Assembly: GCA_905182565.1 (NCBI GenBank)
Contig: CAJJCB010000017.1
Span: 1-64,000 of the forward strand
DNA length: 64,000 nt
From: Acidimicrobiaceae bacterium
Lineage (GTDB): Bacteria > Actinomycetota > Acidimicrobiia > Acidimicrobiales > Poriferisodalaceae
Direction of reading: 5' to 3'
Part shown: one piece after another, positions 1 to 64,000 of the stretch
How positions within the stretch are numbered: position 1 is the stretch's first letter
How the letters are laid out: each line of letters begins with the position of its first letter
Translations under genes and position numbers: made by a program
The notes under the pieces: model-generated
Told to the model about the DNA's origin: nothing
Seen by the model: only the letters and a program-made list of their open reading frames with translations
Database searches by the model: none

Positions 1-155
1 TTTTCGTTGACCATTTTGGTGGTCATGCGCAAGAAACCTGCAAGGGCTGTCACGTCGTGGCCATTATGATCCGCAACGCGCGCGATAGCTTTGCCATAGC
101 CATGAAAAGCGCGATGCATCAGGTTGGAGCTATCGATAATGAGAATGGATCTGAT
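1..155 (-). pseudogene. 5'-3' exonuclease N-terminus, partial, no normal start
   Basis: Reading the minus strand leftwards from about 155 gives an uninterrupted frame that leaves the window at base 1. Its start, ILIIDSSNLMHRAFHGYG, is the nucleic-acid-binding beginning of the PolA N-terminal / flap-type 5'-3' exonuclease family (hydrophobic strand, IDSSNL, then RAFHG). It is followed by GHDVTALAGFLRMTTK, which matches the helical segment that family places next. The frame is open back to a TGA at 225-227 but contains no ATG, GTG or TTG; the nearest codon before the motif is ATT at 144-146. It is therefore either a gene with a very unusual start or a decayed copy. Stand-alone exonucleases of this type are common in phages, so a phage origin is plausible but inferred. 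Only about 50 residues are visible. Confidence 0.6.
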
Positions 156-224
156 TATATTTGCTTGTGAGGTTTGAGAGTTAAAAAAGTTGAGAAGGTT
201 GAAAGTGGCTTGATTGAACTGGGT

Positions 225-425
225 TCAGTTGTGTTGTTCTGGCACTTCGTAGAAATCTTGAGGTAGCCTCGTGAATTTCTTGAGATTACAAATCAGATAA
301 CCATCAGTCATGCTGTAGCGGAGCAAATCGTATAAGTCGACTGTTGGTGCGCCCTTAGAAAGAGTAGATAAAAGCTAAGTGCTGCAATTGTTTACGGCCA
401 AGGTATCTCCTGTGAGGTAAATCAT
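225..425 (-). pseudogene. Small unrecognised frame interrupted by an amber codon
   Basis: An ATG at 423-425 on the minus strand opens a 67-codon frame beginning MIYLTGDTLAVNNCST. It is broken by TAG at 375-377 after 16 residues and then runs on to TGA at 225-227. The second half (APTVDLYDLLRYSMTDGY, later FTRLPQDFYEVPEQ) looks like real protein with mixed charged and aromatic residues. I do not recognise the family. It lies directly upstream of, and in the same strand and frame as, the exonuclease fragment, with about 70 nt between them, which suggests a former two-gene unit. The amber codon could be a decay lesion, a sequencing error or true stop recoding. Confidence 0.35.
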
Positions 426-513
426 GCACACCAGGGAGGGCCCGTTACCGACTTTCTTGAAACGCTTCTGATCTCAGGTGTTCCTGCAGCTAAAGGAGGG
501 GAGAAAAGCGGCT

Positions 514-540
514 GACAGCCAAAAATTCTTGCTGTCTTTT
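514..540 (+). terminator. Stem-loop with T-run
   Basis: GACAGC at 514-519 pairs perfectly with GCTGTC at 531-536 across an 11-nt loop, followed on the plus strand by TTTT at 537-540. It lies between the end of the minus-strand creatininase gene and the left-edge remnants. The stem is only 6 bp, so this is a weak call. Apart from this element and the two remnants, I see no gene between 156 and 621. Confidence 0.35.
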
Positions 541-621
541 GCTAGTGCCCAGGTGACACCTCAAAGTGCGCCTTTCTTTGCGAAAAACAGAACAGTAGGG
601 CGTTATTTGCCGGTTCAGCGT

Positions 622-1434
622 TTAACGCCGAAACGGTACGTCTCCCGTTCCCTCACCGCGCAGGTCAGGTGTCAGGGCCCACGTGAATGGGTTGGTAATT
701 AATTCAGAGATAGCGTCAGAGGACGCTTCGAGAAGTTGTTCACCTTTAGCAGCGGTCGCTGTGCTGGGGTCGCCTAACACACCGTTTGCTGTTACGGCGG
801 TGAGGTTACGCCAACGAAACGAACCCTCCCCTGTTGTCAAGAAGCTAAGGTCTGCGTCTGTTCGGTGTGACGCAAGATCACTGTCATCTACTAGGTCAGG
901 CTCCAGTCGTAGCATCATCGACGTTTCGGCCTCGCCAGCATGCAAAACATTTGACTGATCTTCCAACAACGGGCCTAGTCTGCTTGCAGCTTCCAACCAG
1001 TAGGTCGCAGCTACCACCGTCATTTCGCTAAAGTCCAGAGTGAGGTCTTGCGCAATCAGTTTGCTGGCGTCAATATTGCCGCCGTGCCCGTTCAAGATCA
1101 ACACGTCAGTGAATCCGTGCCGTCGAACGCTATCGACGATGCACCGGAACACCGAGAAAAGCGTCTGATAGTCGAACGTGATGGTGCCACCAAAAGGCAT
1201 GTGATGCTCCGACAAGCCCGTCCAAATCACCGGTAGCACTACGGTCGGGCGATCTCCTTGCGCCTTGTGCGCAGCTCGGTGTGACACCTCGGTGACTAGC
1301 CGACTGTCTACTTGCACCGGGAGGTGAGGTCCGTGCTGTTCCATCGCCGCCACTGGCACAATGACTACAGCGTTGTTTGCCGCCAGTGCCCGGAGTTCGT
1401 GCGCCTTAAGGTTCGCCCATTCGATCGAGGTCAT
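622..1434 (-). CDS. Creatininase family amidohydrolase
   Basis: This 270-residue protein belongs to the creatininase / creatinine amidohydrolase fold, metal-dependent hydrolases acting on cyclic or open amides. The metal-ligand pattern is visible in order: MEQHGPHLP near residue 32 (Glu, His), VDSR a few residues later (Asp), NGHGGN near 116 (His), and HAGEAETS near 167 (Glu). Length fits the family. The ATG start gives the usual IEWANLKAHE N-terminus found in bacterial members. It stands alone between decayed regions. Relatives include creatininases, FAPy deformylases and the mycofactocin protease MftE; no mycofactocin genes lie nearby, so substrate cannot be assigned. Confidence 0.85.
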   Translation of the reverse strand: MTSIEWANLKAHELRALAANNAVVIVPVAAMEQHGPHLPVQVDSRLVTEVSHRAAHKAQGDRPTVVLPVIWTGLSEHHMPFGGTITFDYQTLFSVFRCIVDSVRRHGFTDVLILNGHGGNIDASKLIAQDLTLDFSEMTVVAATYWLEAASRLGPLLEDQSNVLHAGEAETSMMLRLEPDLVDDSDLASHRTDADLSFLTTGEGSFRWRNLTAVTANGVLGDPSTATAAKGEQLLEASSDAISELITNPFTWALTPDLRGEGTGDVPFRR

Positions 1435-1523
1435 GGAGCGCAGGTTAGTACCCAGCTAAGGCCTCTGAGCATGGGATTTGAGCAAAAGTTTTAGGGCTTA
1501 GTGATCATCTCAGTTTCCCATAA
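1435..1523. other. Non-coding spacer upstream of creatininase gene
   Basis: No convincing coding frame is seen. The region should hold the promoter of the minus-strand creatininase gene, but I cannot single out a clear -10/-35 pair. Confidence 0.3.
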
Positions 1524-1596
1524 TCACTTGTTCACGTTGAGGTGCGACCAACTAGAGAAGAAGCGTTCAATAGTTTTCTTGTCATGTAGATGGTTG
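1524..1596 (+). repeat. Diverged direct repeat R1, copy A
   Basis: This 73-bp segment aligns without gaps to 38650-38722 in the same orientation, with 62 of 73 positions identical by eye. The shared core includes ACTAGAGAAGA. It overlaps the end of the regulator-like remnant on the minus strand. The copies are old, because differences are spread evenly. Confidence 0.75.
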
Positions 1597-1712
1597 CCAA
1601 CAGCGACGACTGCACGAGCCTCGGCAGCCTCGAGAAGTGCGCTGCTGCGTTGACGAGTTCGACAGTGTCGTGCGTGAATGATGCAGGTGAGATGAGCGAA
1701 GCCCCGCCTGTT
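1524..1712 (-). pseudogene. Remnant resembling the C-terminus of a GntR/FCD-type regulator
   Basis: The minus strand has a 62-codon frame closed by TGA at 1524-1526 and bounded upstream by TGA at 1713-1715. It has no ATG or other good start in its first part. Readable parts are RQRSSALLEAAEARAV and NHLHDKKTIERFFSSW. A short helix with LLEA(A)EA, then a NHLH segment, resembles the last helices of FCD ligand-binding domains, with a few residues missing. The 3' part is repeated at 38650-38722. There, 4 of 11 differences fall in third codon positions of this frame, which supports past coding on this strand. The family assignment is tentative. Confidence 0.35.
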
Positions 1713-1826
1713 TCAGCGTCGCTTGGAGTCGATGGCGTTGAAGAAGAGGAAGAGTCATAGTTTCTGAGTTGTTCCTAAAATACCAAAGGATCTGCCCCGA
1801 AGGGAGGCCGTTGCTAGAATCACTTC

Positions 1827-2120
1827 ATCACCGAGGACGACTTTCGCGAGCTACTAGCAAGTCAAGACTGCGACGACATCCGTGAAGTTAGCTATTCCGC
1901 TGGCCACTGGAGTGTCGACAACAGCAACGACTTTGCCTCACTCCACACCCATAAGTTCGATGCTCAAATGCTGGTCCTAGAAGGTGAATTCATCCTCGAA
2001 CTTGAGGACGGCAAGCACACTTTCAAAGCCGGTGACACGTGCAGCGTGTCAGCGGGCACTACCCACGCTGAGCACACTGGAAATATCTCGGCGCGAATAC
2101 TCGCCGGTCTGATTCATTAG
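1827..2120 (+). CDS. Cupin-domain protein, start codon unclear
   Basis: A plus-strand frame of about 97 codons encodes a small single-domain cupin. It shows the conserved barrel motifs: HTHKFDAQMLVLEGEF (motif 1 region with His-x-His and Glu), then GDTCSVSAGTTHAEH (motif 2 with Gly-Asp and His). The frame is open from just after TAG at 1815-1817 but has no ATG, GTG or TTG before the domain. ATC at 1827 is where family members usually begin. A good ribosome-binding sequence (GGGAGG, 1802-1807) and TTG at 1811 lie just upstream in another frame, so a small indel near 1820 may have separated start and body. Such small cupins often bind metal and act as regulators or in detoxification. The function here is unknown. 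Confidence 0.6.
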   Translation: MTEDDFRELLASQDCDDIREVSYSAGHWSVDNSNDFASLHTHKFDAQMLVLEGEFILELEDGKHTFKAGDTCSVSAGTTHAEHTGNISARILAGLIH

Positions 2121-2129
2121 CTCTAAATA

Positions 2130-2147
2130 ACCTCCTCGAATGGAGGT
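2130..2147. terminator. Short hairpin after cupin frame
   Basis: ACCTCC (2130-2135) pairs with GGAGGT (2142-2147) around the loop TCGAAT, ten bases after the cupin stop. There is no T-run after it, so its role as a terminator is weakly supported. Confidence 0.3.
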
Positions 2148-2545
2148 CTAGTGTGAGGCAGCTTGGTTACGTTCGCTGCTGCAAAAAATCTATTTAAGTG
2201 TTGTGGTTCTATTTACTATGACTTTGTCCGCTGTTTCAGGATGCTGTTCTGATGACGAGGTTGGCAGCCGAACAAAAAACGCAGCGGATTGCTGTGTCTA
2301 TACCCCTTGAATCGTGGAATAACTCCGCTTTTGTTTGGGAACTAAGACCTATTCTGTTCGCTACGTTGTTGGCGCTCATAAGATCCGGCTTCACTTTTAT
2401 GGTTGTCTTCAGGCAACACTCGCAGATAAATTGCTACCGGTACTTTGGTTATTTGTTCCATGTTCTTTTTATCCCTGAAACGCTTGAGGTGTCTTCAGAA
2501 CCTGGACTTGCGCTCACTACTGCGCTCTAGAGTAATCTTCTGGAT
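2148..2545. other. Gene-poor stretch carrying repeat R2
   Basis: No gene is convincing here. A 92-codon plus-strand frame at 2252-2530 shows no recognisable domain and overlaps repeat R2, which also occurs in non-coding DNA upstream of the SnoaL-like gene at 38935. The stretch probably contains the promoter of the Nudix gene that follows. Confidence 0.4.
2310..2362 (+). repeat. Diverged direct repeat R2, copy A
   Basis: These 53 bp align gaplessly with 38849-38901 (about 43 identical positions by eye), same orientation. The best conserved part is GGGAACT.AGAC.TAT.CTGTTC, where dots mark differences. In both places it lies upstream of a plus-strand gene, so a shared promoter-like element is possible. 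Confidence 0.65.
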
Positions 2546-3073
2546 ATGCAATTCAGACCCATCGTTGGAACACTGGTTTACATATTAGATAAAGAAAAAC
2601 AAGAAGTCTTAATGATTCGTAGGAACGCTCGTAAAGACGATGATCACTATGGAAAAGTCAATGGTCTTGGCGGAAAATTAAACCAAGATGAATCTGTTGT
2701 TGATTGTGCCAGACGCGAAATATTCGAAGAAGCTGGAATTGAACTGAACTCCCTTACTCTTAGAGGAACTATTACATGGTCAAACTTTGGGCCCAAGTTG
2801 GAGGAGTGGCTTGGGTTTATCTTCTTGAGTGATAGTTGGTCTGGCATTCCGCGGACACATAACGAAGAAGGCTCATTGGAATGGGTCAGTCTCAGTGAAT
2901 TATTAGAGACATGTTCCCTGGACCGGATCGGTACAGAATCGCAAAGTCTTCCCATGTGGGCGGGAGACCGTTACTTTGTGCCACTTGTTTTTGATAATGA
3001 CCCTCAGGCCTTTCATGGAACGATGCCTTACGAAGGTGACTTGCCAGTTAGCTGGAGTTACGAGCGGCTGTGA
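2546..3073 (+). CDS. Nudix hydrolase, MutT/8-oxo-dGTP diphosphatase-like
   Basis: The 175-residue protein carries a complete Nudix box: GGKLNQDESVVDCARREIF followed by EEAGI, giving the G-x5-E-x7-REx2EE-x-G pattern around residues 42-65. These enzymes hydrolyse nucleoside diphosphates linked to another moiety. The N-terminal TLVYILDKEKQEVLMIRRN and the GKVNGLGGK segment are typical of the MTH1 / 8-oxo-dGTPase branch, which cleans the nucleotide pool. Length fits. The ATG at 2546 is the only good start. The gene sits between the decayed left edge and the box cluster and looks more AT-rich than its neighbours, so it could be an acquisition. Confidence 0.85.
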   Translation: MQFRPIVGTLVYILDKEKQEVLMIRRNARKDDDHYGKVNGLGGKLNQDESVVDCARREIFEEAGIELNSLTLRGTITWSNFGPKLEEWLGFIFLSDSWSGIPRTHNEEGSLEWVSLSELLETCSLDRIGTESQSLPMWAGDRYFVPLVFDNDPQAFHGTMPYEGDLPVSWSYERL

Positions 3074-3149
3074 TCTACCCACCACGTTCTATAGCCATTG
3101 AATAAATTGAAGCAACGGCTTGAATAGGTTGATGCTTATTATTGTGTCC

Positions 3150-4565
3150 TTACATTTTAACGTATTCGTAGTCAACGGGTTGAGTGTTTATGCCGGCACT
3201 GGGTGCTGCTATCCAGCTCGCCATTAGACCTGGTTCGTAAACAGGCTTCATAAGCGATACAACGTACGCTCGATCGTTCTCGCTAGGGAGATAGGAATTT
3301 TTGTTTTTGTCCCATTCAGCTTGTGAAATGATTTCGCCACTCGGGTTGAGGTGGTGATCACGAAATTTACCAACGTGGCGGTTAAATCCTTCGTGGGGAA
3401 GAGTGAGCACCGTCTCTACGCCCATTTCGCTAATAATACGGTTCCAACGTCGAAGGCCCTTTGCGCAGTCATCTATGTAGGAACGTCTTAACTCCTGATT
3501 GACGAGTGTGATGGCTGAATATTCTTTTGTTACGAAATCAGAACCGACTATCTCGTCTAGGTAATCTGAATGGGCATTCAGTACGTGATCATCAGAATAA
3601 GAGGGCTCCCCGAACCGTCCTTTAAGTCCGGCTGAAAAGTAATTCGCAGCGTTGGTCGACGTCTCTGAGCCAAAAAGATCTAGCGACACAGAAAAATGAA
3701 AGTTCAAGTACTTCTGAAGAGTCGGCAAATCGATAGCCCCGTGCTCGCGAACGTCAGGTGTGTTGAATTCATGCATTAGGTCACATGTTCGTTGAATGAC
3801 TCGTCCGATCCCGGAAGCACCAACAAACATGTGATACGCCTCTTCTTTCAACATGAAGTCACAGGTGCGGCTCAGAGGATCGAACGCAGATTCCTTCAAA
3901 GCTCCGAGTTGATATTTACCATCACGATCCGTGAAATATGTAAATAACAAAAATGAGAGCCAATCAGAAGTCTTTTCATTAAATGCGCCGAGGATTCTGG
4001 GCTGGTTCGAGTCTCCAGAATGCCTTTCCAAAAGTGCGTCAGCCTCCTCTCTACCATCTCGTCCAAAGTACCCGTGAAGGAGATAAACCATTGCCCAGAG
4101 ATGACGACCTTCTTCGACGTTTATTTGAAACAAATTGCGCAGGTCATACAAAGACGGCGCTGTCTGCCCAAGGTATCGTTGTTGCTCAACTGAGGCAGGT
4201 TCAGTATCACCTTGAACAACAATTAAACGTCTGAGATCCGAACGAAATTCTCCTGGTACTTCATGCCAGACAGGCTGACCTTTGAATTCACCGAATCCTA
4301 TCTTTCTGTCAGGCTCGGCTTCAGATAAAAAAATACCCCACCGGTAATCCGGTAGTTGAACATGGCCAAAGTGAGCCCAGCCTTCTTGTCCAACGTCAAC
4401 TGCGGTTCGGAGATAGACGTCCTTGTCCTGAAACTGCGCAGGCCCCATTTCTGACCACCAGTCTTTGAATCGCGGGTGCCAATTTTCTAGTGCGCGTTGA
4501 AGACGGCGGTCGTCTGCCAGATCTACGTTATTTGGTATTAGATCGGAATAATTAATGGTTGTCAT
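3150..4565 (-). CDS. boxB: Benzoyl-CoA 2,3-epoxidase, oxygenase subunit BoxB
   Basis: BoxB is the diiron oxygenase that, with reductase BoxA, turns benzoyl-CoA into 2,3-epoxybenzoyl-CoA in the aerobic box pathway. The 471 residues match the family length (about 470). Two iron-binding E-E-x-x-H motifs are visible: EEGRHLW at 151-157 and EEAYHMF at 241-247, with the ENWHPRFKDWWSEMGP start and the C-terminal HVGKFRDHHLNPSGE segment also typical. It is the last gene of the minus-strand set paaX-boxC-boxB, 12 nt after boxC. The partner reductase gene boxA is not in this window, so it must be elsewhere or be replaced by another electron donor. Confidence 0.92.
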   Translation of the reverse strand: MTTINYSDLIPNNVDLADDRRLQRALENWHPRFKDWWSEMGPAQFQDKDVYLRTAVDVGQEGWAHFGHVQLPDYRWGIFLSEAEPDRKIGFGEFKGQPVWHEVPGEFRSDLRRLIVVQGDTEPASVEQQRYLGQTAPSLYDLRNLFQINVEEGRHLWAMVYLLHGYFGRDGREEADALLERHSGDSNQPRILGAFNEKTSDWLSFLLFTYFTDRDGKYQLGALKESAFDPLSRTCDFMLKEEAYHMFVGASGIGRVIQRTCDLMHEFNTPDVREHGAIDLPTLQKYLNFHFSVSLDLFGSETSTNAANYFSAGLKGRFGEPSYSDDHVLNAHSDYLDEIVGSDFVTKEYSAITLVNQELRRSYIDDCAKGLRRWNRIISEMGVETVLTLPHEGFNRHVGKFRDHHLNPSGEIISQAEWDKNKNSYLPSENDRAYVVSLMKPVYEPGLMASWIAAPSAGINTQPVDYEYVKM

Positions 4566-4577
4566 TTACTTCTCCGC

Positions 4578-6179
4578 TCATGTTCGGTCGGTGTTGTAGG
4601 TCGGTCTCGACCCGGTTCCATACAAACGCAAAGCTCCTTCGGGGCCGCTAGCGTTTGGGCGTGTAAATATCCAATTCTGCCAGGCTGACAACCGTGCAAA
4701 AATTTTAGTAGCCATAGTTTCAGGTCCCGCAAATCTGTGATTCGCCTCCATCGCCGTCAGAGCATCTGGCGAAAAGCTTGAACGTTCTTCTATGGCTATG
4801 CGTAACTCTTCTTCCCAATCTAGATCGTCGGGTGTGTAAGTCACCAAGCCTCGCTCAATAGCGGTGGAGGCAACGAGAGATGTGTCACGCGTTTCGACTG
4901 CATTCGCCAAACTATTGCTGTCTCCCCAAAAACGAGATGCTAAGCGGCTAATGCCGTTGGCCATTGGGAATATTCCCAGGTTTACGTCACCTAACTGGAT
5001 TGTTGCTGCAGGGAGGGGCTCTTCGTCATCTTCGAAAATTCCAGAAAGCATGTAGCTTCGATCTGCTGCGAGCGCCAGTTCGAATAAAATCCCAACGAAA
5101 CAAGAACCGGGCTCTATCGCTGCGATTAAAGTTCTTGCTGTCAGATCCATTCTTGAAAGTGTGCGTTTCCAAAGAAGTGCAGTTTCAAGCTCTGCGTGCG
5201 TTGTCGGGTTATTTAAGGCCTGGTCATGTTTTAAGACCGATTCAGCAGGCCCTGAAGTGCGAATCAGAAGCGTGCCCAAATGAGGATAGTTGAAACGCAA
5301 TCGACATAGCAGATCATCGAGTTCGAGTGCAGTGGTTAGTAGCCAGTCTGAGCTTTCAGCAGCTGAAATTTTGATATCAACATGCTGGCTCTTGAAACTA
5401 GCTGAAACATAACGGTACTGAATTTGGCTATCGGTAACCCGGATAGACAGTTCAGGCAACACGGCGGGGGAGCCCCCCATCCGAGAAGTCGCGTCAGATA
5501 ATTGTACCGCTCGATACCTCACGGCCATGTCAAAATCTGTTGGTGAAGCCAACTCGTCAACTAATTTCGATCTCAGTGCTTCTTCTCCGCGCGTTCCTTC
5601 TGCTTTGGTGGCGAAAACGTCAGCTATGTCTCTTCTCAAGTGGCGCTTATCGGTCAATCTAGTTAATCCTCCGGTACCAGGAAGCACTCCGAGTAACGGC
5701 ACTTCGGGGAGAGAAACCGCTGTATTTTTATCATCTATTAAAATGATGTGATCACAGGCAAGAGCGAGCTCATAGCCGCCGCCTGTGCAAGCTCCTCTTA
5801 CCGCTGCGAGAAACCGTATTCCACTGTGTAAGGAAGCCTCTTCAATCTCAAGACGGGTTTCATTCGTGAATTTACAAAAGTTTATTTTATGTCCATGATC
5901 GGCGCCGGCTAGCATTTGGATATTGGCACCTGCACAAAAAATGCCATCTAGAGCGCTGTCGATTACGACGCATTTTGTGTTGGGATGTTCGAATCGTATA
6001 CGTCGGATTGCATCTGCCAGCTCAATATCGACTCCGATATCGTAGCTGTTGAGTTTCAGTTCATATTCTCCGATAGCTGCTGCTTTTGGGTCAACAGAAA
6101 GTGTGAGTGTCGCAATTACATCATCGACCGATAAAACCCAATGTGAATATTGATCCGGATGGCGCTGGAAATCAATCAT
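4578..6179 (-). CDS. boxC: 2,3-epoxybenzoyl-CoA dihydrolase BoxC
   Basis: BoxC opens the ring of 2,3-epoxybenzoyl-CoA, giving 3,4-didehydroadipyl-CoA semialdehyde and formate. The 533-residue protein consists of two crotonase-like halves, as in known BoxC (about 550 residues). The first half has CAGANIQMLAG near residue 85 and AAVRGACTGGGYELALACD near 125-143. The second has AAIEPGSCFVGILFELALAADR near 350-370. The ATG at 6177-6179 overlaps the stop of the upstream paaX-like gene (ATGA), indicating translational coupling. Its position between the regulator and boxB confirms the assignment. Confidence 0.92.
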   Translation of the reverse strand: MIDFQRHPDQYSHWVLSVDDVIATLTLSVDPKAAAIGEYELKLNSYDIGVDIELADAIRRIRFEHPNTKCVVIDSALDGIFCAGANIQMLAGADHGHKINFCKFTNETRLEIEEASLHSGIRFLAAVRGACTGGGYELALACDHIILIDDKNTAVSLPEVPLLGVLPGTGGLTRLTDKRHLRRDIADVFATKAEGTRGEEALRSKLVDELASPTDFDMAVRYRAVQLSDATSRMGGSPAVLPELSIRVTDSQIQYRYVSASFKSQHVDIKISAAESSDWLLTTALELDDLLCRLRFNYPHLGTLLIRTSGPAESVLKHDQALNNPTTHAELETALLWKRTLSRMDLTARTLIAAIEPGSCFVGILFELALAADRSYMLSGIFEDDEEPLPAATIQLGDVNLGIFPMANGISRLASRFWGDSNSLANAVETRDTSLVASTAIERGLVTYTPDDLDWEEELRIAIEERSSFSPDALTAMEANHRFAGPETMATKIFARLSAWQNWIFTRPNASGPEGALRLYGTGSRPTYNTDRT

Positions 6180-7063
6180 CGCATTGCGATCGGTTGAAAT
6201 GAGTCAGAAATAACACATGTCTCCGTGAAGATTTGATTTGCGGCCAACTCTAAGCATCTCCAAGTTTCTGTAAACAGTTGCTGAGCTTCCCGCCTATGGT
6301 GAGACCAAACAAAATATTTGTTGGCCAAGCCGGGGTCGATCAAAGGGAACTGTCGCCATTCGTGCATGAGAAGTGTTCTTGCGAATAAGGCATCATTACC
6401 CAGACGTAAAGGGCCTGCCGGATCCCATTTTTGTGAAAATTTGACGTAAAGATTGCCCAGTTGGTCAAGAGGCCCCCAAGCTTCAGCGATCATTCGGCTA
6501 GCGTCCGTGGTCATTGCCGGGCGGCCTAGAAACAATTCAACATGTTGCTCAAGTTCAAGCTCACGGATAACGGCGTCGGTCTCTAAGGATCTATCGCCTG
6601 GCGCTATCCATTGTCCGTCTCTAAGATTTCCATACCCCAGAAAAGTTAGACGCCTCCTTAGGCGGTCACGAGATGAACGACGCTCGACAGGAAGAGAATA
6701 GCTCAGTAAAGTCCATTCGTTTTCTTGAGAATCTTCCTCATCAACGAATGTTCGAATTCTATGCTCGCCATCAATCAGCGAAGATTCAGCTCGTGTGGAG
6801 AGTGAATAATGTGTTTCTCTCCCAGCTCGATGAGAAGTCAGGAAATCTCGTTTGACAAGTCGTGATAAAGCAGATCGACTGGAGGCAGCGGAAAACCCAT
6901 GTTGATTCAGGATTTGTATTAAGCCGATAGCACTTACTCGATGCGAGGAATGATGCAGAAGCTGGTTCCCTAGCAGAGTGATAAGGAGCTCCTGCGGGAG
7001 AGGTCGAGGCGATAAACAGTTAGCCACATAAACATTCTGCACCAAATAAGTCACGTGACGCAA
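6176..7063 (-). CDS. PaaX-family transcriptional regulator
   Basis: The protein resembles PaaX, the repressor of phenylacetate degradation, which senses phenylacetyl-CoA. An N-terminal winged-helix segment (LITLLGNQLLHHSSHRVSAI then SSRSALSRLVKRDFL) is followed by the PaaX central and C-terminal parts (WTLLSYSLPVERRSSRDRLRR, later ARTLLMHEWRQFPLIDPGL). In this setting it probably senses benzoyl-CoA and controls the box genes and the divergent ligase; that is inference. The longest frame starts at TTG (7061-7063). GTG codons at residues 4, 8 and 12 are alternative starts, and no ribosome-binding site decides between them. The stop overlaps the boxC start. Confidence 0.82.
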   Translation of the reverse strand: MRHVTYLVQNVYVANCLSPRPLPQELLITLLGNQLLHHSSHRVSAIGLIQILNQHGFSAASSRSALSRLVKRDFLTSHRAGRETHYSLSTRAESSLIDGEHRIRTFVDEEDSQENEWTLLSYSLPVERRSSRDRLRRRLTFLGYGNLRDGQWIAPGDRSLETDAVIRELELEQHVELFLGRPAMTTDASRMIAEAWGPLDQLGNLYVKFSQKWDPAGPLRLGNDALFARTLLMHEWRQFPLIDPGLANKYFVWSHHRREAQQLFTETWRCLELAANQIFTETCVISDSFQPIAMR

Positions 7064-7141
7064 AATGCGTTTACTATATTTTTGTAATACTTAGTGCATC
7101 TCGATAGTCCGATAAAATAATTTAGTCGTTAAGGGGAGATA
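7064..7141. promoter_or_regulatory. Divergent promoter region of the box cluster
   Basis: This 78-bp AT-rich spacer separates the paaX-boxC-boxB set from the benzoate-CoA ligase gene and must hold both promoters. GGGGAG at 7133-7138 is the ribosome-binding site of the ligase. TAAAAT at 7111-7116 is a possible -10 for it. A perfect palindrome TCACGTGA at 7051-7058, just inside the longest version of the regulator frame, could be an operator if a later start is used. Confidence 0.45.
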
Positions 7142-8653
7142 ATGCTTGGTAATGCAGTCAGTCGCTTTGTCATCGAGCCATCCGAGAGCGAACCGTCAGC
7201 GCTTGCAATCATTCATGCCGAGGATGGGACAGAGATATCTCGCTTGGAGCTTCTAGATGGCGTGAAATCTGCAGCTGCGACGCTTTTAGCTAAAGGTGTG
7301 GTCCCAGAACAGCGAATTATGATCTGTTGTGCAGACAGCTCCCAGTTTCTCTACTGGTTCTGGGGGGCCATTTGGATAGGTGCTATTCCGGTTCCGGTTT
7401 CCACCATGCTGACCGAGGCTGACTATAGATTTCTGCTAGAAGATTCGCGTTCTGTTGGCTTAATTTATTCTGCTGAATTTTCTGAATCGGCTGGTTTAGC
7501 AGGAGAGGAGCAATTTTTTTTGAAATGGAAGTGTCTCGACACCGATATCGAACAGCTTCTTACAGCAGCTTCGGTTGCAAGCCCATATCCCACTTCCGAA
7601 ACCGATGATGCTTTTTGGCTTTACACCTCTGGTACTACGGGATTTCCAAAAGGAGTTATACATCGCCATATTGATCTAGGTTTTTGTACTGATAATTATG
7701 CAGTATCTGTGCTTGGGATGAACTCCGGTGATTCTGTTTATTCAGTGGCCAAACTTTTTTTTGCCTATGGTCTAGGAAATACCGGATATTTTCCATCTGG
7801 AACGGGCGCAACGGCCATATTGAACTCTGGAAGGCCTATTCCAGAGGATATTTCTCGCCACTTGTTGCGATACCGACCGACGATCTATTTCGGGGTTCCA
7901 ACGTCGTATGCGCAGTTACTAGCTTCGGAGATCCCTGATAGTACTTTTGAATCTGTTCGTGTAGCTATTTCAGCAGGTGAGTCCCTGCCAGGTGATATAC
8001 ATCGGCGATTTCAAGAACGTTTTGGTATAGAAATTCTTGATGGGTTAGGTACTACAGAACTAGCTCACATCGCTATTTCGAACTTGCCAGGTACTTCTGT
8101 TGCTGGCTCTAGCGGCTACCCAGTTGATGGATACGAAGTTTCGTTACGAGACCAGGACGGTGTTGAAGTGCCAGATGGCGAGCCAGGCGCTTTGTATGTG
8201 GCTGGCGAATCTGTGATGGTCGGTTATTGGAACCGCACAGCGAGAACACGTGAAACGTTACAGGGAAAATTTTTAGCAACTGGCGATAGCTATGTTCGAA
8301 ATCTAGATGGTTCCTACACCTCGCTAGGTCGCAGCGATGACATGCTTAAAGTAGGTGGCATTTGGGTATCTCCCAACGAAGTTGAAGCCTGTGTGCTTGA
8401 ACTAGAGGACGTTCTGCAAGTAGCAGTTGTTGGAGCGTTAGATGCCGATGGGCTCACAAAACCTAAGGCATTTATAGTCTTAGCCCGTTCTGAGGCAGGC
8501 GATGGGATTGAGGCCCTAGTGCAAAACCATGTCAAGTCCCGCCTCGCCTCATACAAATACCCGCGATGGGTACAAGTAGTTGACGAGTTGCCCCAGACAG
8601 CGACAGGTAAAGTAAAGCGCTACATTTTGAGAAACGATGACTATCAAAATTAA
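7142..8653 (+). CDS. Benzoate-CoA ligase
   Basis: This 503-residue ANL-family enzyme activates an aromatic acid to its CoA thioester with ATP, probably benzoate to benzoyl-CoA. The adenylate-forming loop YTSGTTGFPK is at 161-170. GLGTTE, YVAGESVMVGYWNR and the C-terminal TATGKVKR lysine (near 490) are present. The length of about 500, the FPKGVIHRHID sequence and the C-terminal ASYKYPRWVQVVDELPQTATGK are characteristic of the benzoate-CoA ligase family. ATG at 7142 has a good GGGGAG site 3 nt upstream. It supplies the substrate for the divergent box genes. Confidence 0.88.
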   Translation: MLGNAVSRFVIEPSESEPSALAIIHAEDGTEISRLELLDGVKSAAATLLAKGVVPEQRIMICCADSSQFLYWFWGAIWIGAIPVPVSTMLTEADYRFLLEDSRSVGLIYSAEFSESAGLAGEEQFFLKWKCLDTDIEQLLTAASVASPYPTSETDDAFWLYTSGTTGFPKGVIHRHIDLGFCTDNYAVSVLGMNSGDSVYSVAKLFFAYGLGNTGYFPSGTGATAILNSGRPIPEDISRHLLRYRPTIYFGVPTSYAQLLASEIPDSTFESVRVAISAGESLPGDIHRRFQERFGIEILDGLGTTELAHIAISNLPGTSVAGSSGYPVDGYEVSLRDQDGVEVPDGEPGALYVAGESVMVGYWNRTARTRETLQGKFLATGDSYVRNLDGSYTSLGRSDDMLKVGGIWVSPNEVEACVLELEDVLQVAVVGALDADGLTKPKAFIVLARSEAGDGIEALVQNHVKSRLASYKYPRWVQVVDELPQTATGKVKRYILRNDDYQN

Positions 8654-8691
8654 GTCGTAAGGTTATGGCCAGGCTTAGGCGGCTGTTGCGA

Positions 8692-10212
8692 CTAGTTCCA
8701 TGCTCGTTTTATCGCCAATGGCAGTTCTTCAATCCACTGAATTAAGTCATGACCACATACACGTTCCGTCCAATGATGATCAGACTTGTTGAAATGTAAC
8801 CAGGCTGCCCAGGCTTCAGTGGCTTGATGGAAACCGGTTTCAAGAGTGCCTGCGCAAAGGTGAACAAACGGCGCATCTGTCTCGACCCACTGGATCTGCT
8901 GGCCAGGAGGCATGCCGCTTGAGAATGCTATGCAATGTCCAAAACGTTCTTTGTGTAACGCAGAAGTCGCTAAAGCATGCCCTGCGCCATCAGAGCAACC
9001 AAATATTGCTTTGTCTTTCCTCAGATTTGAAGTTCCGAAGGTTTTTTCTGCCCAAAGCGAGAGCTCGTCTACGAAAAATTTTTGATGACGGTCGAACCTT
9101 TGGTCATCGAAGCCAGGAAGGTATTCGAGGGCACGTTCGTTCCCTGACCTATCCATAGGCGCCGAATGAGGAGCTACAACAACTACAGGGTCGATGACGC
9201 CATTGTGAATCGCAGCGTCAAGTCGTCTTATGTAAGGCGCAATCATATTCCCATCAGTTGAGTAGATAACAGGAAGTGAGACAGATGAGTCATGAGCTGG
9301 AGGAAGGTATACCTTTATCTTTCGGTTCTCACGAAGCGCCAGGCTATTCAACTCTGTTGTCAATAAAACTCCGCGTAGATTATCGTCTTCGTGAGATGGC
9401 GACTCTATCGGCGCATCTACACCTCGAAACCTTTCATCGACGGAACCTCGAACTCCTCCTATCGGAAGGCCATTATCGTCGAGCTCCCAAAAACCAAACC
9501 CGAAGACTGCTTCGTCAAGTCGGTCAACATAAATCTGAGCACAAAAAAGATCAGTAGCTGAACCATCTTCTTTGGAAACTCGCCACATAGGGATTTCAAA
9601 TACGGGTCCGGGCATTAAGCCAGCGCCTTGAGACCGACTAGCGAAAGTAAGGATATTGTCGTTAGACCAAACACCACCAGGGTTTTTGTCTAGTTGTATA
9701 GTTAGTTCCTCTTCAGTCGGATCTGTCCAAACTCTAAAAAATGGTTGATTGGAGTCTAGATATTTTCCATCAGAGCGTTGGCGAGCCAGTTCTAAGTTTC
9801 GATGATGAATGTTATCGCGCATGGTATCGAGAGGAGGTAAACCGAAATCGCCTCTCATAGCGTCGTCGGCTAGCCCATCGAGTGGTCCCATCACGATGTC
9901 CCCTTGGTGTTCCATCGCTGCAGTTCCAAATCGCTGAGGTCTACCGCTCATTAGGGCTAACTTGTCAGCACACTCAGCAAACAATACGCCTGCACCCGGA
10001 AGGTCGGCGCGATGGGCGCGTATCGCTAACTCGCCAGCTATGGGTAGCTGTTGAGGACCGCCATGAACTGACAGGGCTCTTGCTGTTCGTAAGGCTTGGT
10101 GACTGTCAAGCTCTGAGATATCAAGATCCTGTAGAAGTTGATGGACTAATAGGGGAGCTGCGTCTAAGTCAGCTCTTTCTATCTGATTAAGTAGTTCTTG
10201 GATATCAGTCAC
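8692..10212 (-). CDS. Esterase (enterochelin esterase-like fold) with N-terminal extension
   Basis: Residues about 280-506 form an alpha/beta-hydrolase of the putative esterase family that includes enterochelin esterase and esterase D. VYLPPAHDSS opens the domain. The nucleophile motif GCSDG is at 405-409 (Ser407), and a late CGHDLIQW near 490 supplies the catalytic His. Residues 1-270 form an extension I do not recognise; it includes a GPVFEIPMWRVSKEDGS stretch that could be a carbohydrate-binding-like beta domain. No signal peptide is seen, so it is probably cytoplasmic. The GTG start at 10212 is preceded by GAGGGG. It is convergent with the ligase gene. Substrate unknown. Confidence 0.75.
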   Translation of the reverse strand: MTDIQELLNQIERADLDAAPLLVHQLLQDLDISELDSHQALRTARALSVHGGPQQLPIAGELAIRAHRADLPGAGVLFAECADKLALMSGRPQRFGTAAMEHQGDIVMGPLDGLADDAMRGDFGLPPLDTMRDNIHHRNLELARQRSDGKYLDSNQPFFRVWTDPTEEELTIQLDKNPGGVWSNDNILTFASRSQGAGLMPGPVFEIPMWRVSKEDGSATDLFCAQIYVDRLDEAVFGFGFWELDDNGLPIGGVRGSVDERFRGVDAPIESPSHEDDNLRGVLLTTELNSLALRENRKIKVYLPPAHDSSVSLPVIYSTDGNMIAPYIRRLDAAIHNGVIDPVVVVAPHSAPMDRSGNERALEYLPGFDDQRFDRHQKFFVDELSLWAEKTFGTSNLRKDKAIFGCSDGAGHALATSALHKERFGHCIAFSSGMPPGQQIQWVETDAPFVHLCAGTLETGFHQATEAWAAWLHFNKSDHHWTERVCGHDLIQWIEELPLAIKRAWN

Positions 10213-10382
10213 ATAAACCCCTCGCGTAGGTTCATGTTACATCTCGACAGAGTTGAACCTAATGTGATTACTTTGAGCGCAAAATTTCTATGAAAGATAG
10301 TCCACTGTCTTTTGGTCTAACGAGGTAGGTTCATATCGTCATCTAAAATTTTTACAACAAATATAGATTCAATAGGAGAACC
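10213..10382. promoter_or_regulatory. Divergent promoter with repeated GTAGGTTCAT motif
   Basis: The spacer between the esterase gene (minus) and the crotonase gene (plus) holds GTAGGTTCAT twice in direct orientation (10226-10235 and 10325-10334). The inverted form GAACCTA lies between them at 10255-10261. Repeated motifs in a divergent promoter suggest a regulator-binding site. AGGAGA at 10374-10379 is the ribosome-binding site of the crotonase gene. Confidence 0.4.
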
Positions 10383-11159
10383 ATGACTGAAGAGCTAGTT
10401 CTGACTGAAGAACGTGGCCATGTGCTGCTAATCACCCTTAACCGCCCCAATGACATGAACGCGTTCAATACGCCCTTGGCACAAGCTTTGGCTAATGCGC
10501 TAGATGCTTTTGACGCTAATCCAAACGTCCGAGTAGCTGTTCTGACTGGCGCAGGACGAGGATTCAGCGCAGGAATGGATCTTAAGCAGTTTGTCGACGG
10601 AGGCATCGATGCTATGCCCAACGCCGGTGATCGAGGCTTCGGGGGAATAGCCGAGAAGAGTTGTGCTAAACCCATCATCGCCGCAGTTGAGGGATTCGCG
10701 TTGGCCGGAGGTCTTGAAGTAGCGCTTTCATGTGACATGATCGTGGCATCCAAAGGAGCAAAATTTGGCATTCCCGAAGTTGGTGTTGGACTATTCGCTG
10801 GTGCCGGCGCACTGGTTCGGCTACCTCGACAGCTGCCCTATAACCTCGCCATGGAATTAGCGTTGACTGCGGATCCGATAACCGCAGAGGTTGCTCACCA
10901 ACATGGCATGGTAAATCGTGTCGTTGAAAAAGGTCAGGCGGTAGAAGCGGCAGTGGCCCTTGCCGAACGGATTGCTAAAAATGCCCCAAAGGGCGTGCGA
11001 GCATCGAAACAACTAGTTAAAGATGTCCTCGGCGTCTCCGAAGAACAGTTTTGGGAATTCCAACGTCCTGCAATGGAAGAAGTTTTTGGATCAGAAGATG
11101 CTATCGAAGGTGCAACAGCGTTTGCAGAAAAGCGTTCTCCGAATTGGCAAGACCGATGA
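10383..11159 (+). CDS. Enoyl-CoA hydratase/isomerase (crotonase)
   Basis: This 258-residue crotonase-fold protein has the two oxyanion-hole segments: GRGFSAGMDLKQF near 58-70 and AVEGFALAGGLEVALSCD near 101-118. GIPEVGVGLFAGAGALVRLP follows. Such enzymes hydrate or isomerise enoyl-CoA esters in fatty or aromatic acid breakdown. ATG at 10383 is 3 nt after a clear AGGAGA. The gene end overlaps a possible ATGA start of the next frame, so the two are probably co-transcribed. The exact acyl substrate cannot be read. Confidence 0.88.
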   Translation: MTEELVLTEERGHVLLITLNRPNDMNAFNTPLAQALANALDAFDANPNVRVAVLTGAGRGFSAGMDLKQFVDGGIDAMPNAGDRGFGGIAEKSCAKPIIAAVEGFALAGGLEVALSCDMIVASKGAKFGIPEVGVGLFAGAGALVRLPRQLPYNLAMELALTADPITAEVAHQHGMVNRVVEKGQAVEAAVALAERIAKNAPKGVRASKQLVKDVLGVSEEQFWEFQRPAMEEVFGSEDAIEGATAFAEKRSPNWQDR

Positions 11160-11756
11160 GCCAGAATTCTCCGGCTGACTTTGACTAGATGGAGCGAGCG
11201 CAGCGTAGCTCTAAGCGCTAGCAGTTATGATCAACGTTGGAAAAAATTAGAAGAGTCTGGGCACAATATTCATGGTGAGGCAGATCTAATTCACTCTTTT
11301 AGGCCGCAGAGAGTTTGTGACGCTGGGTGCGGCACTGGGCGAGTTGCAATAGAACTTTCAAGAAGGGGAGTTGAAGTAGTTGGAGTGGACCTAGATCAAG
11401 AGATGCTAAAAGAAGCCCGAGATAAGGCACCTCAAATTTCTTGGATACTTGCAGACCTAGTCTCTTATGAGACAGATGAGCGTTTTGACTTAATAGCGCT
11501 TCCAGGGAATGTAATGATTTTTTTGCAGCCTGAGACTGAGCATAAAACGATTAACAATTTAGTAAAGTGCCTGACCGAAGAGGGCATTCTGCTGACTGGG
11601 TTTCAATTATCTAAAACAACACTTCAGCTAAAACAATATGATTCGGATGCCAAGAAATCTGGCTTGGAGCTAGCAGGCCGTTGGGCAACATGGGGGCGAG
11701 ACCCCTTCACTGGCAGTGACTACGTGGTATCCGCTCATCGCCTTAAGAAGCCTTAA
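11156..11756 (+). CDS. SAM-dependent methyltransferase, possible frameshift at the 5' end
   Basis: A class I methyltransferase with the SAM-binding motif CDAGCGTGRVAIEL, the acidic end of strand 2 (VVGVDLDQEML) and a later LADLVSYE. The continuous frame begins at TTG 11181 (191 residues), which has no ribosome-binding site. An ATG at 11156 overlaps the crotonase stop (ATGA) and reads MSQNSPADFD before TAG at 11186-11188. Removing one T there would join it smoothly to RWSERSVALSASSYDQRW. The likely original start is therefore 11156, with a 1-nt insertion or a sequencing error. Members of this family are small-molecule methyltransferases of unknown substrate. Confidence 0.75.
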
Positions 11757-11764
11757 GAATTAAA

Positions 11765-12073
11765 TCAATCCATCGGGAGGCGAGCTAGAAGTTCGATTTT
11801 TCTATCTTCGTATTCGTCAAAATCAATCTCTTTAGCATCGAATTGCGCTTGAAGCTCGCCCACTAGTCGCAGTAGATCATCTGCTGATATCTCTTTATCT
11901 AAATTTCCATCTAACTGTGCTGCATCCGGAGCCACGTTAGGTTTTTCTTCGTCGTAACTTAACGGACCGCCTTCTGCTGCGACACCGAGACGCTTAGAGC
12001 GCTTAATGTCAGCCTTGGCTTTTTTTGCGCGATCTCTTTGAAGTTTCTCAAAAGTCGTTCTGCTTCCGGCCAT
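11765..12073 (-). CDS. Small protein with SHOCT-like C-terminal helix
   Basis: The 102-residue protein begins with a very basic stretch (FEKLQRDRAKKAKADIKRSK). It ends with LRLVGELQAQFDAKEIDFDEYEDRKIELLARL, which resembles the SHOCT-type short helical motif (L..L..L...G.I..EEF...K..LL). The middle is acidic and probably unstructured. Function unknown. The ATG start is clear and the gene is convergent with the methyltransferase gene. Confidence 0.65.
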   Translation of the reverse strand: MAGSRTTFEKLQRDRAKKAKADIKRSKRLGVAAEGGPLSYDEEKPNVAPDAAQLDGNLDKEISADDLLRLVGELQAQFDAKEIDFDEYEDRKIELLARLPMD

Positions 12074-12266
12074 AGAGGGTCCTTTGATCGGTTTAATTGC
12101 ACAATTGTTCCGATCTAAAGCATTTCTAAATCGGGGTCGAAGACAAGCGCCGACCAGTATCTAAGCCTAGACGGTAAATTAACAAATGTGGTGTAGCTTG
12201 CTCTTGACTTCTTGTGAATGTCAGTAACGATTGCACTTGTGCGAATAAAGAGAGCGAAGCAACCTG

Positions 12267-13019
12267 ATGACAAACTTTTCAGAAATTAAAGTAAGTAGAG
12301 ACGGAGAGCGTTGCACTATTTCCTTCGATAGGACCGAGGCGTTGAACGCTATTACTCCGACTATGCTTGAAGAACTAAATGCAGCAGCGACCGCTGCGTC
12401 AGAAGACGACGGTATCAGATTCGTAGTGCTTACTGGAGAAGGTAGATCCTTCAGCGCCGGTGTCGACCTAAAAGCATTGGGAGAACGAGAACTAACAAAT
12501 GGGAAAGTCGGAGACATTCTTGACCTTCCGGCGAGACGGCTCACATCGACTCTCTCATCAATGCCCAAAGTAACGATCGCTCGGGTCAACGGTTTTTGTT
12601 TTACGGGTGCCCTTGAACTAGCTATATCGTGCGATCTGCTGGTAGTAGCAAGCAACGCAAAAATGGGAGACACCCATGCAAAATTTGGACTTCGCCCGAC
12701 CTGGGGCTTAAGCCAGCGGCTGCCTGAACTCGTTGGGTTAGCTAAAGCACGCGAGCTTTCTTTTACTGCCCGGATCTTCAGCGGTGAAGAAGCAGCTCAA
12801 TGGGGACTCGCCACTGAAGCGGTCGCATTGGAGGATTTAGATGGAAGAATAGACGAGTTAATCGAAGAGATGAGCGGAAATTCGAGTGAGTCGTTTGTCG
12901 CATACAAAGACTTATATGCAGCTTCCTCCCAGCTGGGTTTGGAAGCAGGCCTTGAGTATGAGGGAATAACTGATTATGGGTTCTCGGATACTGAGGAACG
13001 TTTAAAAGGCTTTCGTTAG
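12267..13019 (+). CDS. Enoyl-CoA hydratase/isomerase (crotonase)
   Basis: A 250-residue crotonase. The first oxyanion segment is GRSFSAGVDLKAL near 60-72 and the second is ARVNGFCFTGALELAISCD near 99-117, where the usual Ala-Gly-Gly is Thr-Gly-Ala. The following GDTHAKFGLRPTWGLSQRLP is standard. It probably acts on a medium enoyl-CoA; substrate unknown. The gene is monocistronic and its end overlaps the end of the convergent acyl-CoA ligase gene by 4 nt. An upstream 190-nt spacer holds its promoter. Confidence 0.85.
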   Translation: MTNFSEIKVSRDGERCTISFDRTEALNAITPTMLEELNAAATAASEDDGIRFVVLTGEGRSFSAGVDLKALGERELTNGKVGDILDLPARRLTSTLSSMPKVTIARVNGFCFTGALELAISCDLLVVASNAKMGDTHAKFGLRPTWGLSQRLPELVGLAKARELSFTARIFSGEEAAQWGLATEAVALEDLDGRIDELIEEMSGNSSESFVAYKDLYAASSQLGLEAGLEYEGITDYGFSDTEERLKGFR

Positions 13020-14653
13020 GTAACGGCTGGCCAACTATGCTCGGCGAAGAGTGCTCTCAGTACTTTTTTGTCGATTTTTCCAGTTCCGGTATGGGGTATC
13101 TGGTCTATTACCACTATGTCATTCGGTAGCCACCAGGAAGGTACTTGTGGCTTCATAACGTCAAGAATCTCTTGCTGGTTGAGCTCAGCTTCGTTATGTA
13201 AGACCACAAGAAGTAACGGTCGCTCTCCCCACCTCTCGTGCGGCAATCCGATAACAGCCGCTTCCGCTACAGATGGTGCCGCAATTGCAGCATTCTCCAA
13301 GTCGATAGAACTAATCCATTCCCCCCCACTTTTAATGACATCTTTAGCCCTGTCAACAATCGTGATGTACCCCTCATCATTTATGGTGGCCACATCGCCG
13401 GTCCGGAGCCAGGACCCGTCGTCAGACTTTAGATGCGTAGAGTCATCATCGTGCCGAAAGTAGCTTCCAGCTACCCACGGGCCGCGCGCTAGAAGTTCAC
13501 CTGGAGTTTGGCCATCTCGTTCAACTTCTTGACCTTCGGAGTCGATGAGGGAAAGTTCGACTCCGTAGATCTCGCGACCTGCCATCGATTGGCGTTTCCT
13601 TTGTTCTTCTCGTTCCAGTCGTTCCACCCGATGTGTAAATCGACCAGCAGACCCTTGAGTCATTTCTGTCATTCCCCATACATGCGAGACAGACACACCA
13701 TACTTATCTTCAAGGATGTCGATGAGCGAGCTTGGCGCTGCTGATCCACCGACAGCGATTTGCTTGAGTGATGGAACATTCATACCAGTACGTTCGAGAT
13801 ATTGAACAAGTGAAAGCCATAATGTTGGTACACCAGCAGAAAATGTGACGTCCTCGGATCTTATATGCTCAACCAAGGCTGCTGCATCAAGATTTGATCC
13901 AGGTAGCACGAGTTTCGCTCCTGCCATCGCTGAGGCAAAAGGAATAGCCCAGCCGTTTACATGAAACATAGGAACAGCGAGCAGTATCGATTGTCCAGAG
14001 TGGACATTATGCCCATCCCCAGTGCAGGTGGCCCAAGACTGAAGCACGATTGCTCGATGGCTTTGCAATACCCCCTTTGGGTTTCCAGTTGTTCCTGAGG
14101 TGTAGCACAAGGTCGCAGGAGCCCATTCATCTAACTCAGGCCAGGTTGAAATTTCCCGCTCTTCATCAATCCAGGTTTCATAACATACATATGTGGCGAC
14201 TTCTGAGTTTTTGGGAGCTTCATCACCGAGAACGACCCACAACCTTACCGAAGGAACAAGGGATGCTATTCGTTCAGTAACGTCAATGAAATCAGGATCA
14301 ATTAAGACGACTTGGTCTTCGGCGTGATTAATAATGTAGGCAATCTGTGAATCATGAAGCCTTGGGTTTATGGTGTGTAAAACGGCGCCCATGCCACAAA
14401 TCCCGTAGTAAGCCTCTAAATGTCGGTAGTCATTCCAAGCGATTGTTCCTACGCGATCACCTTGTTTGACGCCTTCAGACGTTAACGCAGATGATAAGCG
14501 GTGGGATCGCTCCGCAATTAATGACCAATTTGACCGGGAGGTGTTACCACTGGAATCAGTAGAGACAATCTCAGTTGTTCCGTGGTTACGCCCGGCATAA
14601 TCTATGAGTGTTGAGACAAGAAGTTGACGGTTCATGTTCAGGCCATCTGCCAT
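13016..14653 (-). CDS. Acyl-CoA synthetase (AMP-forming)
   Basis: A 545-residue ANL-family ligase with CYTSGTTGNPKGVLQSHR (P-loop), VWGMTEMTQG, the LRTGDVATINDEGYITIVDR hinge region and the C-terminal GTGKIDKK lysine. The sequence is closest in style to medium/long-chain FadD proteins. A longer frame reaches 14716, but the internal ATG at 14651-14653 (MADGLNMNRQ) is the better start because it lies just after the stop of the epoxide hydrolase gene (14658). That spacing indicates an operon 17529-15871, 15788-14658, 14653-13016 on the minus strand. It probably activates a carboxylic acid produced by the neighbouring enzymes; substrate not readable. Confidence 0.85.
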   Translation of the reverse strand: MADGLNMNRQLLVSTLIDYAGRNHGTTEIVSTDSSGNTSRSNWSLIAERSHRLSSALTSEGVKQGDRVGTIAWNDYRHLEAYYGICGMGAVLHTINPRLHDSQIAYIINHAEDQVVLIDPDFIDVTERIASLVPSVRLWVVLGDEAPKNSEVATYVCYETWIDEEREISTWPELDEWAPATLCYTSGTTGNPKGVLQSHRAIVLQSWATCTGDGHNVHSGQSILLAVPMFHVNGWAIPFASAMAGAKLVLPGSNLDAAALVEHIRSEDVTFSAGVPTLWLSLVQYLERTGMNVPSLKQIAVGGSAAPSSLIDILEDKYGVSVSHVWGMTEMTQGSAGRFTHRVERLEREEQRKRQSMAGREIYGVELSLIDSEGQEVERDGQTPGELLARGPWVAGSYFRHDDDSTHLKSDDGSWLRTGDVATINDEGYITIVDRAKDVIKSGGEWISSIDLENAAIAAPSVAEAAVIGLPHERWGERPLLLVVLHNEAELNQQEILDVMKPQVPSWWLPNDIVVIDQIPHTGTGKIDKKVLRALFAEHSWPAVT

Positions 14654-14657
14654 TGTG

Positions 14658-15788
14658 CTACCTAACCTTTGCAAAAAATGAACGTAGATCGGCAATGAAC
14701 AGTTCTGGTTGTTCAAAGGCTGCGAAATGTCCCCCAGAAGGCATCTCGGTCCACTGCTGAATGTTTAGATATATTGACTCAGACCAAGACCGTACCGGTG
14801 GAATTATTTCCGCTGGGAACTTTGCGATCCCGGTGGGAATCTCGACTACCGCTGGACGGCCAGATCTGAAACTTTCCCAGTACAGCCGTGCAGAAGAAGC
14901 AGCAGTAGCATTGCACCAATAGAGCATTACGTTGTCGAGCATTTCATCTCGTGAGATAGCGTCTTCAGGAGAGCCATTGTTATCAGTCCACGCCCAAAAT
15001 TTTTCAACGATCCAGGCCATTTGGCCAACTGGGGAATCGCTTAACCCGTATCCAAGTGTTTGTGGTCGCGTGGCTTGTTGGATTGAGTACCCAGAGTCCC
15101 AATCTCGATAGTAATCAGCTGCCTCAAGCGCCTTTAGCTCCTCCTCTGTTGGCTCGCCGTGCTTAGGCCTTTTCCCTCTCATCACCATGTTGAGATGAAT
15201 AGCGCAACACGTTTCGGAATGGCGCCCACCGATTGCAGTAGTGATAGCGGACCCCCAGTCACCTCCCTGGGCGCCATAGCGCGTGTAGCCGAGTCCGAGC
15301 ATAAGCTCATTAAAGACATCGGCTATACGCTCAACATTCCAGCCAGTAGTTTTAGGTTTTTCACTAAATCCGTAACCAGGGAGAGAAGGGCAAACGACGT
15401 GGAACGCATCCTCTGCTTTACCTCCGTGCGCAGTTGGGTCTACCAGCGGTGCGATCACTTTCTGAAATTCAACGATTGAGCCCGGCCAACCATGAGATAA
15501 AATTAGCGGCATAGCGTCTTCATGTTTTGAACGTACATGTATGAAGTGAAGTTCAAGTCCTTGGACGTCTGCTTTGAATTGTGGAAACTGGTTGAGTAGT
15601 TTCTCTCGTGATCGCCAATCATATTCTTCTGCCCAATATTGACTTAGCTCTCGCGCATATGCAATTGGAAGACCTTGTGTCCAATCCTTTACCACTTCAC
15701 TGTCTGGCCAACGAGTATTCCTAAGTCGATATCTGAGATCGTCTAGTTGCTCTTCGGTAATAGCGATTTGAAAAGGCCTTAGTTCCAT
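14658..15788 (-). CDS. Epoxide hydrolase (alpha/beta-hydrolase with EHN domain)
   Basis: The 376-residue protein has the N-terminal epoxide hydrolase domain (RPFQIAITEEQLDDLRYRLR ... RWPDSEVVKDWTQG). A hydrolase core follows, with oxyanion motif HGWPGS, the nucleophile segment GAQGGDWGS (Asp) and a late GGHFAAFEQPELF (His). This is the layout of soluble/microsomal-type epoxide hydrolases and their juvenile-hormone-type relatives, which add water to epoxides. It is followed after 4 nt by the acyl-CoA ligase gene. With the flavin oxidoreductase and amidohydrolase upstream, a role in breaking down oxygenated organic compounds is plausible. Confidence 0.87.
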   Translation of the reverse strand: MELRPFQIAITEEQLDDLRYRLRNTRWPDSEVVKDWTQGLPIAYARELSQYWAEEYDWRSREKLLNQFPQFKADVQGLELHFIHVRSKHEDAMPLILSHGWPGSIVEFQKVIAPLVDPTAHGGKAEDAFHVVCPSLPGYGFSEKPKTTGWNVERIADVFNELMLGLGYTRYGAQGGDWGSAITTAIGGRHSETCCAIHLNMVMRGKRPKHGEPTEEELKALEAADYYRDWDSGYSIQQATRPQTLGYGLSDSPVGQMAWIVEKFWAWTDNNGSPEDAISRDEMLDNVMLYWCNATAASSARLYWESFRSGRPAVVEIPTGIAKFPAEIIPPVRSWSESIYLNIQQWTEMPSGGHFAAFEQPELFIADLRSFFAKVR

Positions 15789-15870
15789 AGAGATAAGTTA
15801 GCTGGCGTCACTCATGTCGTGGTAGACGCATTTAGAATCGCTTCAAGATTTATTGTCCATAGCGTGCCAG

Positions 15871-17529
15871 CTATGATTCCGAAAAACCTGACGGGTCGTA
15901 GCGAAACTGGCCGCCAACCATTGTGGCTCTAACGGTAATATCGGCAATAGAATCGCTCGCAGTCTCACGAAGGTCGTGATCTAAAACCACTAAATCTGCC
16001 AATTTGCCTTGGCTGAGACTTCCTTTTCGATTCTCATCGAAAGCAGCATAGGCAGACCCGATGGTGTATGCGGTAAGAGCCTCTTCGATAGTAAGGGCTT
16101 CATGAGGGTTGAAGGGAGCCCCACTGGATGTTTTCTGATTTACAAGATCGTGTAGTCCAAGTAGAGGTGCTCCCTTCACAACGGGGCGGTCAGAGCTCCC
16201 AGGTAGGGGAATTCCTGCGTCCAAAAATGATTTCTGCCGGTAACAATTTGCTACTCGATCAGAACCAAGCGCATCAATCATTCCATCGCCCAGTTCACTT
16301 ATGAAACGAGCTTGTGGGACCGGTATCACTCCAAGTCGAGCCATTCGAGTAACGTCCTCGACTCGCACCACACCGGCGTGTTCAATACGATGTCTGTGGT
16401 CTATGCGTGGGTGTATCGCAAGTGCTTCTTCGTATATGTCAAGGACGGTGGAGACGGCCCTATCTCCAATCGCGTGGACACCAACTTGCCAGCCTGCTCG
16501 ATGGGATTTAATTACGACATCTTTAAGTTCGGATACATCCATCTGAAAGAACCCATTATTTTGTGGGTCCTCATCGTTTGCAAACGGTTCAAACATCGCA
16601 CATGTGCGGCCGATGAGTGAACCATCGGCAAATACTTTTGTGTTGCTAATTCGGAGCCAGTCATTGCCGAAACCTGTGCGAAGTCCTAAGTCCAGTGTTT
16701 TATCAGCAGAATCTGAAGCATGATGTTCAACGTAATGAAGCGACTCTTGAGCAATCATGGCATTAACTCTGACTTCAAGATCATTATTCTCAAGAGCGTT
16801 CTGAAATGCGGAAAGCTCCACAGGAGTATGGCCAACTAACCCGAGACCAACTCCTGCTTCCTGACAAGAGGTAATGCCTTCAGAAAGATATCGATTACTC
16901 GCAAGACGGAGGGATTCAGTTACCTCAGCGATCGAATGCGGCTTGTATAGCGTAGAGATTAGATCTTGAGCTTGCTCTAAGATCAAACCAGTTGGTTGGC
17001 TGACATGATCAAGAACAACTTTTCCTCCCGGTGGAACGACGCAGTCGTTAATGCGTGCGAGTTTAATAAGAGCAGTATTGACGCTCATCATATGACCGGA
17101 GGTATGTTGAAGCATTACCGGATTGTTAGGCGCAGCTCGGTCTAATTCTTTAGCAAGCGGGTGCCGCTTCTCATGGAGCTTATTTTGGTCGTACCCGCTG
17201 CCAATAATCCAGTCGCCCGAGTTGAGTTCTGCTGCCCGAGAGGCGACTGCGTCAAGAATATCTTGAATGCTCTGAATGGGTGGACTAGATAAATCGATTC
17301 TCCGAAGCGAGTCGCCAAAATGTGACATGTGCTGATGGGCGTCATTGAATCCTGGAACAATTGTTTTGCCAGCAGCATTAATTACTTGTCTCGCGTCATG
17401 GCGTTTTGCGTCCTCGTCATTGCCAACGAAAACAATACGATCGCCATAGGTACCAATAGCTGAAGCTTGTGGCCGATTATCGTCAATAGTAACGATATTG
17501 GCATTAAGGATAAGAAGGTCGAGCTTCAC
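15871..17529 (-). CDS. Amidohydrolase, YtcJ-like
   Basis: About 552 residues, metal-dependent amidohydrolase superfamily. It shows VPGFNDAHQHMSHFG (His-x-His ligands, residues about 58-72), GVHAIGDRAVS and HRHRIEHAGV in the middle, and SSDRPVVKGAPLLGL as the late Asp ligand region. The C-terminal KGSLSQGKLADLVVLDHD closes the beta-sandwich. The family is close to YtcJ / imidazolonepropionase-like proteins that hydrolyse amide, ester or enamide bonds. GTG at 17527-17529 overlaps the stop of the upstream flavin oxidoreductase (GTGA), so the two are coupled; TTG at 17532 is the alternative start. Confidence 0.85.
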   Translation of the reverse strand: MKLDLLILNANIVTIDDNRPQASAIGTYGDRIVFVGNDEDAKRHDARQVINAAGKTIVPGFNDAHQHMSHFGDSLRRIDLSSPPIQSIQDILDAVASRAAELNSGDWIIGSGYDQNKLHEKRHPLAKELDRAAPNNPVMLQHTSGHMMSVNTALIKLARINDCVVPPGGKVVLDHVSQPTGLILEQAQDLISTLYKPHSIAEVTESLRLASNRYLSEGITSCQEAGVGLGLVGHTPVELSAFQNALENNDLEVRVNAMIAQESLHYVEHHASDSADKTLDLGLRTGFGNDWLRISNTKVFADGSLIGRTCAMFEPFANDEDPQNNGFFQMDVSELKDVVIKSHRAGWQVGVHAIGDRAVSTVLDIYEEALAIHPRIDHRHRIEHAGVVRVEDVTRMARLGVIPVPQARFISELGDGMIDALGSDRVANCYRQKSFLDAGIPLPGSSDRPVVKGAPLLGLHDLVNQKTSSGAPFNPHEALTIEEALTAYTIGSAYAAFDENRKGSLSQGKLADLVVLDHDLRETASDSIADITVRATMVGGQFRYDPSGFSES

Positions 17530-18590
17530 CAAGTCTGCAGCTCTGGCATTACTTCTGTAGCAAACAAACGCATGCTGTCTTCAGCTTCTGAATGAGGGAT
17601 TCCGCCGAATCTAAAACATGTAGCTAACTCAAAATCTCCCATCATTGTTTTTCGCTGAACGAATTGTTCTAAAATCTGTTCAGGTGTTCCGTAGGCAGTT
17701 GCTTGCATGAATCCATCAAGAAATCCGCTTGTACCGACTTTTTTGAGAGTTTCAGCTGCTTTAGCGTAAGCGTCATATCCCGCAGTGTTAGCGAAGTGAT
17801 CGCCCATCACTTCATAGTGCTCCAAGACACTACCTAAGTATGTTCCCATGTATCGCTCTGCGCGTTCTTTTGCAATTGCCTCGTCTGGGTGGCAATAGCA
17901 AAAGTCGGCGGTCATTGGAGGAGGAGCGTCAACCCCATGGAATTCTTTAAAAAGTTCCCGCCATCGATTGATTGATGGCATTCGGCTTTTCCATGAACGA
18001 TCGGCGAACATGACCATTCGAGCCCCAAGGCGTGCAGCGGACTCAACGGAGTCATCGGAACTAGCCACTGCGTATATTCGGCCCTGCATATCGGACCGAG
18101 GGCGGGGACGAATTTCTATTTTAGGCTGCTCGTAATAAGGCCCTGGCCCCTCAATGAAGCCGGTCTTAAGTGCCTCTAGAACCATCGTAGAACTCTCATC
18201 GAACCGTTCACGGCTTTCATCCATTTCGATACCTCGAAATGCCGCGTACTCTCGGCGACTGAGTCCACGACCCATTCCGAACCTGATTCTTCCCGGAGCG
18301 ACATGCTCGAGCATTGAAATTTTTTCTGCAACTCGGAGCGGGTCATTCCAAGGCATAATTACTGCTGCTGTGCCGAGATCGATTCGTTCTGTCGCCCCAG
18401 CTAGGTAAGAGAGAAGTTGCATATTGTCGGGGCACCAGGAGTAATCAAAGAAATGGTGCTCAGCTGGCCAGATAACGTCGAAGTTAAGATCTTCGGCCAT
18501 CTTTGCCATTTTGAGCTCTTGCTGAAAGGTTTCGGTGTCATCATGGTCCCAGCCAACGCTAGAAAATATGAGTTGCATTCCGACATCCAT
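17526..18590 (-). CDS. LLM-class flavin-dependent oxidoreductase
   Basis: The 354-residue protein is a bacterial luciferase-like TIM barrel: FDVIWPAEHHFFDYSWCPD near 32-50, RIDLGTAAVIMPWNDPLRVAEKISMLEHVAPGRIRFGMGRGLSRREYAAF near 70-120, then EALKTGFIEGPGPYY. Such enzymes use FMNH2 or F420 to monooxygenate or reduce a range of organic substrates. The ATG at 18590 has GGAGAT upstream. First gene of the minus-strand set running to 13016. Which cofactor is used cannot be decided from sequence alone. Confidence 0.87.
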   Translation of the reverse strand: MDVGMQLIFSSVGWDHDDTETFQQELKMAKMAEDLNFDVIWPAEHHFFDYSWCPDNMQLLSYLAGATERIDLGTAAVIMPWNDPLRVAEKISMLEHVAPGRIRFGMGRGLSRREYAAFRGIEMDESRERFDESSTMVLEALKTGFIEGPGPYYEQPKIEIRPRPRSDMQGRIYAVASSDDSVESAARLGARMVMFADRSWKSRMPSINRWRELFKEFHGVDAPPPMTADFCYCHPDEAIAKERAERYMGTYLGSVLEHYEVMGDHFANTAGYDAYAKAAETLKKVGTSGFLDGFMQATAYGTPEQILEQFVQRKTMMGDFELATCFRFGGIPHSEAEDSMRLFATEVMPELQTW

Positions 18591-18840
18591 TGAAATCTCC
18601 TAAAACTTAAACAGATTAGTCCTGAGTTTAGGCACACATCAGTTTGGATTACTTTTAGCAAAGAAGATCTTTAATATCTTACAATCTCGAATCTGCCTGA
18701 GGATAGAGGGAGTGTTCGCCGACATAGATTCACTTGAACCAGGTTGATTCGAGAGATTTGGGTTTGAAGAGATTAGAACGCCACGACAAGGTCCATGACA
18801 GTAAATCAACTGCTGCTTTAGTTGAAATGAGGAACTAGCG

Positions 18841-19143
18841 CTACTTAGTAGGTAAGCCTTCAGCGATAAGGGCATACCCATCTAAGGCGCCATCTCGTAA
18901 AGCCATTGCGGACTTGTACTCGTCACTGTCATACCAAGCCAGTAAATGTTTTCTTGACTCGAATTCGATAATTACACAGCGTGAACCTGGGGGTTCCCGA
19001 TTTCCTTCTAGCTTGACGGTATTTGGGTCAACCGCGAGCGGCTTCGCTCCATAGGCCTTCATTGATGGCAAAGCAGCTTTGACATATTGATTCAACGCGT
19101 CGTTGTCAACAACTGTTTGGATTCCCACTAGATAAGCAGACAT
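18841..19143 (-). CDS. DUF1330 domain protein
   Basis: A 100-residue DUF1330-type protein with a ferredoxin-like alpha+beta dimer fold. It has the typical Y.....P....YGAK, VIIEFESRKHLLAWYDSDEYKSA and a terminal segment. The W-Y-x-S-x-E-Y core is characteristic. Biochemical role unknown; members often sit beside catabolic oxidoreductases, as here. ATG at 19143 is clear. About 200 nt on each side appear non-coding. Confidence 0.85.
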   Translation of the reverse strand: MSAYLVGIQTVVDNDALNQYVKAALPSMKAYGAKPLAVDPNTVKLEGNREPPGSRCVIIEFESRKHLLAWYDSDEYKSAMALRDGALDGYALIAEGLPTK

Positions 19144-19375
19144 AACGAGACCTTAGTTCAATCAGACTTGATCTCAATGCGGTTCAGTCAACCCGAACTA
19201 GTGCGGTTCGCGTAGTCACTTAGATCTGCCTTCTCCTATATAGGCGTAGCCAAAACAAGCTTTAATGAAACCAGGACTCTTCGCAACAGAAGTCCCTATC
19301 TAAAACCAAGTTGAGGGGCTCTTGTTGGAATTATTATTGCGTCGTACTATTTTCGCTTAGCAGGAATTTTGGGTG

Positions 19376-21244
19376 CTAAGCGGATCGGTCTCTCTGCATC
19401 CGCTTCTTAGATCTGGCTCGTAGCCCAGCGTCGAAGGTTACTTTTCTAAGTCGAAGGAAGTTGGGCGTTACTTCCACGCACTCATCATCTCCAATAAATT
19501 CAAGCGCTTGCTCAAGAGTTAGAATTCTTGGAGGCGTTAATCTAATAGTGTCATCAGAAGCTGCAGCTCGAACGTTTGTTTGCTGCTTCTCGCGACAAAT
19601 ATTTACATCCATATCATCAGAACGAGGATTTTCGCCGATAACCATGCCTTCATAAACTAGTTCTCCGGGACCTACGAAAAGAGAAGAACGTTCTTGGATC
19701 GCGGCAACTGCGAAGCCTGTTACTTTGCCTTTGCGGTCAGCAACAATTGAGCCAGAATGACGTGTGCGAAGTTCACCGACCCATGGAGTGTAGCCCTCGA
19801 AAACATGGTTAATTAATCCCGTTCCCCGGGTCTCTGTCAAGAACTTTGTCCTGAACCCTATAAGACCCCTTGCTGGAATGACATATTCTAGCCTCACCCA
19901 ACCAGTTCCATGGTTGCCCATGAGTTCCAATTGGCCCCGTCGTTCTCCCAAGAGCTGCGAAACAGCGCCTACATGTTCCTCGGGAATATCAATCGTTGCC
20001 CGTTCAGTTGGCTCATGCAGTACACCCTCAATGGTTTTCGTTACGACCTCTGGCTTGCCTACTGTTAGCTCGAAGCCCTCGCGTCGCATTATTTCGACGA
20101 GCACCGCTAGCTGCAGTTCCCCTCTACCTTGCACTTCCCATGCATCTGGCCGTTCGGTGTCTAAAACTCGAATAGCAACATTACCAATCAATTCGGCGTC
20201 AAGGCGACTTTTGATTTGACGTGCGGTTAGCTTTTTGCCGTCTGTTCCCGCAACCGGAGATGTGTTTATTCCAATTGTCATAGACAGGCTCGGTTCGTCT
20301 ACTGATATAACAGGGAGAGGTCTCGGGTCGTTAATATCTCCGAGCGTTTCACCAATAGTTATTTCTTCGATACCAGAGATAGCAATAATTTCGCCTGGGC
20401 CAGCTATGTTCGCCTCGACCCGCTGTAGGCCTTCGGTAACGAACAGGTCATTAATTCTTACCGATTCAATCGAGCCATCTGATCGGCACCATGCGACGGT
20501 CTGTCCTTTTTTTATTTCACCGTGTCTGATTCGACAAACAGCGAGGCGCCCGACATAAGGATTAGAGTCGAGGTTGGTTACCCAAGCTTGAAGTGGGTGG
20601 CCTAACTCATGGACAGGTGCTGGAATAGTTTGACTTAGTGTCTCAAATAGAGGCCCGAGATTCTCTCCGGGAATTTCAAGATCAAGTGTTGCGGTTCCGG
20701 CTCGTGCATCGGTGTACACAATAGGAAATTCAATCTGCTGATCGGTGGCATCTAAATCGAGAAACAACTCATAAGTTTCATCGATTACTTCCTTTATGCG
20801 TCCATCAGGGCGGTCGATTTTGTTGATTACTAGGACCACGGGGAGGTTCAGCTCAAGAGCCTTACGCAGCACGAAGCGGGTTTGAGGCAAAGGACCTTCA
20901 GAGGAGTCCACTAGTAGAACAACACCATCTACCATCGTTAGTGCTCGTTCTACTTCACCGCCAAAATCAGCGTGCCCAGGGGTATCGACAATATTAATTT
21001 TGATTTCTGGGTTGCCTGGGCTCGTCCATCGAATAGCTGTATTTTTCGCAAGTATCGTGATTCCCTTCTCGCGCTCAAGGTCCATTGAGTCCATGACCCG
21101 CTCAGCAACGGATTCGTTTTCTCTAAATGCTCCTGATTGCCAAAGCATTGCGTCGACCAAGGTAGTTTTGCCGTGATCTACGTGGGCGATGATCGCAACA
21201 TTTCGAAGATCTGCGCGCATGGTTGAATTAGTGGTAAGCGACAT
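19376..21244 (-). CDS. typA: Ribosome-associated translational GTPase TypA/BipA
   Basis: TypA is an EF-G-like GTPase that binds the ribosome and helps with assembly or stress and cold response. G motifs are present: AHVDHGKTT (G1), [11 protein letters not shown] (G2 region), [15 protein letters not shown] (G3) and [10 protein letters not shown] (G4). Domains II, III and V and the TypA C-terminal domain follow to a basic end. About 622 residues from ATG 21244; a TTG three codons upstream extends the frame but is unlikely. Housekeeping gene, monocistronic. Confidence 0.95.
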
Positions 21245-21470
21245 AGTTATCAATGAGTAGCCGCTGTTGAGGGGGAAAACGCGACTCCACTCAATTGTGC
21301 CAGTTCTTGGAATCGATGAGGCGTTCTTGTGACTACAGATTTGAGAATTTCTTCAGTTGTGTAATTTCGTATTTCTCACAGCACAGCTTATAAATAAGCG
21401 TATTCCAAAGATTAGACAATGTTCTGAACTGCTTTAGAGCTCCTCAGGTTGAATATATGCTGGACTGAGC

Positions 21471-21731
21471 TTGGAATCAGCTGAAGAATCTATAGAGGCG
21501 GTAAAAGAATATCTCGCATCAGCAGCTAATGAAACAAAACTTAAACGCATCGCGATTTGTGAAGATCGCGATAAACCAGGTGTGATGATCTCCATTGTTG
21601 AATTTGCTAGTTGGGAAGACGCATCGCAAAATAACGATTTGGAAGTCACGAATGAGACTGCTGAAAAAGAACAGGCCAAATCTGATGTGAACTTTCGAAA
21701 TTTGGATGTTCACGCCGAATGGGAGCTTTAA
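21471..21731 (+). CDS. Small ABM-like (dimeric alpha/beta barrel) protein
   Basis: The frame encodes 86 residues, with ANETKLKRIAICEDRDKPGVM and VEFASWEDASQNNDLEVTNE resembling dimeric alpha/beta-barrel (antibiotic-biosynthesis monooxygenase-like) proteins that often act on quinones or as stress factors. The available start is TTG at 21471, with no strong ribosome-binding site. The N-terminal strand expected for the family is missing, so the protein may be truncated or start at another codon. Function unknown. Confidence 0.55.
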   Translation: MESAEESIEAVKEYLASAANETKLKRIAICEDRDKPGVMISIVEFASWEDASQNNDLEVTNETAEKEQAKSDVNFRNLDVHAEWEL

Positions 21732-21794
21732 GTTCCAAGCGGTTAGCGATAGCTGATTTTGTTATTATTCGAATAGTTACGGTGAGCGTGATGT

Positions 21795-21995
21795 TTATGT
21801 TGCGTCATTATCAGGGTTCGATTTTTTTCCAAAACGAGCCTCATTCCACGCCACTGCGACCATGCTCAGTGTAAATCCCAAAAACATTCCGAATCCGGTA
21901 AAAATGACTGGGACACTCTTCGACCAAACGCCGATCCATGACACCACCACGCCAATAGCAATAAGCCATGAAATTTCGATTGGTCTGTTAAACAT
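21795..21995 (-). CDS. Small membrane protein, two predicted TM segments
   Basis: A 66-residue frame with two hydrophobic stretches (ISWLIAIGVVVSWIGVW and VPVIFTGFGMFLGFTLSMVAV) separated by a short SKS turn, ending in a charged tail (NEARFGKKSNPDNDAT). This is the pattern of a small inner-membrane hairpin protein. Family unknown. The overlapping plus-strand frame has no protein-like character. Confidence 0.6.
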   Translation of the reverse strand: MFNRPIEISWLIAIGVVVSWIGVWSKSVPVIFTGFGMFLGFTLSMVAVAWNEARFGKKSNPDNDAT

Positions 21996-22131
21996 TCTTT
22001 ATCCAGTCAGGTTTAAATATCGAGCCACGATTTGTCTTAGGCTCGATGGTTAGAAGGTCGGAAGTGGTAACAACCTACTAACAGGTCATTGAAACAGCGC
22101 AAGTTATTGCTAACCAAGGGGAGAATATAAG

Positions 22132-24543
22132 GTGTTGTCGGGGTATCGGGTTTTGGATTTGTGTGATGACCGTGGTTTCGTTGCAGGTTTTTTGTTGGCG
22201 CAAATGGGGGCGGAAGTTATTATGGTGGAACCTCCAGGGGGTTTGCGGCACCGGCACAGAGGTCCTTACATCAGGGGCATTCAACACCCAGAACGGTCTC
22301 TCTCTCATCTAACACAAGACAGAGGTAAATCATCTGTTGTTATTTCTGATCACACTGAATTAATTGATTTGGCGATGACTGCAGATGTGCTTTTGGAATG
22401 CGGTGCATTTGAGGTGGACCTAGACCTTCTGCGTGCCGAAAACCCAAGTTTAATAACTGTCTCGATCTCTGCCTATGGTTCCGAGGGGCCTAAAAAAGAT
22501 TGGCCCGCTTCAGATATAACCATTGCCGCTGCTTCGGGAGCGATGTCTTTAACAGGCGACGGAGACCGTCCGCCTGTGCGCGTAGGAATCCCACAAACAT
22601 GGAACTTCGCCGGAGCTGACGCGGCCTGTGCCGCTGCATTAGCCTTGTATGAGCGTGAATCCAGCGGACTTGGGCAGCATGCAGATGTTGCAGCGCAAAT
22701 GAGTTATCTGAGTACAAGCCAGTTCAGAATGCTGGGATCTTTTTGTCTTGAGCCACAGGAGCCACAGACTAGGTTTTCGGGCGGCGTCAGACTTGGGCCA
22801 TTGAAAATTCAGTATGTTCATCCTTGCGCAGATGGATATGTAACGGTGACATTTTTGTTTGGTGCAATGGTAGGTCCCTATAGCAACCGCCTAATGAGAT
22901 GGATCTATGATGAAGGTGAATGCACTGAGAAGCTGAGAGATGAAGACTTCGTTAGCTATGCAAATCGAGTATTAGAAGGTGAAGCCACTCCTGTAATTCT
23001 TGAAGAGGCCACTGAAACGATTAGCAGTTTCGTTGCAACGCGCACTAAAGAGGAGTTGTTGCAGGCGGCGTTAGAGAAAAATTTACTGATCGCACCGATC
23101 GCTGACATGAATGATGTTATGAGTTTGGGACAGTTGCAGGATCGAGATTACTGGGATTCTCTAGATGTCTCAAGTGTAAGCGAAGGGACGGTTCCGGGCA
23201 CGGCTCGTATTTGTGGTCCGGTGACTCGATCAACTTCGAAATTGGTTCATCGTAATCTTGTTGCTCCTGGTCTTGGAGCTGATACCGAGCGCGTAATGAG
23301 AGACCTTTCGAGGAGACCGCTGCTTAGCCCAGCGGAACCGCGCAGACATCGCCCGTTGGAGGGCGTTAAGGTCCTTGATTTTATGTGGGCCTTGGCCGGC
23401 CCGGCCGCCACGCGAACCCTTGCTGATTTTGGAGCAACGGTTATCAAAATCGAAAGCGAAACAAGACCGGACGTGCTTCGCGGAGTTGGGCCTTTCCGAG
23501 GAGAAGAAGGTGACCCGGAAGGCTCATTTCAGTTCCATTCTCTAAATGCAGGAAAACTAGGTCTCGCGTTAGATCTGAATAACCCGAAATCGAAAGCAGT
23601 ACTCGAAGATTTGGTTCGATGGGCAGACGTTGTAACTGACTCGTTTTCCGCTGGAGCTATGAAAAAATGGGGTCTGGACTATGAGGGTTTACGGGCAATT
23701 AACCCCAAGATAATAGCTGCATCTTCGTGTCTGATGGGACAAACAGGTCCGATGGCTAAATACGCTGGATTCGGAACTATGGCCGCAGCGATAGCCGGCT
23801 TCTACCCAATTACGGGTTGGGCTGATCGGACGCCTTCAGGACCTTATAGCGCTTTCACTGACTACGGTTCACCGCGATTCACTGTTCTAGCTCTCGTAGC
23901 GGCGTTACATCACCGGATCAAAACTGGAGAAGGACAGTATATAGACTTTTCTCAACTGGAGGGAGCGTTACACTTTCTTGCCCCAGCACTGTTGGATAAA
24001 GAAGTGAACGGAGTAGTGGCAACTAGGATGGGCAACAGAGATGCAACGTTTGCTCCTCAGAACGCATACCCCTGTATAGGCGAAGACGTCTGGGTTGCTG
24101 TTAGTTGCGAAACCGATGAGCACTGGCGTTCATTGTCTTTCGTCATTGGATCTGAAGACATTGCAGATCTGAATGTCGAAGAGAGACGAACCAGGCATGA
24201 TTATCTGGACGAGGTCATTAGCGAATGGACATGTCACAAAAGCGTTGCCGATGCAGAGAAGGAGCTCATCTCTGCTGGAGTTCCGGCTCACCGTGTTCTT
24301 GGAGTTAATTCTATTTCGAAAGATGAGCAACTAATCTTCCATGAAGCTTTTGTCGAAGTGGAGCATGGCACCTGCGGAACTTCCTGGGTTGAGGCGACAC
24401 CGATCAAATTGTCCGCGACGCCAGCGGTAGTTACTGATGCTTCCCCTACCTATGGCCAACACAGCTTTGAAGTTCTTACAGAAATTTTGAATTATTCAGA
24501 AGACCGTTTCGCTGACCTTGCGGTTTCAGAAGTTTTGAAGTGA
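22132..24543 (+). CDS. Fused double CaiB/BaiF family CoA transferase
   Basis: At 803 residues this is two class III CoA-transferase units joined. Unit 1 is about 1-400 (VLDLCDDRGFVAGFLLAQMGAEV at the start, ESSGLGQHADVAAQMSYLS in the middle). Unit 2 is about 405-803 (LEGVKVLDFMWALAGPAATR, FGATVIKIES, EGQYIDFSQLEGALHFL). Class III enzymes are normally intertwined homodimers of about 400 residues; a fusion would give the pair in one chain. The family uses a conserved Asp to move CoA between acids. GTG start with AAGGGGAG upstream. The next gene (LLM type) follows after 30 nt. Substrate unknown. Confidence 0.85.
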   Translation: MLSGYRVLDLCDDRGFVAGFLLAQMGAEVIMVEPPGGLRHRHRGPYIRGIQHPERSLSHLTQDRGKSSVVISDHTELIDLAMTADVLLECGAFEVDLDLLRAENPSLITVSISAYGSEGPKKDWPASDITIAAASGAMSLTGDGDRPPVRVGIPQTWNFAGADAACAAALALYERESSGLGQHADVAAQMSYLSTSQFRMLGSFCLEPQEPQTRFSGGVRLGPLKIQYVHPCADGYVTVTFLFGAMVGPYSNRLMRWIYDEGECTEKLRDEDFVSYANRVLEGEATPVILEEATETISSFVATRTKEELLQAALEKNLLIAPIADMNDVMSLGQLQDRDYWDSLDVSSVSEGTVPGTARICGPVTRSTSKLVHRNLVAPGLGADTERVMRDLSRRPLLSPAEPRRHRPLEGVKVLDFMWALAGPAATRTLADFGATVIKIESETRPDVLRGVGPFRGEEGDPEGSFQFHSLNAGKLGLALDLNNPKSKAVLEDLVRWADVVTDSFSAGAMKKWGLDYEGLRAINPKIIAASSCLMGQTGPMAKYAGFGTMAAAIAGFYPITGWADRTPSGPYSAFTDYGSPRFTVLALVAALHHRIKTGEGQYIDFSQLEGALHFLAPALLDKEVNGVVATRMGNRDATFAPQNAYPCIGEDVWVAVSCETDEHWRSLSFVIGSEDIADLNVEERRTRHDYLDEVISEWTCHKSVADAEKELISAGVPAHRVLGVNSISKDEQLIFHEAFVEVEHGTCGTSWVEATPIKLSATPAVVTDASPTYGQHSFEVLTEILNYSEDRFADLAVSEVLK

Positions 24544-24573
24544 TCAGCAAACGTCTGAAGATCTGAGAGGTAG

Positions 24574-25458
24574 TTGGTGACTGTGACAGAAAGAGTTTTT
24601 AAACGACCAATTGGAATTATGTTCAATACCGATCGAATGTCGGGCATAGATCTAGTTGATTTCGCTAAACGGCTAGAAGATCAGACAATTAATACCATTT
24701 GGGTCACAGAGTTGTTTGGGCGCGAACCATTTGCGACTGCGGGTTTCCTACTTGCCCGTACTGAGTCGATTCGTGTCGCTACTGGAATTGCGAATGTTTA
24801 TGCGCGAGACGCAGTTGCAGCAGCTGCAGCAGGACAGACTCTCACTGAGTTTTCCAGCGGTCGTTTTGTCTTAGGGCTGGGCGTTTCGAACTCTGGTCTA
24901 GCGTCGCAACGAGGCCATGTCTGGGAGCCACCAGTAAGAAAATTGGAGATGTATATCGACAGTGTGAGACATTCGCAAATCACAATTCCTGGTGATCTAG
25001 TGACGCCGCTCCACGTAGCTGCTCATGGGCCGAAAATGTTGGACATGGTTATTCCCAAGGTCGATGGAGTTAGCACTTTTTTGCAGACGCCGACCCATAC
25101 ACAAAAAGTTAAAGCACAATTAAATGGCAGCACAGAACTAAATGTTTCTCAAATGTGTTTGCTGTGCGAAGACCGCCATGAAGCTCGCCGCCTAGCTCGG
25201 AAAGCGCTCGCGTTCTACATGACACTTGACTACTATCACCGAGCATGGCGAAAGTTAGGTTTTTCAAACCCAGATTTTGAAAATGGCGGAAGTGATGCCC
25301 TCATTGATTCACTAGTGGCTTGGGGCTCACCCCTCGATATTTTGACTAGAATTGATGAACATCATTCTGCTGGGGCTACAGAAGTCGTAGTTATCCCCTT
25401 GAATCCCGAAGGTGGCTCACACCCACATTGGTCCCTCATCAATGCGATTACGGAATAG
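24574..25458 (+). CDS. LLM-class F420/flavin-dependent oxidoreductase
   Basis: A 294-residue luciferase-like protein: IWVTELFGREPFATAGFLLART near 42-63, RVATGIANVYARDAVAAAAAGQTL near 68-91, and SSGRFVLGLGVSNSGL near 94-109, the standard barrel strands. The short length and RGHVWEPPVRKLEMYIDSV fit actinobacterial F420-dependent oxidoreductases. It starts at TTG 24574 or GTG 24577 after a GAGAGG site. It follows the fused CoA transferase and precedes hisC-like and aldehyde dehydrogenase genes on the same strand. Confidence 0.85.
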   Translation: MVTVTERVFKRPIGIMFNTDRMSGIDLVDFAKRLEDQTINTIWVTELFGREPFATAGFLLARTESIRVATGIANVYARDAVAAAAAGQTLTEFSSGRFVLGLGVSNSGLASQRGHVWEPPVRKLEMYIDSVRHSQITIPGDLVTPLHVAAHGPKMLDMVIPKVDGVSTFLQTPTHTQKVKAQLNGSTELNVSQMCLLCEDRHEARRLARKALAFYMTLDYYHRAWRKLGFSNPDFENGGSDALIDSLVAWGSPLDILTRIDEHHSAGATEVVVIPLNPEGGSHPHWSLINAITE

Positions 25459-25495
25459 CTCCTAGAATGATACGCACGAGAGAGAGGTAGAAACA

Positions 25496-26575
25496 TTGAC
25501 GGGTAGACCTAGAGCAGCGATCGCAAATTTACCGGCCTATAAACCAGGTAAGTCAGCAGAACAAACAGCTTCTGAACACAATTTAGATGAAGCAATAAAA
25601 CTTGCTTCGAATGAAACATCTTATGGGCCGCTTCCGAGCGTCTTAGCCGCTGTCAGCGATGGCGCTGGGCTTCTGAATCGGTACCCAGATCACCGTGGCT
25701 TGGAAGTGCGGTCTGCCTTGGCAACTAAATTAAATGTCGAGACCAGTCAGATCACACTGGGTTGTGGTTCCGTGGGCTTACTTCAGCAATTATTTTTAGC
25801 TTACATTGACCCAGGAGATGAAGTCGTCTATCCGTGGCGCTCGTTTGAAGTTCACCCTTTGTTCTCAGCGATCTCACAAGCAGTTGCTATAGCTGTACCC
25901 CTCGTAGACGAAGCTTTTGATTTAGATGCAGTCTCGAGTGCTATCACTTCGAAAACTAAATTAGTGATCTTGTCCACTCCGAACAACCCGACGGGCACTG
26001 TTTGTTCTACTAGTGAGCTAAAGCGTTTCCTAGAATCTGTCCCGCGAGATGTAGTGGTAGTAATCGACGAGGCTTACCTTGAGTTCGTGACCGCTTCGGA
26101 CGTCGAAGACCCAGTTGATGCGATACTACCTTTTTACCCAAATGTCGTAGTTTTTCGAACGTTTTCGAAGGCATACGGTCTTGCGAATTTACGTGTTGGC
26201 TATGCCGTGGGGAATAGCGAAATAATAGGTGCATTAGACAAAGTGGCTCTACCATTTTTGGTTAACGGTTTAGCTCAAGCAGCAGTTTTAGCCTCGTTGC
26301 AGCCCGATGCGTCAGCTGAGCTTAAGTTACGAGTCGATGAGGTAGTCAGGGAGCGAACTCGTGTAACTGACCTGTTAACTAATGCTGGTTGGCCCGTCAC
26401 TCCTAGCCAAGCAAACTTTGTCTGGTTGCCGATAAAAACACAAGCAGGACCTCTGTTCCAAGCATTAGAAGCAAAAGGAATTGTTACGAGACCTTTTGAG
26501 GGTGAAGGACTAAGAATCACGATCGGTACACCCGAGGAAAATAATCGGTTAGTAAACGCTATCGGAACTTGTTGA
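25496..26575 (+). CDS. hisC: Histidinol-phosphate aminotransferase-like PLP enzyme
   Basis: A 359-residue fold-type I aminotransferase. LASNETSYGPLPSVLAA is the classic HisC N-terminal motif, STPNNPTGT contacts PLP, and FRTFSKAYGLANLRVGYAVG holds the Schiff-base Lys. HisC converts imidazole acetol phosphate to histidinol phosphate. No other his genes are nearby, so it could be a paralogue acting on another amino acid (for example phenylalanine/tyrosine) in this catabolic setting. Start TTG at 25496 with AGAGAGG upstream. Confidence 0.82.
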   Translation: MTGRPRAAIANLPAYKPGKSAEQTASEHNLDEAIKLASNETSYGPLPSVLAAVSDGAGLLNRYPDHRGLEVRSALATKLNVETSQITLGCGSVGLLQQLFLAYIDPGDEVVYPWRSFEVHPLFSAISQAVAIAVPLVDEAFDLDAVSSAITSKTKLVILSTPNNPTGTVCSTSELKRFLESVPRDVVVVIDEAYLEFVTASDVEDPVDAILPFYPNVVVFRTFSKAYGLANLRVGYAVGNSEIIGALDKVALPFLVNGLAQAAVLASLQPDASAELKLRVDEVVRERTRVTDLLTNAGWPVTPSQANFVWLPIKTQAGPLFQALEAKGIVTRPFEGEGLRITIGTPEENNRLVNAIGTC

Positions 26576-26625
26576 CGTCCCTATGAAGGCGCGTTAATCA
26601 AAACATTGATAATGGAGATGAGATA

Positions 26626-28053
26626 ATGCTTATTAATGGCGAGTGGACTGAAGCTCGGAGCGGTTTGAGTTTTGAAGTTTTGAACCCGGCAACTGGAGAA
26701 TCAATCGGGTCCGTTGCGGATGGTGGTGCTGAAGACGCATTGCTTGCGATTACGGCGGCTCACGATGCCTTCAAAACCTGGAGTAAGACCACCGCTTATG
26801 AAAGATCCGCTGTCTTGTACAGGGCTTGGGAAATAATGACCAGTCGAGCGGACGAACTGGCCCACCTCATGACAGTCGAGCAAGGGAAACCTCTTAAAGC
26901 ATCTAAGGCTGAGGTCAAGTACGCTTCAGATTTTTTGCTGTGGTTTGCTGAAGAGGCGAAGCGCGTTGTGGGTGAGTGGCTCCCATCGCAGCGACCAGAC
27001 CAGCGATTTTTGTCCGTAAAAGTTCCGGTGGGTGTGGTGGCAGCAATAACACCATGGAACTATCCAATTTCAATGTTGACGCGTAAAATTGGCCCCGCTC
27101 TGGCAGCGGGCTGCACAGTTGTCCTTAAGCCCGCTGAAGCAACACCCTTGTGCGCTAAAGCGACTTTCGATGTGCTTACAGATGCCGGACTCCCAGACGG
27201 AGTAATTAATATGGTCACCACATCAAACCCTGCTCCCGTCGGAGACATATTCACTAGCGACCCAAGGGTCGCGAAACTTACCTTCACTGGGAGCACAGCC
27301 GTTGGAAGAGTTCTTGCTGCGAAAGCGGCTTCGAACCTCCAAAGGGTTTCGGTGGAGTTAGGTGGGCATGCCCCGTTTATAGTTTTCCCCGATGCAGACC
27401 CCGTTCATGCGGCGAAGGGAGCCGCTGCATTAAAATTCTTGAATGCAGGCCAAGCGTGTATAAGCCCGAACCGACTCTATGTGCCATCGTCTCTCGCTGA
27501 TTTATTTCAAGAAACTCTTTGCAGCCGTGTAGAGAGACTCCAGACCGGAAACGGCTTGCACGATGGTGTAGGAGTCGGGCCGCTGATTAACGAAGTTGCT
27601 GTCGCTAAAGTTGAGACGCAAGTGGAAGATGCGAGGAATAAGGGAGCGGGTATTCCTGTCGGAGGAATGCGTCTCGTCAATGGAGAGCATAGCAATGGTC
27701 ATTTTTATGCACCAACTGTTTTGACAGACGTAAAGCCTGAAATGAGTATTTACAGAGAAGAGACTTTTGGCCCAGTGGCACCAGTGATTACCTATGAAGA
27801 CCCAGAACAAGTAATCGAGATGGCGAACGACACTAATTATGGTCTCGCAGCCTACGTGTACACGAAGGAAATAGGGGTAGCAATGCGAGCATTCGAAGGT
27901 TTGCGATTTGGCATAATCGGCATTAACGACGTCAACCCAACTTCGGCTTCTGTTCCGTTTGGAGGCATGGGAGATTCAGGGATTGGGCGTGAAGGTGGCC
28001 ATGAAGGGATTAGCGAATACCTGGAAACTAAAACTGGTGGTTTCGCTATTTAA
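26626..28053 (+). CDS. NAD(P)-dependent aldehyde dehydrogenase, succinate-semialdehyde type
   Basis: The 475-residue protein has all ALDH landmarks: ITPWNYPISMLTRKIGPALAAGCTVVLKPAE, FTGSTAVGR, the general-base ELGGHAPFIVF and nucleophile Cys in NAGQACISPNR. Length and the EQGKPLKASKAEVKYASDFL region fit succinate-semialdehyde dehydrogenases (GabD), which oxidise succinate semialdehyde to succinate. The classic Cys in NAGQ.C is present. Start ATG 26626 after GGAGATGAG. Substrate within the ALDH family is inferred from overall resemblance only. Confidence 0.87.
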   Translation: MLINGEWTEARSGLSFEVLNPATGESIGSVADGGAEDALLAITAAHDAFKTWSKTTAYERSAVLYRAWEIMTSRADELAHLMTVEQGKPLKASKAEVKYASDFLLWFAEEAKRVVGEWLPSQRPDQRFLSVKVPVGVVAAITPWNYPISMLTRKIGPALAAGCTVVLKPAEATPLCAKATFDVLTDAGLPDGVINMVTTSNPAPVGDIFTSDPRVAKLTFTGSTAVGRVLAAKAASNLQRVSVELGGHAPFIVFPDADPVHAAKGAAALKFLNAGQACISPNRLYVPSSLADLFQETLCSRVERLQTGNGLHDGVGVGPLINEVAVAKVETQVEDARNKGAGIPVGGMRLVNGEHSNGHFYAPTVLTDVKPEMSIYREETFGPVAPVITYEDPEQVIEMANDTNYGLAAYVYTKEIGVAMRAFEGLRFGIIGINDVNPTSASVPFGGMGDSGIGREGGHEGISEYLETKTGGFAI

Positions 28054-28176
28054 AACCTTTAAGGCAGCAGCGTTGAAATGGTTGGTAGCTTTTAGCTGAC
28101 CGAAATAGGTTAATGCGAGCTTGTCGAGCGGCCTACGTGCACCCTTTAGTGCTAATCGTTCTGCAGCTTTGGTCCC

Positions 28177-29586
28177 TTAGGCCAAATCAGACATGGTTTT
28201 CCATAATCGTTCGACATGTTCTTTCGTCGTCCTGGTTTGCCCAATAGAAACTCGGATCATTGGCTCATCGTTAAGAGTCGAGCCTGTCCAGTAAGAGTTT
28301 CCTGCGGCGTTAACCGCTGTTGTCAATGCTTGGGTGGCCTCTGGGCCTGCAGTGCAACGAAAACAAACCAAAGCAAATGGATGCGGAGCGACAAGCTCAA
28401 ATCGTGAGTCTGCCATTATCAGTGATGCAAAGTAATCTGCTAAAGAAACATGGTGTCGGATCATCTCTCGGATTCCCTCGGCCCCGTAAGACCTTAAGAC
28501 CCACCATAGTTTCAGTGATCTAAATCGCCTTCCGAGTGGAACGTGCCAGTCTCGGTAATCGATGACCGCTCCAGATTCGCTGGCTTCATCCTTGAGATAT
28601 GGCGGCAGAATGCTTAGACAGTCAAGTAGCGGCTTTCGGTCCGAAACAAAAAAAGCAGAGCAATCGAAATTGACCATCATCCATTTGTGCGGATTGAATG
28701 TGTAGCTGTTCGCAAGTTCTAAGCCATCTTGGTGATGTCGAAACTCGGGACAAATCATTGCAGAACCGGCGTAAGCAGCATCGACGTGCAACCACAGCTT
28801 ATGTGCAGCGGCTATAACTCCGATTTCTCGAATCGGGTCGACTCCGGTGGTTCCGGTTGTTCCAACCGCAGCTCCGACAAAAACCGGGGTTAATCCGGAA
28901 TCTAAGTCATTGCGTATCGCTGCCTCTAAGGCAGAAGGGACCATAGCCTGGTTTGTGTCAACTTCGATTAGGCGGATATGTCCATAACCTGCGATTCTTG
29001 CGCCCTTTTCAATTGAACTATGTGCTTGAGACGATGTGTAGACAACCATTGAGCTCGCATCTATGTTGCTGGCACTAGACGCCTTATGGCGAGCTACTAC
29101 CAGTGCAGTGTGAGTAGAATCCGAGGCGCTCATTTGCAAAACGCCACCGCCTTCGTTGGTAGTTTTCCATGGTTGTGGCAAATCAAGTAAATCGACTAAC
29201 CAATCCATTATTTGGGTTTCGATCTCTGTAACTGCCGGAGATGTGGACCAAAGCATCCCTTGGACTCCAAGCCCGGCTGAGACAAGTTCGGCTAATACCG
29301 ATGGGGGAGAGCTATTGGCTGGAAAATAGGCGAACCAGTTTGGATTTTGCCAGTGAGTTATTCCAGGAAGGACAATGTCGTCGAGGTCGCTAAGAATGTT
29401 CTCAAATGGTTCTGGCGCCTCAGGGGCAGAGTTGGGTAACCGGCTACGAATTTCGCCAGGCGCCACGTCAGCAACAACGGGCATATTTTCGACTGTTTCC
29501 CAATAGTTAGCTATCCAGTCTATAAGGGCGTACCCGTGTCGACGGAAATCTTGGGAAGACATATGATCAGGGCCATCGCTCGACAT
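28177..29586 (-). CDS. PLP-dependent aromatic-L-amino-acid decarboxylase-like enzyme
   Basis: A 469-residue group II decarboxylase. FRRHGYALIDWIANYWETVE near the start, HWQNPNWFAYFPANSS, TTGTTGVDPI, LWLHVDAAYAGSAMICPE and the PLP-Lys segment NPHKWMMVNFDCS are the hallmarks of dopa/tryptophan/tyrosine decarboxylases. These remove CO2 from aromatic amino acids to give amines. Convergent with the aldehyde dehydrogenase gene; an amine-to-acid route is conceivable but not shown. ATG at 29586, with another possible ATG eight codons in. Confidence 0.88.
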   Translation of the reverse strand: MSSDGPDHMSSQDFRRHGYALIDWIANYWETVENMPVVADVAPGEIRSRLPNSAPEAPEPFENILSDLDDIVLPGITHWQNPNWFAYFPANSSPPSVLAELVSAGLGVQGMLWSTSPAVTEIETQIMDWLVDLLDLPQPWKTTNEGGGVLQMSASDSTHTALVVARHKASSASNIDASSMVVYTSSQAHSSIEKGARIAGYGHIRLIEVDTNQAMVPSALEAAIRNDLDSGLTPVFVGAAVGTTGTTGVDPIREIGVIAAAHKLWLHVDAAYAGSAMICPEFRHHQDGLELANSYTFNPHKWMMVNFDCSAFFVSDRKPLLDCLSILPPYLKDEASESGAVIDYRDWHVPLGRRFRSLKLWWVLRSYGAEGIREMIRHHVSLADYFASLIMADSRFELVAPHPFALVCFRCTAGPEATQALTTAVNAAGNSYWTGSTLNDEPMIRVSIGQTRTTKEHVERLWKTMSDLA

Positions 29587-29866
29587 AACTATCCAATCAA
29601 CAGTTTAGCTGTGGTGGCGCTAGCTGAGTCGCCGGTGGGGATGAGGTTAATGCTCAGGCTCTAATTGCACCAACAGATTAATCGGGTTATCCGAAATACT
29701 AAAAACGTATTTGAGGATCTTGGCGTAGGACTTTGAACCAATATCAAACCTGTGAGGTCCTAAAAACATTCCGAGTATCAGTCCATCATGTTGACTTCGG
29801 CTTTTGTGCGACTTATCTGCTGGGAGTCACAAGTGCCGAACGTTTAACGATAGTAGGAACCATGAA
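29587..29866. other. Non-coding spacer
   Basis: About 280 bp between the decarboxylase promoter and the end of the lipoprotein gene. A plus-strand 90-codon frame here has no protein-like features. I see no RNA gene or clear terminator. Confidence 0.4.
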
Positions 29867-30427
29867 TCAATCGACTGGTTGCTCGGAACTAGTTTCACAT
29901 CTCGGAGGCTCAATAACTTTACTAAACCAAGGGGGTTCGGCTCGTTCAACGAAGTACCCGGTAATAACATCATCAATAGTTTCAAGATTGACGCGACCAG
30001 CTTGAATATCTTTTGTCACAACCTGTGGCTCACAGTCACGCACGACAAGACGCCACGGTAACTCCAATGAATCCAGTAACGGAATTATTTCCTTCAAATG
30101 GACATCAAGAAGCACCATCGATTTGACTAACTCTGTGCACACGTCTGCTTCGGTATTTTGCGGGTCCCAACATGCCATGTTTTTTGGGCCTATCGCAGCC
30201 TTCTCTTGATACAGCCGAAAAACCTTTGCAATGTCTGCACCTGGCTGTGCTGCTTGTCTATCCCACATATCTTCAATGAACTGTTGTTCAGGTGCCTTTT
30301 CAACTGGTTCCACTGATATAAGCACAGTAGTTGTTGAATCAATCGCACCATCTGTTTGTGGTGAAGCTGATGAACAGGCGGCCAACAAAGCCATGATACT
30401 CATCACTGACAGCACGGTTTTATACAT
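29867..30427 (-). CDS. Putative lipoprotein
   Basis: From the ATG at 30425-30427 the protein is 186 residues and begins MYKTVLSVMSIMALLAACSS, a lipoprotein signal with lipobox LLAAC, so it is probably lipid-anchored on the outer face of the membrane. A longer frame to 30490 adds 21 residues that break the signal peptide logic. The mature part has acidic and Thr/Ser-rich spacer, then FIEDMWDRQAAQPGAD and two Cys (MACWDPQNTEADVC; a further DCEPQV later). No known domain is recognised. Function unknown. Confidence 0.7.
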   Translation of the reverse strand: MYKTVLSVMSIMALLAACSSASPQTDGAIDSTTTVLISVEPVEKAPEQQFIEDMWDRQAAQPGADIAKVFRLYQEKAAIGPKNMACWDPQNTEADVCTELVKSMVLLDVHLKEIIPLLDSLELPWRLVVRDCEPQVVTKDIQAGRVNLETIDDVITGYFVERAEPPWFSKVIEPPRCETSSEQPVD

Positions 30428-30748
30428 AGCTAAGAGCCTAACTAAATCAAACACCAACAACTGGCAACGACCAATTTGCCAGCTCGCCAAAGGTATCCGC
30501 AGAACGAGCGAACAATGCGAGAAACAAAACCCACCAACTTGAATCCGTAACTAAGATTCTCTCTGCCGCTAATCTGGCTGACGTTCATCTGAACTATCCC
30601 AGTTGGCGTCTTTGTAGACAGTAGGGCGCCATTACACTTAGTGAACAGAGCCTCGAGGCTTCTAAAAAATTGTGATATTCGGTATTGTGGGAAATACTTA
30701 AACATCGTTTGAGTATCGAAGGTCGCAATAGCTACTAACGTTGGGTGA
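30428..30748. other. Divergent intergenic region
   Basis: This spacer separates the lipoprotein gene (minus) from the SnoaL-like gene (plus) and must carry both promoters. No strong repeat or RNA structure is apparent. Confidence 0.35.
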
Positions 30749-31120
30749 ATGACGGCTCAAATAGAAATGATGGAAGAGCGTCGCTGGCAGGCGATGATTA
30801 ACGAAGATCTTGATGCGTTGAACGTTTTGCTTCACCCTCAGATGAGGTATACCCATTCAAACGCAACAGTGGATACAAAAGACAGTTACATTGCGGCGAT
30901 CGAGAACAAGACCTTTGACTATAGAAATGTTGAGACCAAAGATACTGAAGTCCAATTAATTGGGGAAAATGATTTGGGTCTCGTCAACGGTAAGGCACTG
31001 ATTTCAGTCGTAGCAGGAGGTCGCGAGCTCTCTCTAGATTGTCGATACACCTGCATCTGGAAACATACCGAAAACGGTTGGCAATTTCTTGCTTGGCACA
31101 ATACACCGCTGCCCAAATAA
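30749..31120 (+). CDS. SnoaL/NTF2-like (DUF4440) protein
   Basis: A 123-residue cone-shaped alpha+beta protein of the NTF2/SnoaL superfamily, DUF4440 type: an N-terminal helix ERRWQAMINEDLDALNVLLHPQMRYTHSN, then VVAGGRELSLDCRYTCIWKHTENGWQFLAWHNT. Members are isomerases, dehydratases or association domains; here the role is unknown. ATG at 30749. Confidence 0.8.
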   Translation: MTAQIEMMEERRWQAMINEDLDALNVLLHPQMRYTHSNATVDTKDSYIAAIENKTFDYRNVETKDTEVQLIGENDLGLVNGKALISVVAGGRELSLDCRYTCIWKHTENGWQFLAWHNTPLPK

Positions 31121-31186
31121 AGTCGTAGTCGAGCTATAGATATACCTGGTGTGGAGAGTTAGCTTTCCGTATGTCGCGGCAGAATC

Positions 31187-31235
31187 CATATTTGTTTTTT
31201 CCAAGGCGGTATAGACGCTCCGGTCCACAAATATG
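31187..31235. promoter_or_regulatory. 8-bp inverted repeat upstream of phosphotransferase gene
   Basis: CATATTTG (31187-31194) and CAAATATG (31228-31235) form a perfect inverted repeat separated by 33 bp, about 70 bp before the next gene. It could be an operator or a long-loop structure. No further support. Confidence 0.25.
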
Positions 31236-31307
31236 ACGCCATGGGGGTGCTATAACTGTAATGTCATCTACGTAGCTGCTAGTGGCCATGGGTGAAGAGG
31301 GGAAACT

Positions 31308-32357
31308 ATGAATCAAAAAAATGAGATTGCAGGGTATGACATTCCAGCAGTTGAAAGCTGGATATCAGAGAACACGCAAGGTCTCACTGGACCTTTTAGT
31401 TGGACCCGTCTTGAAGGGGGCCACAGCAATTTGACCTACGCATTGCTAGATACTCACGGGCGGCAAGCTGTTGTCAGAAGGCCGCCCCTCGGTGAACTAC
31501 TGCCAAAAGCTCATGATATGGGACGCGAATTTTCAATTATTAGTGGATTAGGTGGAACGAACGTCCCAGTCCCGATTGCATATGGGTATTGTCAGGACCC
31601 GACGGTTACCGGTGCGCATTTCTATGTGATGAGCCAGGTTGAAGGTCGAGCTCTTTTCGAATTAGAAGATGCAGAGGAATATCTAACAGTTGAAGCACGC
31701 GGTCGGGTAGGTGACTCCTTCATGGATGTTCTAGCTGAGCTGCATTCGATTGACCCTGATGAAGTTGGTTTGGGTGAGCTTGGGAAAAAAGAGGACTACG
31801 TTGGTAGGCAAATAAAAACCTGGTACCGAAGCTGGTTAGCTTCGGCGGAAGGAGCGAAATATGATGATCCAACTTTGCATGAGCTCCATGGTTATCTCAG
31901 CGATCGAAAACCCGAACAGGGGCCTGCTCGAGTTGTCCACGGAGATTATGGTTTGCATAATTGCTTGGTCGACACAAACGGCGACTTGACAGCGGTTTTG
32001 GATTGGGAGATCTCAACGCTCGGTGACCCCATGGCGGATTTTGCTTATGCGCTCAATACGTGGACTGAACCTGATGATATTTTGGTCAACCGTGAGAACG
32101 CTGCGACTAATGCAAAGGGCTTCTGCGAACGGACTAAACTGATAGAACGCTATGCGTCTAAAACTAATTGTGATCTAAGCGACCTTCCATACTATGTAAG
32201 TTTTAATCACTTTAAGACAGCGTGCATTATTCACGGCGTCTATTCACGTTACATGCAAGGACAAAAACCAACAGATGGAGTTGACCTTGACTACTATCGA
32301 GAACGGATAGGAGTAAGCATCACTATGAGTCAACAGGCTGCAGACCTCCTTGCTTGA
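31308..32357 (+). CDS. Phosphotransferase (APH/ACAD10-like kinase family)
   Basis: A 349-residue aminoglycoside-phosphotransferase-fold protein. LEGGHSNLTYALLD starts the N-lobe, the catalytic loop is VVHGDYGLHNCLVD (Asp, Asn), and the metal-binding WEISTLGDPMADFAY follows. This ACAD10/FadE36-neighbour family phosphorylates hydroxyacyl-CoAs or related small molecules in lipid metabolism, often next to acyl-CoA dehydrogenases. GAAGAGGGG precedes the ATG. Its end overlaps the start of the ung frame. Confidence 0.87.
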   Translation: MNQKNEIAGYDIPAVESWISENTQGLTGPFSWTRLEGGHSNLTYALLDTHGRQAVVRRPPLGELLPKAHDMGREFSIISGLGGTNVPVPIAYGYCQDPTVTGAHFYVMSQVEGRALFELEDAEEYLTVEARGRVGDSFMDVLAELHSIDPDEVGLGELGKKEDYVGRQIKTWYRSWLASAEGAKYDDPTLHELHGYLSDRKPEQGPARVVHGDYGLHNCLVDTNGDLTAVLDWEISTLGDPMADFAYALNTWTEPDDILVNRENAATNAKGFCERTKLIERYASKTNCDLSDLPYYVSFNHFKTACIIHGVYSRYMQGQKPTDGVDLDYYRERIGVSITMSQQAADLLA

Positions 32358-32374
32358 GCCCAGAGAACCACTTA

Positions 32375-33040
32375 ATGAGAACTGATTGGAACCCTCTACT
32401 TCGAGATGAGTTTGATAAAGAATATTGGTTAGAGCTCCAGGATTTTGTTGCTACTCAACGCTCAAAAACTTCAATTTATCCTACGGCTGCAGATGTATTT
32501 CAGGCTCTACACCTGACTCCCTATAGCGAAGTGAGAGTGTTAATCCTCGGTCAAGACCCATATCACGGCTTGGGTCAGGCAAATGGACTCTCTTTTTCAG
32601 TTAACGAAGGAATTAAAATTCCTCCATCACTATCAAATATTTATAAGGAGATGAAGACAGATTTAGGACTTTCACCTCCTAATCATGGAAATTTAGAAAC
32701 TTGGGCTAAGCAGGGAGTGCTTTTGCTTAATACAGTTCTGACGGTAGAAGACAGTAAGCCGGGATCTCACCGTAACCATGGTTGGGAAATATTTTCTGAT
32801 CGAATAATTGATGTCGTGAGTAAAAAAACTAACTCAGTTGTTTTTGTTTTGTGGGGTGCAGCAGCGCAGAAGAAAAAAGCTTTAATTGACCTTGACCGTC
32901 ATGTGGTAATTGAGTCCGCACACCCTTCGCCTCTGAGCGCTTACAGAGGCTTCCTAGGAAGTCGACCATTTAGTAAAATCAACCAAGCTCTAAGTAGGTT
33001 CGGCGTTGAGTCGATTGATTGGTCCATACCGCATCTTTAG
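32375..33040 (+). CDS. ung: Uracil-DNA glycosylase, family 1
   Basis: Family 1 UNG removes uracil from DNA in base-excision repair. The 221-residue protein contains the water-activating GQDPYHGLGQANGLSFS motif, the KQGVLLLNTVLTV segment and the DNA-intercalating HPSPLSAYRGFLGS loop. A TTG seven codons upstream (32354) overlaps the previous gene, but ATG 32375 better matches family N-termini. The gene looks more AT-rich than its neighbours. Last four bases overlap the end of the convergent gene. Confidence 0.92.
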   Translation: MRTDWNPLLRDEFDKEYWLELQDFVATQRSKTSIYPTAADVFQALHLTPYSEVRVLILGQDPYHGLGQANGLSFSVNEGIKIPPSLSNIYKEMKTDLGLSPPNHGNLETWAKQGVLLLNTVLTVEDSKPGSHRNHGWEIFSDRIIDVVSKKTNSVVFVLWGAAAQKKKALIDLDRHVVIESAHPSPLSAYRGFLGSRPFSKINQALSRFGVESIDWSIPHL

Positions 33041-33837
33041 ATCTTCGTAATGACCACCTTCGGGGTGTATGTATTGACGGTGGTGCAAGTCCATTCAACC
33101 TGTGAGAGATATAGCTCGTTGTCTTTACTAACAGCATCGATGGTCAGTCGTTTTTTGTAAATGGCGAGGTTTCTCGCCCAAACTCGGTTCAGCCATGATG
33201 GGCGCAATGTAAGCAGAACTTCGCTGTTCTTACCAGCGAGTACGCCGGTGATAGTGGGGGTAATATCATCATTTACCTCACATCGAAAAGGAATCAATGC
33301 AGGGCTTTTGAAAGAAGACTCGTGGGCTTGGAGCGTTAGAACAAAAGAGCGACGACTACGCATTTGAGTTGCCAGCGCTGAGTGCGCAAAAAGGTATTCA
33401 TCCAGATCTCGGAGACCCTCGTCGGCTTGGGCTAGGACAGTAACCGCAGCGAGGTCTAAGAATTCATGAGGTAAACCAAGGATCACTTCACACATTCTGG
33501 TGGCTCTGGTTCTTGGAAGATCATGGAAAAAATCTTGCACGCCCTCGGATTTAAGCCGGTCAAGTGCTGTAGAAAGCCACCAGCGTCGCCGTGTGTCTTC
33601 CTTGAAATGACCTGCCCACTCTTCGATGAAGCCACCATCAGAAACAGCAGATTCCCATAGATTCAATATTTTAAGGCAGGAAGGGGGTTTGCCTCCTAGC
33701 GCTATAAGCGCTCTTTCGGCATCGATTTCAAGATGCGCACAAAGCGATAATTTTCCTTCGCTCCAGATCACTCTGTGATCAAATCCTTCACATCGAACAT
33801 CAAAAAATGCTGAAGGGATATGTTCAGTCCAATGCAC
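33037..33837 (-). CDS. Unrecognised protein
   Basis: About 267 residues from GTG 33837, six bases after the stop of the upstream RidA gene; a longer frame from ATG 33882 would overlap that gene by 40 nt. The middle is helical and rich in Arg/Trp (EDTRRRWWLSTALDRLKSEG), the C-terminal third is beta-rich (LIPFRCEVNDDITPTITGVLAGK). No domain recognised and no membrane segment or signal seen. It may be in an operon with RidA. Function unknown. Confidence 0.6.
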   Translation of the reverse strand: MHWTEHIPSAFFDVRCEGFDHRVIWSEGKLSLCAHLEIDAERALIALGGKPPSCLKILNLWESAVSDGGFIEEWAGHFKEDTRRRWWLSTALDRLKSEGVQDFFHDLPRTRATRMCEVILGLPHEFLDLAAVTVLAQADEGLRDLDEYLFAHSALATQMRSRRSFVLTLQAHESSFKSPALIPFRCEVNDDITPTITGVLAGKNSEVLLTLRPSWLNRVWARNLAIYKKRLTIDAVSKDNELYLSQVEWTCTTVNTYTPKVVITKI

Positions 33838-33842
33838 CAGAG

Positions 33843-34229
33843 TCAGTGGCCTGCTGCTACAACTGAGATTTCTACGAGCCATTCAGGTTTTGCTAGAGAA
33901 GCTACAATCACTAACGTTGAAGCAGCTTTGTGATGATCTAACGCAAAATCTCGATGCTTCATCAACATCTGTAGGTCTTGATCGGGGACTACGTAGGTCG
34001 TGACAGAAACAATGTCGCTAGGTTTCATCGCTGCGGTTTCGAGCATTGCCCGAATGTTCTGCCAAATAACTTTTAACTGGGTATCAAAATCAGCTGGGGT
34101 CGAACCGTCCTGCGCTATGGGAACAACTCCGGAAGTATGGAGCCATTGCGACTCTTTCGTAGTCAAAATTGCATGCGCATAGTTCGCTGCCGGAGCAGCT
34201 ATGTTGTCGGGCCGAATTTCTTTTTTCAA
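33843..34229 (-). CDS. RidA family (reactive imine deaminase) protein
   Basis: The 128-residue protein is RidA/YjgF/UK114-like: WLHTSGVVPIAQDGSTPADFDTQLKVIWQNIRAMLETAAMKPSDIVSVTTYV is the core of the trimeric fold. Canonical RidA deaminates enamine/imine intermediates and needs a conserved C-terminal Arg. In this protein the equivalent end is LAKPEWLVEISVVAAGH, without an obvious Arg, so it is an imine-binding relative of other specificity. ATG at 34229. Confidence 0.85.
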   Translation of the reverse strand: MKKEIRPDNIAAPAANYAHAILTTKESQWLHTSGVVPIAQDGSTPADFDTQLKVIWQNIRAMLETAAMKPSDIVSVTTYVVPDQDLQMLMKHRDFALDHHKAASTLVIVASLAKPEWLVEISVVAAGH

Positions 34230-34261
34230 AACCTCACCACCATGTTCTAACGTTTATTTAT

Positions 34262-34735
34262 TCAAACCAACCCTAACTCTATGCTCGCAGCGAGCGAAGC
34301 CCCGAGCTCTATTGCGTTGTTTGTATCAGTTTCTGTAATGTCACCAATCACATGCAGCGGAGGTCTGAATTGCGCCCATTGCAAGCCTTTTGCAAGTCGT
34401 TCCACGGACTGGATAGCGCCGGTCCCATCAGTGCCGGCCTTGACTATAAGCTGCCAAGGCTTCCCAACTGTTTCGTCAAGGCACGCATACCAAATTTCTT
34501 CGAAAAAGTGTTTAGTAGCACCTGCCATTGACCCAAAATGCTCTGGGGTGGCGAGTACAAGAGCATGAGCAGCAATTACATCAGAAGCTTCTGTATCTAA
34601 GGGATGTCGTATCTCAACATCAATCTTGCAAGTTCCTTGCTCCGCAGCCAAGGCAACGCCACATGTGAACGCATCGACTACCTTTTGAACTCCTCCGTCG
34701 CGTGATTGGTATACAACTAGTAACTTGAAACTCAT
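34262..34735 (-). CDS. Flavodoxin-like / NADPH-dependent FMN reductase-type protein
   Basis: 157 residues with the flavodoxin-like fold: LLVVYQSRDGGVQKVVDAF is the phosphate-binding first loop, LVLATPEHFGSMAGATKHFFEEIW the FMN-isoalloxazine region, and KPWQLIVKAGTDGTGAIQSVE the third strand. Such proteins carry electrons or reduce quinones and flavins. ATG at 34735; divergent from the dehydrogenase gene. Partner unknown. Confidence 0.82.
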   Translation of the reverse strand: MSFKLLVVYQSRDGGVQKVVDAFTCGVALAAEQGTCKIDVEIRHPLDTEASDVIAAHALVLATPEHFGSMAGATKHFFEEIWYACLDETVGKPWQLIVKAGTDGTGAIQSVERLAKGLQWAQFRPPLHVIGDITETDTNNAIELGASLAASIELGLV

Positions 34736-34773
34736 ACTTTAGTGTTGCCTATAAGCGTGAGAAAGGGGAAAAA

Positions 34774-35742
34774 TTGTCATTATTAAAAGTAGGGACCCAC
34801 TACGCCATGCTGCTTGATGAGCCCGGCATGGGAAAATTTCCCATTGATTTAGTTCATTTGCCGGCTAATGAGCCGGAAGCGTTGAATGGTATTGAAGTTC
34901 TTTGGAGTCAGATTTTCACGGCGGAGATGGCGCAGCACTCAGGTAGCTTGCAACTCATCCAATCAACGGGGGCAGGTTTAGAATTAATCGACTTTGATAG
35001 CGTCCCTAGCGGTTGCCAGGTCGCAATAGTGCATGAACACCAGTGGGCGATTGCTGAGTGGGTGATAATGGCGATGGTCTCTCTTAATCGCGAAGTTATG
35101 AAGCTTGATCGAGATGTTCGCGAACACAAATGGGACCATCATCCAATCCAAAATCCAAGATCACCTTCAGCCACTGAGTTGAATTCACAGACACTTGGAA
35201 TCATAGGCTTCGGACATATTGGTCGACAGGTATCAAAATATGCTTCAGCATTGGGAATGAAAGTCAAAGCAGTAACTCGGAACCCTCCAAGTCATGACGT
35301 GGCGTCTGCACATGGAGCGCTGTCGGTTGAAAACTTGAACCGATTACATGAGGTCTTAATTGATTGCGACCATGTGCTTGTAACCGTCGCTCTAGTTGAC
35401 GAGACTGAGTCTCTGATTGGTGAAGAGGAACTAGAGGTTATGCGAAAAAGTTCTTGTCTGATTAACGTGGCGCGCGGTCCCGTAGTAAACGAAAAGGCAT
35501 TGTATCAAGCTCTAAGGGATGGTCAGATTGCTGGTGCAGCGCTTGATGTGTGGTGGCAGGAGCCGACCAAGCCAGGAGATCTCCCAATGCCATCCAAGTA
35601 TGACTTTGCCGCTTTGACGAATGTCCTCATGTCTCCTCATGCTTCGGCAATGACTAAAGAGGTTATACAGCGTCGACTTCAGGCTGCATATGCTAATTTT
35701 GATAGATTCAAATTAGGTGAGCCGATCGAAGGCGTTATATAA
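34774..35742 (+). CDS. D-isomer-specific 2-hydroxyacid dehydrogenase
   Basis: 322 residues. The NAD-binding loop LGIIGFGHIGRQVSKYASALGMKV, then NVARGPVVNEKALYQALRDGQIAGAALDVWWQEP and catalytic His in SPHASAMT define the family. It interconverts 2-oxo and D-2-hydroxy acids. In this gene set, followed by an ICL/PEP-mutase-like lyase and a CoA transferase, it may process a branched or dicarboxylic hydroxy acid. Starts at TTG 34774 after AAAGGGGA. Confidence 0.87.
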   Translation: MSLLKVGTHYAMLLDEPGMGKFPIDLVHLPANEPEALNGIEVLWSQIFTAEMAQHSGSLQLIQSTGAGLELIDFDSVPSGCQVAIVHEHQWAIAEWVIMAMVSLNREVMKLDRDVREHKWDHHPIQNPRSPSATELNSQTLGIIGFGHIGRQVSKYASALGMKVKAVTRNPPSHDVASAHGALSVENLNRLHEVLIDCDHVLVTVALVDETESLIGEEELEVMRKSSCLINVARGPVVNEKALYQALRDGQIAGAALDVWWQEPTKPGDLPMPSKYDFAALTNVLMSPHASAMTKEVIQRRLQAAYANFDRFKLGEPIEGVI

Positions 35743-35829
35743 GATACCTATAATGACCATAAAGTTATCGATACTTCGAGAATGGTAGATATTAACTAAT
35801 TGTCACGAAAAGTCTAAGACAGGGCAGAG

Positions 35830-36705
35830 ATGAACGAAGAGCGTAGAGTCTCATTTCGAAAATCACTTGAGAGTAATGGTGTCGTTTTCGCTCCACTTGC
35901 GTTAGATCCACTTGCTGCTTTGTTAGCTCAAAAAGCGGGTTTTCAGGCGTCCTACCTAAGCGGGGGCGCGTTGGGTTTCCAATATGCGGTCTCTGAAGCT
36001 CTGTTAACACTTACTGAAATTGTTGATGTTGCTCGCCGTATCACGGCGAGGTGCGATCTTCCGTTGATAGTCGATGGTGGAGTAGGATTCGGGGATCCGG
36101 TGCATGTACAACGAGCCGTATGGGAATTTGAATCGGCTGGAGCCGTAGCATTGGAGCTAGAGGACCAAGTTGCTCCGAAGCGTGTTCACCATCACGTTGG
36201 AGTCGAGCACCTTGTTGATACTGAATTAATGTGTGAGAAAATATCGGCTGCAGCAGAAGCTCGTTCGGATAAAAATCTTTTAATTATTGCTCGTACTGGT
36301 GCCAACACTCATGAAGGTCTCAATAGCGCTATCGAACGCTTAAATAGATACGTTGATTCTGGTGCTGACTTGGTGATGGCCTTTGGCGGAAATGACGACC
36401 TTGAAGCGATCAGTTCCTCGGTGCATGCTCCTTTGTCAACTATCGCAAGCATGAATCGGCAAACGTCAGATAGATGGCATGACGTTGGCTGTTCTTTGGT
36501 TATTGATGCGTTCACATCACAAGCGATCATGATCTCGGGACTTAAGAAATCCTACGAGGACTTTCGTAATGGTGAAGGTTCCGGAGTGACTGTCGATGGT
36601 GAGGCGTTACATCGTGAGTTAGTGGAACTTTGCGGACTGAATTCGTTGCTTGATTTAGAGACTCGCACCACAGAAAAACACAGTATTACAAAACGAACGG
36701 ATTGA
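35830..36705 (+). CDS. Isocitrate lyase / PEP mutase superfamily protein
   Basis: A 291-residue member of the phosphoenolpyruvate mutase/isocitrate lyase superfamily: YLSGGALGF, IVDGGVGFGDPVHVQRAV (metal-binding Asp), ALELEDQVAPKRVHHHVG and LLIIARTGANTHEG. The usual catalytic loop KxCGH reads KRVHH here, with Val in place of the Cys that isocitrate- and methylisocitrate-lyases use as acid. It is therefore more likely a decarboxylase or other variant than a standard lyase. ATG at 35830 with GCAGAG upstream. Next gene overlaps its stop. Confidence 0.82.
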   Translation: MNEERRVSFRKSLESNGVVFAPLALDPLAALLAQKAGFQASYLSGGALGFQYAVSEALLTLTEIVDVARRITARCDLPLIVDGGVGFGDPVHVQRAVWEFESAGAVALELEDQVAPKRVHHHVGVEHLVDTELMCEKISAAAEARSDKNLLIIARTGANTHEGLNSAIERLNRYVDSGADLVMAFGGNDDLEAISSSVHAPLSTIASMNRQTSDRWHDVGCSLVIDAFTSQAIMISGLKKSYEDFRNGEGSGVTVDGEALHRELVELCGLNSLLDLETRTTEKHSITKRTD

Positions 36706-37895
36706 TAGTGGACTCGTTACCCCTAGAAGATATTACTGTGTTAGACCTTTCAATCGCCCGAGCTGGGCCTACTGCCGTCCGTCAACTTGCTGATTGGGGA
36801 GCGAATGTTGTTCGAATCGAATCACCGGGCGGAGGGTTCGAAGCAGGCGGACATAGCTCTCCGGACTACTTAAATCTACACCGTAATAAACGATCAATCT
36901 GCATCGATTTAAAAAATGCAAACGGTAGAAATCTTTTCCATTCGATGGTATCTCAGTCTGATGTCGTCATCGAAAATATGCGGACGCCAGTGAAACATAA
37001 ACTAGGGTTCGACTATCAAACCCTGAAGGAAATTAACCCTAAAATAATTTTGGGATCGATTTCCGGATTTGGCCAAACGGGCCCTTATTCAGAGCGTGGT
37101 GGCGTGGATCAAATCGCTCAAGGTATGTCTGGAATGATGAAGGTAACTGGCTTGCCAGACCAGGGACCTGTTCGAGCTGGCGTAGCGATCAGCGATGTGA
37201 CTGCAGGCTTGCAGCTCGCAATCGGTATTTTGGTTGCCCTTCACGAACGCCAAACAACAGGTTTGGGTCGGTGGGTTCACACTTCCTTACTCGAATCGAT
37301 GATCGGGATGTTAGATTTTCAAGCGGCTCGGTGGACAGTGGATGGCGAGGATCCGCCTCAGTCTGGAAACGATCATCCGACTTTAGGACCCATGGGGATG
37401 TACCGCACTCTGGACGGACATATCAACTTGGCAGCCTCCGGCGGAAGGCTATGGGAAGCGTTCTGTCGAGAATTGGAATCGACTGAGTGGATAACGGATG
37501 TTAGATTCGCTTCAGTCAAAGTCAGAAAAGCGAATAGATCTGAACTGAATTCGCTCATTGAGGAACGATTAGTGATGGATACCTCAGCTAACTGGGTGAC
37601 GCGGTTGAACTCTGTGGGAGTTCCGTGTGGACCAGTAAATGGTGTAGCAGATGCCTTCGCTGACCCGCAGGTACAGCATCTTGAGATGGCAGCTGTTACG
37701 AAACATCCTGATGCTGGTGAGATACGGATTATTCGAAATGCAACCAATATTGATGGTGTGTCAAATGATATAAGGCGACCAAGTCCGAAGAAAGGTGAAC
37801 ACACGCATGAAATTTTGTCTTCCTTCGGGTTTGATGAACAGGGCATAGTCGAACTCTTCGAAAATGGGGGAGTGCGAAAAGCTGAGAGTGGTTAG
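36702..37895 (+). CDS. CaiB/BaiF family CoA transferase
   Basis: A single-unit class III CoA transferase, about 395 residues. DITVLDLSIARAGPTAVRQLADWGANVVRIESP is the N-terminal nucleotide-binding segment and GSISGFGQTGPYSERGGVD contains the catalytic Asp. GLGRWVHTSLLESMIGMLDF is in the middle. The longest frame begins at TTG 36702 and overlaps the lyase stop; GTG 36708 is an alternative. It moves CoA from a donor thioester to a free acid; with the hydroxyacid dehydrogenase and lyase it forms a three-gene catabolic unit of unknown substrate. Confidence 0.87.
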   Translation: MIVDSLPLEDITVLDLSIARAGPTAVRQLADWGANVVRIESPGGGFEAGGHSSPDYLNLHRNKRSICIDLKNANGRNLFHSMVSQSDVVIENMRTPVKHKLGFDYQTLKEINPKIILGSISGFGQTGPYSERGGVDQIAQGMSGMMKVTGLPDQGPVRAGVAISDVTAGLQLAIGILVALHERQTTGLGRWVHTSLLESMIGMLDFQAARWTVDGEDPPQSGNDHPTLGPMGMYRTLDGHINLAASGGRLWEAFCRELESTEWITDVRFASVKVRKANRSELNSLIEERLVMDTSANWVTRLNSVGVPCGPVNGVADAFADPQVQHLEMAAVTKHPDAGEIRIIRNATNIDGVSNDIRRPSPKKGEHTHEILSSFGFDEQGIVELFENGGVRKAESG

Positions 37896-38010
37896 TTGAG
37901 CTGATAATCTTTCTCTCAACTTGTCGGTATGTACTTGTCTGATTAATCTTTCTGTCTCTTTCGTTTAGCTAAAGCAAAGCCACCACTATAGAACCAGCCG
38001 CTCGTGTGAT

Positions 38011-38493
38011 TAATAAAATATTACACGAAAGCCAAGCTGCACAAGGGTTCCGGCGTAACCGTAAGTTTCTGACAAGGTGGCAGCTTCTACGAACACGTAT
38101 TCCGTTTGTCATGTGTCAAGCCATTGCTCATGTTGATCAATCCATGGGCGAAGATCTGGTGCAACCGGGGGAGTTTCTCGCAGTGATTCAGCCGCTTCAC
38201 TAGCCCATGTGCATCGGTACCCATTTGCGCAGCATCAGATGTTGTTCGGTGTGGTGCGCTTTTGAGCATGTCAATCGCTGCTTGTCGCTTACCGTTGACA
38301 AATAGCGAAGCAACAGCCCCAATATTGTCAACTGCTTCTTCGGCAACAAGCTTTTCACCCCAGAACTTCAGAAATGGCTTGGGTAAGTTGCCGACTGCAG
38401 AAGTTATACCTGGAACCTTTGCTGAGGTCTCAATATGAACGTAGAAGCGAGAGCCGCCACGCTTGATTGTTTGTACTACTGGGGGTGGTCATG
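38011..38493 (-). pseudogene. Phage-type PD-(D/E)XK (Cas4/RecB-like) nuclease, decayed
   Basis: Reading three minus-strand frames in turn gives a near-complete N-terminal half of a Cas4/RecB-like exonuclease of the kind common in actinobacterial phages. Frame 1 starts at ATG 38491-38493 (MTTP). Frame 2 continues VVQTIKRGGSRFYVHIETSA, KVPGITSAVGNLPKPFLKFW, AAIDMLKSAPHRTTSDAAQM and GTDAH. Frame 3 continues ASEAAESLRETPPVAPDLRP, WIDQHEQWLDT, then VFVEAATLSETYGYAGTL. The lesions are an extra C in a five-C run (plus-strand G run 38482-38486), a shift at the GGG near 38204-38206, and TGA at 38109-38111. The frame ends at TAA 38011-38013, before the DxK active site is reached. Confidence 0.8.
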
Positions 38494-38649
38494 CAACTTA
38501 TATCCCTAAACAGGCATGGCTTTGTTCAGCACCTCCAAAGAAATATTCTGTCCCACCCCAAAAGTAGTCTTCTGAGGACAATGACTTTACTTACCGACTC
38601 CCACCAACTGGAATCAAAACGCCGCAGTGTAGCCATGGCTGCACCGCAC

Positions 38650-38722
38650 TCACTTGTACACGTTGAAGTGCTACTAACTAGAGAAGAGGCGTTGAATGGT
38701 CTTCTTGCCATGCAGATGATTG
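38650..38722 (+). repeat. Diverged direct repeat R1, copy B
   Basis: Gapless partner of 1524-1596 with 62 of 73 identical positions. The minus-strand coding sense of copy A is destroyed here by two adjacent TAG codons, so copy B is the more decayed. Confidence 0.75.
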
Positions 38723-38848
38723 TGAATCGAAGATGTGAAGCGGCATAAACAAAAACCCTGTTTAATCTCAGAGCAGCAGGTTTACACTCACCGCCGTGAA
38801 AAAACGCTTTTGTTAGTTGTGGCTTTGTTGATTTACTCCTATCCATTT

Positions 38849-38901
38849 AATCGTTGAATACCGCCACTTCTGTTCGGGAACTTAGACTTATACTGTTCTC
38901 T
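38849..38901 (+). repeat. Diverged direct repeat R2, copy B
   Basis: Partner of 2310-2362. It ends 33 bp before the ATG of the SnoaL-like gene and contains TATACT at 38889-38894, a fair -10 box, so it may serve as that gene's promoter. Confidence 0.6.
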
Positions 38902-38934
38902 TTCCAGTTGCTAACATGGAGAGCGAGGTATGCC

Positions 38935-39384
38935 ATGGATCCTGAACTAGTGAAACTATTAGATGAACGTGAATGCGAACGATTGATATCGACTTATTGC
39001 CACTTGGTTGATTTCGGAAACGCTCCGGATATCGCGAACCTATTTACTCCCAATGGTGTTTGGCTCGGTTTGAATGTGAAAATGAATGGCCAAGAGGATA
39101 TCCGAGCACATTTCGAACACAGACAATCTGTTACGCGTCGGCAATCAAGACATTTATGTACAAACATCGTTATTGATATGGGAATCGATAAGGCTTCTGC
39201 TATTTGCTACCTGGTTAACTACCGGCATGATTCAAGTACCGGCGAAGCTGAATCGCCTGCGCCAGTTGGGTTACCTAAATATGTTGGCGAATATCATGAC
39301 ACGTTCGAAAAAACATCCGGAGGTTGGCGTTTCGCAGTCCGCCGTTTCGAAGTAGCTTTCTTACGACCTGCGACGGTTGATTGA
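38935..39384 (+). CDS. SnoaL-like (SnoaL_4) domain protein
   Basis: From ATG 38935, preceded by GAGCGAGG, the protein has 149 residues: an N-terminal ERECERLISTYCHLVDFGNAPDIANLFTPNGVW, then HFEHRQSVTRRQSRHLCTNI and a final GGWRFAVRRFEVAFLRP. This is the bile-acid-dehydratase/scytalone-dehydratase-like NTF2 fold used by ring-hydroxylating systems and isomerases. A longer frame from 38854 runs through repeat R2 and is unlikely. Substrate unknown. Confidence 0.8.
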   Translation: MDPELVKLLDERECERLISTYCHLVDFGNAPDIANLFTPNGVWLGLNVKMNGQEDIRAHFEHRQSVTRRQSRHLCTNIVIDMGIDKASAICYLVNYRHDSSTGEAESPAPVGLPKYVGEYHDTFEKTSGGWRFAVRRFEVAFLRPATVD

Positions 39385-39474
39385 AGGCCTGTTAACACCA
39401 ATGACTGGGCCAAAGTAACTAGTCATTACTAATTATCTCGGTGACCCAGCCAAAGTGTTCTGCAGATGATCTGC

Positions 39475-40785
39475 CTACTGAGCTGCAGCAGCGAAGCCCT
39501 TTGCTAGATCTTCAATGATGTCATCAATATGTTCGATACCAACAGACAAGCGAATAAGAGACGGGTTTACTCCTGTTTGCGCCTGTTCTTCTTCGCTAAG
39601 TTGGCTATGAGTAGTCGAAGCTGGATGTATCACTAAGCTTCGAACATCTCCAATATTGGCGACATGACTGTGAAGTTCTAGCCCCTCAACAAACTTCTTC
39701 CCCGCTTCAATACCGCCTTTTATGTTGAAGGCAGGTATTGCGCCGAATCCTTTTCCGTTTGTTAACTCTCTGGCTCTTTTATGCCACGGACTGCTTGCAA
39801 GGCCCGCATAAGAGACAGATTCTACTTGCTCATGTTCTTCTAGGAAGTTTGCCACTTGTTGTGCATTACTGCAATGTCGTTCCATTCGTAAGCTTAAGGT
39901 CTCTAAACCTTGTATGAAGAGGAATGAGTTAAATGGCGTAGTAGCAGCTCCGAGGTCGCGTAGCATCTGAACTCTCGCCTTAATGATGTATGACCCATGC
40001 CCAAGCGCAGGCCAATAGGCAAGCCCACCATAGCTAGGATCAGGCTCAGTCATAGTTGGAAATTTTCCGCTAGCTCCCCAATCGAAGGTCCCGCCATCGA
40101 CGATTAGGCCGCCGATTGAGGTCCCATGGCCGCCAATATATTTCGTAGCGGAGTGCACAACAATGTCTGCGCCATGCTTGATGGGATTGACCAAGTAAGG
40201 GGTCGCTGCGGTGTTATCGACCATTAACGGAACCTTGTTGCGATGAGCTACTTCGCTGACTCCTTGAATGTCGAGCCAATTATTTCGGGGGTTTGGATTA
40301 ACTTCTCCATAGAAGAGTTTCGTGTTGTCCTGAACAGCGGCTTGCCATTGATTTAGATCATCGGGGTCATCAACAAACGTAACCGTAATGCCAAATTTAG
40401 GGAGAGTGTAATGAAACAGGTTGTAGGTCCCGCCGTAAAGCGATGATCCTGATACTAAATGATCACCAGTTTCTAGAATCGTTAAGATTCCTAACAATTC
40501 GGCTGCTTGACCCGAGGCGACCGCTAATGCACCCGGAAGCCCGACTGCGGTCTCGGTCGCTCCTTCAAGGGCAGCGATTCTAGCTTCGAAAACGCCTTGA
40601 GTTGGGTTCATTATTCGCGAGTAAATGTTGCCAATCTCGGATAATGAAAATAGGTTCGCTGCGTGGTCAGCGCTGTTGAAAGTGAACGAAGTCGTCTGGT
40701 AAATAGGGACGGCTCGAGCGTTCGTTGCTTCATCTGGTGAGTGCCCAGCATGAATTTGTTGTGTTTCGAATTGCCAATTAGTCAT
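39475..40785 (-). CDS. metY: O-acetylhomoserine aminocarboxypropyltransferase/sulfhydrylase
   Basis: A 436-residue Cys/Met-metabolism PLP enzyme. FETQQIHAGHSPDEATNARAVPIYQTTSF and RIMNPTQGVFEARIAALEGA are the family N-terminus; HSATKYIGGHGTSIGG carries the PLP Lys. Length of about 430 with the extended GGTFDWGASGKFPTMTEPDPSYGG insertion marks the O-acetylhomoserine sulfhydrylase (MetY) branch rather than MetB. It makes homocysteine from O-acetylhomoserine and sulfide. A SAM-responsive leader upstream supports a role in methionine synthesis. Confidence 0.93.
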   Translation of the reverse strand: MTNWQFETQQIHAGHSPDEATNARAVPIYQTTSFTFNSADHAANLFSLSEIGNIYSRIMNPTQGVFEARIAALEGATETAVGLPGALAVASGQAAELLGILTILETGDHLVSGSSLYGGTYNLFHYTLPKFGITVTFVDDPDDLNQWQAAVQDNTKLFYGEVNPNPRNNWLDIQGVSEVAHRNKVPLMVDNTAATPYLVNPIKHGADIVVHSATKYIGGHGTSIGGLIVDGGTFDWGASGKFPTMTEPDPSYGGLAYWPALGHGSYIIKARVQMLRDLGAATTPFNSFLFIQGLETLSLRMERHCSNAQQVANFLEEHEQVESVSYAGLASSPWHKRARELTNGKGFGAIPAFNIKGGIEAGKKFVEGLELHSHVANIGDVRSLVIHPASTTHSQLSEEEQAQTGVNPSLIRLSVGIEHIDDIIEDLAKGFAAAAQ

Positions 40786-40814
40786 TTTACTCCCAATTAA
40801 TGGTTAATTTTTGG

Positions 40815-40985
40815 AAGGAAGGAACCCGAATCGTCCTCGATGGCCAGCCGTTGGCTACGGTGGTCCCTCGGACAATTACTTGTGCTTTCGCACCACATCC
40901 CCACAAATGTGGGAAGCACCTTGGGTGTCCGTCCTAGGTTGCCGGGTTCATTAAAATGAACCGCTCTGAATGTTGTTGAACAGTT
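40815..40985 (-). ncRNA. SAM riboswitch (SAM-I/SAM-IV clan) in the metY leader
   Basis: On the minus strand upstream of metY, AGAGCGGTTCATTTTAATGA leads into ACCCGGCAACC (40938-40948), and later AAGGTGCTTCCC appears. These are the conserved core elements of the SAM-I/SAM-IV clan. A GTGC-GAAA-GCAC hairpin follows, as the P4-like element. The short P2 without an evident kink-turn favours SAM-IV. The segment GAACCCG inside the core is complementary to CGGGTTC near 40822-40828 close to the metY start, a plausible switch between folds. Expected effect: high SAM lowers metY expression. Confidence 0.75.
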
Positions 40986-41099
40986 AACCATCAGGTTATG
41001 GAAAAGACAACTTAGATTTTTAAAAGTTGACTAAATAAGTCGAGAATAGAGATGGAAGGTAAAAATGTTCTCGTATGTTAGCTTGGCTTAGGTGTGTTC
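40986..41099. promoter_or_regulatory. Spacer upstream of metY riboswitch
   Basis: About 110 bp between the dehydrogenase stop and the riboswitch. It should hold the metY promoter; no decisive boxes are seen. Confidence 0.3.
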
Positions 41100-42104
41100 T
41101 TAGAAGCCTGAGTCCTTGTCAACAACACCCTCGACAGTGCGTCCTTCCCGCAAGGCCACAAGATTACGACAAAAACGCTCCATATTTCGACGCCCTCGGT
41201 GCTGGCTTGCTCCAGCTGTGTGCGGTGTCATAACACAATTGTCTAGATTCCATAGTTCGCTCGAAGCCGGTAGCGGCTCTTCCGGTGCAACATCAAGAGC
41301 CGCGCCTCCAATATCGTTGTTTTTCAGAGCACGAACTAGAGCCGGACCATCGATAATCTCTCCGCGTGTGACATTAAGCAAAATCGCCGTTGACTTCATC
41401 TTGTCAAAAAACTCATCGTTGCAAATCCCGCGTGTTTCTTCGGTAAGAGGTAGGCCAACCGCGAGCACATCGCTCTGCGCAACTAGATCATCGAAAGCAT
41501 CCATCGATTCTACTTTGTCGACGCCATCACTTGGCTCAACGGGGTTAGTATCGATAGCCCTCACGTTCATGCCAAAAGCAACAGCTCTTCGAGCTAAATG
41601 TCTGCCGGTTCCACCAAAGCCTATTATTCCCATGGTGAGCCCTTCCAGCTCAATCTCTGAGAACCGCATTCGCTCGCGATTCTCCATGGACCAGCCATCG
41701 GCACCGAGTTGAATCGCCATTTTAATGCGCCGTGTGAGGGCGAGTAGCAGGCCAAATGCTGTATCAGCTAAGTGGCCACCGACTAAACCTTTCTCGCTAG
41801 TTAGGATGACATCACTGTTCACGAATTCTTCATACATGAACATGTCAATGCCGGAGGCAGTTGCGTGCACCCATCGAAGCTTTACCGCCTTCTCGAATAG
41901 CCATTTGGGGGTAATGCCGAGAATAACATCAGCGTCTGCAACAAACGGTAACGCCTCCTTAGGGCCATCCACTACGGTGACCGAGGCTCCTGGGCCTGCC
42001 GCAGTTCGAATCATTTGGCGATCAGTTTCTGAAACTTCAGGCAAAGTCAAAGTTTTAGTAACTAAAATATTTAGTGGGTGTGCTGGCGGATTAATGATTG
42101 TCAC
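41100..42104 (-). CDS. D-2-hydroxyacid dehydrogenase
   Basis: 334 residues. MGIIGFGGTGRHLARRAVAFGMNVRAID is the Rossmann loop. LLNVTRGEIIDGPALVRALKNNDIGGAALDVAPEEPLP and the catalytic MTPHTAGAS His follow. It oxidises or reduces 2-hydroxy/2-oxo acids with NAD(P)H. GTG start overlaps the stop of the hydratase gene (GTGA), so the genes are coupled. In a set with a vinylpyruvate-type hydratase and an LLM oxidoreductase it likely handles a ring- or terpene-derived acid. Confidence 0.86.
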   Translation of the reverse strand: MTIINPPAHPLNILVTKTLTLPEVSETDRQMIRTAAGPGASVTVVDGPKEALPFVADADVILGITPKWLFEKAVKLRWVHATASGIDMFMYEEFVNSDVILTSEKGLVGGHLADTAFGLLLALTRRIKMAIQLGADGWSMENRERMRFSEIELEGLTMGIIGFGGTGRHLARRAVAFGMNVRAIDTNPVEPSDGVDKVESMDAFDDLVAQSDVLAVGLPLTEETRGICNDEFFDKMKSTAILLNVTRGEIIDGPALVRALKNNDIGGAALDVAPEEPLPASSELWNLDNCVMTPHTAGASQHRGRRNMERFCRNLVALREGRTVEGVVDKDSGF

Positions 42105-42871
42105 GTATAGCTCATTTCAACTTGTCCAATTCCTGAATACTCGGCCGTCCAGGTCTCTCCGGCATTAACTGTGTAACGGGTGTAAGCGCCCGTAATTACT
42201 TTTTGACCAGGTTCAATAGCAAGTCCGAACCGATCAAGAGTCGCTGCCAATCGAGCGATCGACAAGAATGGATTATCCACCTCTTGGCGATGAGTACATT
42301 GAAAAACTTCTTCGTTGTTTCGGCGCTGGATAATTTGTGTCGCGTCTATGTCCTCTACCTTGTCGATAGGAGTTCCGGTTCCTTCGACTATGGCCCAATT
42401 CGTCAGGTTGTCAGCCACCAACATTGCAATATTTCCGCCAACTACTGCTCGTTTTTCATTAAGCTCGTATCCCGCAGCCACGGTCGCAATCTTGGATGGA
42501 ACCGACCCCGGTTCGATGTCGCTACCAGCGATGCGTTCCCCTATGGTGAAACACATTTCAGGCTCGATAGTGGCTCCGTTAACCGAGCTAGCCGTAAGCG
42601 ATGAACCATTAGGAATGATACGCATTAAGTGGCCGAATGGCCGGTCATCTATTCCGACTGATTTACGCGCTCGGTCAGAGGTAAGACCTACCTTCCAACC
42701 GATTTGTAGACCTCCAGCTTCGAGTCGACGTTTCCGTATTTCTACCTGAATAGCCAGACCATCTTCAAAACTAAGATTCTCAAACGCTTCACTCGGGAGA
42801 TCTGCATTTTCTTCGTAGTAAGCCCACAGAGCTTCTACTGCAATTTTCTGACTTTTAGTAAGTGTGTTCAC
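42101..42871 (-). CDS. 2-keto-4-pentenoate hydratase family protein
   Basis: 256 residues of the MhpD/HpaH (fumarylacetoacetate hydrolase-like) family. GWKVGLTSDRARKSVGIDDRPFGHLM, then ATIEPEMCFTIGERIAG (metal-binding Glu-x-Glu) and SIARLAATLDRFGLAIEPGQKVITGAYTR are typical. The enzyme adds water to 2-hydroxypenta-2,4-dienoate-type acids or decarboxylates their keto forms in meta-cleavage pathways. Start GTG 42871 follows the LLM gene by 19 nt. No extradiol dioxygenase is nearby. Confidence 0.85.
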   Translation of the reverse strand: MNTLTKSQKIAVEALWAYYEENADLPSEAFENLSFEDGLAIQVEIRKRRLEAGGLQIGWKVGLTSDRARKSVGIDDRPFGHLMRIIPNGSSLTASSVNGATIEPEMCFTIGERIAGSDIEPGSVPSKIATVAAGYELNEKRAVVGGNIAMLVADNLTNWAIVEGTGTPIDKVEDIDATQIIQRRNNEEVFQCTHRQEVDNPFLSIARLAATLDRFGLAIEPGQKVITGAYTRYTVNAGETWTAEYSGIGQVEMSYT

Positions 42872-42890
42872 CTAGTGCAGAATAGCTCTA

Positions 42891-44057
42891 CTAGGACCGC
42901 CCATGCACAGCCTTATGCTCTCGAATGGCTTTTAATATACCCCGCCCTGCAGCCTCCATCAATGAAACATTATCCTTTCGGAGGAGCAGTTGAGCACGTT
43001 CAACTGGCTCTAGTAATCCCTGAACTTTTGGAATCACATAACGTGCAAACAAGTCATAACTGCGATTAGTCGCATCAGGTTTTGCCCAGTCATGGACAAA
43101 CCCGACGAGAGTACCAAAACCTCCTGCTAGTTCGTACAGTTTGGCTATTGCTTCCGCTGCCTCATCAGGGCTTCCGATGATAGCTCCTCCACGAGATATC
43201 ATTTTTTCAATAAATCCATCAGCCGCTGATTCAGTTATGTATTCACTTCCCGGCCTGGCGAGAGTTTCAACGTTGTAGCCGTTGTGCCAGTGCAGCAGAC
43301 CATCTCGAATTTCATCGATAGCCTGCTCGCGTGTGTCAGCTATATGCCAGGGCATCATTACACGCCAATCGCTGCGCGAAACGGTATTCCCATTTTCTTG
43401 CGCATAGGTTTCAGCAAAGCTCCACTGAGTCGGAAGGGCGGCTAATCCTTCTTCGCTGTAACTGGCAACCGAGATTACTCCCAATCCGTATTTGCCGGCC
43501 AACTTCATACCCGATGGGCTAATCGAACTAGCAGTGGCTATTTCTAATTTGTCTTGCAGGGGTTTTACTTGCAAGAAGGCTTCGTTTAACTCGAACCAGT
43601 CTGACTTGTAGCTGAACGGCTCCTCTTCTCTGAACAATCTCTGAATTACGCCAATTGCCTCATCTTGACGATCGCGAAGTAGCTCGGTGTCGATGCCGTA
43701 AGTTCTAGCGTCTGATGGGAGTGCGCCCGGACCAGTTCCAAGAATAGCTCTGCCTCGAGATAGATGATCTAGCTGTGTCATTCGCCCGGCAACATTGTAT
43801 GGGTGGTGGTACGGAAGCGAAGTCACGCCAGTTGCTAGTTTGATATGGTGAGTTCTCTGTGCTGCAGCAGCTAAAAACATGTCGGGGTGACCTATTGTTT
43901 CCCAACCTCCGCTGTGATGTTCTCCTACCCAAACTTCGTCAAAAAGAAGCTCATCGAACATTTCAATCATTTTTAGATCACGTTCGAATTGGAGTGTGGG
44001 GTGTTCACCTAATGGGTGATGAGGTGCGATAAATGTTCCGAAGCGCATGCGTGTCAT
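42891..44057 (-). CDS. LLM-class flavin-dependent monooxygenase
   Basis: 388 residues, luciferase-like: FGTFIAPHHPLGEHPTLQFERDLKMIE at the start, DEVWVGEHHSGGWETIGHPDMFLAAAAQRT near 38-67 and LSRGRAILGTGPGALPSDARTYGID near 108-132. This length and the APHHP start fit FMN-dependent limonene-1,2-monooxygenase-like proteins. First gene of the three-gene minus-strand set to 41100. Substrate unknown. Confidence 0.86.
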   Translation of the reverse strand: MTRMRFGTFIAPHHPLGEHPTLQFERDLKMIEMFDELLFDEVWVGEHHSGGWETIGHPDMFLAAAAQRTHHIKLATGVTSLPYHHPYNVAGRMTQLDHLSRGRAILGTGPGALPSDARTYGIDTELLRDRQDEAIGVIQRLFREEEPFSYKSDWFELNEAFLQVKPLQDKLEIATASSISPSGMKLAGKYGLGVISVASYSEEGLAALPTQWSFAETYAQENGNTVSRSDWRVMMPWHIADTREQAIDEIRDGLLHWHNGYNVETLARPGSEYITESAADGFIEKMISRGGAIIGSPDEAAEAIAKLYELAGGFGTLVGFVHDWAKPDATNRSYDLFARYVIPKVQGLLEPVERAQLLLRKDNVSLMEAAGRGILKAIREHKAVHGRS

Positions 44058-44398
44058 GGCGTTAGGTTAGTTGATGTGCTGCAGGGCTGTGATAGTTCTT
44101 TGGGTCACATTTACCAGCAATGAACTGAAACTTGTTTCGCCGATTATGTCAGCTTCATGGTCCTTGAAGCAGAATTCTGCAGTCACTGCATAAAAGTAAA
44201 TAAGTTACAGACCATTGTTCCACTTCCTGGTTGAGTAGCCGTGTGCTGACTCGCCTGATTTGGGGAAACTTAGAATGTAGCGAACTCGTTCAAACGTGTT
44301 GATTTGTCTAAATTCCTTTCAAGGCTGTTGTTTCATGTGAGTTAAGCCACCAACTTACTAATTAGCTGCAAGGTGATTAGCTGAGTTACGATTGAGAT
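44058..44398. promoter_or_regulatory. Divergent intergenic region
   Basis: 340 bp between the LLM gene (minus) and the thioesterase gene (plus). No coding frame is supported. TTTGGGGAAACTTAGAA near 44260-44276 loosely resembles the core of repeat R2, but similarity is too weak to call a third copy. Confidence 0.35.
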
Positions 44399-45208
44399 AT
44401 GTTGCATCGGCCGCAGACGTTTTCAGATATCTTGGAATTGGAATCTCATGGTCCCGATACGTTCGTAGGACTGAGCCCAGAATATTCTTGGGGTCGCATA
44501 TACGGAGGGCAGGTAGTAGCTCAAGCATTATGGGCGGCGCTGAAGACAGTAAAGGAAACATACGCGCCGCACTCTTTGCACGCTTACTTTATTCGCGGCG
44601 GAAGTCTCAACGAGCCTGTTCGCTATGAGGTCGACCGGTTAAGAGATGGAAGTTCTTTTTGTACTCGGTCGGTTGTTGCTCGACAGAGCGGCGGCGCAAT
44701 TCTCAATCTATCTTGTTCGTTTCAGGTGATGGAAAAAGACGCCGAAGTCCAAACAGCTCGAATGCCACTGGCTCCTGAACCAGAAGAATGTCGCGTGCAG
44801 GAAGATGATTCGTGGCCATGGATTATGGAACGACGACCGTTGAATAGTTATCCGGGAGCTGGTCAGTCAATGGGATGGGTCCGGCTCACCGATCAATTAG
44901 CCGAAGACCCTAGATTGCACGTGTGCGGGCTAGCATTTACATCTGATGCTATTCAATTTAACGCTGCCAGGTCCATCCATCCGCTGCAGGTAAGTCGCGA
45001 TGAGTACCGTGAAAAATTTATGGGGGCTTCACTGGACCATTCAATGTGGTTCCACAGGCCAACACGTTCGGATGTATGGCATCTTTTTCAGTGGGATTGC
45101 CACGGTCTCACAGGTGCTCGTGGAATGACTGTCGGCAATTTGTTCGCTGCTAATGGTGAGCACATCGCAACTATCGCTCAAGAAGTGTTACTGCGAGAGC
45201 GTCGCTGA
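44399..45208 (+). CDS. tesB: Acyl-CoA thioesterase II (TesB family)
   Basis: 269 residues with two hotdog domains. RIYGGQVVAQALWAALKTV near 40-58 and SCSFQ near 109 are in the first half; the second has DEYREKFMGASLDHSMWFHRP near 200-220, which contains the Asp of the TesB catalytic network, then FQWDCHGLTGARGMTVGNLF. TesB hydrolyses medium- and long-chain acyl-CoA to free acid and CoA. ATG at 44399. It is convergent with the acyl-CoA dehydrogenase cluster it likely serves. Confidence 0.9.
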   Translation: MLHRPQTFSDILELESHGPDTFVGLSPEYSWGRIYGGQVVAQALWAALKTVKETYAPHSLHAYFIRGGSLNEPVRYEVDRLRDGSSFCTRSVVARQSGGAILNLSCSFQVMEKDAEVQTARMPLAPEPEECRVQEDDSWPWIMERRPLNSYPGAGQSMGWVRLTDQLAEDPRLHVCGLAFTSDAIQFNAARSIHPLQVSRDEYREKFMGASLDHSMWFHRPTRSDVWHLFQWDCHGLTGARGMTVGNLFAANGEHIATIAQEVLLRERR

Positions 45209-45211
45209 AAA

Positions 45212-46414
45212 TTAGAGGAGGCCTTTGCGGCTTTCACTCCATGAAGCAGTCTTATCGAGCCGTGGTTCTCCGGGTAAACCCAAGACACGTTCACCTAAAA
45301 TGTTTCGTTGGATTTCATCGGTGCCCCCTCGAATGGACATCGATGGGGCTGTCATCGTCTCAATGTAACCATGACCATCCGTTAGCATGGCGCTAGCTCC
45401 GGCAAGACGATTAGATCCGTACGCTCTTTCTTTGTAGGAACGAACCGTTCGAAGCTTAGCTCCACTTCCAGCTGGACCTGGTACTCCGCTCGACCGTGCT
45501 TCATCAGACGCTCGTTGCGATGTGAACTTGCTAGCAAGGTCATGGCAATGAATTTCCATTAGACGCTGTCTGGCAACCGGCACTTGCAATACACCGAAAG
45601 TTTCTAAGTCTGAAATCCAGTTTGGAACGAACGCGCCGCGTGTTGTTCCTTCGCCGCCGCCTCTGCTACCTCCGCCGGCCCGTTCATGAGACAACACAGT
45701 CATTGCGACACGCCACCCTTCGCCTACGTCGCCGATCCTCAAAGCATCACTGACACGAGCTTCATCTATAAAAACTTCGCTAAAGTGAGCGTCTTTATTC
45801 ATTTGAGTCAACGGCCGAACGTCGACTCCAGTTGCGTCCATGGGAATAGCAAACATAGTGAGCCCTTTATGTTTAGGCTTAGAAGGATCTGTCCGAGCCA
45901 GGCAGATACCCCAATTGGCCCACATAGCGCGACTAGTCCAGGTTTTTTGGCCGGTTAAAAGCCATTCATCGCCGTCTTGTGTTGCTCCCATTGCAACATT
46001 AGCTAAATCAGATCCAGCATCAGGCTCTGAAAACATTTGACACCATACGTCTTGGCCTGTTGCTATTGGTTGCAGCCAGTTTGATTTCTGATCAACAGTT
46101 CCATGTGTAAGTAGCGTCGGACCTACCATGCCGAGGCCAATGGCGAATGGATATAAATCTGGCACTATAAATTCTTTTAATACTCGACCAATTAGAGCAT
46201 TTTCGCGATTGTCTGCGTCTCTGCCGCCAAATTGAGTTGGCCAAGAAGGAACATGCCAACCATGCTTAGCAGTCGACTGTAGATAACTTTTCCCACCCTC
46301 AAGATCGTCTGATCCCGCTCCCATGGTCGTGAGTCTAGTTTCAGGCGTTCTCACCTCAAGGAACTCACTCAATGCTTTACGGATGGATTCCTCGTTCAAT
46401 GCTGCTTTTGTCAT
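45212..46414 (-). CDS. Acyl-CoA dehydrogenase
   Basis: 400 residues with N-terminal helical domain, WCQMFSEPDAGSDLANVAM (flavin/substrate segment), GQKTWTSRAMWANWG, and the C-terminal MSIRGGTDEIQRNILGERVLGLP. It introduces a double bond into acyl-CoA, passing electrons via ETF. It is the last gene of a minus-strand cluster of thiolase, two more dehydrogenases and a crotonase (50701 to 45212). FadE6/FadE-type length; the chain type acted on is not readable. Confidence 0.9.
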   Translation of the reverse strand: MTKAALNEESIRKALSEFLEVRTPETRLTTMGAGSDDLEGGKSYLQSTAKHGWHVPSWPTQFGGRDADNRENALIGRVLKEFIVPDLYPFAIGLGMVGPTLLTHGTVDQKSNWLQPIATGQDVWCQMFSEPDAGSDLANVAMGATQDGDEWLLTGQKTWTSRAMWANWGICLARTDPSKPKHKGLTMFAIPMDATGVDVRPLTQMNKDAHFSEVFIDEARVSDALRIGDVGEGWRVAMTVLSHERAGGGSRGGGEGTTRGAFVPNWISDLETFGVLQVPVARQRLMEIHCHDLASKFTSQRASDEARSSGVPGPAGSGAKLRTVRSYKERAYGSNRLAGASAMLTDGHGYIETMTAPSMSIRGGTDEIQRNILGERVLGLPGEPRLDKTASWSESRKGLL

Positions 46415-46417
46415 GGG

Positions 46418-47242
46418 TTATTCTCTTGTGAAATTTGGTGAGCGGCGCTCATTCATCGCATTAACGCCTTCAGTCCAATCAGAACTACGCCTCAGACGAT
46501 CTTGCTCTTCTTTCTCTCGGTCGGTTGCAGCCTTGATGGCGTCTGGAAGGTGCCCTCTCATCGTCATCCTTATCGACTCGACAGCGAGCGGCGCCGATGC
46601 TGCGATTTCGGCGGCGCGAGAATGAGCAGCGCCTCTTAAGGACTCGAGATCTGCAAGTTCATCCGCGAGCCCGATGGTTACCGCTTCGTTTCCGTCGATT
46701 CTTCGACCTGTGTAGAGAAGATCAAGAGCTTTCTGTTGGCCTACTAGTCCAGGTAACGAAACAGTTAAACCGAATCCATGGTGAAACCCTAAGCGAGCAA
46801 AATTTGCCGTAAATCTTGCTTCTGGGGCTGCGACTCGAAAATCAGCAAAACATGCTACTCCGAGCCCTCCTCCTACAGCCGCTCCTTGGATGGCGGCAAC
46901 TACCGGCTTCTGGCAAGAAAAAAGCTCAAATGCTGCATCGTAAAGATGCCTTGGGCTCCCATCTGCGTTAGTCGCAGTTATCTCACCGCCGCGAGCTCCG
47001 TCTTTGCCGAACTGAGCACCTGCACAAAAGTTCTTACCCTCTGAGCACAAAACGATAGACCTGCACGCAGATTCGTTATCAAGGTCTTGAAACGATGTTA
47101 CTAAAGAGTCAATTAAAGCTAAATCAAAAAAGTTGTTCGGTGGCCGCTTTATCTCTGCCGTAGCCACGTAGTCATCGCTAATGGAGACATGCAAATCACC
47201 GTAAACACCAAATTCAGTCATGTAATAGATATTAGGGGCCAT
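46418..47242 (-). CDS. Enoyl-CoA hydratase/isomerase (crotonase)
   Basis: 274 residues: EGKNFCAGAQFGKD near 71-84 and AAIQGAAVGGGLGVACFADFR near 118-138 give the oxyanion hole, followed by FARLGFHHGFGLTVSLPGLVG. Ends 3 nt before the downstream dehydrogenase ATG. ATG 47242 or the internal ATG seven codons later is the start. In this cluster it hydrates the enoyl-CoA from the neighbouring dehydrogenases. Confidence 0.88.
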   Translation of the reverse strand: MAPNIYYMTEFGVYGDLHVSISDDYVATAEIKRPPNNFFDLALIDSLVTSFQDLDNESACRSIVLCSEGKNFCAGAQFGKDGARGGEITATNADGSPRHLYDAAFELFSCQKPVVAAIQGAAVGGGLGVACFADFRVAAPEARFTANFARLGFHHGFGLTVSLPGLVGQQKALDLLYTGRRIDGNEAVTIGLADELADLESLRGAAHSRAAEIAASAPLAVESIRMTMRGHLPDAIKAATDREKEEQDRLRRSSDWTEGVNAMNERRSPNFTRE

Positions 47243-47275
47243 CTAAGGCTTGTGCTTAGAGCAGCGAGACCTTTA

Positions 47276-48349
47276 TTACAAAACTCTAGAGCCGCCCGTT
47301 ATTAATGGGTATAGTCCATCTGCTCCTTGTGCGACTGCGAGTTGCCCGATCCACTGGCTCCACTCTGCATCTCCGCCGTACTCTTTTCGCCATGACCAAA
47401 GCCGTCGGCTGTAATGATGTAGGGGATATTCTTGAGTCATGCCCATGGCGCCATGCGCTTGGTGGCAGGCTTTAGTAGCGCGAGATGCAGCTTGGTTAGC
47501 GATTAACTTTGCCGATGCTATCTCGAAAGCTCCGTTACCTCGGGTTGCTTCGATTGCGGCAGATTCCGCTGCCATTCTACTAAGAGCAGCATCTTGAGCA
47601 GCCCAAACAAGGTGTTGTTGAACTGCCTGAAATCGCGCTACCGGACGGCCAAATTGAACTCGGTCGTTAGTGTATGAAACAGTCATCTGACTCATTTTTT
47701 CGATTGCGCCAGCCATCAATGCGACTCTGCTAAGTGCTCCTCTGAATCTAAAAGACTGAGAATCAATGGCCTTCGAAACTTCTGCGTATGAACAAACAAC
47801 CCCATCAAAACGAACAGTGTCGCGCGGCTCACCCGCCATGTTGGTCATTGGCGTGATTGCACAATCGGAAGCCTGAACAGATGCAACATAGTTATTTCCA
47901 TTGTCGTGAAACAAAATCGCTATTATTTCGGCAGATCTTGCCCACGGGACGCGAATAGCAGAACCCGTAATCGATACCTGACTACCATCCACTTTGATGG
48001 CCAAATCAGGTCCCTGATCTGGCAAAACTGTGACTATCCCCTCAGGCACCTGAAAACCTGCCTCACTCAAGAGCCAACCGCCCAAGATGCCGGTTTCAGC
48101 TGCTGGCACTGGAACAGCGTAATAGCCGACTAATCTTAGGACTTCCAGCGCGTCAAGTAGAGTGCCTCCGGAACCGCCTAGGTTCTCATCAATTGAAATC
48201 CAAGGAAACCCTGTCTCGGTGTACGCCGCCCATATTTCTGGTGCTTCACCTACGGTTTCAGCGTTTTGAATTGCTTCGTGACTGCAAATTTCGCTAAATA
48301 AACGATTTGCTGTTTGTGTAATAAGCTCATCAACAATTAGTTTGCTCAT
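47276..48349 (-). CDS. Acyl-CoA dehydrogenase, smaller partner subunit
   Basis: 357 residues. It keeps the C-terminal HQAHGAMGMTQEYPLHHYSRRLWSWRKEYGGD region of the acyl-CoA dehydrogenase family. The N-terminal part is reduced and the usual substrate loop is not evident. Its ATG overlaps the stop of the preceding, longer dehydrogenase (ATGA). Adjacent long and short dehydrogenase genes of this type form alpha2-beta2 enzymes in actinobacterial steroid side-chain breakdown (FadE28-FadE29-like); this pairing is inference here. Confidence 0.85.
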   Translation of the reverse strand: MSKLIVDELITQTANRLFSEICSHEAIQNAETVGEAPEIWAAYTETGFPWISIDENLGGSGGTLLDALEVLRLVGYYAVPVPAAETGILGGWLLSEAGFQVPEGIVTVLPDQGPDLAIKVDGSQVSITGSAIRVPWARSAEIIAILFHDNGNNYVASVQASDCAITPMTNMAGEPRDTVRFDGVVCSYAEVSKAIDSQSFRFRGALSRVALMAGAIEKMSQMTVSYTNDRVQFGRPVARFQAVQQHLVWAAQDAALSRMAAESAAIEATRGNGAFEIASAKLIANQAASRATKACHQAHGAMGMTQEYPLHHYSRRLWSWRKEYGGDAEWSQWIGQLAVAQGADGLYPLITGGSRVL

Positions 48350-49497
48350 ACTGGTAATCCTTGTAATCCCTTAGCCGCAACAGATCTGAGAATCTCAATA
48401 GTTCCGCCACGGATGGTGTTGCCCGGGAAAGTAACAATGCATTGCGACAACATTCGCTCGAACAGGGAATGTGAGTCTGGTGAATATTCAAGTTCGATCA
48501 GTTGCACTAACTTTTCAATTACTTCTTGTTCGAATCGAGTTCCCATTTCTTTCACTAAGGAAGATTCGATGGAGGGGGCTTCTCCGCTGTCAATCAGGCG
48601 AGCAACTGATAATGACAGATTGCGAATTCCCCAATATCGAGCTATGAGTTCACCAAACAGGCTTTGCACACTCTGTTCAAGCGGCGTGTCTTTCGCCTCT
48701 CGTAAAAGTTGTTCGATCGTGGAGAAAGGAGATAGCCACCTGTCAGGCCCACCTCGTTCATAGGCCATTTCAGTAGTGTTTTGATGCCAACCCATGCCGA
48801 CATCTCCGACTACGTTTTCGTCAGGAACAAATACGTCATTGAAAGTCACTTCGTTGAAATGGTGACTGCCATCTAAGAATGGAATCGGACTTATCTCTAG
48901 GCCGTCTGACTGCAAATCAATTAGTATTTGTGAAAGACCAGCATGTTTGTTGCCATCTTCCATCGCAGAGGTTCTAAGCAGGCACACAAACCAATCATTT
49001 TCGTGTGCTCCGGAGGTCCATATTTTAGTACCGTTTATAAGCCAGCCACCAGTTGCACGTTCAGCTCTGGTGCTAACAGAGGCAAGGTCGGAGCCGCTAT
49101 CAGGTTCGCTCATGCCGATAGAAAAGCCCAATTCGCCACGGCAGATGGCAGGTAAAAATCTCTTTCTCTGCTCATCGGTGCCGAATTTAAGAATTACGCT
49201 GCCAGTCTGTCTGTCGGCGACCCAATGATGACCAACAGGAGCGCCCCATCTCAGCATCTCTTCAACAACTATGAAACGGTCAACCGCAGTCCGGTCAGAA
49301 CCGCCCCACGCTTTTGGCAGAGCCATTCCGACCCAGCCGCGTTCGGCCATTTTCATCGAAAATGATTTGTCCTTGCGTGCCGCCATTCCTAGGCATGGCT
49401 CGTGAGTGCCTGGAGCGAGTTCCGTTTTGAGAAACTGACGCACTTCTGTTTGAAGCGCAAGTTCGCTTGAGCTTAGTTCGGTTGGATTAAATCGCAT
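48346..49497 (-). CDS. Acyl-CoA dehydrogenase, larger partner subunit
   Basis: 383 residues: FSIGMSEPDSGSDLASVSTRAERATGGWLINGTKIWTSGAHENDW is the middle beta domain and TFPGNTIRGGTIEILRSVAAKGLQGLP the C-terminal end. It is directly coupled to the smaller dehydrogenase downstream and lies 1 nt after the thiolase stop. Together they may form one heteromeric enzyme for a branched or ring-bearing acyl-CoA. Confidence 0.88.
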   Translation of the reverse strand: MRFNPTELSSSELALQTEVRQFLKTELAPGTHEPCLGMAARKDKSFSMKMAERGWVGMALPKAWGGSDRTAVDRFIVVEEMLRWGAPVGHHWVADRQTGSVILKFGTDEQRKRFLPAICRGELGFSIGMSEPDSGSDLASVSTRAERATGGWLINGTKIWTSGAHENDWFVCLLRTSAMEDGNKHAGLSQILIDLQSDGLEISPIPFLDGSHHFNEVTFNDVFVPDENVVGDVGMGWHQNTTEMAYERGGPDRWLSPFSTIEQLLREAKDTPLEQSVQSLFGELIARYWGIRNLSLSVARLIDSGEAPSIESSLVKEMGTRFEQEVIEKLVQLIELEYSPDSHSLFERMLSQCIVTFPGNTIRGGTIEILRSVAAKGLQGLPV

Positions 49498-49498
49498 C

Positions 49499-50701
49499 TC
49501 AGCCTAATTCCGATCCGACAATAGAAATAAAAGATACGCAAGCGCCCGGTCGGCCGCCAAGGTTGTGAGTCAGTCCCAGTGTTTTGCCTTCCTCGGAAAC
49601 TGACGCTATTTGCCGCTCTGGAGGCGCCTCCTGTCGGAGTTGCAACCAACACTCGAAAAGCATTCTTAGCCCAGAGGCACCTATTGGATGCCCGAAGCTT
49701 TTTAGGCCACCGTCAGGGTTCACAGGTAAATCACCATCTAGATCGAATGTTCCAGCTAGTGCTTCTTTCCAGCCGAGCCCAGACTCTGCGAATCCGAGAT
49801 CTTCCATTAACACGAGCTCCGTGGGAGTAAAGCAATCGTGTACTTCAGCCATAGCAATTTGGTCCCTTGGGCTGGATATGCCTGCTTGACGGTAAGCCTC
49901 TTCGGCTGAGGCAACCACTTCTCTAAACGTCGTATAGTCATATGTCGGATCAAGCCCACCTGTAGCAGGGCCAGCGACAAAGCTTAGCGCCTTAACATAC
50001 AGCGGTTTATCAGTATATTTGTGTGCGTCCTCAGCGCGCACAATTATCGCCGCTGCCGAACCATCAGAGACGCCAGAGCAATCAAAAATTCCCAAAGGAC
50101 CGGCAACTAATTGCGAGTCGTTAATGGTTTGCTTAGCTACCTCTTTTTTGAACTGGGCGCGTGGATTAAGCGCACCATTCTTATGATTTTTCCAAGCGAT
50201 CCGGGTCATGACTTCTTTCATCTCTTCATCACTAACGCCATGCTTGTGAGCGTAAGCAGGAGCAAGAAGAGAAAAATTTGCAGGTGCGGTCGTAGCGGGA
50301 GCGGTGCCATCGTCGGGCGGACGATTGCCAGTGAGACCGGAGTAACCACTATCTTTAAGTTTTTCAACGCCTATCGCCATAACCATGTCGTAGGCGCCAG
50401 AGGCGACTGCGTAGCATGCGTTTCGAAACGCTTCGGATCCGGTAGCGCACATATTCTCGACACGCGTTACAGGTTTGTAATCAAGTTGTAATGGTTTTGA
50501 TAGTGTCAAACCGGAAATCCCAGAGCCGCTAGTGCCTAGCCAAAAAGCATCAACCTGATCCTGTTTAATTCCGGCAGATTCATATGCCGCAGTTGCAGAG
50601 TCAATGAGCATGTCATCAACCCCTTTGTCCCAATGTTCACCGAATGTTGTGCAGCCCATACCTATGATTGCAACTTGGTCTTTTATGCCGTGGGAAGCCA
50701 T
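49499..50701 (-). CDS. Thiolase-like acetyl-CoA acetyltransferase / lipid-transfer type
   Basis: 400 residues from ATG 50701 (with TTGGAG upstream); a TTG 15 nt upstream extends the frame. DQVAIIGMGCTTFGEHWDKGVDDM starts the thiolase fold. The nucleophile Cys is in VENMCATGSEAFRNACYAVASGAYD, and GGLKSFGHPIGASGLR holds the catalytic His; the late HNLGGRPGACVSF replaces the usual Cys-His end. This is the SCP2/Ltp-type thiolase branch, which removes propionyl- or acetyl-CoA or acts as an aldolase. No DUF35 partner gene is adjacent. First gene of the cluster down to 45212. Confidence 0.88.
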   Translation of the reverse strand: MASHGIKDQVAIIGMGCTTFGEHWDKGVDDMLIDSATAAYESAGIKQDQVDAFWLGTSGSGISGLTLSKPLQLDYKPVTRVENMCATGSEAFRNACYAVASGAYDMVMAIGVEKLKDSGYSGLTGNRPPDDGTAPATTAPANFSLLAPAYAHKHGVSDEEMKEVMTRIAWKNHKNGALNPRAQFKKEVAKQTINDSQLVAGPLGIFDCSGVSDGSAAAIIVRAEDAHKYTDKPLYVKALSFVAGPATGGLDPTYDYTTFREVVASAEEAYRQAGISSPRDQIAMAEVHDCFTPTELVLMEDLGFAESGLGWKEALAGTFDLDGDLPVNPDGGLKSFGHPIGASGLRMLFECWLQLRQEAPPERQIASVSEEGKTLGLTHNLGGRPGACVSFISIVGSELG

Positions 50702-50818
50702 GTGGCTATACTCCAAACTTTGATGTTTGCCTCTACAGATCGTATTCTATGCGCGCAGTGAAGGCTGCGTTGGTTAACTACCTACTGATACTAAAGCTTC
50801 TTATGTTGGGAAAACATT

Positions 50819-51304
50819 GTGAACGAAACAAGAAAACTTTTTTGGGGCCATAAAGACGTGGTTCGTCCAGACTGGATTGACTACAACGGCCACTTTAACG
50901 CTGGGTATTACGCCGTATGTTTTGATGACGCAATTGAAACTTGGATGGATCACATAGGTCTGGGTCCAACACATCGGGAAGAATTTTCGGTGACGACTTT
51001 CTCGGCGGAAAATCACATCACCTACATTCAAGAGGTTGCCGAAGGCTCAAATCTTTCTATCTCAACTCAGTTGCTTGGTTTCGATCGTAAACGAATCCAT
51101 GCTCTGCAGACAATGTGGAATAGCGACGAAGAGTTCTTGGCGGCGACATGTGAGGTCATGTCATTGCATGTTTCAGAAGAAACTAGACGAGTTTCGGAAA
51201 TGAGTGAAGCTGTATACAAACGTTTAGCGGAAATTTGGCTTGTGCATCGAGATCTCGCAGTACCTCCACAAGTTGGACATCAAATGGGAGTGCCATCCAA
51301 ATAA
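50819..51304 (+). CDS. 4HBT-type acyl-CoA thioesterase
   Basis: 161 residues, single hotdog domain: VVRPDWIDYNGHFNAGYYAVCFDDAIETWMDHIGL carries the D-x-N-G-H active-site motif, then TYIQEVAEGSNLSISTQLLGFDRKRIHALQTMW. Such enzymes release free acids from short CoA or betainyl-CoA thioesters. GTG start at 50819. Divergent from the thiolase gene and followed by an SDR gene. Confidence 0.85.
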   Translation: MNETRKLFWGHKDVVRPDWIDYNGHFNAGYYAVCFDDAIETWMDHIGLGPTHREEFSVTTFSAENHITYIQEVAEGSNLSISTQLLGFDRKRIHALQTMWNSDEEFLAATCEVMSLHVSEETRRVSEMSEAVYKRLAEIWLVHRDLAVPPQVGHQMGVPSK

Positions 51305-51371
51305 ACCAACTCAGTGCCGTAGCTTGTAGTTAGTTAGTTCTAACTTGTGTAGACCTTGGAGCGTGAATGAA

Positions 51372-52136
51372 ATGACGAATCGACTTAGCGGTAAGTGCGC
51401 AGTAATCACCGGCGGCGGAAGAGGAATAGGGAAATCAATTGCGTTGGCATTCGCTCAAGAAGGCGCACGGTGTGTCATCACGAGTAGACATATAGAAGAT
51501 CTAGTAGCGACAGCCGCTGAAGCACCAGATGGGTCATTAATCCCTCTAGTCTGTGACGTTGGAGATAGCAGTTCCGTTGATGGTATGGCGAAAATTGCCC
51601 TCCGAGAATTAGGAAAAGTTGATGTTGTCGTTAATAACGCAGGTGTTCATGCCGCTGGTAAATTTGTAGATATTGATCCGGAAGTATATTTAGACTTATA
51701 CAACGTGAACGTCGTCGGTACAGTCCGCGTCAGCCAGGCCTTCCTTCCTTCGATGATTGGCATTGGTAGGGGAAATATTGTCAACATAGCATCGACAGCA
51801 GGACTATTTGAGAGTCCCGGTCAGGCTCCTTATAACGCGTCTAAGCACGGCGTAGTTGGGTTAACGAAGTGCATGGCATTGGAACTTGCCACTACGGGGG
51901 TGACTTGTAACGCTATTTGTCCAGGTTTCGTGGACACACCCATGCTTGACGGTTTTGCGAAGCTTATGAACGCAGAAAATGAGGCGCTGCGAAGCGCATT
52001 AGCCAATAAAACTCCTATGAAAAGAATTCTTCAGCCAGAAGAAATAGCACATTTAGCCCTTTACCTGGCGAGTGATGAATCCGCAGGCATGACGGGTCAG
52101 ACTATTGCTATTAGCAACGGGATGCGGATGGCGTAG
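51372..52136 (+). CDS. Short-chain dehydrogenase/reductase (classical SDR)
   Basis: About 254 residues from ATG 51372; an upstream TTG at 51345 adds nine residues and is unlikely. Motifs: TGGGRGIG (NAD(P) binding), NNAGVHAAG, Ser in NIASTAGLFESPG, then YNASKHG (Tyr-x3-Lys) and PGFVDTPM. It oxidises or reduces a secondary alcohol/ketone, here probably a 3-hydroxyacyl- or ring ketone intermediate of the beta-oxidation cluster. The GTG of the next gene overlaps its stop. Confidence 0.9.
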   Translation: MTNRLSGKCAVITGGGRGIGKSIALAFAQEGARCVITSRHIEDLVATAAEAPDGSLIPLVCDVGDSSSVDGMAKIALRELGKVDVVVNNAGVHAAGKFVDIDPEVYLDLYNVNVVGTVRVSQAFLPSMIGIGRGNIVNIASTAGLFESPGQAPYNASKHGVVGLTKCMALELATTGVTCNAICPGFVDTPMLDGFAKLMNAENEALRSALANKTPMKRILQPEEIAHLALYLASDESAGMTGQTIAISNGMRMA

Positions 52137-52531
52137 TGACGTTTAGCGACGAGTGTCTTGTCGCAGCGAAACGTTCTGCTGATAAGTGCTCTAGGGATAA
52201 GGTATTTAAGGAAACTGGCCTGTACTGGTCTGGTGGGTTTTGGCTTGTCAATTCCAATAACGCACTCGTTTATATTTTGGATGACGGAGTTGTCTTAGGC
52301 GTAGAACAGAGAAATAACCTCTCTGAATTGGTTTGCTCAGATTTCGGTTACAAAGCCTCTGATTCTATGTGGAGCAACATCCTCCTATCTGCTGATACAG
52401 CGGCGATTGGTTTATCTGTCGCTTCAAGTTCAGAGATCACTCGGATAGGAAACCGAAACGTCTTCTGGCGTTACGCTCCAGCTGCTGGAAGGATTCTTAA
52501 ACTGCTTTCGATCGAACTAAAAGATGCTTAA
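52136..52531 (+). CDS. Unrecognised 131-residue protein
   Basis: GTG start overlapping the SDR stop (TAGTG), so it is translated from the same message. The sequence is well-formed (GLYWSGGFWLVNSNNALVYI, a likely beta hairpin; ADTAAIGLSVASSSEITRIG; RYAPAAGRILKLLSIEL at the end) but matches no family I know. No signal peptide or TM segment. Coupling to the SDR suggests a linked role. Confidence 0.55.
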   Translation: MTFSDECLVAAKRSADKCSRDKVFKETGLYWSGGFWLVNSNNALVYILDDGVVLGVEQRNNLSELVCSDFGYKASDSMWSNILLSADTAAIGLSVASSSEITRIGNRNVFWRYAPAAGRILKLLSIELKDA

Positions 52532-52561
52532 TGGAATAATCCTGAGCCAATAAAACTCTTA

Positions 52562-52607
52562 TTCATTTTGCAATAAATGAAAGTGCATCTATTTGCCAGA
52601 ATAGATG
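52562..52607. terminator. Two tandem perfect hairpins before ilvD
   Basis: TTCATTT (52562-52568) pairs with AAATGAA (52575-52581), loop of 6. CATCTATT (52586-52593) pairs with AATAGATG (52600-52607), loop of 6, followed by TTT. The pair sits in the 147-bp spacer before ilvD. They could end the SDR operon or act as a leader attenuator for ilvD. Confidence 0.5.
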
Positions 52608-52678
52608 TTTCGAAGAAATGACCATAGGTATATTCACTTATGGAGCCTTCTGACGGCTTATGGATCTAGGCTGGGTAA

Positions 52679-54514
52679 ATGCCTGAATATCGATCAGTAA
52701 CTTCTACCGGTGGCCGAAATCAAGCAGGGGCTCGAGCCCTGTGGCGAGCAACCGGAATGACAGATGAAGATTTCAAGAAACCGATTATAGCAATATCGAA
52801 TTCCTTCACTCAATTTGTGCCTGGCCATGTTCACTTGAAAGATCTAGGCCAAATGGTTGCTAGAGAAATAGAGAGAGCTGGTGGTGTTGCCAAAGAGTTT
52901 AACACAATTGCAGTAGACGACGGTATTGCAATGGGTCACGACGGGATGCTTTACAGTCTCCCAAGCAGAGACCTGATAGCTGACTCAGTCGAATATATGG
53001 TGAACGCTCATTGTGCTGACGCCCTCGTATGCATTAGCAACTGTGACAAAATAACTCCAGGAATGTTAAACGCTGCAATGCGACTGAACATACCTACGGT
53101 TTTCGTCTCGGGCGGGCCGATGGAGGCGGGTAAAACAAAATTAGCTGAGAACAAAGTGGACCTTATCAGCGTCATGGTTATGGCTGCTGATGACAGCGTT
53201 AGTGATGAAGACCTTGCTGAGGTGGAAATGGCTGGCTGCCCGACCTGTGGCTCATGCTCGGGCATGTTTACAGCTAACTCAATGAACTGTTTGACGGAAG
53301 CGCTGGGTCTGTCTCTTCCAGGTAATGGCACAGTCGTTGCAACTCACTCTGACCGAAGAGAGCTATTTCTCGAAGCTGGCAGAGTGGCTGTAGATTTATG
53401 TCACCGTTATTATCGAGATAATGATGAATCAGTGCTGCCAAGAAACATTGCTACGGTTGAAGCGTTTGAAAATGCTATGACCTTAGACATAGCGATGGGT
53501 GGCTCTACGAATACCATCCTGCATTTATTAGCGGCAGCACAAGAAGCAGAAGTCGACTTCACCATGGCTGACATCGATCGACTATCGAAGAAAGTGCCCA
53601 ACGTTTGCAAAGTCGCTCCAGCTACTGAATTTTTCCATGTCGAAGACGTCCATAGAGCAGGTGGCGTCATGGGCATCCTTGGCGAATTGGATAGAGGAGG
53701 GCTAATTAAAACTGAGGTTTCCACTGTGCACGAAGCAACTCTTGGAGATGCAATTGCCAAGTACGATGTCGCAACAAACTCAGATGAGAAATTACATGAG
53801 TTCTTCCGAGCTGGGCCTGCAGGCATACCCACGCAGGAAGCGTTTAGTCAAAGCGAAAGATATAAGACTCTCGACTTAGACCGGAAGCAAGGGTGCATCC
53901 GATCGGTAGAGAACGCGTATAGCACCGATGGCGGCTTAGCGGTACTCTATGGAAACCTCGCTGAAGACGGGTGCGTGGTGAAAACAGCTGGAGTTGATGA
54001 TGATAATCTGACGTTCAGTGGCCCAGCACACCTTGTTGAAAGTCAAGATGAAGCTGTCGACCATATCTTAAATGACAAGGTGAAAGCTGGAGCAGTGGTA
54101 GTCATAAGGTACGAGGGCCCTCGAGGAGGTCCGGGAATGCAAGAGATGCTGTACCCGACTTCATACCTCAAGGCTCGGGGTCTTGGAAAAGCGTGCGCTC
54201 TTCTAACTGACGGCCGATTCTCTGGCGGTACTTCAGGATTGTCAATAGGTCACGTATCACCAGAAGCTGCTGCGGGCGGCACGATAGGCCTCGTCAAAGA
54301 CGGTGACAACATAAGCATCGATATCCCTAACAGGATAATCAGTCTTGACGTTTCACCAACGGAGCTACAACGCCGACGCGAGATACAAGATGAGCTCGGC
54401 TGGAAACCTGAAATGCATCGACCTAGAAAGGTTTCTGCTGCTCTACAGGCATACGCATTGATGACGACAAGCGCCGATAGGGGAGCAGTTCGTGATCTCA
54501 GCCAGTTGCTATAA
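52679..54514 (+). CDS. ilvD: Dihydroxy-acid dehydratase
   Basis: 611 residues; catalyses the dehydration of 2,3-dihydroxy-isovalerate and -methylvalerate in valine/isoleucine synthesis. [20 protein letters not shown] at the start, [10 protein letters not shown] and [20 protein letters not shown] give the Fe-S Cys residues. The C-terminal [19 protein letters not shown] and [22 protein letters not shown] are invariant-type motifs. No strong ribosome-binding site precedes ATG 52679, so translation may be leaderless or weak. Housekeeping gene. Confidence 0.95.
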
Positions 54515-54561
54515 GCGATCTAGCGGCATTTCGAACAAGCTAACTAACGAATGAGTATCGA

Positions 54562-55794
54562 ATGTCTAGAGGAACATTTGCGTCGCTTGCTATTCCGCCT
54601 TTCAGGAGATTATGGATAGGCACGTCCGTCTACTTTCTTGCACTATTTACCCTATTCATAGGGCGTGGAATTCTAGCCAAAGAGCTAAGCGGTTCTAACG
54701 CAGCACTAGGCGCCGTGGTTATGTGCTTCGGGGTAACAGGACTTGTGGTCACACCTTACGGAGGGGTCCTTGCCGACCGCTTCCCCAAACGAACAGTTAT
54801 TCTCGCAGCTACAACGCTTCTGCTGATTTCTAGCATCGGAGTTGCAATCGCCTTACAGTTCGAATTTATTCAATTCTGGATGTTGCTAGTGGCTGCATCG
54901 CTGCAAGGAATCGCCTTTAGCGGTTTAACACCGGCAAGAATGGCATTCACAGCAGACCTTGTTGGGGTCAACGAACTGCCAAATGGGATTGTTCTATCGC
55001 AAGTATCAATGAATATTACCTTCGTTCTCGGCCCGTTAATAGCTGGAGTAATGCTTGGGGTTCCTGAGCTTGGTATTCGCTGGGTTTACTGGACTAGTGT
55101 TTTATTAACTATTGTTGCGATCTTAATTTTTGTCACATTACCACCAGGCAAACCCAGCGCTACGAGCAGAGATCATTCTCCGTTGTTCGATCTCAGTGAG
55201 GGGATAAAGTACGCAAGATCTCATGACCTACTTCCGGTGCTTCTTGCAACCGGAATATTAGTTCTTGCATTCGGGTTTCCATACATGGCATTTCTGCCAA
55301 GCGTTTCAGAGGACTTGTTTGATGCCGGTCCGAAGGGCTACGCATGGCTAGCTGCTATCGGAGCGATTGGTGGCGTAGGCGGCACACTGGCTATTGCGGG
55401 TATAACTAAAAGTCCGAAGATCTGGCGAACACACTATTTGTCCGCTCTTGGGTTCGGTCTTGGTGTAATAGGTTTAGGTCTGTCCCCTAACCTTATAACC
55501 GCCTATTGCGTCGTGTTCTGGCTAGGTGCTTGGTCGTCGGTATTTCGAGCACTCAATCCAGCGTTGGCTCTATCGGTAAGCGATCCTCGTTTGCATGGTC
55601 GAATGCAATCGCTAGTCCAACTTGGCTATAGTTTTTTTGGTGTTGCAGCGCTGCCCTTAGGAATATTGGCTGATTCTATAGGTCTTCGAAAAACTCTAGT
55701 TCTTATGGGAGTTGCAGTTATCTGTATAGGATTCGTATCTAATCGTTCCAGTGCTCTTCGCACTCAATCATCGAAAGCCAGAAGTGGTTTGTGA
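54562..55794 (+). CDS. MFS transporter, EntS-like exporter
   Basis: 410 residues with about 11-12 hydrophobic segments. FRRLWIGTSVYFLALFTLFIGRGILAKELSG and GVLADRFPKRTVILAA (the G-x3-D-R-x-x-R/K MFS loop) are typical of the MFS_3 / enterobactin-exporter-like group. It probably pumps a small molecule out, driven by proton motive force. The ATG of the next gene overlaps its stop region. Substrate unknown. Confidence 0.87.
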   Translation: MSRGTFASLAIPPFRRLWIGTSVYFLALFTLFIGRGILAKELSGSNAALGAVVMCFGVTGLVVTPYGGVLADRFPKRTVILAATTLLLISSIGVAIALQFEFIQFWMLLVAASLQGIAFSGLTPARMAFTADLVGVNELPNGIVLSQVSMNITFVLGPLIAGVMLGVPELGIRWVYWTSVLLTIVAILIFVTLPPGKPSATSRDHSPLFDLSEGIKYARSHDLLPVLLATGILVLAFGFPYMAFLPSVSEDLFDAGPKGYAWLAAIGAIGGVGGTLAIAGITKSPKIWRTHYLSALGFGLGVIGLGLSPNLITAYCVVFWLGAWSSVFRALNPALALSVSDPRLHGRMQSLVQLGYSFFGVAALPLGILADSIGLRKTLVLMGVAVICIGFVSNRSSALRTQSSKARSGL

Positions 55795-55795
55795 T

Positions 55796-56584
55796 ATGGA
55801 AATTTTTGGAGTAGTTAACGTCTCAGGGGATTCATTAGCAGGTTTCTCTGTATGTAGATCCGCAGCTGAGGCGGCAGAGTACGGAGCGAAGCTGCTTGAA
55901 CAAGGCGCTGACCATCTCGATATCGGTGCGCAAGCATCGCATGGCGCAGCCAGTTTTGTCAGTCCTGAGCAAGAATGGGCTCTTCTCGAAGGACCACTTT
56001 CGGCACTAGTTAACCTTGGAGTCATTGTTTCAGTAGACACATGGCAACCCGAGACCGCCAGATGGGCTCTAGATGCGGGGGCTTCTATCTTGAACGCCAC
56101 TGATGCTCTACAAAAAGACGCAATGATCGAACTCGCTGCAGAACGCGAAGTGCCGATTATCTTACCGTTCATGATTGGACCGGATCCGCGCCATCTCAAA
56201 CGAGTTGAAGGCGACCCAGTGCAAGTAATGATCGACTGGTTTGACCTCCAACTTGAACGCGCCGAGCGATTCGGTGTGCGAGACCGAATTATGCTTGACC
56301 CTGGAACTGGTTTTGCTCCTGTGGGTTGGGAATGGGAAGACAGATACGAATATCAAAAATTGGTATACCGTGGCCTAAGTCGGCTACGTAAATTTGAACT
56401 GCCGATTTTTGTGCCAATCGCCTGGAAGCAAACACCAGACCGATTGGAACTAGTCGACATTGTCCTGGAACAAGAAGTTGAGTATGTGCGAGCCCATATT
56501 CCTCGCCAAATTCGAGAACGCCACGAAGCAATACGTTCAGGATCTCCTCTGCCCGTAACTGACGTTTGGCCGGGGTTTGAGTGA
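55796..56584 (+). CDS. Dihydropteroate synthase-like protein
   Basis: 262 residues from ATG 55796, next to the MFS stop; a longer frame starts at 55751 inside that gene. The TIM barrel resembles FolP (EIFGVVNVSGDS, LEQGADHLDIGAQAS, SVDTWQPETARWALDAGASILN, RIMLDPGTGFAP), but the usual NVTPDSF is NVSGDSLAGF. That suggests a paralogue rather than the folate enzyme itself. Pairing with an exporter may hint at a specialised pathway. Function uncertain. Confidence 0.78.
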   Translation: MEIFGVVNVSGDSLAGFSVCRSAAEAAEYGAKLLEQGADHLDIGAQASHGAASFVSPEQEWALLEGPLSALVNLGVIVSVDTWQPETARWALDAGASILNATDALQKDAMIELAAEREVPIILPFMIGPDPRHLKRVEGDPVQVMIDWFDLQLERAERFGVRDRIMLDPGTGFAPVGWEWEDRYEYQKLVYRGLSRLRKFELPIFVPIAWKQTPDRLELVDIVLEQEVEYVRAHIPRQIRERHEAIRSGSPLPVTDVWPGFE

Positions 56585-56726
56585 ACGTACAAAAACTAGG
56601 TTCACGAAAATCACTTTGCGAATGAGTTTTTAATAAAGTTTCTAGTAGCTAGCAATTGCCTCTATTAGGACCCAGACAATTCCTCAATCTTAAATACTTT
56701 ATAGGAAATGAAGAAATGGTTGCGAA

Positions 56727-57275
56727 ATGACTATTAACCACCGTAATTATGTCAAAGCTCTGTTTGGCTTTGATGCGGTAGTCCAGAGAACTTCGGACAA
56801 TGAATGGATGAACCCATCGCCTTGTGTCGATTGGTCGGCCCTCGATGTTTTGGCGCACAATATCGGTATGTGCCGAATGATCACTGGGTTTGTGAACGGA
56901 GAGGGTGCATCAGTCTCCGACCATCCAAAAATTAAGAACCCCAAGCAAGAATGGCTCATTGCGCGTGATGAAGTACTCGAAGCCCTCGATCGAAAGGAAA
57001 TACTACAAACACGAGCGGACACGCCATGGGGGAATTTAACTATCGAAAAGTTCTTGGGAGTTGTCGTCGTCGACCCGTTGACACATACATTCGATCTGGC
57101 TCGAGCTGTAGGCCAAGAGATACGAATTGATGATGCCTTGGCAGCTATCAGTTATGAACGACTTAAAGCGGCAGGTGACTCGATTCGCGGTGAAAAGTTC
57201 GGGTCAGAGATTCAGACAGACGAGAATGACTCTATAGTGCATAAATTCATCGCTGTTACTGGCCGAAAGCCTTAG
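56727..57275 (+). CDS. TIGR03086-family (DinB/maleylpyruvate isomerase-like) protein
   Basis: 182 residues: ALFGFDAVVQRTSDNEWMNPSPCVDWSALDVLAHNIGMCRMI at the start and GVVVVDPLTHTFDLARAVGQ near 112-131 supply the metal-binding His residues of this four-helix fold. Many actinobacterial members are mycothiol-dependent enzymes of unknown substrate. Ferredoxin gene follows after 9 nt, so they may be co-expressed. Confidence 0.82.
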   Translation: MTINHRNYVKALFGFDAVVQRTSDNEWMNPSPCVDWSALDVLAHNIGMCRMITGFVNGEGASVSDHPKIKNPKQEWLIARDEVLEALDRKEILQTRADTPWGNLTIEKFLGVVVVDPLTHTFDLARAVGQEIRIDDALAAISYERLKAAGDSIRGEKFGSEIQTDENDSIVHKFIAVTGRKP

Positions 57276-57284
57276 AGGATTGAG

Positions 57285-57479
57285 ATGCGCATTAAAGTCG
57301 ATACGGAAAAATGTCAAGGACACAACCGATGCTATTCATTGGCGCCAGAGCTATTTGACGTTGATGACTATGGCTACGCTACTGAGATCGATGATGGGAC
57401 AGTCCCATCTGAGCTTGAAGACAAGGCCAAATTAGCGGCTGCAAACTGTCCAGAGTTCGCGATTTCTATTGAAGAATAA
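57285..57479 (+). CDS. Small 3Fe-4S/4Fe-4S ferredoxin
   Basis: 64 residues: KCQGHNRCYSLAPELFDVDDYGYA and a late NCPEFAI give the three-Cys pattern of P450-type ferredoxins (C-x2-H-x2-C ... C-P), which hold a 3Fe-4S cluster and feed electrons to cytochrome P450s or similar oxygenases. No P450 gene is in the window, so its partner is elsewhere. ATG with AGGATTGAG upstream. Confidence 0.9.
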   Translation: MRIKVDTEKCQGHNRCYSLAPELFDVDDYGYATEIDDGTVPSELEDKAKLAAANCPEFAISIEE

Positions 57480-57521
57480 TTTTAAGTTTTCCCATTAGCT
57501 TCGATTGGATAAGGCAGTCTG

Positions 57522-58334
57522 TTGATTAAAAATGACGTATATACTCACGGCCACCAAGCCGCGGCTGTAGAACAACACGCTAGGCGTACAGCAGAAACTT
57601 GTGCGAGTTTTGCCAGAGCGTACATTCGAAGAGACTCAGATATTTTAGATATTGGATGCGGCCCTGCATCAATTACAGTTGGCTTGGCAAACTGGGCTGA
57701 CCAGGGTTCAGTTACTGGGATCGAACCTGAAAAACAAATCTTAAGTAGAGCTGCTGAAACGGTAGCCAAAGCTGAGGCTGAAAATATTACCTTAGAAGAA
57801 GCGTCAGTTTATGAACTGCCCTACGAAGATGATTCATTCGATTTAGCGTATGCACATCAAGTTTTGCAGCATCTCACTGATCCGGTCCTCGCGCTAAAAG
57901 AAATGAAGCGTGTTGTGAAACCAGGGGGATTCATAGCTGTGCGTGATGCAGATTACTACACGATGTGCAGCAATCCTGAGTCCCCGATGATTGATAAATG
58001 GCGTCGCATATATCGTCAAGTTGCTAGACATAATGGCGCTGAGCCGGACGCTGGGCGATATTTACATGGCTGGTGCACTGAAGCTGGCCTGAGCGATCTG
58101 CTGTGCACCGCCTCCGTATGGGTGTTTGCTGAAATCGAAGATCGCCTTAACTGGGGAAATTCATGGGCAGAACGCTGCGTAGCTACCAGCTTTGGCCACC
58201 AGGCAGTTGAGTATGGTTACGCTACGAGTTCAGAGATGCAGGAGATATCAGAGGGTTGGAAAACCTGGGCAGGGTTACCAACAGGATATTTTCATTTTAT
58301 TCACGGCGAAGTCATTGGAATAGTAACCCGTTAG
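57522..58334 (+). CDS. SAM-dependent methyltransferase, UbiE-like
   Basis: 270 residues: ILDIGCGPASITVGLANWA is the SAM loop, SVTGIEPEKQILSRA strand 2, LPYEDDSFDLAYAHQVLQHL motif post I/II and RVVKPGGFIAVRDADY strand 5. This is the Methyltransf_11 / UbiE style used for quinones, sterols and small metabolites. TTG start at 57522. Followed by an acyl-CoA ligase gene after 85 nt. Substrate unknown. Confidence 0.87.
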   Translation: MIKNDVYTHGHQAAAVEQHARRTAETCASFARAYIRRDSDILDIGCGPASITVGLANWADQGSVTGIEPEKQILSRAAETVAKAEAENITLEEASVYELPYEDDSFDLAYAHQVLQHLTDPVLALKEMKRVVKPGGFIAVRDADYYTMCSNPESPMIDKWRRIYRQVARHNGAEPDAGRYLHGWCTEAGLSDLLCTASVWVFAEIEDRLNWGNSWAERCVATSFGHQAVEYGYATSSEMQEISEGWKTWAGLPTGYFHFIHGEVIGIVTR

Positions 58335-58419
58335 TTAGTGTGATCCTGCGATTTCGGGACCAGATAGTTTTGTAACTTTAGGCAACGCTTTTGTATTAAA
58401 ATATTTCTTAGGGGCATTA

Positions 58420-60018
58420 ATGGTAACTGCAATTCCTGATAACTACCCGGCGTTGGTTAAGCGAGCAGCAACTGAATTTGCAAACATAGAAGCAATTAAG
58501 GACGGGGATGTATCGTTAACTTATGCCGAACTATCTGAGCAGATTGATCAGTGCGCTGCTGCTTTAGTCGCATCCGGAATTAAACCTGGTGACAGAGTCG
58601 CTGTTTGGGCGCCTAACACTTGGGAGTGGGTAGTAGCCGGACTATCAGTGCTAAACGCTGGTGCAGTAATGGTTCCGATCAATACTCGCTTCAAAGGTAA
58701 GGAGGCAGCCTACGTATTACGCAAAGCCGAAGTGAAATTACTATTCACCGTAGTGGGTTTCCTTGGAAATGATTACGTCGCTGATTTACGCAAATCAGGC
58801 GAGAACATTGAAAGTCTCCAGGAGATTATTGTTCTCAGAGGCGAACACACCGAAGGGACAGTGCCATTTCAAGCCTTTTTGGAACGATCTGATGAGAACT
58901 ACCTGAGCCAAGTCCGAACCCAAAGCAAACAGGTAAAAGGTGATGATTTGGGTCTGATCATGTTCACTTCGGGGACAACTGGCTTACCGAAAGGCGTATT
59001 GGTGCAGCAGGGACCGATACTGCGCGGGTTTGCTTACTATGCACGTGAACTTAGTATTCGAACAGGTGACCGGATGCTGATAATCAATCCTTTTTTTCAT
59101 GCTTTTGGCTTCAATGGGGCGATAACGCCTTGCTTGATGCATGGTGCCACCATGTTGCCAAACCCTGTTTTTGACGTAGCAGACGTATTGCAACGTATAC
59201 AAGACGATCGAATTACTGTTCTACCAGGACCACCAGCCATCTTTCAAAGTTTAATAAATTCCGGAAGACTTGCCGAATTCGATACAACAAGTTTGCGTTC
59301 AGCCTTAACAGGTGCAGCTAGCATCCCGGTAGAAACCGTAGTCGCAATGCGTGAGCAGCTCGGATTCGAGGTGGTCATAACTGCATACGGAATGACTGAA
59401 ACTCACGGTCTTGTAACTATTTGTTCTGCTGATGATCCTCCCGAGTTAGTTGCCACTACCAGCGGCAAGGCTCTGCCAGGAATCGAAATTCGTCTGGTAG
59501 ATGATAATGGCGTAGACGTTGAACTCGGGACTCCAGGGGAACTACTGGTTCGAGGCTTCTGTGTAATGGGTGGTTATCTGGATGACCCTGAACAGACAAA
59601 GGAGGCGATAGATGAAGATGGATGGCTGAAGACAGGTGATATTTGTGTCATGGACGCAAACGGGTACATCGACATAACCGACCGAAAAAAAGACATGTTC
59701 ATTAACGGAGGATTCAACGCGTACCCAGCGGAAATCGAACAGATGATGTTAGACCACTCAGATATTGGTCAAGTAGCCGTCATAGGAGTACCCGATGAGC
59801 GTTTAGGAGAGGTCGGAGCTGCTTTCGTTGTTCCGACGCCGACTAGTAATCCAAATGTCGAGCAAATTCTTGGGTGGTGCCGTGAGCAGATGGCGAACTA
59901 CAAAGCCCCTCGGTATTGCTGGATAGTTGACTCATTGCCGCTTAATCCCTCTAACAAGGTACTTAAAACAGATCTTAGAGACATGGCAAAAAATTTACTT
60001 AATGAAGCGTCGAGCTAG
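58420..60018 (+). CDS. Acyl-CoA ligase, FadD3-like
   Basis: 532 residues of the ANL family: IMFTSGTTGLPKGVLVQQGP, AYGMTETHGLVTI, LKTGDICVMDANGYIDITDR and a late LNPSNKVLKTDLR. The segment VPINTRFKGKEAAYVLRKAEVKLLFTVVGFLGNDYVADLRK closely follows FadD3, which activates the indanedione propionate left after steroid rings A/B are removed. With the SDR and FadE genes nearby a steroid- or terpenoid-type route is plausible but not proven. ATG at 58420. Confidence 0.86.
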   Translation: MVTAIPDNYPALVKRAATEFANIEAIKDGDVSLTYAELSEQIDQCAAALVASGIKPGDRVAVWAPNTWEWVVAGLSVLNAGAVMVPINTRFKGKEAAYVLRKAEVKLLFTVVGFLGNDYVADLRKSGENIESLQEIIVLRGEHTEGTVPFQAFLERSDENYLSQVRTQSKQVKGDDLGLIMFTSGTTGLPKGVLVQQGPILRGFAYYARELSIRTGDRMLIINPFFHAFGFNGAITPCLMHGATMLPNPVFDVADVLQRIQDDRITVLPGPPAIFQSLINSGRLAEFDTTSLRSALTGAASIPVETVVAMREQLGFEVVITAYGMTETHGLVTICSADDPPELVATTSGKALPGIEIRLVDDNGVDVELGTPGELLVRGFCVMGGYLDDPEQTKEAIDEDGWLKTGDICVMDANGYIDITDRKKDMFINGGFNAYPAEIEQMMLDHSDIGQVAVIGVPDERLGEVGAAFVVPTPTSNPNVEQILGWCREQMANYKAPRYCWIVDSLPLNPSNKVLKTDLRDMAKNLLNEASS

Positions 60019-60036
60019 CCTCATTCGGGCTTAAAA

Positions 60037-60816
60037 TTAATTGAGAAAATCTGGATTTTCGTCGAAAGTCTTCTCATAGATCGGCTGATAGCTATACCAT
60101 CCAGCAGCATGACTGCCAACTTGATCAGCGGTGTGTCTCGCTACTTCCTCACGAATCAGAATCGGGTTTCCTGCTGCCTCAGCTAAGAGCTGAGACTGGC
60201 ATGACCTTTCCATCGTGATAAACCACCAGGCGGCCTCATCGACAGAATGACCCACCGTTAAGAGCCCATGATTCTGTAAAATCACAGCTTTGTTATCTCC
60301 CAAAGCGTCGCCAATCCGATCACCCTCATTCACGTCAAGCACGACACCTGTGAAATCATCAAACAAAGCATGATCTTCGTAGAACGCGCATGAGTCTTGA
60401 GTCAAAGGATCCAGCTTTCGTCCCAGCGAAGACCAACTTTTACCATATAGCGAGTGGGTATGTGCTGCAGCAACCACATCCGGCCGAGCCATATGAACCC
60501 GACTATGTATCGCAAAGGCAGCTTGGTTCAGTGGGTATTCGCCCTCGACGATTTCCCCATGATGATTTACGAGAAGAAGGTCAGAAGCCTTAATCTTTCC
60601 GAACGGAACGCCAAAAGGATTGACCCAAAAATGGTCGGTTAACTCAGGATCCCTAGCAGTTACATGCCCGGCTAATCCTTCCTCGAACCCAAACTTTGCG
60701 AATACGCGAAAGACTGAAGCGAGTCGCTGTTTCCTATGGTTACGCTCAGCCTCAACAGAGTCAAAAACTGGAGCCGTGGGAATTCTAAGAATCTCAGATT
60801 GTGCTGTATCCGTCAT
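60037..60816 (-). CDS. Class II aldolase/adducin family protein
   Basis: 259 residues: HVTARDPELTDHFWVNPFGVPFGKIKASDLLLVNHHGEIVEG, then AAAHTHSLYGKSWSSLGR (metal His-x-His) and AVILQNHGLLTVGHSVDEAAWWF (third His). Members are aldolases (FucA type) or decarboxylase/hydratase relatives; substrate not readable. Convergent with the FadD3-like gene and divergent from the fused CoA transferase. Confidence 0.87.
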   Translation of the reverse strand: MTDTAQSEILRIPTAPVFDSVEAERNHRKQRLASVFRVFAKFGFEEGLAGHVTARDPELTDHFWVNPFGVPFGKIKASDLLLVNHHGEIVEGEYPLNQAAFAIHSRVHMARPDVVAAAHTHSLYGKSWSSLGRKLDPLTQDSCAFYEDHALFDDFTGVVLDVNEGDRIGDALGDNKAVILQNHGLLTVGHSVDEAAWWFITMERSCQSQLLAEAAGNPILIREEVARHTADQVGSHAAGWYSYQPIYEKTFDENPDFLN

Positions 60817-60917
60817 AGATCTTAATTGTAGAACGTATAAAGTCGTCTCTGTCGACTAAAACTATTTTCTTGATGTTTCTAGGTTCGTAGAGCGATGCTT
60901 GTTATTTGGGAGGTTAC

Positions 60918-62939
60918 ATGTCGAACGAGGGTGTTTTTTCTGGAATTCGTGTTGTTGAGACTGCCGTGGGAATAGCAGGGCCATACGCGACCAGGTTCCT
61001 AGCAGATCAAGGTGCTGACGTAATAAAACTTGAGTCTGAAGCAGGTGACCCTTATCGAACAGAACCAGGATTTCACGCGATAAATCGGAATAAGAGATCA
61101 GTGGTCACCGACAATGCAGAATCTTTGATTGCGTCTGCAGACGTGCTGGTAGTCCGAGACAAAACAGAAGCTGATCGCTTTAGGCTGATAGCTCCAGGTG
61201 CCGTAATCGTTTCCTTTCCAGTTTGGGGAAGCGCCGGTTCGATAACGACACATCCAGGGACCCCATCTCAAGTTGCTGCGATGACCGGTATTGGATGGAA
61301 CCAGTTGAGTTATTCTGAGGGGCCAGTTCACGTAGTGATGCCAGTTGCCGCATACGGGGCAGGAATGTTAGGTGCGCTTGCGATAGCGGCAGGCCTATAT
61401 GCCAGAGAAGCGCACGGTTCGGCCCCGACTTATGAAGTGTCTGACGTAGCGGGTTCCGGGGCAATGCAAATTGGTGACTGTTGGTCTCCTTCCATGCCGC
61501 AAGAACGAGATGGAGCTTCACCCCTTGGAGCTACGGGCCGGTTGCCGGCCTACCGCTTATTTGAGACCAAGGACAAAAAGTGGTTATTTGTTGCATGCGG
61601 CACAGCGGTGTTCTTTAAGAGCTTATTAAAAGCAATCGGACGTCAAGATCTGGATGGAGATCCGAGATTGCCTTCGCCACCCTGGGGTCTCATAGAAGAT
61701 GAACCCCTTGGCTTCATTACTCCGATTTTGGAGTCTGCTTTCGCATCAGCTGACATATCAGTGTGGATCGAATTGCTCAGGACACACGATGTCCCATGCC
61801 AGCCAGTCCAAACGCGCAAGGAGTTTTTGGCGAGCACTCTAGCTGGTAGCAATGACCTATTTATTGAAGTTCTGGATTCCAAAGTGGGTCCTATCCAGAT
61901 GCCCTCTCAGCCCCTCATCCTTGATAAGTGTCCCCGCTCAGAAGCTCTACCAGCACCACTTCTTGGTGAGCATACGTCACTCGTAGCAAACGAAACCCAT
62001 GTTCCAGGCGCGGGAGTAGGTCAAGGAGGAGCGCCGCTTTCAGGACTGCGTGCTATAGACCTCAGTTCTTTCATAGCAGGCCCAGTAATAACGAGACATC
62101 TTGGAATGTTGGGGGCAGAAATTATAAAAGTAGAACCACCAAGCGGTGATTCGTTTCGAACTTTCGGGCCGATGTTCAATGGTTGGAATCAGTCCAAAAA
62201 AGGAATTATTCTTGATTTGAAGACAGATAAAGACCAGAAACAGCTGCACCGTTTAGTCAATAAAGCCGATTTAGTAGTAGAAAATTTCCGACCAGGCGTT
62301 GCCGAAAAATTAGGATGCTCCGCAGCGAAACTGCGTCACGAACAGCCAAATTTAGTTTTGGTTAAAAGCCCAGGTTATGGTGCCGACGAAGAAATGGCGA
62401 AAGTCCCTGCTTTCGACCCTTTGTTGCAAGCATTGGGTGGCGTAATGGCAGCGCAGGGAGGAGCTGGGGACCCTGTGTTTCTATCCGTTCCAGTGCATGA
62501 CGCGGCGACACCACTCATAGCAGCGTTTGGGGTCGTCGCTGCTTGGTTTCATCGGTCTAGAACGGGAGAAATCTTAACCGTGCATACCTCGTTGACACAA
62601 ACCACGACGGCAGTTCAGATAGCAGAGTTTGTTAGCTACGAAGGTCGAGACCTTATTGAAACTGGCGGTTTTGATCACAAAGGAGAGTCGGATCTCAAAA
62701 CATATATAGAGCTTGACGGTGATTGGTTTTGGCGCGAAAACGGTACAGATTTGCCTGTCGAGTTGAAAGGTTTTGTTGGTTCTTCAATTGCACGCGCCAA
62801 TGGGCTAGTAGTTGAGCATGCAGAAACTGCGGGCTGGGGCCCACTTTCGCAGGTGGGACAGCTTATTAAAGGTGCGGGCGATCATCCATTTCGCGCTCCG
62901 GGACTCGGTGAACACCAAGATACTGTTCTTTCGATGTAG
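60918..62939 (+). CDS. Fused double CaiB/BaiF CoA transferase, second copy
   Basis: 673 residues from ATG 60918 after GGGAGG; a TTG 12 nt upstream is less likely. Unit 1 (1-360: GIRVVETAVGIAGPYATRFLADQGADVIKLES) and unit 2 (from about 375: LSGLRAIDLSSFIAGPVITRHLGMLGAEIIKVEPPSGDSF; FRPGVAEKLG; VHTSLTQTTTAVQIAEF) each carry a CoA-transferase N-terminus. It is shorter than the fusion at 22132 and only loosely similar, so the two arose separately or diverged long ago. The job is CoA transfer between acids of unknown type. Confidence 0.85.
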   Translation: MSNEGVFSGIRVVETAVGIAGPYATRFLADQGADVIKLESEAGDPYRTEPGFHAINRNKRSVVTDNAESLIASADVLVVRDKTEADRFRLIAPGAVIVSFPVWGSAGSITTHPGTPSQVAAMTGIGWNQLSYSEGPVHVVMPVAAYGAGMLGALAIAAGLYAREAHGSAPTYEVSDVAGSGAMQIGDCWSPSMPQERDGASPLGATGRLPAYRLFETKDKKWLFVACGTAVFFKSLLKAIGRQDLDGDPRLPSPPWGLIEDEPLGFITPILESAFASADISVWIELLRTHDVPCQPVQTRKEFLASTLAGSNDLFIEVLDSKVGPIQMPSQPLILDKCPRSEALPAPLLGEHTSLVANETHVPGAGVGQGGAPLSGLRAIDLSSFIAGPVITRHLGMLGAEIIKVEPPSGDSFRTFGPMFNGWNQSKKGIILDLKTDKDQKQLHRLVNKADLVVENFRPGVAEKLGCSAAKLRHEQPNLVLVKSPGYGADEEMAKVPAFDPLLQALGGVMAAQGGAGDPVFLSVPVHDAATPLIAAFGVVAAWFHRSRTGEILTVHTSLTQTTTAVQIAEFVSYEGRDLIETGGFDHKGESDLKTYIELDGDWFWRENGTDLPVELKGFVGSSIARANGLVVEHAETAGWGPLSQVGQLIKGAGDHPFRAPGLGEHQDTVLSM

Positions 62940-62983
62940 GGATTTGCTTTACGTCGTTTATAAAAGGATTTATTAAGTGCGGT

Positions 62984-63811
62984 TTATCCGGTTTTTGTAG
63001 CCGGGGCATTTGTTGTGTCTAACCAACCGGAAAGCAAGGCTGAGGTATAACCGCCATCGACTACTAAGTTATGCCCGTTAACCCAGCTAGATTCTCCTGT
63101 TGAGAGCCATTCGATGGCCTGTGCAATTTCGTCAGAGAACGCAGGGCGGCCAGCGTGGCTGATTACCCAATCCAAACGTTCATCTCCAATTTGCTTTCGA
63201 AACGTAGGCAAAAGGGGCGTTTCTACCGGGCCTGGGCTTACGACGTTGCACCTTATACCACTACCAAGCAGTTCTCCGGCTTGTCTCATAGTCCAAACGA
63301 TTACAGCTTCTTTGCTAAAAGAGTACGAATCGATACCGATAGAACTTTCTCGATCAAACCACCAAGACCGGGCATCCTCATCACTTAACGCCAGGAATTC
63401 CTTGTGGACTTCGATTCGCTGTTGCCACCCATTCCCAGAAATTGAACCCACGTTTACAATCGATGATCCAGGTTGGAGCCATGAAGCGAATGCTTTGCTG
63501 AGCTTGCGGACGGCCAATGTATTGACCTCTATAACTGAAGCAGAAGCAATGGTCCCTGGGACGCCAGCGACATTGATCAAGGAACCAGCTAGCGTCAAGT
63601 CGTACGAGGATTCTAGATTAGTGATTAGCGCGTTGACACTGGTTGGATTGCTTAGATCGCATCTCCAATGATCTAAAGAATGCAATTTACTCGAGCGTTC
63701 ATTTATGTCGATTGATACAACGTGATGCCCAGCAGATTCCAGCCGTTGGCAGAGAGCTAGTCCTATTCCTGAACAGGCCCCGGTGACGAAGATCGGTCTA
63801 ATTAGCTGCAT
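62984..63811 (-). CDS. SDR, 3-alpha-hydroxysteroid dehydrogenase-like
   Basis: 275 residues: IFVTGACSGIGLALCQRLESAGHHVVSIDI binds NAD(H), then LINVAGVPG, Ser in NVGSISGNGW and YSFSKEA (Tyr-x3-Lys), with PGPVETPLL. The insertion of about 30 residues between the Ser and Tyr motifs (WQQRIEVHKEFLALSDEDARSWWFD) is typical of the 3-alpha-HSD/coniferyl-alcohol dehydrogenase branch. ATG at 63811. The name describes the branch, not a proven substrate. Confidence 0.85.
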   Translation of the reverse strand: MQLIRPIFVTGACSGIGLALCQRLESAGHHVVSIDINERSSKLHSLDHWRCDLSNPTSVNALITNLESSYDLTLAGSLINVAGVPGTIASASVIEVNTLAVRKLSKAFASWLQPGSSIVNVGSISGNGWQQRIEVHKEFLALSDEDARSWWFDRESSIGIDSYSFSKEAVIVWTMRQAGELLGSGIRCNVVSPGPVETPLLPTFRKQIGDERLDWVISHAGRPAFSDEIAQAIEWLSTGESSWVNGHNLVVDGGYTSALLSGWLDTTNAPATKTG

Positions 63812-64000
63812 TGAACAAATCTAGTTGCAATAGACCGACTAACGAGAAGTTGTGGGTAGCAACCACAAATTTATGAGTATTCTAAGACTTCGTTGCGTCT
63901 GCTAAGACTTAGCATTTGACGCTATTGCAATGACATCGTCTCTTCGAAGTATGAGATGAAGATTTCAGCCGTACGATTGGAATTACGCAAAAGGAGATTC
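63812..64000. promoter_or_regulatory. Promoter region with palindrome and ribosome-binding site
   Basis: GCTAAG-A-CTTAGC (63901-63913) is a perfect palindrome; CTAAGACTT also occurs 20 bp earlier (63882-63890), two helical turns away. AAAAGGAG at 63989-63996 near the right edge is a strong ribosome-binding sequence for a plus-strand gene that should start a few bases beyond the window. Confidence 0.5.

Follow-up and report, generated by a model that had tools for sequence, protein, structure and literature searches.

A mosaic stretch between two cellular genes

The window analyzed here is a stretch of 64,000 nucleotides from contig CAJJCB010000017.1 of an Acidimicrobiaceae bacterium, whose 2.6-Mb assembly (GCA_905182565.1) comprises 27 contigs. 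Within it, an intact CoA-transferase family III gene (36702–37895, plus strand) and a SnoaL-like gene (38854–39384, plus strand), both recognized with Pfam, flank a mosaic stretch of about 1 kb (37896–38906). The SnoaL-like gene probably starts at about 38936, because the homology with its counterpart in the sister genome and an ATG are found at that point. In plus-strand order, the mosaic holds a low-copy chromosomal repeat (B), a decayed phage exonuclease gene on the minus strand, and a second repeat (A) that carries a small gene.

Collinearity with the sister genome (G038) holds to either side of the mosaic, at 85–89% nucleotide identity, and the two flanking gene products are 90% (CoA-transferase) and 87% (SnoaL-like) identical in amino acids. 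The spacer between these genes in the sister measures only 186 bp, and none of the components of the mosaic aligns to it above shuffled background; no exonuclease match was found anywhere in the sister genome. In five more distant members of the family (L017–L021), the CoA-transferase gene is closely followed by a 2-hydroxyacid dehydrogenase gene, which marks the gap as a variable spot. Ten nearby genes scanned with Pfam were cellular where they could be named, there is no tRNA gene within the window, and Rfam gave only two sub-threshold matches, which were taken as chance.

The relic matches the N-terminal half of a phage exonuclease

An earlier note on this DNA had joined three successive minus-strand frames into one protein-like path, a pseudogene of the PD-(D/E)XK exonuclease type of actinobacterial phages. 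The frames and the quoted peptides are present, and the joined path matched the exonuclease family phrog_298 in PHROG at E = 6.2e-21 (profile positions 50–170 of 293), far beyond chance; the first frame alone gave E = 4e-13 and the second alone E = 3e-4. The translated search against phage proteins that the note had proposed matched phage exonucleases with both frames, so the reading does not fail for want of a match. With the relic as the query, tblastn matched 247 phage records, mainly from phages of Microbacterium, Arthrobacter, and Streptomyces, with a best E value of 6e-34, approximately 45% identity, and query coverage of at least 80% in 243 of them. These records carry exonuclease annotations and are set within phage replication neighborhoods. 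Searches of Pfam, NCBIfam, and PADLOC with the relic gave no match, no relative turned up when viral contigs were first scanned for exact peptides, and the exonuclease matches listed from a nucleotide search against phages were no longer than 139 bp.

The ends and lesions of the relic (38049–38492, minus strand) were mapped by frame-aware alignment against nine intact relatives. The N-terminal half of the exonuclease runs on the minus strand from 38492 to 38046 and accounts for the first ~150 of ~265–280 residues. Homology begins at the start codon at 38492 in five of the nine alignments, slightly upstream in one, and at 38476 in three; the ATG itself (38492–38490) is kept and opens the sequence MTTP, the same as in the phages. 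From there, the reading path passes through three frames by way of two frame changes and contains one TGA. The first change is placed at 38476 in six alignments, and the other three begin downstream of that position; it lies beside a run of five C at 38481–38485, one base off the 38482–38486 given in the note. The second is placed at 38159–38165 in eight alignments and at 38198 in one, best at or just past another C5 run (38167–38171) and not at the GGG (38204–38206) to which it had been assigned; the association of both changes with homopolymers stands for the first and has had to be moved for the second. The TGA was correctly called: it is in frame at 38111–38109, within an ungapped part of the alignment. 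The GTxxH motif is kept. Homology ends at approximately 38046–38049, after YGYAGT, with most relatives, at 38043 with one, and at 38019 with two of the nine.

The catalytic D...(D/E)xK and the C-terminal half were not found in the relic; in the alignment with the nine relatives, homology ends before them, as would be expected from the earlier proposal that the gene had died ahead of its catalytic Asp/Lys part. Because the metal-binding D and the (D/E)xK are missing and the frame is interrupted, the relic cannot encode a working nuclease. With its stop codon and lost catalytic half, it reads as a pseudogene fragment of a phrog_298 exonuclease, neither an intact gene nor a working member of the family.

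Relatives of the relic are phage exonucleases and not Cas4 proper

Residues 1 to ~150 of the relic align nearly without gaps, at approximately 45% identity, to gp26 of Arthrobacter phage Liebe, gp26 of Streptomyces phage Attoomi, and a "Cas4 family exonuclease" of Microbacterium phages. The motifs MTTP, TIKRGGSRFYV, GTDAH, and YGYAGT are common to the relic and the phrog_298 exonucleases of actinobacteriophages, whereas the relic has no second half with D...(D/E)xK, contains two frame changes and a TGA, and lies outside any phage gene neighborhood. In Liebe and Attoomi, the exonuclease gene has genes for a single-strand-binding protein, a nucleotide kinase, a RusA-like resolvase, and a primase as its neighbors. 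An alignment search of IMG/VR found 147 stretches that encode relatives, with identity of 51% or less among the best 80 of the 147; no close donor phage is known for the relic in the collections searched. Counted from the matched TIKR point, the open frames of all 76 complete viral relatives (those with a stop inside the contig) extend over 254–304 residues, and the D...(D/E)xK motif is present in 72. A PDB sequence search with an intact relative gave no match.

The earlier label "Cas4/RecB-like" is apt in its second part and loose in its first. CRISPR Cas4 (TIGR00372) belongs to the same PD-(D/E)XK superfamily as the relic's family, and Cas4 proteins have four conserved cysteines and an iron-sulfur cluster. 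From the TIKR point on, the 76 viral relatives have 0–2 cysteines, too few for the cluster of Cas4. The curated Cas4 model was passed by none of the intact relatives, which scored at most 22.6 bits (the weak match of G239, a genome of the same order) against a cut-off of 65, and the first segment of the relic did not match it. The family is that of the RecB/PD-(D/E)XK phage exonucleases, called "Cas4 family" by phage annotators, and not Cas4 proper.

A chromosomal repeat truncates the gene

Immediately beyond the end of the exonuclease homology lies repeat B (37992–38048, plus strand), which contains an inverted repeat (CTCGTGTG...ACACGA) and truncates the gene. A genome search, which may miss diverged copies, found it again at C24:177621 (85%), at ~119.4 kb of C15 (79%), and at C17:103085 (76%). 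Its predicted RNA fold is weak (z = −1.9 on the plus strand). The peptide LVQLGFRVIFY, which the earlier note had taken for the diverged end of the decayed nuclease, is a translation of repeat B and belongs to the chromosome. In C15 and C24, repeat B extends for ~40 bp more, up to a truncated repeat A; the copy in the window is cut short by the relic, and the copy at C17:103085 has no neighboring repeat A. The exonuclease gene is physically truncated at the junction with repeat B and not diverged at its end. This explanation of the apparent divergence is new here, as is the small conserved gene described below.

A conserved small gene adjoins the relic

On the other side, 56 bp separate the relic from the leader of repeat A (38549–38757, plus strand), which consists of this conserved leader (GTCCCACC...), a Shine-Dalgarno-like GAGG, and an intact gene for a 55-amino-acid protein (MTLLTDSHQLESKRRSVAM...; 38581–38748, plus strand). 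Copies of the repeat were found at C5:22493–22699 (84%), at C15:119515–119658 (85%), and in the sister genome on G038:C63 (82%). The gene itself is multicopy in the host genome (C5, C15, and C27, with decayed copies in C17 and C24) and is distantly related to genes of other genera in the family. Synonymous differences number 19 from the C5 copy and 23 from the G038 copy, against only 8 and 10 nonsynonymous ones, respectively. The resulting dN/dS of ~0.08 against the paralogues is a mark of purifying selection and argues that this frame is a real protein gene, now or until recently. A phage gene was considered and ruled out, as phage records yielded no match when E values as high as 5 were allowed; there was no match in Pfam, NCBIfam, or PADLOC either. 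The family was previously unnamed and unannotated, and it has more lasting use for annotation than the relic. Because the C5 and G038 copies of repeat A have common upstream sequence, the copy in the window looks like a later duplicate.

Elsewhere in the host genome, repeat A on C24 (L043, 1901–2950) is split by a stretch of ~870 bp with a 220-amino-acid open frame, which looks like a gene inserted into the repeat. The contig stretch shared with the C5 copy (L041, 490–951) encodes a pentapeptide-repeat-like protein in internally repetitive DNA.

Exonuclease relatives are rare in the order

A match to the relic's exonuclease was present in six of the 397 genomes of the order. One of these matches (G253) falls inside the span of a NuoG-like gene and was set aside as spurious. 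G239 has an intact, prophage-like copy that is 44% identical to the relic, on a contig with a serine integrase (Pfam) and amidase-, primase-, and polymerase-like open reading frames recognized by eye; G134 and G294 have intact, more distant relatives. A scan of 39 genomes of the family found no conserved non-phage locus with the exonuclease gene.

Origin of the relic

We consider it very probable that the 5′ half of a tailed-phage exonuclease gene ended up in the gap between the CoA-transferase gene and the SnoaL-like gene and then decayed. The incoming tailed-phage DNA would have carried this half of a RecB/PD-(D/E)XK exonuclease gene to a position that abuts repeat B on one side and nears the leader of the duplicated small gene on the other. 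After its arrival, the piece would have gained the two frame changes and the stop codon; it makes no active nuclease. From its family and its phage neighbors, the ancestral enzyme would have had a role in phage replication or recombination, processing DNA ends. Gain in the host lineage would be the simplest history, and loss from the sister is possible.

The lesions could in principle be those of a living gene broken by sequencing or assembly error, and the earlier note had rightly allowed for error at the frame changes and not at the stop. Both changes are at or near C5 runs and may therefore be artifacts, but the TGA lies in ungapped alignment and is no homopolymer slip, a chromosomal repeat stands in place of the second half, and the intact genes on either side are collinear with those of the sister. 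Since the TGA and the missing catalytic half would leave no working gene even if both shifts were errors, an error-broken living gene is barely credible. A domesticated cellular RecB-like gene that decayed at this locus would fit the intact, more distant relatives in G134 and G294; however, with so few matches in the order and the closest relatives being phages or prophage-like, we regard such an origin as highly improbable.

The position of the relic, flanked by B and A, raises a different idea, namely that it was carried as cargo by a small element, mobile or modular, with the two repeats as its bounds; the C15 and C24 copies would be deletion derivatives of this element. B does stand some 30–45 bp from a 5′-truncated A at these two sites. 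Against this, no B or nuclease was detected with the A of the C5 copy or of the sister orthologue, B occurs alone at C17:103085, and transposase, terminal repeats, and target duplication were looked for and none was seen. Moreover, the C15 and C24 copies of B extend past the junction, which means that B is interrupted by the nuclease and that the nuclease is not inside a B...A unit. Cargo of this kind is improbable, and just as improbable is a wider proposal in which B and A are parts of a low-copy system, mobile or cassette-like and so far undescribed, by which this genus moves small genes and fragments of phages into intergenic spacers, the relic being one piece so captured.

We therefore return to a lodged fragment of phage DNA. 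The relic is an ordinary phage pseudogene fragment, a genomic fossil, and implies that this actinobacterial host lineage was once exposed to phages like those known from Arthrobacter, Microbacterium, and Streptomyces. In the 1-kb mosaic, nucleotide search of phages revealed no second phage gene, and PHROG matches in the other frames were not convincing. Because of this, and because the relatives do not exceed 51% identity, we only infer that a phage was the immediate donor; of the earlier "prophage or phage-derived" alternative, the second part is borne out by exonuclease homology, and a resident prophage at this locus is unproven. In "Ca. Actinomarinales," one prophage has been reported, and prophages were called rare there (PMC7771536).

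Two further fragments were seen. In G037, which belongs to another genus of the same family as the host genome, a piece of 29 amino acids near a contig end (L016, G037:C113, 125–217) is 62% identical to the relic, so that genus, too, may have been exposed to a similar type of phage. The host genome itself has a second exonuclease of the same family on contig C25, which, at only 23–24% identity to the relic, points to a separate acquisition. It is also truncated, but in contrast to the relic, it keeps DLKTGK and has lost its C terminus instead. There (L005, G000:C25, 1–3176), a carbonic anhydrase gene lies between a frameshifted serine integrase gene and the truncated exonuclease gene, the latter two being the remains of another phage integration.
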